Virus record (IMG/VR): IMGVR_UViG_3300009059_000063 | Coordinates: 1 to 23,453 of that record | Strand: one strand, 5' to 3' | DNA length: 23,453 bases | Source of the DNA: a virus | Part shown: one piece after another, positions 1 to 23,453 of the stretch | Layout of the letters: each line of letters opens with the position of its first letter | How positions within the stretch are numbered: position 1 is the stretch's first letter | Made by a program: the position numbers and the translations under genes | Notes under the pieces: model-generated | What the model was told of the DNA's origin: nothing | Database searches by the model: none | Seen by the model: only the letters and a program-made list of their open reading frames with translations

Positions 1-3000
1 AGCCTTTGTTATTTGCTCCACTTATAAATGCTGCACCCGTAACACCTAACTTATAGTTTGCAGATGTTGCTAACCCATTAACACTTACACTACTTGAGAA
101 TGTAGCCGCTCCTGTGGATGCTAATGTTAAAGCAGTAGTAAGTGAAGGATTAAAAGTTATAGAACTACTACCTGTTGATATACCCAAAGAACCTGTTGCT
201 TGATAAATCGTATTACCTGTATCATTACCACTAATTCTTAATCCATATAAATAAGAATAAGCACTTGTGGTTATTGATGTAGCAGTCAATGCCCCACTAA
301 ACCTTCCTGTACCATTAACATCTAGCTTGTAACCTGCGTTAGATACTGTACTATTTGTTAAAAGTAAATTACCATCACTAAATAAGGTCATTGCTTGGGT
401 AAAGGTTATAGCGTTACCTGCCGTTCCTGAAGGAGCGGTTTTCCAAACGTGTTGACCACTATTTTGATTATATGTTGATGCAAAACCATTATTTACATAC
501 TTTTCTGTGCCGTCAGAAAACACATTTTGCACAAAAGACATATTGGAAGCGTTAAAGTTCCAAATAGCACCTGCAGGAGTTTGTAATGCTCTTTGTCCGC
601 TTCCCCACGCACTCGGTGTAACTCCTAATCCTAAATTGCCTGAAGTGTCAAGCCGCATTTTTTCACTTGATGAAGGAACAATAATAAATGGTTGAGCTGC
701 TATTGAACCTGTTGTTCCACCTAAACCAAATAAAGTTCCATTTGAACCAATGTGTGCACTTGTAGATGCGTTAGCAAATTCTATAACTGTGTTTAAATCT
801 GACCCCCCATTTCTTGCAACCTTAATAACATTAGAGTCATTTCTATTTACATATAATTGACCGCCTACCGTTACTGTTGTAGCATCATCTTGAACAATAC
901 TATTACCTATTGTACTTGCACCTGTAAATTTAGGTAGGTAGTTAGTAGTACCTGTTCCTGTAACAGGGTTGGTAAGAATAGTTTGATAAGTAGAACTTGC
1001 AGAAGCTGTAGTTAAATAAGTTGAGTTATCATAACTAATTGTAGTTCCTGATATTTTTACAAATCCAGTACCATTTAACTGAGCTTGCTTAGTGCCTATA
1101 CTTGTTGTAATAGTAGTAGCAAAGTTAGCATCATTACCTAGGGCAGTTGCTAATTCGTTAAGTGTATCTAAAGTTGAAGGAGCTGAGTTAACTAAGTTAG
1201 CTACAGCTGTTGTAACATAAGATTGGGTAGCATAAGTAGCATTATCATAAGTCACTGTAGTACCAGACATTCTTACTAGTCCAGTTCCGTTAAGTTGAGC
1301 TTGAGCTCCTAAACTTGCATTATCAATAGACCATGTTCTGTTTGCAGAAAGATCATATGTTGTACCATTAATGGTTAAAGTTCTTGTAGTCTCTACAGCA
1401 GTTGTGAATGCTGATACATACTTAACTATCTCTACTATGTTTCCTACACCTGTTCCTGTTCCTAATACTACTGTTGTACCATTGGTAGCTGTAAAGTCAG
1501 CGGATGCTAACTTAACACCATTGATAAACACATCTACTAATCCCACTGTATATCCACCAGTTACAGTGAATGTAGTTTGAGCAGCTGTTGCAGTGAATGC
1601 ATAAGTATTTCTAACAGATACATCAGGAGCTATTGTCCAAGATCTGTTAGCACTCAAGTCATAACTAGTACCGTTAATTGTAATAGTACGAGCATTTGTT
1701 ACAGGTGTGTAAGTTAAAGCTGTAGTTACATCAGAAGATGTAAGCGTAATAGCACCTGTACGTGTATTGAAACTAGTTACACCACCTTGATATTGTGGTA
1801 TATTAAGAACACCTGTAGCACTATCATAGGTAGCTGCTCCAGAAGTTCCAGTGGTAGATAAGCTAATAGATGCCCTTGCTAAAGTATCTGTATATTGTGT
1901 AATCGTAGAACTGATAGCACCTGTTGTATTGTTGTAACTTATTCCTGTACTTCCTGATAAAGCTAATCTAGCTCTTGCATCAGTATAATATAGGTTACCA
2001 GATTCAGTAACTTGTGCTGTTGTATAATCTCCAGAAGCTGCAGTAATAGCTCCTGTTCTTGTATTGAATGATGTGACACCACCAGCAATTGTAAATGATC
2101 TATCTGCAGATAAGTCTAGTGCTGTACCATTGATGGTAATAGTTCTAGTCTGTGGAACTTTAGTTCCTATAGAAGTTGCTACAGTGGTAGCAAAACTTGG
2201 ATCGTTACCAAGAGCTGCCGCTAATTCATTTAAAGTATCTAATGTGGCAGGAGAAGATGCTACTAAATTGGCTATTTGAGTTCCAACATAAGTTTGTGTA
2301 GCGTATGAATTAGTTGTAAGATATGTACCTACACGTGCGTCCGTATAATATAAATTTGTTCCCTCAGCTATATTTGTTGTTGTAAGAACAACTGCACCTG
2401 TTAAAGTGTTTACACTTGTTACACCACCTGTTACAGTGATGACACCAGTGCTTGAGTTATAAGAACCAGAACCTGTTACACTAATAGCAGCACGAGCTCT
2501 TGCATCTGTGTAATACAGATTAGTAACCTCAGAAATATTAGCTGTAGTTAATGTCCATGTTCTATTAGCAGTTAAGTCGTAAGTAGTACCATTAATTGTA
2601 AGGGTTCTACTAGCATTTAAACCAGCACCTGCTAAATAAGTTACCACTTCTATAATGTCTCCTGAAACAGCAGCTTGACCTAAAACTATAGAAGCACCAG
2701 TAGTAGCTGTGTACTCTGATGCAGTTAATTTAGAACCATTATAATAAACATCTATTTGACCTGGAATATAACTTGTAGAAAAAGTAGTTTGACCTGCAGT
2801 GGCTGTAAGAGTGTCTACATTTCTTGCATAGACAGATGTACCTAAATTATAAAGACTGTATAAAAATACAGTGACAACATCATCAAGTAAACTAGCATCT
2901 GTCAATATTATAGTGGTTCCATTAGTAGCGGTATATTGACTAGCACTTATATATACACCATTAATTACCACGTCAATATATCCAACATTATAACCACCAG

Positions 3001-3619
3001 AAATTGTAAAAACAGTTTGACCTGCTGTAGCTATAAATTCTTGAATAGTTTTATAGTTTACATTACCACCACCACCACCACTTACTGTAACAACACCTGT
3101 AGCAGCATCAATAGATAAACCTGTACCTATTTTAATACCTCCTAAAACACTAGATGTAGCAATAGGTAAAGTGTATGTAGTAGGAGCTGCACCATTTACC
3201 CATTGGGTACCATTGTATTGAAGTACTTGGTTAGCAGATGGAGATGTAAGAGTTACATCAGAAAGTCCAGCAAGGGTTGTTACAATGCTTACAGCATTAG
3301 TAGAGATAGAAGTAATTCTTCCTTTTGCATCCACTACAATAGTAGGAATATTAGAAGCATTACCATAGGTACCGGCACTTACACCAGAGTTGGCTAATGT
3401 TAATGCAATAGAAGTAGTACCTGACCCGGTGGCATCACCGGATACAGTTATAGTTTGGTTAGCAGAAAGATAAGACTGATTCTTAATGAATGCAGTCGTA
3501 GCTAACTTTGTAGAATTATCATTGGTTGCAGGAGTCTGACCGGTAGCAGTATTGTTAAGAGTAACTACACCATCTACTGTCAGACCGGCCTTAGCCAGTA
3601 TGTCAGATAGAAACTTCAT
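1..3619 (-). CDS. Giant tail fibre/appendage protein, N-terminal 1206 residues (3' end outside window)
   Basis: A reading frame opens at the ATG at 3619 (MKFLSDILAKAGLTVDG) and stays open in the stretches I translated down to base 1, so the C-terminus lies outside. Composition is Thr/Ser/Gly/Asn/Ala-rich and beta-repetitive with almost no Cys, typical of phage fibres. Three copies of a module with core ATAGQTTF...YTATNGTT lie at about residues 192-253, 267-328 and 674-735. Four TINGTxYDLSANRTW motifs lie near residues 340, 493, 646 and 748. GGVTSFNTRTGAIT-type motifs recur, and two copies of a stretch with APSTLDTLNELATALGND, a common tail-fibre motif, occur near residues 450-485 and 795-840. 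After about residue 880 it becomes a non-repetitive beta-rich section (LGLGVTPSAWGSG, LDVNGTGRFSG) that in related proteins often precedes a chaperone-type C-terminal domain; that domain is not visible here. The role as host-contacting fibre or tailspike is inference. It follows three short appendage genes in the same direction. Confidence 0.85.
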   Translation of the reverse strand, partial: MKFLSDILAKAGLTVDGVVTLNNTATGQTPATNDNSTKLATTAFIKNQSYLSANQTITVSGDATGSGTTSIALTLANSGVSAGTYGNASNIPTIVVDAKGRITSISTNAVSIVTTLAGLSDVTLTSPSANQVLQYNGTQWVNGAAPTTYTLPIATSSVLGGIKIGTGLSIDAATGVVTVSGGGGGNVNYKTIQEFIATAGQTVFTISGGYNVGYIDVVINGVYISASQYTATNGTTIILTDASLLDDVVTVFLYSLYNLGTSVYARNVDTLTATAGQTTFSTSYIPGQIDVYYNGSKLTASEYTATTGASIVLGQAAVSGDIIEVVTYLAGAGLNASRTLTINGTTYDLTANRTWTLTTANISEVTNLYYTDARARAAISVTGSGSYNSSTGVITVTGGVTSVNTLTGAVVLTTTNIAEGTNLYYTDARVGTYLTTNSYATQTYVGTQIANLVASSPATLDTLNELAAALGNDPSFATTVATSIGTKVPQTRTITINGTALDLSADRSFTIAGGVTSFNTRTGAITAASGDYTTAQVTESGNLYYTDARARLALSGSTGISYNNTTGAISSTITQYTDTLARASISLSTTGTSGAATYDSATGVLNIPQYQGGVTSFNTRTGAITLTSSDVTTALTYTPVTNARTITINGTSYDLSANRSWTIAPDVSVRNTYAFTATAAQTTFTVTGGYTVGLVDVFINGVKLASADFTATNGTTVVLGTGTGVGNIVEIVKYVSAFTTAVETTRTLTINGTTYDLSANRTWSIDNASLGAQAQLNGTGLVRMSGTTVTYDNATYATQSYVTTAVANLVNSAPSTLDTLNELATALGNDANFATTITTSIGTKQAQLNGTGFVKISGTTISYDNSTYLTTASASSTYQTILTNPVTGTGTTNYLPKFTGASTIGNSIVQDDATTVTVGGQLYVNRNDSNVIKVARNGGSDLNTVIEFANASTSAHIGSNGTLFGLGGTTGSIAAQPFIIVPSSSEKMRLDTSGNLGLGVTPSAWGSGQRALQTPAGAIWNFNASNMSFVQNVFSDGTEKYVNNGFASTYNQNSGQHVWKTAPSGTAGNAITFTQAMTLFSDGNLLLTNSTVSNAGYKLDVNGTGRFSGALTATSITTSAYSYLYGLRISGNDTGNTIYQATGSLGISTGSSSITFNPSLTTALTLASTGAATFSSSVSVNGLATSANYKLGVTGAAFISGANNKG
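1415..1598 (-). repeat. Third ATAGQTTF/YTATNGTT module of the fibre gene
   Basis: The translation reads FTATAAQTTFTVTGGYTVG, then DVFINGVKL, FTATNGTTVVL and IVEIVKYV. This is the same module order as the tandem pair at 2635-3045. It is immediately preceded and followed by TINGTxYDLSANR motifs, so here the two repeat types alternate. Confidence 0.7.
2635..3045 (-). repeat. Tandem pair of ATAGQTTF/YTATNGTT modules within the fibre gene
   Basis: Two adjacent modules of about 60 residues share the order ATAGQTxF, GGYxVGxxDVxxNG, YTATNGTTIxL, and a final D/GxVExxxYL. They are separated by about 14 residues (VYARNVDTL). A third, more distant copy lies at about 1415-1598, so one copy was probably moved or duplicated separately. 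Confidence 0.75.
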
Positions 3620-3631
3620 TCAGTTTATTTA

Positions 3632-4843
3632 TTATAGTGAGCTAACTACTACTCTATAAGTATCAGCTACAGGTGTACCAGCAAATGTTAATGTAACAAC
3701 AGAAGTAGATGTCTTAACAACGTCTACTAACACTTCATTATCAGATGAATCTGTCACTTGAACAAATACATCTTTAGTGCCTAAGTTATGTGTTACTGTT
3801 TGAGCTCCAGCTGCTGCAACTACAACGTTAGTTGCATACTTGTAAGTAGCTAAGTTTGTCTTTAACTTTAATGGAGTGACAATTGTGATATCATCAGTAC
3901 CTGTGTTAGTCTCAGTCTGAGTAGCAATTTCTGCAATACCCGTTCTTGTTTCTGTAGCAGTACGAGCAGATAATGTAGCAGGAGTGATAGCTTTTACAGA
4001 ATCAGTTCCTGTTTGTACCTCAGCAGATGTTGCTAAGTAAACAAGACCTAAAACAGTTGTAGTGGCTTGATCACGGTTAACCTCTAAAGATGTCCAGTTA
4101 GCTGCAAATACACTTGTTGAAGCAGAGTTAACTGTTGCAATCAACATATCACCTACATTAAAAGAGACACCATCAACTGTACCTGCAACAGATACATACC
4201 AATAGTCACCTTTTTTAGTACCAACTACTGGAGTAGAACCTACTGGGAAAGAACCAGAAGAAGCATCCCATCCACTTTCTAAGTTACCTAAAGCACCAAT
4301 CTGTGCATCCACATAAGTTTTTACTGCTGTAGATGTAGGAATGTTAGCATTAGAAGCTGTAGCTAATGTACCATCAGTGATAACACTCACCTCAGCTGCG
4401 TTAGCAGTACCTCCAGTTACATTACCTACAACAGTCATTGTAGCAAGCTGTTGTAACTTAGCAAAGGTCACTGCGTTAGCATTGATTTTTAAAGTGGTCA
4501 CTGCAGAGTCAGCTAATTTAGCTGTAGATACTCCTAAGTCTTTAATTCTTAAAGTGTCAGAACTAATTTCAATAGTAACATTATCAACGTTTACATCAAG
4601 AGTGATTACATCACCGTTACCTGATGTTGAGGCAGTAAGACCTGCTCCACCAAGTACATCTTGAATGTCTCCTGACATGTCAATCCACGCTGCACTATCC
4701 CAGAAATAAACTCTGGCATCAGCTGTGTTATAATAAATTTGTCCTACAACTGGTGAGGACGGGGCCGTAGCCAAGTTTTGTAAGGCTACGTTTAGTATCT
4801 GGTTTTTACTAAAGTCCAGACTGGTAAGAACTTTTTTAGACAT
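3632..4843 (-). CDS. Tail fibre-type appendage protein with fibre repeats
   Basis: This 403-residue protein starts MSKKVLTSLDFSKNQILN, a DFxKNQILN head that also opens the next upstream gene (4859-5386). Next comes a GQIYYNTADARVYFWDSAAW block (about 34-53). Two phage tail-fibre repeats follow at about residues 260-291 (VLGLVYLATSAEVQTGTDSVKAITP, abbreviated here to its pattern G-L/I-xx-A-T-xx-E-x-x-x-G-T-D) and 300-329 (TGIAEIATQTE...TGTDD). A C-terminal beta domain (about 349-403) opens with TVTHNLGTKDVFVQV and is shared with the two short neighbours. No enzymatic motif is visible. The repeats and position argue for an elongated, probably trimeric, virion fibre that attaches by its N-terminal motif; that attachment is inference. 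It is separated by 12 nt from the giant fibre gene. Confidence 0.8.
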   Translation of the reverse strand: MSKKVLTSLDFSKNQILNVALQNLATAPSSPVVGQIYYNTADARVYFWDSAAWIDMSGDIQDVLGGAGLTASTSGNGDVITLDVNVDNVTIEISSDTLRIKDLGVSTAKLADSAVTTLKINANAVTFAKLQQLATMTVVGNVTGGTANAAEVSVITDGTLATASNANIPTSTAVKTYVDAQIGALGNLESGWDASSGSFPVGSTPVVGTKKGDYWYVSVAGTVDGVSFNVGDMLIATVNSASTSVFAANWTSLEVNRDQATTTVLGLVYLATSAEVQTGTDSVKAITPATLSARTATETRTGIAEIATQTETNTGTDDITIVTPLKLKTNLATYKYATNVVVAAAGAQTVTHNLGTKDVFVQVTDSSDNEVLVDVVKTSTSVVTLTFAGTPVADTYRVVVSSL

Positions 4844-4858
4844 GAGATTTTATTTTAA

Positions 4859-5386
4859 TTAATTTAAGAAGGCTTTGCCGCTAAACGAAGCTGAAAAGTT
4901 TAAGGTTAAAGAATTGACACCGTTATACACCACTTCCCCTATTATTTCAGAGCTAGCAGTATCAACAATTGTTACAGAGGGATATTTATTTAGATTATGA
5001 GTTATACTCCAAGAAGAAGCTGGAACAGATTGATCATGGATATAAGCATAATTAAAATTATCTGATATAAAAGTATTGTCTCTGTATGTTAGTTTTATAT
5101 TTCTATTAGTAGTTGTACTAGTAATATCTATATCAAGAACTGATCTATTATAAGATTCTGCTATTGATGTATATTGAGCATCTGTTAAACCTATTGGCTT
5201 AAAACTGTTACCATCCCAAGTATAAAAAATAGTAACATCTTTATCATATACTATCAACCCCTTATCATTACTATTTAATGTTGATGCTAATGTTGTACGT
5301 TCTATTGTAGATACGGGATGCAGTTTAGCATTAAGAATCTGGTTCTTATTAAAATCATAGTCAACATATATTTTCTGTACTGCCAT
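4859..5386 (-). CDS. Short appendage protein (DFNKNQILN head, HNL-type C-terminal domain)
   Basis: This 175-residue protein begins MAVQKIYVDYDFNKNQILN, matching the head of the 403-residue protein downstream. It has a YDKDVTIFYTWDGNSFKPIG segment equivalent to that protein's VYFWDSAAW block, and a C-terminal domain SWSITHNLNKYPSVTIVD ending SGKAFLN. It therefore has the two ends of the longer fibre without the central repeats. It overlaps the upstream gene by one base (TAATG). A short virion appendage or adaptor is the likeliest role, from architecture only. Confidence 0.7.
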   Translation of the reverse strand: MAVQKIYVDYDFNKNQILNAKLHPVSTIERTTLASTLNSNDKGLIVYDKDVTIFYTWDGNSFKPIGLTDAQYTSIAESYNRSVLDIDITSTTTNRNIKLTYRDNTFISDNFNYAYIHDQSVPASSWSITHNLNKYPSVTIVDTASSEIIGEVVYNGVNSLTLNFSASFSGKAFLN

Positions 5387-5985
5387 TATGATAAATATGC
5401 TTTACCTGCTACAGGTTGATTAAACGTAATTTTTAAAACATTAGTGTCAATATATTCAACAACACCTTGCATGTCAATTCCTGAAGCATCTTCTGTAAAT
5501 ACACTTGGTTTGAAACCCATTCTATGATCAACTGTCCATACTAAAGCAGGAGCAGTTTGTGTATAAACATAAGACATGTTATTATTTATAGTGATAGCTG
5601 GACTAAGATTAATTCTTGTAACTGCTCCATTAGCATTCACTTGAATCACATTCGTATCAGGTGCACCACTAACTTGGTAGTTAATAGCTAATCTTTGTGG
5701 ACCAATGTTTTCATTAGTCATATAGTATCCTTGTCCACCATGTAAATATAGATTATGATCATACTCTACAGGTAACCAAGTTTGATGTTGTAAATTAGAA
5801 GTTGTTAAAGCACCTGCATCATCAAAAGCTTGCCAGTCTGTTAACTCCTTTCTCATAAAAGTTAAGTCAGATTCTAACTCTGCTTTACAAGAAGTAATAC
5901 CATATCTAACCTCTCTGAACTTTCTGTAAACAGAATCAGCATAGTTTAGGGTATGTTTTGCTTTATGAAATAAGAAGTTCTTCAT
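5386..5985 (-). CDS. Appendage protein with HNL-type C-terminal domain
   Basis: This 199-residue protein has its own N-terminal half (MKNFLFHKAKHTLNYADSVYR..., then QHQTWLPVEYDHNLYLHGGQGYY), which lacks the KNQILN head of its downstream neighbours. Its C-terminal domain (about 143-199) reads VWTVDHRMGFKPSVFTEDASG and ends VAGKAYLS, homologous by eye to the C-termini of the 175- and 403-residue proteins. The polar N-terminal helices could dock it to the tail or neck, but this is inference. Its stop overlaps the next start as TAATG. Confidence 0.65.
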   Translation of the reverse strand: MKNFLFHKAKHTLNYADSVYRKFREVRYGITSCKAELESDLTFMRKELTDWQAFDDAGALTTSNLQHQTWLPVEYDHNLYLHGGQGYYMTNENIGPQRLAINYQVSGAPDTNVIQVNANGAVTRINLSPAITINNNMSYVYTQTAPALVWTVDHRMGFKPSVFTEDASGIDMQGVVEYIDTNVLKITFNQPVAGKAYLS

Positions 5986-5998
5986 CTATCTTTTTTAC

Positions 5999-6193
5999 TT
6001 AAGAGTTAAATTGTTCATCCATTGTTAAATTAGTTTGTATCTCTCCATTCTGTTGAATGTTTAAAATCCTAAGAGCTGTTAGATTCTGCTCATAAGATAT
6101 AATACAACTACCGCAAACTTTGTTTCCATCAGTGGCAATCCTGTCTTGACATCCGCAAGTAATTTGAGAGCCACAATTAGTACATGTTCTCAT
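5999..6193 (-). CDS. Small zinc-ribbon protein
   Basis: A 64-residue protein with CxxC knuckles: C4/C7 (CTNC), C13/C15 (CGC) and C27/C30 (CGSC), enough for one or two zinc sites. A polar, Asn/Gln-rich tail follows. It may be a virion-associated or DNA/RNA-binding structural zinc protein, but nothing in the sequence decides this. The start is supported by the upstream leader ATAAAAACCAAA and by the first Cys pair lying only three residues in. It sits between tail accessory genes. Confidence 0.6.
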   Translation of the reverse strand: MRTCTNCGSQITCGCQDRIATDGNKVCGSCIISYEQNLTALRILNIQQNGEIQTNLTMDEQFNS

Positions 6194-6219
6194 ATATTTT
6201 GGTTTTTATAAATACAAAG

Positions 6220-6774
6220 TTAAGTATAGCAAGCCATTGTACTCACTAATTTACTTAATCTTTTTTTAGCATAGCTAAACAACTCCATACCAGCTTCAGG
6301 CTCATGGGCATATTCCACCTTACCTCTTGCTGCTTCTATGAAGCTTTTTATCATCCTTAGTTCAGCTAGTTTTTCTTTGATCTCAGGTTCTGGATCACAA
6401 GCCGCTAATTCTAAAGAAGCTAAAATATTATAATACTGATTCATGGTTTGAGCAGTCCTTAAATGGTTATACTCAACAAATACAGAAGAGTTAGGTGAAA
6501 CTGAATAGTTAATCACATAAATACCATCTGGGATATTCTGAAAGTTTTCTCCACAAAATGATCTTTGTAGCCCTAAACTACATGCAGAAAGGACTAAATT
6601 AAAGCTTGGTAGAGTTTCTATAGACACTGGCAAGTTAAAGCCAGGTGAGGTTATACGTAAAGTACCACAGTCAATAGTCATACCCTCAGCATAAATACTG
6701 GTATCAAATACACGGAAAACCTTGATATTGTTAGATTCTGGCAGCTCTAAACTTAACTGGTGTTTGGTAGCCAT
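6220..6774 (-). CDS. Conserved tail-block protein of unknown function
   Basis: This 184-residue protein seems to have two parts. Residues about 1-105 look beta-rich (LSLELPESNNIKVFRVFD, GTLRITSPGFNLP, GIYVINYSVSPN). Residues about 106-184 look alpha-helical, with a polar coiled segment (EIKEKLAELRMIKSFIEAARGK) and a basic end (AKKRLSKL). I do not recognise a named family. It is the first gene after the terminator at 6864-6892, so it needs its own promoter or readthrough. Its place between a major virion protein and the fibre genes suggests a tail or fibre-attachment role (inference). Confidence 0.6.
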   Translation of the reverse strand: MATKHQLSLELPESNNIKVFRVFDTSIYAEGMTIDCGTLRITSPGFNLPVSIETLPSFNLVLSACSLGLQRSFCGENFQNIPDGIYVINYSVSPNSSVFVEYNHLRTAQTMNQYYNILASLELAACDPEPEIKEKLAELRMIKSFIEAARGKVEYAHEPEAGMELFSYAKKRLSKLVSTMACYT

Positions 6775-6863
6775 ATGTATAAACTTTATAAATTTGCATT
6801 AATTAAAAAAGAGTAGTCCTCATAAATAATATAAGATAATTTACGGACTTTTCCAAAAACAAA

Positions 6864-6892
6864 AAGGGAGGAGTACATAAGTACCCTCCCTT
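6864..6892 (-). terminator. Rho-independent terminator after the 441-residue virion protein gene
   Basis: On the minus strand, AAGGGAGG pairs with CCTCCCTT (8 bp). Four further pairs (GTAC/GTAC) lie inside, with one bulged base, around a TTAT loop. The 3' arm runs into TTTTTGTTTTT. The hairpin starts about 20 nt after the TAG of the 441-residue gene. This is the clearest terminator in the window and splits the neck/tail genes from the fibre block. Confidence 0.85.
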
Positions 6893-6912
6893 CAAGTTTT
6901 AGGATATTTCTA

Positions 6913-8238
6913 CTAGATAGTCTCTAAAGATACTGCATTACCAGCAGCCGTGCAAGAACTTGTAATGAAGTTAGTAATTGATGTAGTAGAAGTACCAGTT
7001 GGTACGTGAACTACGATCAAATACTGATCATTATCAAAAGTAGAGCTAGGGTTGTTAAATCTAGGCACATTGTGTAAAATTAACACTCTATCGTATAAAG
7101 CTGAACGAGTGATAGTAGCTAAAGCAGGATCTGCTTCAATCTCTCTCATACGTAAGCTGTCTACACGAGAACTATCAGGATAAGCATTTTGTAAGTAACG
7201 ACCATCTAAGATCAACTCACGTAATACTGTTTCACCAATACCAGAAACTTGTTGTGGTGCTTGGATTTCACTATAAACAAAACCGTTTACAGCACATGCA
7301 TCACCAGATTCGTCTGTAAAAGAAGCGTAAATAAATACAGGCTCTTTTTCATAGAAGTCAGTTGGAGTGAAAGTGGCATTACCAAAAACAGTGTCTACAT
7401 AAGAACCAGTAATCTCTAAATGAGCATCTACAGCAGCAATGTTATTTGCAACTGTCTCAGCAGTGTAAGTAGAGGTGGCAATCTCAGTGTAGAACTTAAT
7501 AGCAGCACCGTTTGCAATTGTAGAAGCAACGTCTAATGTAACAGCAGTACCAGATACAGCAGTAACTTTAACTACACCAACAATACCAGTAGCAACTACT
7601 TTTTGACCTACTACAACACCAGTTCCAGAAGCAACTGTTAATGCAGTAGAAGCAGATAAAGCAGCACCTGCAGTTGTTGCAGCTGCTTTCTTCCAAACTT
7701 TTGCAGCAACAAAGTCTTTCAACAATGGAGCGTCATTAACTTGGTCTTTCCACTTCAATAATACAACAGCAGCGTCTACAGTGTTTGTAGTACCAGCAAC
7801 GGTATCACAACCAGTGTAAGCATCCAATGTTTTGTACAATTGGTGGTTTAAAAAACGTAAAGCAGGAGATCCTTTAATGTCTAAACGAAGACGTAAAGTA
7901 TCATCACTGTTTACTACAGCCCCAGTAGCGTCAACTTTAACGATTTGATTCTTAGCCACCTTTGCAGATGATTTGATCAAACGGCTGATGTACTTAGGGT
8001 TGATTGTTTTACTTTTTACAGACTCTTGGTATCCACCGTGTACGGGGCCAATTTTGTCTTTGGTAAAGTAAGAACCTTGTGCAAGGATGAATGGAGCAGC
8101 TTGAGCAGAAACTACTTGGTAAGACTTGGCATCAAAGAAACCAATTTGACCAGCAGTTAAAGCGTTAGTTCCACCAGAGCTTGCTAAAGTCGTACTTGCA
8201 GGCAAGAAGGACTTACGGAATGCATTAGGAAAATACAT
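6913..8238 (-). CDS. Probable major virion structural protein
   Basis: A 441-residue protein starting MYFPNAFRKSFLPAST, an N-terminus I associate with structural proteins of Bacteroidota phages. Residues about 1-180 and 255-441 seem to form the core. Between them, about 185-252, is an Ala/Val/Thr/Gly-rich beta segment (ALSASTALTVASGTG, VGQKVVATG, VKVTAVSGTAVTLDVAS) that looks like an inserted surface domain. The dedicated strong terminator and low-Cys, Ala/Thr/Val-rich composition suggest high expression. Capsid-decorating or tail protein are both possible; I cannot choose from sequence alone. A TATAAACCCCAAAAA leader precedes the ATG. Confidence 0.6.
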   Translation of the reverse strand: MYFPNAFRKSFLPASTTLASSGGTNALTAGQIGFFDAKSYQVVSAQAAPFILAQGSYFTKDKIGPVHGGYQESVKSKTINPKYISRLIKSSAKVAKNQIVKVDATGAVVNSDDTLRLRLDIKGSPALRFLNHQLYKTLDAYTGCDTVAGTTNTVDAAVVLLKWKDQVNDAPLLKDFVAAKVWKKAAATTAGAALSASTALTVASGTGVVVGQKVVATGIVGVVKVTAVSGTAVTLDVASTIANGAAIKFYTEIATSTYTAETVANNIAAVDAHLEITGSYVDTVFGNATFTPTDFYEKEPVFIYASFTDESGDACAVNGFVYSEIQAPQQVSGIGETVLRELILDGRYLQNAYPDSSRVDSLRMREIEADPALATITRSALYDRVLILHNVPRFNNPSSTFDNDQYLIVVHVPTGTSTTSITNFITSSCTAAGNAVSLETI

Positions 8239-8280
8239 AGGGCTTTCAATTTTTGGGGTTTATAAATAAAAAAAATGTTT

Positions 8281-8694
8281 TTAACTTAGGAACATTAACT
8301 TATACTTGGTTGAAGCAATCAAACTCTTCATCTCATCTAGTTGATTTACAACTTCTGAGAAAGGCATAATCTTTTGTAACTCAGCAACTTCTGTATATAG
8401 TTCTTTCATGTGAGATATTGCTTCCTGTACAGATCCACATTTATATGGACTCACTGCCGGGAAATCTAGAAGCTTCTCACGAGCTCCTTGGTATTGTTCA
8501 GCTACAGCATCTACTAAACCTGGCATACCATCATAAAACTCATTTAGAGCCTTATGTGCTGAGAAAGATCCAGGTCCTGTCACCTTTAGATGTAACTGAT
8601 GCACACTCGTTGTAAGAGCCTGAGAATGAGCAATCATTGCAGCTGTTTCTGTACAAGGCCCCATAGGACTAGGTCTTTGTAATTTCTGCATCAT
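8281..8694 (-). CDS. Dps/ferritin-like helical protein (resembles DUF5856)
   Basis: This 137-residue, mostly helical protein carries a pattern reminiscent of Dps/ferritin-like four-helix proteins: HQLHLK (H32, H35), then SFSAHKALNEFYDGMPGLVDAVAEQYQG with H47, E52, D55, D62 and E66 as possible metal ligands. Small phage proteins of this kind have been grouped as DUF5856; that name is from memory of the family pattern. Dps-like proteins oxidise and store iron or bind DNA, but the phage role is unknown. It overlaps the gp4-like ring-protein gene by one base (TAATG), so it is translated with a virion component. Confidence 0.55.
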   Translation of the reverse strand: MMQKLQRPSPMGPCTETAAMIAHSQALTTSVHQLHLKVTGPGSFSAHKALNEFYDGMPGLVDAVAEQYQGAREKLLDFPAVSPYKCGSVQEAISHMKELYTEVAELQKIMPFSEVVNQLDEMKSLIASTKYKLMFLS

Positions 8695-9395
8695 TAGCTA
8701 TTTCTTTGTGAGTTTTGTAAGTTTCTCTGATATTGAATTGTGCTATCCATGTCTCCAGCTAATATTGATACAGCGTCATCTATAATAATTTCTACGATAT
8801 CATCTTTTAATTCACAAGTCTGGTTAGCTTTAAAGGCTAATCCATTAGCTGGATCTATACAGTTTAGTATTTGAACAGCTCTTGGTTTTCTATAATATGT
8901 GAGAGTGGCATCTTCTACAGCAAATTTATTATCACTGTAAATTCTAATCTTATCTCCCATTATTGTACAAAAAGTCTCAGCCCATTCAAAAGAAGGTGAC
9001 TTATGAGTATCAGATAATATAATATCTGCGTTGGCTTCTTCAGCTTGGTAAATAGATAATGGACGCTTAGGACAACAATCTGAACTAGCATATCCACCAA
9101 CTCTTACAAAGTGTAAGTAGTCATCTGGTATTTTTAAAGATTCAAAGAACAAGTCTAAATTCTTAAGTTTTAAGTCTCTTTGAACTAATAAAACTTGTAA
9201 ATCATCAATAGTAGTAATACTCTGTTCAGGCTGCATTCTTGATCCGTTGTTACCATGTAACTGTCTACGGGCCCATTCTATCTGAGCTTTATTAAAAGCT
9301 TCTGATATCTGCCAGCATTCTATGTTATCATAGTCCATAGAATCTAACTTATTCAAACGCTGCTTAAACTTTATTTGTAATGTACTATTGTTCAT
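8694..9395 (-). CDS. Tail tubular/head-tail connector ring protein, P22 gp4-like
   Basis: This 233-residue protein matches the pattern of the crAss-like tail tubular (P22 gp4-type) protein: an N-terminal helical part (NIECWQISEAFNKAQIEWARRQL), a beta part with IPDDYLHFVRVGGYAS, and the C-terminal signature LTYYRKPRAV ... CELKDDIVEIIIDDAVSILAGD ... QYQRN. In podoviruses this ring binds the portal and extends the neck channel. Genome order (portal, scaffold, capsid, then this) agrees. A hairpin 14 nt before its ATG (9409-9442) may affect its expression. Confidence 0.8.
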   Translation of the reverse strand: MNNSTLQIKFKQRLNKLDSMDYDNIECWQISEAFNKAQIEWARRQLHGNNGSRMQPEQSITTIDDLQVLLVQRDLKLKNLDLFFESLKIPDDYLHFVRVGGYASSDCCPKRPLSIYQAEEANADIILSDTHKSPSFEWAETFCTIMGDKIRIYSDNKFAVEDATLTYYRKPRAVQILNCIDPANGLAFKANQTCELKDDIVEIIIDDAVSILAGDMDSTIQYQRNLQNSQRNS

Positions 9396-9408
9396 ATTTT
9401 ATAAAGAG

Positions 9409-9442
9409 ACCTGGGAGCTGATCTTACGGTAAGCACCCAGGT
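9409..9442 (-). terminator. Intergenic hairpin before the ring-protein gene (terminator/attenuator candidate)
   Basis: ACCTGGG and CCCAGGT form a 7-bp stem, with CTTA/TAAG forming an inner 4-bp stem. It lies between the stop of the 338-residue gene (9450) and the ATG at 9395. The 3' flank TCTCTTTATAAAAT is only moderately T-rich, so an attenuator, processing site or RBS-masking element is as likely as a full terminator. It shares the CTGGGAG core with the hairpin after the capsid gene. Confidence 0.5.
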
Positions 9443-9449
9443 ACTATTT

Positions 9450-10466
9450 TTACTGATTCCAGTATCCTTCTACTTTCTTAGTAATATTTACTAAGATTTC
9501 TTCATTCAAAGGATTCTTTAAATATTCTACCACATCTGAAGGGGTTCTACCCATCATTGTTGTTGTTTCCATGTGGTAAATAAATCCGTCAGCTTTTGTA
9601 GCAATGAACTTATAATAGCCACTATCTTTTACAATAGCTCTTATTTTTAAAGTTTCCATATCAAGATTGCTTATCTCTAAGAATCTCTCAGCGGTCTTTT
9701 TCTTATTCTTGTCTACTAAGTCTCCATTAATATACTTGTCCATGTTATCATAAACAATATCATTAGGAGTTGACTTCTTATACTGAGCACTATTGGCATC
9801 TAACACTTTAGCAATGTAGAATAACTTATTAGTGTTCTTGTCAAATAACTTCTGAAGTTCTGATAAAGCCTTGTTTCTCAACTTCTTAACCTCAGTGTTA
9901 AGTGTAGCAGTTTCTTCTAATCTATCCAAATAGAACTTAGGAGGCACTGGCATTCTACGAGCTTCATCTAAAGACTTGGCTACTATTGAAAACCCTCCTG
10001 ATTCTATAGCGTAAAGCTTAATTAAATCATAAGGATCTTTATCAGGCTCTAAGTACACAGGTTCATTACCACATCTTATTTTAATCTTATCCCAAAACTG
10101 ATCGTTATCTGGTTTAAGTAATTTTAACTTATTCCAGAAATGCTCATCTTTAGGATCTACTACGTTTGAAGCTAACTCCTTTTCAAGTTGAGCTATCACT
10201 GCACGGATCTGTTTGATCTTAGCTTCTTGATCTTCCATTGGTAAATCTTTAATCTCAGGAGCATACTCATTAAGACCTGTAAGGTATCTTTTAATACCAT
10301 TGATCTCTAAACAAGCAACTTGTTCCTCGTGGAACGCTCCGTCAAAAAGACTTAATCCGTACTTTTGAAGTCCCATGTTATCAACATTGGAATCAAAATA
10401 AGGTCTAATAGCTATAGTAGATCTTTTGTTTTGTGGATACTTTTCCACCATTGTTACACTACTCAT
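9450..10466 (-). CDS. Unrecognised late protein downstream of the major capsid gene
   Basis: A 338-residue, highly charged protein (Lys/Asp/Glu) with helical stretches, e.g. EDQEAKIKQIRAVIAQLEKEL (about 78-98) and NTEVKKLRNKALSELQKLF (about 191-209), which could form coiled coils, plus a C-terminal part with GYYKFIATKADGF and MMGRTPSDVVEYL. I do not recognise a family. It follows the capsid gene after a structured 183-nt leader and precedes the ring-protein gene, so a head-completion, neck or internal virion protein is plausible (inference). The start follows two AAAACCAAA motifs. Confidence 0.6.
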   Translation of the reverse strand: MSSVTMVEKYPQNKRSTIAIRPYFDSNVDNMGLQKYGLSLFDGAFHEEQVACLEINGIKRYLTGLNEYAPEIKDLPMEDQEAKIKQIRAVIAQLEKELASNVVDPKDEHFWNKLKLLKPDNDQFWDKIKIRCGNEPVYLEPDKDPYDLIKLYAIESGGFSIVAKSLDEARRMPVPPKFYLDRLEETATLNTEVKKLRNKALSELQKLFDKNTNKLFYIAKVLDANSAQYKKSTPNDIVYDNMDKYINGDLVDKNKKKTAERFLEISNLDMETLKIRAIVKDSGYYKFIATKADGFIYHMETTTMMGRTPSDVVEYLKNPLNEEILVNITKKVEGYWNQ

Positions 10467-10492
10467 ATTTGGTTTTTTTGGTTTTTATACAT

Positions 10493-10504
10493 GGTCCGAA
10501 GACC
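10493..10504 (-). promoter_or_regulatory. UUCG tetraloop hairpin in the leader of the 338-residue gene
   Basis: On the minus strand the 12-mer GGTCTTCGGACC folds as GGUC-UUCG-GACC, the extra-stable C(UUCG)G tetraloop. On the plus strand the loop would be CGAA, so the arrangement favours RNA from the minus strand. It lies 27 nt before the ATG at 10466. Confidence 0.55.
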
Positions 10505-10513
10505 TAATGTTAG

Positions 10514-10568
10514 AACCTGTTGAAGGTTGCAAGCCTTCTAGTGATCAGCTAGTTGCGTACAACAGGTT
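10514..10568 (-). ncRNA. Structured leader element: compact three-way junction
   Basis: A perfect 9-bp closing stem (AACCTGTTG at 10514-10522 with CAACAGGTT at 10560-10568) encloses 37 nt with two small arms. One arm is AAGG/CCTT (extendable to GAAGG/CCTTC) with loop CTTGCAA on the minus strand. The other is CTAG/CTAG around a 7-nt loop. The layout resembles a tRNA lacking its T-arm, and the CTTGCAA loop has anticodon-loop geometry (U33, UGC). It is non-coding and sits between the capsid gene and the 338-residue gene. Its function is unknown; a cis-acting mRNA element is the simplest reading. Confidence 0.5.
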
Positions 10569-10612
10569 GGAGAATAATGCCAATTCATAGGCATCAACTA
10601 TAAGTACAAGAG

Positions 10613-10635
10613 CCTGGGAGATTTTACCTCCCAGG
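10613..10635 (-). terminator. Hairpin after the major capsid gene
   Basis: CCTGGGAG (10613-10620) and CTCCCAGG (10628-10635) form a perfect 8-bp stem with a 7-nt loop, 14 nt beyond the capsid stop codon. The downstream minus-strand flank CTCTTGTACTTATAG is weakly T-rich, so it may be a leaky terminator or a 3'-end stabiliser that lets some transcription pass to the neck genes. Confidence 0.6.
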
Positions 10636-10649
10636 ATTGTAAATATTAT

Positions 10650-12269
10650 TTAGAATGATCCGCCAGTAACTGGATTTCTCATAACGATCTTTAACACCTT
10701 AGTTGGATCTTTAACCCAAATAGCAGGCATTGTTTGTGTCATGAATACACGGTAACCGTTGAACTGTCCAGAAGACTGGAAGCCTTGAGTACGACCCATG
10801 TAATCCATTGTACCGTTTTGATAGAACCATTTCAATTGATTATCCCAGCTTAACTTCAATAAGTAAATATTGTCGTTAGTATTCTCTGTGATGTCAAAGA
10901 TAATGAAATTATATGAACTTAATGGGAAACCATCAATGATTGGATTCTCAATGTCATTAGTGTGGATGTTATCAAACGCTGGGTTCAATACAAACTTAAC
11001 GTTAGCCAAGAAAGGAATAACGTATTGAGTGTAAGCAAAACCAAAGTTTAAGTCCATTCCTTTGCCAGTGATAGCACCAACTTCAGAAGCATTGATTACT
11101 AAACCACTATTGATAGCTTCACGCTTAATAGCTTCGTTAACCAACTTCATACCACCAAGACCTGTTTGAACAACCAATTGACGCTTAGGATCTGGACCTT
11201 GAAACTCAACCTTACCATTAAAGAAGTTGAAAATTTCAGATTTGAACAAATCTAAGTTAAAGCTACCCTTGTTGTAAATACGCTTGTAAGAGTTATCTAA
11301 CTGCTTCCAAAGACCTACAGACAATCTGATATCATCTGGACCATCTTGCTTAACTTTACCACCTTGACCCCACATAAGGTAAGTCTCAATGTCGTTAGCA
11401 ACCTTGCTCAAATGAGCTGCTTCCATTGTGGTTAAGAATGTACGAGTTAACTGACCAGATTGGTAAGCTTTCTTTACATAATCTTTTCCCATTTTGTTAG
11501 CCATGTCCTCTAAGTTTGTAACAGAAGGATCAACACTCTTATCAAAGTTTCTCCACATTTCAATTACAGGAACTGTACCATCAGCTTTCATACCACCTTT
11601 CATCATTAAGTCAGCTCTAGAGCTTACAGAATAGTGAACGTGAGCTTCAGCACCACCAACGTAGTTGTAGAATTCACGGAAACCTGCATTGATGTTACCG
11701 ATGTCAGAGAATCTTTCACCGTACTCACCACGTGCAGAACCTTTACGGAAAACTTTAGTACCAACCTTTAAATACTTGTTATCCAAGTACTTAGCGTTGT
11801 CATTGTTTACCAATTGTACTGTGTAAATGAAACCGTCACCAGCTGGGATGATATCGTCAGCAGTGATGTACATTTCCACACCATTGTATTTGTCATAAGT
11901 GATGATATCACCATGACCAAAAGAACGCTTATTCAATTTAATTTTGAAGGCTTGACCATCAATACCTTTAGTGGCATTAGCTGATTCAATATCTTCTGTA
12001 ATGTAAGGTAGATCCTGCGTTACTGGAATCTGCCATTTGTACTCACCACGTGCGTTATCTACAGAGATAACGTTCTTACCACCGAAGCTAGACATCTGGT
12101 ACAAAGGCATTTCTACTTTTTGTGCCATAGCCCACAAATCTACAGGACCTAAGTCTGTAGGTTCAGCTGACTTCAGTAAGTTTGAAAGGTGATACGAATC
12201 TACGTGTGAACTTGTTGTGTAGGTAGTATCACGTAGAAATATACCATTGTTCAAAACTGGAGTTGCCAT
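10650..12269 (-). CDS. Major capsid protein, crAss-like (HK97 fold expected)
   Basis: This 539-residue protein sits right after portal and scaffold candidates and has the size and feel of Crassvirales major capsid proteins. Characteristic stretches are YQMSSFGGKNVISVDNARGEYKW near residue 60, the E-loop-like region around 95-190, and the C-terminal block MGRTQGFQSSGQFNGYRVF followed by TMPAIWVKDPTKV. It would assemble the icosahedral shell. The HK97 fold is from family knowledge, not visible motifs. It ends with TAA and is followed by a strong hairpin. I see no protease or separate head maturation gene in the window. Confidence 0.85.
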   Translation of the reverse strand: MATPVLNNGIFLRDTTYTTSSHVDSYHLSNLLKSAEPTDLGPVDLWAMAQKVEMPLYQMSSFGGKNVISVDNARGEYKWQIPVTQDLPYITEDIESANATKGIDGQAFKIKLNKRSFGHGDIITYDKYNGVEMYITADDIIPAGDGFIYTVQLVNNDNAKYLDNKYLKVGTKVFRKGSARGEYGERFSDIGNINAGFREFYNYVGGAEAHVHYSVSSRADLMMKGGMKADGTVPVIEMWRNFDKSVDPSVTNLEDMANKMGKDYVKKAYQSGQLTRTFLTTMEAAHLSKVANDIETYLMWGQGGKVKQDGPDDIRLSVGLWKQLDNSYKRIYNKGSFNLDLFKSEIFNFFNGKVEFQGPDPKRQLVVQTGLGGMKLVNEAIKREAINSGLVINASEVGAITGKGMDLNFGFAYTQYVIPFLANVKFVLNPAFDNIHTNDIENPIIDGFPLSSYNFIIFDITENTNDNIYLLKLSWDNQLKWFYQNGTMDYMGRTQGFQSSGQFNGYRVFMTQTMPAIWVKDPTKVLKIVMRNPVTGGSF

Positions 12270-12312
12270 AAGGCTTTTAATTTAAGGGTTAGAAATTATA
12301 AGAATATTATTA

Positions 12313-13590
12313 TTACCTTTTAAAGATGTTAGCAGGTCTACTTAACTTTCTAGACTTAGTTTCTTCCTCTTCCTGGAAAGTAGATGAAGTTCTCTTACTA
12401 GATTGTTCTGTTTTAAGTTGACGTACTGTTTGTTCCACTGCAGCATTCTTACCTTGCTTAGCAAGATTAGCTCTGTAGGTTTCAGGATCAGAAAGTAACC
12501 AAAGGGCCTCAGCTATTAAAGGATAGTTTGGTTCTACAAACTGATACTTCTCTAACAAATGTCCTAACTGATTAGTAGGTCTACCACTAATAGAAGGATA
12601 TTGAGGTTGTACAAGACCACTATATAACTGAGCTTGTGTCTTCTTATCTAACTTAAGACCATTAATTTCTGCCGGTCTTAAAGCTTCAAATACATTCTGC
12701 ATGTAAGCATCAGCTGCATGTTCTTGTTGTTTCTTTCTGTTCTCTTGTTCAGCAATCTGAGATTGAACAATCTCTTCTTGCATTTGATCTAACTTAGGCT
12801 TGAACTGTTTAGCTTTTTTCTCTAAAACACCTAAATCTTTCCAGGTTGCTACTTCTTCCTCAATTTCTTCCTGGTTACCAAAACCAGTTGCACTTAAGTA
12901 AGATCTTACAATTGCTTCTTGATCATTATCTTTTGCAGGATTTAACTCACGAACTTGTTCCACTTGAGCTAATGCTTGGAAAAGACCTTTCATATCTGTT
13001 CCGCCATCCAAAGCATATTTAGCTGCATATTGAAGTTCTTCTGGCAAAGATTCAAAGAATTCTTTTGGAGTTTTAGCTGCCACCTCAGACTTCATATTGT
13101 CTACGTTAGCTTGCCATAACTCCTCTATATCTTTCTCTCCAAGTGTACCTAAGTACTCTTCAAGATCTTGTTTAGTTTCATCATAGTCATCAAAGGCAAA
13201 CATCTCCTTTGACTCTATACGTTTTTTAAGGAATCCTACTAATCCAGACTTATCTGTTTTAGGTCGGCCAGCCTTTCCTTTAGTCTCTTCATCCTCTTCA
13301 AGATCAAGATTATCTATAAGGTGGTTTGTCTCTTCCTTACTAATTACTTTTGGAGTCTTAGTTTTCTCATCATCTTTAGAAGAATCATCTTCATCATCTT
13401 CTTTATCTAAGAAACTAAGATCCTGTTTTTGTTTACTAAAGATATTAGGTTTAAGCTCTGTAGTTTCACCAGTGGGGTTTCCCGTCACAGGGGTAACTAT
13501 ACTGTCTGCTCCAGGAGCTCCTAACCAGCTATCAATGTCAAGGTCTACTTGTTGTACAGAGGTCTGTACATTGTTTTGATTATCAATCAT
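12313..13590 (-). CDS. Probable scaffold/head assembly protein
   Basis: A 425-residue, strongly acidic, low-complexity protein between portal and capsid genes, the classic place of a scaffold. Residues about 57-110 hold acidic/Lys tracts (DKEDDEDDSSKDDEKTKT, LDLEEDEETKGK). Residues about 240-300 are long Gln/Glu/Lys helices (KKAKQFKPKLDQMQEEIVQ) suited to a coiled coil, and the C-terminus is basic (SRKLSRPANIFKR), as in capsid-binding tails of scaffolds. No conserved family motif was recognised, so the role is inferred from composition and position. The leader ATAAAAACCAAATAAA stands directly before the ATG. Confidence 0.6.
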   Translation of the reverse strand: MIDNQNNVQTSVQQVDLDIDSWLGAPGADSIVTPVTGNPTGETTELKPNIFSKQKQDLSFLDKEDDEDDSSKDDEKTKTPKVISKEETNHLIDNLDLEEDEETKGKAGRPKTDKSGLVGFLKKRIESKEMFAFDDYDETKQDLEEYLGTLGEKDIEELWQANVDNMKSEVAAKTPKEFFESLPEELQYAAKYALDGGTDMKGLFQALAQVEQVRELNPAKDNDQEAIVRSYLSATGFGNQEEIEEEVATWKDLGVLEKKAKQFKPKLDQMQEEIVQSQIAEQENRKKQQEHAADAYMQNVFEALRPAEINGLKLDKKTQAQLYSGLVQPQYPSISGRPTNQLGHLLEKYQFVEPNYPLIAEALWLLSDPETYRANLAKQGKNAAVEQTVRQLKTEQSSKRTSSTFQEEEETKSRKLSRPANIFKR

Positions 13591-13700
13591 TTTATTTGGT
13601 TTTTATTGTGTATCTCTACATTAAAAATATACAACTTAAATCTTAAAAATTTACAATTTTTTAAAATAAAGTATCTAAGGTATGGATAATAGAGCTATAA

Positions 13701-16445
13701 TTATTTCTTCTTTTTAGCTCCAACATCATATTTGTTCTTATTTTCTCTAGCAATCTCTAATTGCTTGTCAGCAATCTGCTTTTGAGTAAGTAACTTCTCA
13801 CGATCTAAATTTAGTTTTTCAGAATTAAACTGCTTCTTACTAACCTCAGATTCTCTTTTTAAGTTCATTTGGTCTTGATATCTCTGCTCATTTCTGATAC
13901 CTTCTAAAGCATCTTGGTAATCTGACTTCTGATTTTGATTAATATCTGATGCAGAACCATATCCTGCTCCTTTAATTTCAGCAATAATAATATCATTTTG
14001 TCTATCTAGCTCAGCTTGTTCAGCTTTAAATTCCATTTCAGCTTGTTTCTGACGGTCTTGAGCTTCAATCATTTGCTGCTGCATTTCCTGTTGAGACTGC
14101 TGCTCTTGAGATTTCTGAGCATTAGCTTTCTCTTCAGCATTCTTAAGAACACCTGTTAATTCAGCTATAGACTCAGACTTAATTACATTTCCAAGATCAT
14201 ATATAGAGGCACCAGTGGTATTGTTATTAAGAGCTAAAGACTTTAATTGTTCCATTACAGCTCTAGAGTTAGTCTTAGTTGTACAGAAGATATTAATATC
14301 TCTCATTAAAAGATCAGTGCCATTTAACTGGAAGTTAACCTTTTCATCAGCTCCTGTAATATATTGTAAACGTACACTAGGTTTCTTAGAATGATAATAT
14401 TGAGCTAAGTCAGTTCTCATTTGGTGAACTCTTGGCATCAAGTTATCAGAGTGCTGTATAAAATACTGTTCTGTCTGTGCATAAGAAGCATTCATTGCTT
14501 GCTCTATTCCTGTAGCAGTTTGTTGTTGAGCAATCTGAGATCCCATACGCTCAGGCGTAAGACCAATAGTTTCAAAAGCTTGGTTCTTAAAATAGCCAGC
14601 TAATTGTATACGAGATAACAACCTTTGAGTCTGCTCTAAGTTTAACACTTGGTAGTGTTGGAAGTTAAGAGCATTCTCAGTGTTTGTAATAGATGTATCC
14701 AATGGTAACATTTGGAAGTTCTTCATTGCCACATAGGCTTTAGCCAGATTATTTTTACCCCAGTCTTCTCCCATGGAGTGACGAGGCAAAGAGTTCTGGT
14801 CTAACATGATAACCGTACCTAGCTCATCAACTAAGATGTCAGCTATTTGGTTATTTACAATATTGTAACCTATCTGATAGGGCTTCATAAGATCAACCAA
14901 TGAAATACTGCGGGTGTTACGATCACCGAACACAGAACCTTCCACTGGAAGCTTACAACCATATAATGTACTATCTCCTTTAAATTGGAATGGAATCTTA
15001 CCAGGCTTACCACCATTAAGACCTAAATAAACTGGGTTGATACCTCCAGGGTTATTCATACCCCAGAAAGCAGGACGATTAGGTCCAATCTTAATACCAC
15101 CCCAAGTCTCATTAATCCATATCCAATCAATATGTTCTCCGTATACTAAGTTATCCTTAGTCTTTTGCTTATATAAAGCTGTATTATACTGAGGCTTATC
15201 TGTAATCTTGTATGCTTCAGATATAATATCTTGTATAATTTCTCCTTCTTCTGTAATCTTAGTTAAGTGACCCACCTTACGCTGGCTCTTCCAATAAATT
15301 GTAGATACACGTAATAAATGAGATTTACCAAAGTCTATAGTGTCTTCTGAATCTGACAAAATCCACTCTACAATATCACCTGTTCCAAATTTAGTATCAT
15401 AAACAGACATGTATTGTCTATACCCAAGACTTGGCATCTGTGTATTCCAGTCATGTGATCTAGTAGGATCATAATAGCTACCATCGTTCTGCATACCCTG
15501 AATGGCATAACCAGCTGATCTTACAGGATAAACGGCTTCTAGGCCCTCTAATTGCTCTTCATTCATCATCCAGCCATACTTGTCTATAACATCTGATATA
15601 GACATCATATCCATCTTACCTACCCAGTTACCCTGAGAGATATATCTAACATCTGGACTCTTATGATAGAATGTTAAAAGAGGGTTCCATAATTCTAATT
15701 CATAGTCATCTTCATTCATTTTAAAATGCCAGAACTCTCTATCTGTAATAAGCATGTCTCTAAAGGCACGCTCTTCTAATTCTTGCATTTTAAATCTTTC
15801 CTCATCTACTTGCATTTGATGAGAAGCCCATTGCTCAATCATTGAGCGGTAATCTTTTCTAAAAAATCCCTCAATCTCTGGTAAAGACTTTAAATTATCT
15901 GGTTCTAATGCCTTTTGCATTTCTTCAGAATCTAATTCAATACCCTGATTAAGCATCTCCATCATCATCTTAGATTCCAAATTGGTCAATAACACATCCT
16001 CAACCATCTGTCTTTTCTCTTCTAACATCTCATTATAAGAGATATCATCTACAGCTTTAAACATTATTCTTGAACTTCTCTTAGAGAATTCATTACATAA
16101 TACGTTGATAACGTTTGGAATAATAGGATAAAACTTAAGTTCTAAAGCTGATTCATCTTCTTTTGTAAGTGTCTCAATTAAATCAGCCATCTCATTATCT
16201 TCTTCTACAATATAGTCTTGCTTATCTATAATACCTTTAGCAAGCTTATAATTCTTCATAAGTCTACGAGCATTACGTCTAAGTTGCTTCATGCCTTGAA
16301 ACTCTAGCCAATCTAGGTTCCAAGCTCTCCATTCCTCATTCTTCTCTTTTTCAGATATGAATTGAATAGGTTGGGTTAACGTACCCATCTTGTTATAGTC
16401 AGCTTTTTTACCAGCTTTGAGATCCATTGCGTTATATATCTGCAT
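13701..16445 (-). CDS. Portal protein, crAss-like
   Basis: This 914-residue protein directly follows the large terminase, as in crAss-like phages. Portal-like features are the helical N-terminal region, the middle part with WIWINETWGGIKIG, a core segment (YQIGYNIVNNQIADILVDELG, abbreviated here by its position about 523-543) and LSRIQLAGYFKNQAFETIGLTPERMG. The last about 150 residues are Gln/Glu/Lys-rich (QEQQSQQEMQQQMIEAQ) and end KKKK, predicting a long helical barrel or coiled coil. The protein should form a dodecameric ring at one capsid vertex for DNA entry and binding of the gp4-like ring protein. Identification rests on position, size and overall pattern. Confidence 0.8.
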   Translation of the reverse strand: MQIYNAMDLKAGKKADYNKMGTLTQPIQFISEKEKNEEWRAWNLDWLEFQGMKQLRRNARRLMKNYKLAKGIIDKQDYIVEEDNEMADLIETLTKEDESALELKFYPIIPNVINVLCNEFSKRSSRIMFKAVDDISYNEMLEEKRQMVEDVLLTNLESKMMMEMLNQGIELDSEEMQKALEPDNLKSLPEIEGFFRKDYRSMIEQWASHQMQVDEERFKMQELEERAFRDMLITDREFWHFKMNEDDYELELWNPLLTFYHKSPDVRYISQGNWVGKMDMMSISDVIDKYGWMMNEEQLEGLEAVYPVRSAGYAIQGMQNDGSYYDPTRSHDWNTQMPSLGYRQYMSVYDTKFGTGDIVEWILSDSEDTIDFGKSHLLRVSTIYWKSQRKVGHLTKITEEGEIIQDIISEAYKITDKPQYNTALYKQKTKDNLVYGEHIDWIWINETWGGIKIGPNRPAFWGMNNPGGINPVYLGLNGGKPGKIPFQFKGDSTLYGCKLPVEGSVFGDRNTRSISLVDLMKPYQIGYNIVNNQIADILVDELGTVIMLDQNSLPRHSMGEDWGKNNLAKAYVAMKNFQMLPLDTSITNTENALNFQHYQVLNLEQTQRLLSRIQLAGYFKNQAFETIGLTPERMGSQIAQQQTATGIEQAMNASYAQTEQYFIQHSDNLMPRVHQMRTDLAQYYHSKKPSVRLQYITGADEKVNFQLNGTDLLMRDINIFCTTKTNSRAVMEQLKSLALNNNTTGASIYDLGNVIKSESIAELTGVLKNAEEKANAQKSQEQQSQQEMQQQMIEAQDRQKQAEMEFKAEQAELDRQNDIIIAEIKGAGYGSASDINQNQKSDYQDALEGIRNEQRYQDQMNLKRESEVSKKQFNSEKLNLDREKLLTQKQIADKQLEIARENKNKYDVGAKKKK

Positions 16446-16477
16446 GATTCTTAATTAGTTATGTAGGTATAATAAAC

Positions 16478-16510
16478 AACACCACCAGTAGTAGTACTAT
16501 AGTAGGTGTT
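16478..16510 (-). promoter_or_regulatory. Weak inverted repeat between terminase and portal genes
   Basis: AACACC (16478-16483) and GGTGTT (16505-16510) can pair across a 21-nt, TAGTA-rich spacer in the 90-nt gap between terminase and portal. No T-run follows. It may adjust portal expression or be chance. Confidence 0.25.
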
Positions 16511-16535
16511 TATAGAATTAAAAAATAAATTCATA

Positions 16536-18746
16536 CTATCTTATATTTTTAAAGGGATTTCTAGGGGATTGATTACTTCCAGATCCTCTCTTAGAACCGC
16601 CCATATGTCTAAAGGGGCTCCAATTTAATTTACTAAATTTTTGGGAGTTAACCAAATTTACATTTGTAACTTCTACACGTTTAGCTAGTCCTCTGTTGGA
16701 TTGTTGCACCTTTGCAAAGGCTATCAAAGCTGAAAAAGCTACAAGTCTATCTACGTTGACACCATCTTGGTAAGCTTGCATTTCTTTTAGAAGCATTGGA
16801 TCAGGTATTCTTTCCACTCCATAGATAGTTTTTACTATAGTTCCATCAGGAGTAGTTTCAGTGTCTAACTCTTCTTTTAGGAATTCAATAGCGTAAGATA
16901 ACACCGTTCCTTTAAATAATGTACCCACGTTCTTCCATCCATATTCTTGGAAAACGTTTCTATTAGCTCCAATGTCTTTTAAGAATAAGATCATGTCTTT
17001 AGGAACTAAGTATTTCTGTTTCTTCTTACTAATCATGTATTGTATGAATAAAGCTACGTTATTCTCCACAACTGTCCAGGCATTATACCATTCTATGAGT
17101 AATTCTAGACGCTCATGAGTTTTATTAATATCATCAAAACGTCCACACCATGATGCTACTATCTTATCTCTCTCAATTGTGTTACTCACCTTACCATTTC
17201 CATCATCCTTAATTATTTCTACAGGATTCTTATAGATGTAAATAGCACATAGTGAGTCTGATGTAGTTGTCTTACCCTCACCCACGGGATCTACTGATCC
17301 ATAATACATACCAAAGGTTGGATCTTTATGAGGTCTTTCATAAATACATATCACGCCTTCTTTATCTTCTGTCTTCTTAGACATAGGCCATTCTGTAATT
17401 GGAATCTTTCTAGATGGTTTATCTATAATCTTTCCTTCTGCATTACGAGATAGTTCAAGATATTCTGTAGAATATTGTTTATCCTGAATACGTTGCATCT
17501 GTTTAGCAATTAAATGTGGGGCAAATATAGAAAGCTTTCTTGTAGCAAATGCTTCTTCAATAGTTCTAGGGTGCTGAGATACTTCAAGTTGATAAGCTGC
17601 CGGTTCAAGATCTTTTTTAAGTTTTACAAACTCTTCTTCAAGAGCAGCCAAGGCTTCTTCTACAAGAGAGTTACCATACGGATCTATATAAGGAGGCATA
17701 GACCACTGCTCAGGAATAAATAATCCTGTTATTCCAATAGTGCCAGCTTTATCTATAAGATTAGACTTAACACCATAGAATCCATTCTCTTCAGGTTTGT
17801 CTATATAAAGTTTTAAAGGTTCACATTGATCAAGATCACCCACTGATCCTGCTGCAATAAACTGACCTGTGATCATATGACCAGACTTAAGTGCTGGCTT
17901 CATATATCCATATGTGTCATTCATGCTTGGAGCAATGCCGGCCTCTTCATGAAAGAAATAAGTTACAGGTCCACCAACACCATTAGTTGGATTCTTTTCA
18001 AATGAGTAAGAGTTAATACTAGACTTTAATCCTCTATATGTATCTCTACCTGCAACTCTCACTTTGATCTGTTGGTTCCATGCTCCCACCTTATCTGGTT
18101 CAGCTGGTCTATACCATGCTGTATGTTGATTAATAAAGTTTTTATATTCTTCTAAAAACTTCCAAGAACCTTTCTCGTTAATATAATCTTTAAGACTAGC
18201 ACCTATCTTTAATACAGCTCCAGACTCAAATACCCATTGGTTAATAAGTTTAGCCATATGAAAATATGAAGAAGCTATCTGACGTTTCTTTAGAATGATT
18301 GCATGCTTCCAATGTAGCTCAGCTAAATGTTCATATAGAGCCATATGATACTGAGCATCTCTCACCTTTGCAAAGTCAAAACGTTTTTCTTCTTTATCAT
18401 ATATAGGTAGAAAGTTTAACCACATGTAATAGTCTCTAGAAATAAACCAAGTGATTTGTCCACTATGTACTATAATACCCTTACGGCATTTGTTCTTCTG
18501 ATCATCCCAATATTTAATAAAGTCTTTAGTCTTTACAGGAGCTGCACAATAGTATCCCTGTTTTTGAAACTTACGTCCTTCAGCATTAAATATTATACTC
18601 ACCTCATCAAACTGATATTGACCAGGTTCTTTAAATAAAGGAATAAGAAAATCTCGGAATTCCTCACGTGAATAAAACACGGTGGTATCCCAAGACCCAT
18701 CTTTATAGGTTGGTATTTCTAAATATATATTATCTAATTTCTCCAC
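16536..18746 (-). CDS. terL: Terminase large subunit
   Basis: This 736-residue protein has the two domains of a packaging motor. The ATPase carries a degenerate Walker A-like segment LKKRQIASSYF (about 152-162) and a Walker B VTYFFHEEAG (261-270), followed by a FIAAGSVG coupling-type segment near 296-303. The RNase H-like nuclease has the acidic set D486 (GSVDP), E561 (VVENN) and D666 (DRLVAFSALIAF). The C-terminus is basic and Ser/Gly-rich (GGSKRGSGSNQ). It cuts and pumps genome DNA through the portal. The start overlaps the upstream small gene by 17 nt. It ends in TAG, so TAG is a normal stop here. No separate small terminase was recognised. Confidence 0.9.
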   Translation of the reverse strand: MEKLDNIYLEIPTYKDGSWDTTVFYSREEFRDFLIPLFKEPGQYQFDEVSIIFNAEGRKFQKQGYYCAAPVKTKDFIKYWDDQKNKCRKGIIVHSGQITWFISRDYYMWLNFLPIYDKEEKRFDFAKVRDAQYHMALYEHLAELHWKHAIILKKRQIASSYFHMAKLINQWVFESGAVLKIGASLKDYINEKGSWKFLEEYKNFINQHTAWYRPAEPDKVGAWNQQIKVRVAGRDTYRGLKSSINSYSFEKNPTNGVGGPVTYFFHEEAGIAPSMNDTYGYMKPALKSGHMITGQFIAAGSVGDLDQCEPLKLYIDKPEENGFYGVKSNLIDKAGTIGITGLFIPEQWSMPPYIDPYGNSLVEEALAALEEEFVKLKKDLEPAAYQLEVSQHPRTIEEAFATRKLSIFAPHLIAKQMQRIQDKQYSTEYLELSRNAEGKIIDKPSRKIPITEWPMSKKTEDKEGVICIYERPHKDPTFGMYYGSVDPVGEGKTTTSDSLCAIYIYKNPVEIIKDDGNGKVSNTIERDKIVASWCGRFDDINKTHERLELLIEWYNAWTVVENNVALFIQYMISKKKQKYLVPKDMILFLKDIGANRNVFQEYGWKNVGTLFKGTVLSYAIEFLKEELDTETTPDGTIVKTIYGVERIPDPMLLKEMQAYQDGVNVDRLVAFSALIAFAKVQQSNRGLAKRVEVTNVNLVNSQKFSKLNWSPFRHMGGSKRGSGSNQSPRNPFKNIR

Positions 18747-19014
18747 GTGTAAGATCTTCTATCATTCCTACATCACCTTTTGTACGGTGAAGCATATCTA
18801 ATAGGGTGTTTAAATGCTTGCTTTTTAATACAGCATGATGCTGGCTATTACTCCAATACTCATTATAAGCATTTCTTGGAATAGCATTCCATAACTTATT
18901 ATATGGATTATAATGAAATACCCAATCAGACATATAACTTGATTCTGGTATTAAGTCTTCCCCAATAGCAGCAAACTCTTTAATTTCTAAATCTGTGTAC
19001 ACTTCTGTTTTCAT
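18730..19014 (-). CDS. Small conserved protein upstream of terminase
   Basis: A 94-residue protein with an aromatic core (DWVFHYNPYNKLWNAIPRNAYNEYWS) and a C-terminal helix (LNTLLDMLHRTKGD). I do not recognise a named family. Its overlap with terL implies translational coupling. Helping terminase, for instance as a small subunit-like partner, is conceivable from position only; the sequence shows no helix-turn-helix typical of small terminases. Confidence 0.6.
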   Translation of the reverse strand: MKTEVYTDLEIKEFAAIGEDLIPESSYMSDWVFHYNPYNKLWNAIPRNAYNEYWSNSQHHAVLKSKHLNTLLDMLHRTKGDVGMIEDLTRGEIR

Positions 19015-19035
19015 AAGTTATTTATTTTAAGTATT

Positions 19036-19164
19036 TTAATCCATCCATTTACCGTGCGTTCTTAGATGCCAGAATCTATGCTTTAACACCTCAATAGTTA
19101 GAGCAAAAAATGTGTCAGCTTCATACGTACCTGCTTTACAGGTTAGTTTAAACTTTGGTTTCAT
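19036..19164 (-). CDS. Small hypothetical protein (42 residues)
   Basis: The chosen start is the ATG at 19164, giving MKPKFKLTCKAGTYEADTF and ending HLRTHGKWMD. A longer frame reaching 19227 exists, but its extra residues (GSTPSPTAK...) are the translation of the tRNA-like T-arm, so the short start is preferred. The A-rich leader TAAAATAAAAACT supports it. No function is recognised. It lies 21 nt from the next small gene. Confidence 0.5.
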   Translation of the reverse strand: MKPKFKLTCKAGTYEADTFFALTIEVLKHRFWHLRTHGKWMD

Positions 19165-19178
19165 AGTTTTTATTTTAG

Positions 19179-19348
19179 CTGTAGGAGAAGGAGTTGAACC
19201 TTCAAACAGTGATTCAAAAAGTAGCACAATGCTTGCAAGCTGGTGGTCAACCCCATACTACTTTTCTATTTCATGATCTGTGCCCACGAGACGAGTGGGT
19301 GTGTTTACCGGGGTCATAACTGAGACAACCCAATTTCACCATCCTACA
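19179..19348 (-). tRNA. tRNA-like gene, enlarged or interrupted (Leu-like D-arm)
   Basis: On the minus strand a perfect 7-bp acceptor stem (TGTAGGA at 19342-19348, TCCTACA at 19180-19186) is followed 3'-side, without gap, by a perfect T-arm GAAGG-TTCAACT-CCTTC (19187-19203). On the 5' side come TG (positions 8-9) and a D-arm GTG-AAATTGG...TAAA-CAC, like bacterial tRNA-Leu. The D-loop holds a roughly 22-nt extra hairpin (GGGTTGT/ATGACCC). A 5-bp/7-nt arm CCCAC-TCGTCTC-GTGGG takes the anticodon place, but lacks U33. Then 79 nt separate it from the T-arm, containing an 8-bp stem AAAAGTAG/CTACTTTT. The total of 170 nt is twice a normal tRNA. It may be an interrupted tRNA, a fusion of decayed tRNAs or a tRNA-like RNA. 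Its 5' end overlaps the nuclease-like gene by 13 nt. Confidence 0.45.
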
Positions 19349-19974
19349 ATAACATCTTTTACAATCCATTTATCTCCTGCATACATTAGTAAGTCATCAT
19401 ATGTTTTAAATTGCTTACCTAAATGTACACCAAAAAATCCAGTTTTAGTTCCTCTTCTTTTTAACTCATCATCATAGATTAAACTATCACAAGTGAAGTC
19501 TGGATGATTTAATAAGCTAGGAGGAAACAGTCCTAATACATGATAGTTTAATTCAGAACTTTCACTCTGAGTAATTAGTATTTCGGGATAGGGGCTATTC
19601 TTAAATATAATAAAAGGATTAGATGGTCTATTAGTCTTTACACCATATTTAAGTCCTATTGGTTCTAGATCAGGAACATTCTTAGAATAAGAAAACATAG
19701 GGTCTAAGTCTGAGAACTTCATTCCTAAAAAGTTTTCTAAAGCAGCTTCTCCTAGATATCCTCTAGTAGATCTAGACTTAATCTGATTAGAATCTGCTGT
19801 GTAATGAAGACCTACATCATCTAATTTATTATCAGACCATTTTACACCAAAGTTTTTTATAAGACTACACTGCTCTTGAGATATAGTTATTTCTAAACTA
19901 TTCTCTAGAGCTTTCTGCATATTCTTCTTATACTCTTTCTCTGGGTTTATATATCGTACACTGCTACTGATCAT
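19336..19974 (-). CDS. Nuclease-like protein (PD-(D/E)XK-type, imperfect motif)
   Basis: In this 212-residue protein, GYLGEAALENFLG (E76, E80) followed by PDLEPIGLKYGVKT (D102, K113) resembles the helix-Glu then Asp...xxK layout of restriction-type nucleases. The usual acidic residue two before the Lys is Gly111, so the active site may be shifted or lost. C-terminal residues (FFGVHLGKQFKTYDDLLMYAGDKW) look like a small mixed domain. Context: it follows another nuclease two genes upstream and precedes packaging, so DNA processing is plausible. It overlaps the upstream gene by 11 nt, and its TGA stop lies within the tRNA-like acceptor region. Confidence 0.45.
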   Translation of the reverse strand: MISSSVRYINPEKEYKKNMQKALENSLEITISQEQCSLIKNFGVKWSDNKLDDVGLHYTADSNQIKSRSTRGYLGEAALENFLGMKFSDLDPMFSYSKNVPDLEPIGLKYGVKTNRPSNPFIIFKNSPYPEILITQSESSELNYHVLGLFPPSLLNHPDFTCDSLIYDDELKRRGTKTGFFGVHLGKQFKTYDDLLMYAGDKWIVKDVIVGW

Positions 19975-20485
19975 ATGCTAAATCTTGTCCTCCTCTTACA
20001 GAAGACTGTTGTTCATCCATTAAGTCTTTATAGATTCCTTTATAAGATTGTCTTACAGAATCAAACTTCTCAGCTATTCTTAAAATACCTACAGCTGACC
20101 CGTCTCTACCAAATGTAGGAGTTTCTGTAGCTAACACTTTTCCTAGATTATCTAGAGCTGTTTTAATTCCATAATATGCTCTTGATGTTTCTGTCTCATA
20201 CATCTGCTTACATCTTTGTAATGCAAACACTATAGCATCTTCTTCTGTAGAAAAGTCTCCCCCCACTTCTTCTAATATCACTTCTTCTTTCTCACTCTCT
20301 GGAAAATGGAAGAAAGGATTTAGATCTGGATTAGGACAGGTCATATAAAACAAATACGTATATATGTTTAAATATTCTAAAGGGTATTCTGTCATAATAT
20401 TCTTAAGAAACTTAAGAGTGTAGCAATGCTCACTAGGTGTAACATTTCCATTCTGTATATCAAATAATCTTACCATTAGTTCCAA
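19964..20485 (-). CDS. Conserved phage protein of unknown function
   Basis: This 173-residue, mainly helical protein has a conserved-looking stretch YETETSRAYYGIKTALDNLG (about 96-115), then GRDGSAVGILRIAEKFDSVR and SYKGIYKDLMDEQ. I have the impression that such proteins recur before terminase genes in Bacteroidota phages, but I know no function. It overlaps both neighbours by about 10 nt, so it is translated with them. Confidence 0.55.
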   Translation of the reverse strand: MELMVRLFDIQNGNVTPSEHCYTLKFLKNIMTEYPLEYLNIYTYLFYMTCPNPDLNPFFHFPESEKEEVILEEVGGDFSTEEDAIVFALQRCKQMYETETSRAYYGIKTALDNLGKVLATETPTFGRDGSAVGILRIAEKFDSVRQSYKGIYKDLMDEQQSSVRGGQDLAYDQ

Positions 20486-20991
20486 TGTTTATTTTCCCTT
20501 TCAAAATAAAAGGTGAGGTCTTGCTTAGTGTTGTCATAGTATTCTGCTACAACATCACTTTGAAATCTACTTCCTATATTTTCATATAGAGAAGCTGTAA
20601 TAATGTTACCAGTCACCTTATTTCTAAATAACTTAGTAAGCCATGTATAGTTACCTCCACGAATAACTCCTCCCTCTACTAATAGATAATATTCATAATT
20701 GTCTTCTGAGAACTTAAACCAATTATCTATATCTTGGTCTGCTTTCCTTACATAGATGTGCTCATTTTCATCAGGATATGGAACATGTATAGGAAGTATG
20801 TCACACATGTCTCCATCCTTGCTTAAATTATGAGCTAGATGCATAGCTACAGTGGCTGAATAGTCAGGGCTCACCATAACTAAAAGAGTGTTATCAGCTG
20901 ATACATCTGGATACTTTTCAATGAGCTTATTGGTGAGTGTAACAATAAGCTTTTTTTCTTTAGAAGGAGAAACAATTAATTCTTTCCTCAT
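20476..20991 (-). CDS. Phosphoribosyltransferase-like protein (tentative)
   Basis: In this 171-residue protein a Rossmann-like alternation is visible: LLVMVSPDYSATVAMHLAHNL (about 36-56), ILPIHVPYP, then YYLLVEGGVIRGGNYTWLTKLF (about 101-122), which is placed like the PRPP-binding loop of type I phosphoribosyltransferases (consensus LLVDDxxxTGxT). The loop's acidic pair is missing (EGG instead of DD), so it may be a catalytically changed or non-enzymatic relative. The start overlaps the nuclease gene by one base (TAATG) behind AAAACCAAA. Confidence 0.4.
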   Translation of the reverse strand: MRKELIVSPSKEKKLIVTLTNKLIEKYPDVSADNTLLVMVSPDYSATVAMHLAHNLSKDGDMCDILPIHVPYPDENEHIYVRKADQDIDNWFKFSEDNYEYYLLVEGGVIRGGNYTWLTKLFRNKVTGNIITASLYENIGSRFQSDVVAEYYDNTKQDLTFYFERENKHWN

Positions 20992-21830
20992 TAGTATTTT
21001 GGTTTTAATTTAGATCTGTTATCTTCTAGCCAATGTATAAGAGCAATAGCTTCTGCTTTTAAATATGGAACATTATAAGGCACTACATCTTTTACAATAG
21101 GATCACCATTAGAGTCTAAAGCTGTAATTGGATTATCATACTTATCTCTACCTGATTCTTCAAATAGAATATGATGAAGAGTGAGCACTCCTGGCTTTAG
21201 TTTAGGATTGTGTTTAAGAATAATAAACATGTACATAGATAGTTGTAATGCATAGTGCATAAAATTACAATCATCTAAATGTGATAGAGGGGTTAACATC
21301 TTTTGACTTATGCCCTCCCAACTAGTAAAACCTTCTGTCTTAATTTCTTTATTAGTCTTGTAATCTGTGATGTGCACCTCACCATTAATCACCTCAACAA
21401 TATCTGACTGACCACATATCCCGGCAGATCTAAGATAGACTAAATGTTCTGGGTATATACCATCTATAAGTTTCTGAGCTGGAGAATATTTACAACCATC
21501 TTTCTCTATAGGTTTAAATACAGGAACAGTGACACCATGTCGTTCCATGTTATTAAGTTCACAAAGGTCTGCTTCTCTACAGTTATGATACCATGTACCT
21601 AATGTTGTAGCACGAAGAGCTTCTGCTTTCCAAGCTGCCTTAATATCTTCAGGAGTCATACCATACCACTTAGACTTTTTAGATTTAGCAGTTTTTGCAG
21701 CAATAACATCTGCATCAAAGGGCTTCTTAAAGTTTCCTATAAAACTAGTAACAGATAACCAATCGGTTTGGTCTGTTACATCTATGCTTCTATATTTATG
21801 ATCTTCTGGTGTAAATATTAATATGCTCAT
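20991..21830 (-). CDS. RecB-family PD-(D/E)XK nuclease
   Basis: All motifs of the RecB/Cas4-type nuclease are present in order in these 279 residues: GTWYHNCREA (H82), YPEHLVY (E128), GQSDIVEV (D143), ITDYKTNKEI (D156, K158) and the YALQLSMYMF helix (Q197, Y200). Such enzymes cut or resect DNA with a metal ion. Likely jobs are recombination, end processing before packaging, or host DNA breakdown. It is coupled to the zinc-protein gene by an ATGA overlap (21827-21830). Confidence 0.8.
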   Translation of the reverse strand: MSILIFTPEDHKYRSIDVTDQTDWLSVTSFIGNFKKPFDADVIAAKTAKSKKSKWYGMTPEDIKAAWKAEALRATTLGTWYHNCREADLCELNNMERHGVTVPVFKPIEKDGCKYSPAQKLIDGIYPEHLVYLRSAGICGQSDIVEVINGEVHITDYKTNKEIKTEGFTSWEGISQKMLTPLSHLDDCNFMHYALQLSMYMFIILKHNPKLKPGVLTLHHILFEESGRDKYDNPITALDSNGDPIVKDVVPYNVPYLKAEAIALIHWLEDNRSKLKPKY

Positions 21831-22156
21831 AATCCTAATTTTTGGTTGATTAAATCTTCTTCTTCTTGAGTCACCTCAGCATTCCAATGTCCCTTTGGAC
21901 ATTCTGAAGACAAAGATCTAGTCTTAAAACCTAGGGAACATCCGCAACCTCCTAGCTTTTCATTACAACATGGGGCTGTACCTCCCACCATACATCCTAT
22001 CCCTTGCACATCGTAAAGTGCACATTTCACACATATCTGCATTCTCTGTTGTGCAATCTCTTCTACATCATCTTTTTTAAATATGGAATTAGTTACCCCC
22101 TCAAGAATCTGACCCTTGGATTTCCATATCTTTATTATGTTCTCTCTTAGACTCAT
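21827..22156 (-). CDS. Cys-rich zinc-binding protein
   Basis: A 109-residue protein with a clear metal-site set: C42xxC45, C55, C63/C64, C71xC73 (GGCGCSLGFKTR) and C86 with H90 (CPKGHW). The C-terminal GCGC-x-K-x-CPxGHW pattern resembles zinc ribbons found in Bacteroidota phages. The N-terminus is a polar helix. The gene starts inside the IHF-like gene with a 56-nt overlap, so the two are tightly coupled and may act together at DNA. Confidence 0.65.
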   Translation of the reverse strand: MSLRENIIKIWKSKGQILEGVTNSIFKKDDVEEIAQQRMQICVKCALYDVQGIGCMVGGTAPCCNEKLGGCGCSLGFKTRSLSSECPKGHWNAEVTQEEEDLINQKLGL

Positions 22157-22520
22157 TTGTCTGTGATTTATGTAGTTTAATAAAATCTTTCCTCTCGTTC
22201 TCTTGTTCTATTAACTTATTCATAGCTTTAAGATCAAATAAACTTTCATCTGTTCTAAACCTTGTAACTATTTCTTGTAATCCTTTTTGTTTAAAGTTTT
22301 CTTTAAACTTCTCTAGCATTTCAATCTTATCATCTAGCTTCCAATGTTTTATTGTAAAGTCTCCTAGATTGGTCAAATGCACCCTACTATGTTTTAATCC
22401 AGAAAGACTCTTTCTTATTTCTTGCCAATAGAAATCAGTGACATCTTTTACCAATTGTTCTGGTATGTCTAATTCAACTGCCACCTTAGGAATAAGTTCC
22501 TTAGCTTTCTTGGGTCTCAA
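22101..22520 (-). CDS. IHF/HU-like DNA-bending protein
   Basis: This 139-residue protein begins with the HU-type helical pair (KELIPKVAVELDIPEQLVKDVTDFYWQEIRKSL, shown here only by its pattern) followed by VHLTNLGDFTIKHWK (47-61), equivalent to the GFGTF(x)VR strand of HU/IHF. After that, the usual beta-arm with its RNP tip is replaced by a charged helical region (LDDKIEMLEKFKENF), as in IHF-like proteins I know from crAss-like phages. It may bend DNA for packaging, recombination or regulation. It overlaps both neighbours. Confidence 0.7.
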   Translation of the reverse strand: MRPKKAKELIPKVAVELDIPEQLVKDVTDFYWQEIRKSLSGLKHSRVHLTNLGDFTIKHWKLDDKIEMLEKFKENFKQKGLQEIVTRFRTDESLFDLKAMNKLIEQENERKDFIKLHKSQTNESKREHNKDMEIQGSDS

Positions 22521-22872
22521 TTGATAAGAATTTAAAATCTAATAATACGTTCCCTTTACTGTGTACATTTATAATGGGATTGATGTTAATCTTCTTTTTA
22601 TTCTTTCCTTCTTTTACAATAAGGTTTTTCTTCTCAGCTTTAGTTAGACAGTTTCTAACCGACTGTTGAGAGGAGAATATATTCTTACCATGAGCTTTTG
22701 TACAAAAACTAGTTAGTTCTTGCTCTCCCTCAATTGCTAAATAGGTTAGACAATCTAAATCTGCCTCACTCACTTGTATGTTATATAGATAACAGTGCGT
22801 AAGAATCTGATACTTGACAATTTGCCAAGTGGTCATTCTCACTCTTTTATCTACTTGGTTTACTATTGCCAT
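22501..22872 (-). CDS. Winged-helix-like protein
   Basis: In this 123-residue protein the central and C-terminal part (DLDCLTYLAIEG..., FSSQQSVRNCLTKAEKKNLIVKEGKNKKKININP) reads like a helix-turn-helix with wing: a recognition helix SQQSVRNCLTKAEKKNL followed by a basic beta hairpin. Such a fold suggests a DNA-binding regulator, or an adaptor for terminase. It starts by TAATG overlap with the acetyltransferase gene and overlaps the IHF-like gene by 20 nt. Confidence 0.55.
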   Translation of the reverse strand: MAIVNQVDKRVRMTTWQIVKYQILTHCYLYNIQVSEADLDCLTYLAIEGEQELTSFCTKAHGKNIFSSQQSVRNCLTKAEKKNLIVKEGKNKKKININPIINVHSKGNVLLDFKFLSIETQES

Positions 22873-23303
22873 TATAATTCTATTTTAAAACTTATGTATT
22901 CTTCCCCGGTTTTGCTCCAGTTTTGATACGTTAAGATTTCTTCTGCTCCAAATGTTTGAAATACTTTCCATGATGCTCCCTTCCTTGCTTCCCCTATAAA
23001 ATACTTAAATCCAGAATCTGTAGCCCAATCTAATGCTTCTTTAACTAATTCGTGTCCTAGTCCCTGTCCTCTATGGGAAGGCATAACAGTGAACGAGTCT
23101 CCTCTCACCACATTATTACTAGTCCATGACATTATGATTTCTGCTACAAGATCGGTCTTATCCTTAAACCAAATCCCCTGAATCCCATCCCCTTGGGACA
23201 AGATGTATGTTTTATACTTCTCGTCCCATTGGATGGGCTTAGGATGTTCCTTTTCAAACTTGTAAGCTAGCTTATAGTCTCGTAGTTTATAAAGGGTGGT
23301 CAT
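22872..23303 (-). CDS. GNAT-family N-acetyltransferase
   Basis: A 143-residue protein with the GNAT core. FTVMPSHRGQGLGHELVKEAL (about 71-91) holds the acetyl-CoA pyrophosphate loop R-G-Q-G-L-G (78-83), followed by the motif B-like region WKVFQTFGAEEILTYQNWS. It transfers an acetyl group to an unknown amine, possibly a host protein, small molecule or tRNA. Length is typical for a single-domain GNAT. It lies first in the visible run and is coupled to the winged-helix gene. Confidence 0.85.
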   Translation of the reverse strand: MTTLYKLRDYKLAYKFEKEHPKPIQWDEKYKTYILSQGDGIQGIWFKDKTDLVAEIIMSWTSNNVVRGDSFTVMPSHRGQGLGHELVKEALDWATDSGFKYFIGEARKGASWKVFQTFGAEEILTYQNWSKTGEEYISFKIEL

Positions 23304-23308
23304 AGGGA

Positions 23309-23453
23309 TTAGTTCTTTTTTAATTTTTTAGCAGGTACGCCTTCAGCAAATTGCTCAGCTGTTGGTATAATAACATCATCACCCACACTTAAACCAGCTT
23401 CAACAAGTTCTGGATTTGCATCCAAGTCTTCTTGTGTAACTGTGTGAGGAGTG
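23309..23453 (-). CDS. C-terminal 47 residues of an unknown protein (5' end outside window)
   Basis: The frame open from the right edge ends at TAA (23309-23311). It reads HTVTQEDLDANPELVEAG, then LSVGDDVIIP and a basic end AKKLKKN. The EDLxANPELxxxGxxVGDxV pattern is one I associate with small terminal modules of Bacteroidota phage proteins. Its role is not evident. Only 5 nt separate it from the acetyltransferase gene. Confidence 0.5.
   Translation of the reverse strand, partial: TPHTVTQEDLDANPELVEAGLSVGDDVIIPTAEQFAEGVPAKKLKKN

Follow-up and report, generated by a model that had tools for sequence, protein, structure and literature searches.

A conserved, tRNA-shaped RNA family of Bacteroidota and their phages that is unlikely to decode and may be a substrate of AspRS and GatCAB

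A 170-nt RNA encoded by a phage fragment was found to belong to a family of tRNA-shaped RNAs shared between phages and bacterial chromosomes. That this family is real, strongly conserved, and non-decoding is close to certain from comparison of its sequences. The family is common to Bacteroidota and their phages and appears to be undescribed, since neither Rfam 15 nor the open-access literature searched contained it, subscription papers and preprints lying mostly beyond the reach of that search. On balance, we favor the reading in which the RNA is charged with aspartate by AspRS and the aspartate is then amidated to asparagine by GatCAB; of the readings considered, it joins the largest number of the independent facts set out below. 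That asparagine synthesis is the purpose of the RNA is less sure.

The window, i.e., the whole stretch of 23,453 nucleotides that was analyzed, is a 23.4-kb phage fragment encoding terminase, portal, and major head protein, and its terminase is ∼25% identical to terminases of crAss-like, Flavobacterium, and Cellulophaga phages. The RNA lies on the minus strand in the gap between a 212-aa ORF on its 5′ side, which matched no PHROG and no Pfam entry, and a small downstream ORF (19036–19164), the start of which is probably the ATG at 19164 (42 aa) and not a GTG within the RNA. The exact 170-nt sequence recurs unchanged in contigs from other metagenomes. The features of the locus are as follows, RNA position i corresponding to window position 19349 − i:

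19336–19974, minus strand: upstream ORF, 212 aa, running 13 nt into the 5′ end of the RNA
19179–19348, minus strand: whole tRNA-like RNA, 170 nt (R1 covariance model; identical 170 nt in independent contigs)
19342–19348, minus strand: acceptor stem 5′ strand, TGTAGGA, containing U1 and G2 (7/7 pairs)
19337–19339, minus strand: D-stem 5′ strand, GTG (helix 3, 96.2% paired)
19310–19333, minus strand: D-loop hairpin insert, 24 nt, upstream of G18G19 (nearly phage-only)
19308–19309, minus strand: G18 G19, elbow contact to the T-loop (invariant in alignment A1)
19301–19303, minus strand: D-stem 3′ strand, CAC (alignment pairing)
19283–19299, minus strand: anticodon-like arm, CCCAC-TCGTCTC-GTGGG (stem covaries; helix 4, 99.7% paired)
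19288–19294, minus strand: anticodon-like loop, positions 32–38 = U C G U C U C
19204–19282, minus strand: 79-nt domain in the place of the variable arm, with helices V1, V2, and V3 (helices 5, 6, and 7)
19243–19253, minus strand: motif GGGTTGACCAC, represented as a bulged hairpin (invariant in aligned members)
19231–19240, minus strand: self-complementary apical sequence GCTTGCAAGC (palindrome test)
19187–19203, minus strand: T-arm, GAAGG-TTCAACT-CCTTC, abutting the acceptor stem (helix 8, 99.4% paired; GTTCRA T-loop)
19180–19186, minus strand: acceptor stem 3′ strand, TCCTACA
19179, minus strand: discriminator G73 (G in 221/222 distinct members)
19178, minus strand: encoded C74 (C in 236/237 copies)

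As described in an earlier note on this DNA, the acceptor stem is perfect over 7 bp, the T-arm abuts it directly, a Leu-like D-arm (GTG..CAC) stands behind a 2-nt spacer (TG), the D-loop carries a hairpin insertion, 79 nt are counted between the anticodon-like arm and the T-stem in the place of the variable arm, and the anticodon-like arm lacks U33. The RNA has the cloverleaf features of an elongator tRNA, namely a 7-bp acceptor, G18G19, and a GTTCRA loop in the T-arm, and a variable region of three covarying helices that is larger than in ordinary tRNAs of either class I or class II. Single-sequence folding of the window RNA was mildly above chance (z −1.97; 11 of 200 shuffles equally good), and it is comparison with relatives, not this fold, that places the locus above chance. 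ARAGORN in default mode made no call at the window RNA, the Rfam tRNA model did not match it up to E 10, and four scans against Rfam 15 returned no family above gathering score at the RNA itself. An ARAGORN intron search, which had been suggested as a check, reported the locus as a tRNA-Lys with a 95-nt intron; since scores of other spurious tRNAs were called in the window alongside it, this call is no evidence.

Relatives were traced via neighboring proteins and then by a pattern scan of viral contigs and genomes (loop, motif GGGTTGACYAC, and T-loop), with candidates filtered by stem tests. These tests were passed by at least ∼96 distinct phage sequences from the viral-contig scan and at least ∼90 distinct chromosomal sequences from the genome scan, and across phages and the chromosomes of Bacteroidota the family numbers at least ∼220 distinct copies. 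Covariation was present in all eight helices. RNAalifold analysis of 71 divergent members yielded 34 pairs, 29 of which changed on both sides; in this alignment, 96.3% of cells were paired as compared to 74.6% in shuffles, and the covariation score was 0.648 as compared to 0.202 (500 shuffles), with slid structures reaching at most 0.170. A separate mutual information analysis recovered the acceptor stem and the stems of the D-arm, anticodon-like arm, and T-arm, together with three helices of the extra domain. Pairing in the acceptor stem and T-arm, loss of which in relatives had been named in advance as a sign of a chance or decayed locus, was 98.6–100%. The window scored 124.5 bits over the full covariance model R1 and members scored 77–152 bits, while class II tRNA-like matches in 10 whole genomes or records reached at most 54 bits.

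At first sight, the locus resembles a tRNA that contains additional sequence, and this look is the sole point in favor of a decayed, interrupted, or fused tRNA; the earlier note had entertained both an interruption and a fusion of two tRNAs. This explanation is refuted by the alignment, in which the interior is a covarying domain (13 of the 14 pairs in helices 5, 6, and 7 changed on both sides with pairing kept) that is conserved across the phylum and also in tandem arrays, and we regard it as scarcely tenable. The sequence GGTTGACCAC, previously suggested to be a second D-arm 3′ half, is not a D-arm remnant and belongs instead to the motif GGGTTGACCAC, which is drawn as a small bulged hairpin of its own with a UUGA loop. 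The closing pair of this hairpin, consensus 73–85, covaries; the inner pairs as drawn are invariant, an invariance that arises partly from selection because the motif formed part of the search pattern. The motif is missing from most short forms (107–125 nt) of the RNA.

Among the matches listed, chromosomal members were nearly all from Bacteroidota, with Chitinophaga, Pedobacter, Spirosoma, Aquirufa, Niastella, Cyclobacteriaceae, Saprospiraceae, and Flammeovirga as listed hosts. The RNA is carried by at least 42 of 392 sampled Bacteroidota genomes (a lower bound, with eight candidates scored per genome), by 4 of 41 genomes in a smaller sample, and by 30 of 41 Chitinophagaceae genomes. Pattern matches outside Bacteroidota (Levilactobacillus, Okeania, Virgisporangium, and others) failed the acceptor or T-stem test, and no member was found at E 1e-13 in 100 Pseudomonadota and 81 Bacillota genomes, in searches run without an internal positive control. 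When named phages were searched by blastn with four family members, the matches were limited to short fragments, for the most part T-arms belonging to ordinary tRNAs, or there were none. Tandem arrays of two or three copies, short forms included, occur in some hosts, and length classes are sometimes mixed within an array on host chromosomes (L318 2477–2907, L319 2673–3124, and L331 2198–2531).

Near relatives have 109-, 130-, 160-, or 167-nt versions at the site of the window RNA, with differing interiors. At the same site beside the same gene (proteins 93–100% identical), L005 (4622–4751), L006 (4622–4730), L007 (1537–1645), and the window (19179–19348) have RNAs measuring 109, 130, or 170 nt whose interiors are unrelated, a pattern resembling a recombinational swap of the middle with retention of the ends. 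L019 (3600–3760) differs from L029 in having unrelated sequence in place of the 5′ portion of the RNA, with what follows being the same in both; L019 is possibly a chimeric contig.

The anticodon-like loop combines strictly kept and freely varying positions. Among 222 distinct members, U35, C36, and C38 were present in all and G34 in 219, while position 33 was T, C, A, or G and position 37 was T, C, or G and never A; the window has C33 and U37 in place of the U33 and purine 37 of an elongator. Since exact-pattern members were selected with GTCTC in the loop, a fair test comes from the 34 distinct copies that the model retrieved, in which positions 33, 34, and 37 vary and 35, 36, and 38 are kept except in one apparently mislocated loop. 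The conserved aspartate identity determinants are G73, G34, U35, C36, and C38, with a contribution of G2-C71 in bacteria (PMC9976931). All of these are retained in the family (G2-C71 in 220/222 and G73 in 221/222 distinct members); the G1-C72 pair of bacterial tRNA-Asp is not, being replaced by U1-A72 in 221/222. Three host copies have Glu-like CUC or UUC in place of GUC (L323 2572–2686, L324 2432–2546, and L332 2150–2259).

The variability of positions 33 and 37 makes ordinary codon reading by the RNA unlikely. A functional, if unusual, tRNA-Asp that has a very large variable arm and acts on the ribosome would be in keeping with the GUC anticodon of nearly all copies and with the location of phage copies in tRNA arrays. 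However, C33 in the window, A33 or G33 in other copies, and the consistent absence of A37 speak against this, as do the ordinary tRNA-Asp genes with CUGUCAC-type loops that several of these phage contigs contain, so that we consider a working tRNA-Asp very improbable. Together with the conservation of the extra domain's structure across the phylum, the free position 33 and the absence of A37 support a further possibility raised in the earlier note, i.e., a tRNA-like RNA unrelated to decoding.

The end pair of the RNA points to GatCAB. U1-A72, present in 221 of 222 distinct members, is the pair recognized by bacterial GatCAB (PMC4206432); among canonical tRNAs of the fetched loci, which are mostly phage, it is the rule in tRNA-Gln, common in tRNA-Met, and rare in most others. 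C74 was found in 236/237 copies as compared to 376/386 of these canonical tRNAs, and base −1 was never G in RNA copies, a pattern that fits a putative tRNA-type 3′ maturation. In Bacteroidota, gatB was present in 40/40 RNA-positive and 30/40 RNA-negative genomes, and within Chitinophagaceae (41 genomes) in 30/30 carriers and 1/11 non-carriers of the RNA (Fisher p ∼1e-8, without phylogenetic correction), the single genome with gatB but without the RNA being G606. On the AsnRS tree, gatB was lost independently about three times and the RNA was lost each time, too few joint losses for a significant phylogenetic sign test; loss of gatB with retention of the RNA was not seen in the genomes tested. 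In Chitinophagaceae, asnS was found in 34/34 genomes tested and glnS in 40/41, so that neither Asn-tRNA nor Gln-tRNA requires GatCAB there. In three RNA-positive genomes (G001, G017, and G586), asnS and the RNA lie within ∼6–11 kb of each other on one contig.

Two further candidate associations did not hold. Loss of asparagine synthetase in RNA-positive genomes was not clean, with AsnB over cut-off in ∼23/30 Chitinophagaceae with the RNA and 10/11 without; asnB does not track the RNA, which leaves unproven any simple replacement of asparagine synthetase by the RNA. A residue in the AspRS anticodon domain that separated 10 genomes with the RNA from 10 without it did not do so in 18 additional genomes. 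An RKFG-type motif is common to the AspRS of carriers and most non-carriers at a site that differs between discriminating and non-discriminating AspRS, which weakly suggests that the AspRS of carriers is discriminating.

Host and phage copies differ in their surroundings and loops. An Lrp/AsnC-family regulator gene lies divergently upstream of the RNA at 77 of 94 testable host loci, with some host families lacking this neighbor, as compared to 0 of 83 phage loci with an AsnC-family gene beside the RNA. Beyond the AsnC-family gene, several host genomes have what we take to be suf genes. Phage copies lie within 1 kb of a tRNA gene in 57 of 97 cases, often at a spacing of 4–6 nt, and 38 of 39 distinct D-loop hairpin inserts came from phage contigs. 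In the segment after GGGTTGACCAC, a perfect palindrome of at least 6 nt was present in 86% of 64 distinct phage segments (21–35% in shuffles) and one of at least 8 nt in 64% (5–10% in shuffles), whereas host copies had palindromes at the background level (27%); 59% of D-loop inserts contained a palindrome of at least 6 nt, against a background of 19–32%. The phage loops differ in sequence yet remain self-complementary (GCGCGC, GCCGGC, GCTTGCAAGC, and GCTAGCTAGC, the window having GCTTGCAAGC), consistent with loop–loop pairing between two copies, and this suggests that phage copies may dimerize through these loops. Alternatively, the palindromes may exist for a DNA-level reason.

In the favored reading, RNase P and RNase Z would excise the RNA from its transcript, CCA would be completed on its 3′ end, AspRS would load aspartate, and GatCAB, recognizing U1-A72, would amidate the aspartate to asparagine on the RNA. 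With position 33 free and no standard purine at position 37, the product would be kept out of normal decoding, and its release would amount to tRNA-dependent asparagine synthesis; alternatively, the Asn-RNA might serve as a donor. In hosts, the adjacent AsnC-family regulator probably controls the RNA; in phages, the RNA would often be made from a tRNA array, and the self-complementary loops probably permit dimers. A fuller version, which we put forward tentatively and hold less probable than not, is that of a dedicated, phylum-wide, non-decoding biosynthetic tRNA with which a discriminating AspRS starts asparagine synthesis under AsnC-family control, with a phage-captured dimerizing form; such an RNA would combine the tRNA-Asp loop for AspRS with the tRNA-Asn end pair for GatCAB. 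Several observations weigh against charging and amidation. Bacterial tRNA-Asp also uses G1-C72, which the RNA lacks, the large variable domain might hinder AspRS, and the three Glu-like host copies lack GUC. The joint losses with gatB are only about three independent events, G606 has gatB but no RNA, and outside Chitinophagaceae many genomes have gatB without the RNA (30 of the 40 RNA-negative genomes), where GatCAB has other work. AsnB in most RNA-positive genomes (∼23/30) implies that the RNA is not the sole route to asparagine there. In addition, every genus that has AsnRS, GlnRS, and GatCAB is reported to carry U1-A72 in its tRNA-Asn (PMC4206432), so that tRNA-Asn could itself be the GatCAB substrate.

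Two of the other possible explanations are unlikely but deserve weight. The RNA could be a non-decoding mimic that binds AspRS and/or GatCAB as a scaffold, sensor, or sponge, its level set by AsnC, and is not a metabolic substrate. The same identity elements and the loss with gatB are compatible with binding without turnover, and asparagine synthesis is not strictly needed in carriers, most of which have AsnB. However, G73 and C74 are as strict as in real tRNAs, a strictness that pure binding would not require; we give such a mimic a minor chance. A simple decoy, as offered by the earlier note, may be conceived, but leaves unexplained both the chromosomal copies beside AsnC and the joint loss with gatB. 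Marginally less probable still than the mimic is some other job, as an AsnC-controlled RNA or part of an RNP, the joint loss with GatCAB then being lineage-wide gene loss. That there are only about three independent joint losses and that some host families have no AsnC neighbor are in line with this, and GGGTTGACCAC resembles a protein-binding or tertiary site that charging alone does not explain. Against it, U1-A72 and the Asp set are both retained, though unrelated functions would not need them, and gatB loss with the RNA kept was never seen.

The proposed route of Asp charging followed by amidation to Asn is reminiscent of tRNA-Asn in the indirect (AspRS and GatCAB) pathway, with which the RNA shares U1-A72 and G73; both occur with GatCAB, also in genomes having AsnRS and GlnRS (PMC4206432). 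In contrast to tRNA-Asn, the RNA has GUC and not GUU, such that a discriminating AspRS could charge it, and it has a class II shape with an extra domain of ∼40–110 nt and seems unable to decode. With tRNA-Asp it shares G34, U35, C36, C38, G73, and G2-C71, but it differs in having U1-A72 and not G1-C72, a free position 33, no A37, a Leu-like D-arm, and a huge variable domain. As in tmRNA, tRNA-like ends are joined through a non-tRNA interior; however, tmRNA has a tag ORF and pseudoknots and no anticodon arm, whereas the anticodon-like arm of the RNA is present and covaries, and ARAGORN in tmRNA mode found no tmRNA in the window. GOLLD and ROOL are large phage-linked RNAs. They form homo-oligomers, which have been solved (PMC12286853), and the self-complementary loops of the phage RNAs suggest a comparable self-association, which is inferred for the present RNA; GOLLD and ROOL are much larger and have no tRNA fold. 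A tRNA-shaped RNA with a job outside translation is also exemplified by tRNAOther of Bacillus cereus, a pseudo-tRNA with a Trp anticodon that some Bacilli carry and that is poorly lysylated (PMC3399842), although no extra domain or GatCAB link has been described for it.

Even without the proposed mechanism, this is a large conserved RNA family missed by default ARAGORN and by Rfam that is worth cataloguing, and for phage annotation it is a reason to retain “broken” tRNAs. If the mechanism is true, it would explain why many Bacteroidota retain GatCAB despite having AsnRS and GlnRS, a retention so far attributed to tRNA-Asn (PMC4206432), and the family would represent a tRNA-derived RNA dedicated to amino-acid synthesis and not to decoding.
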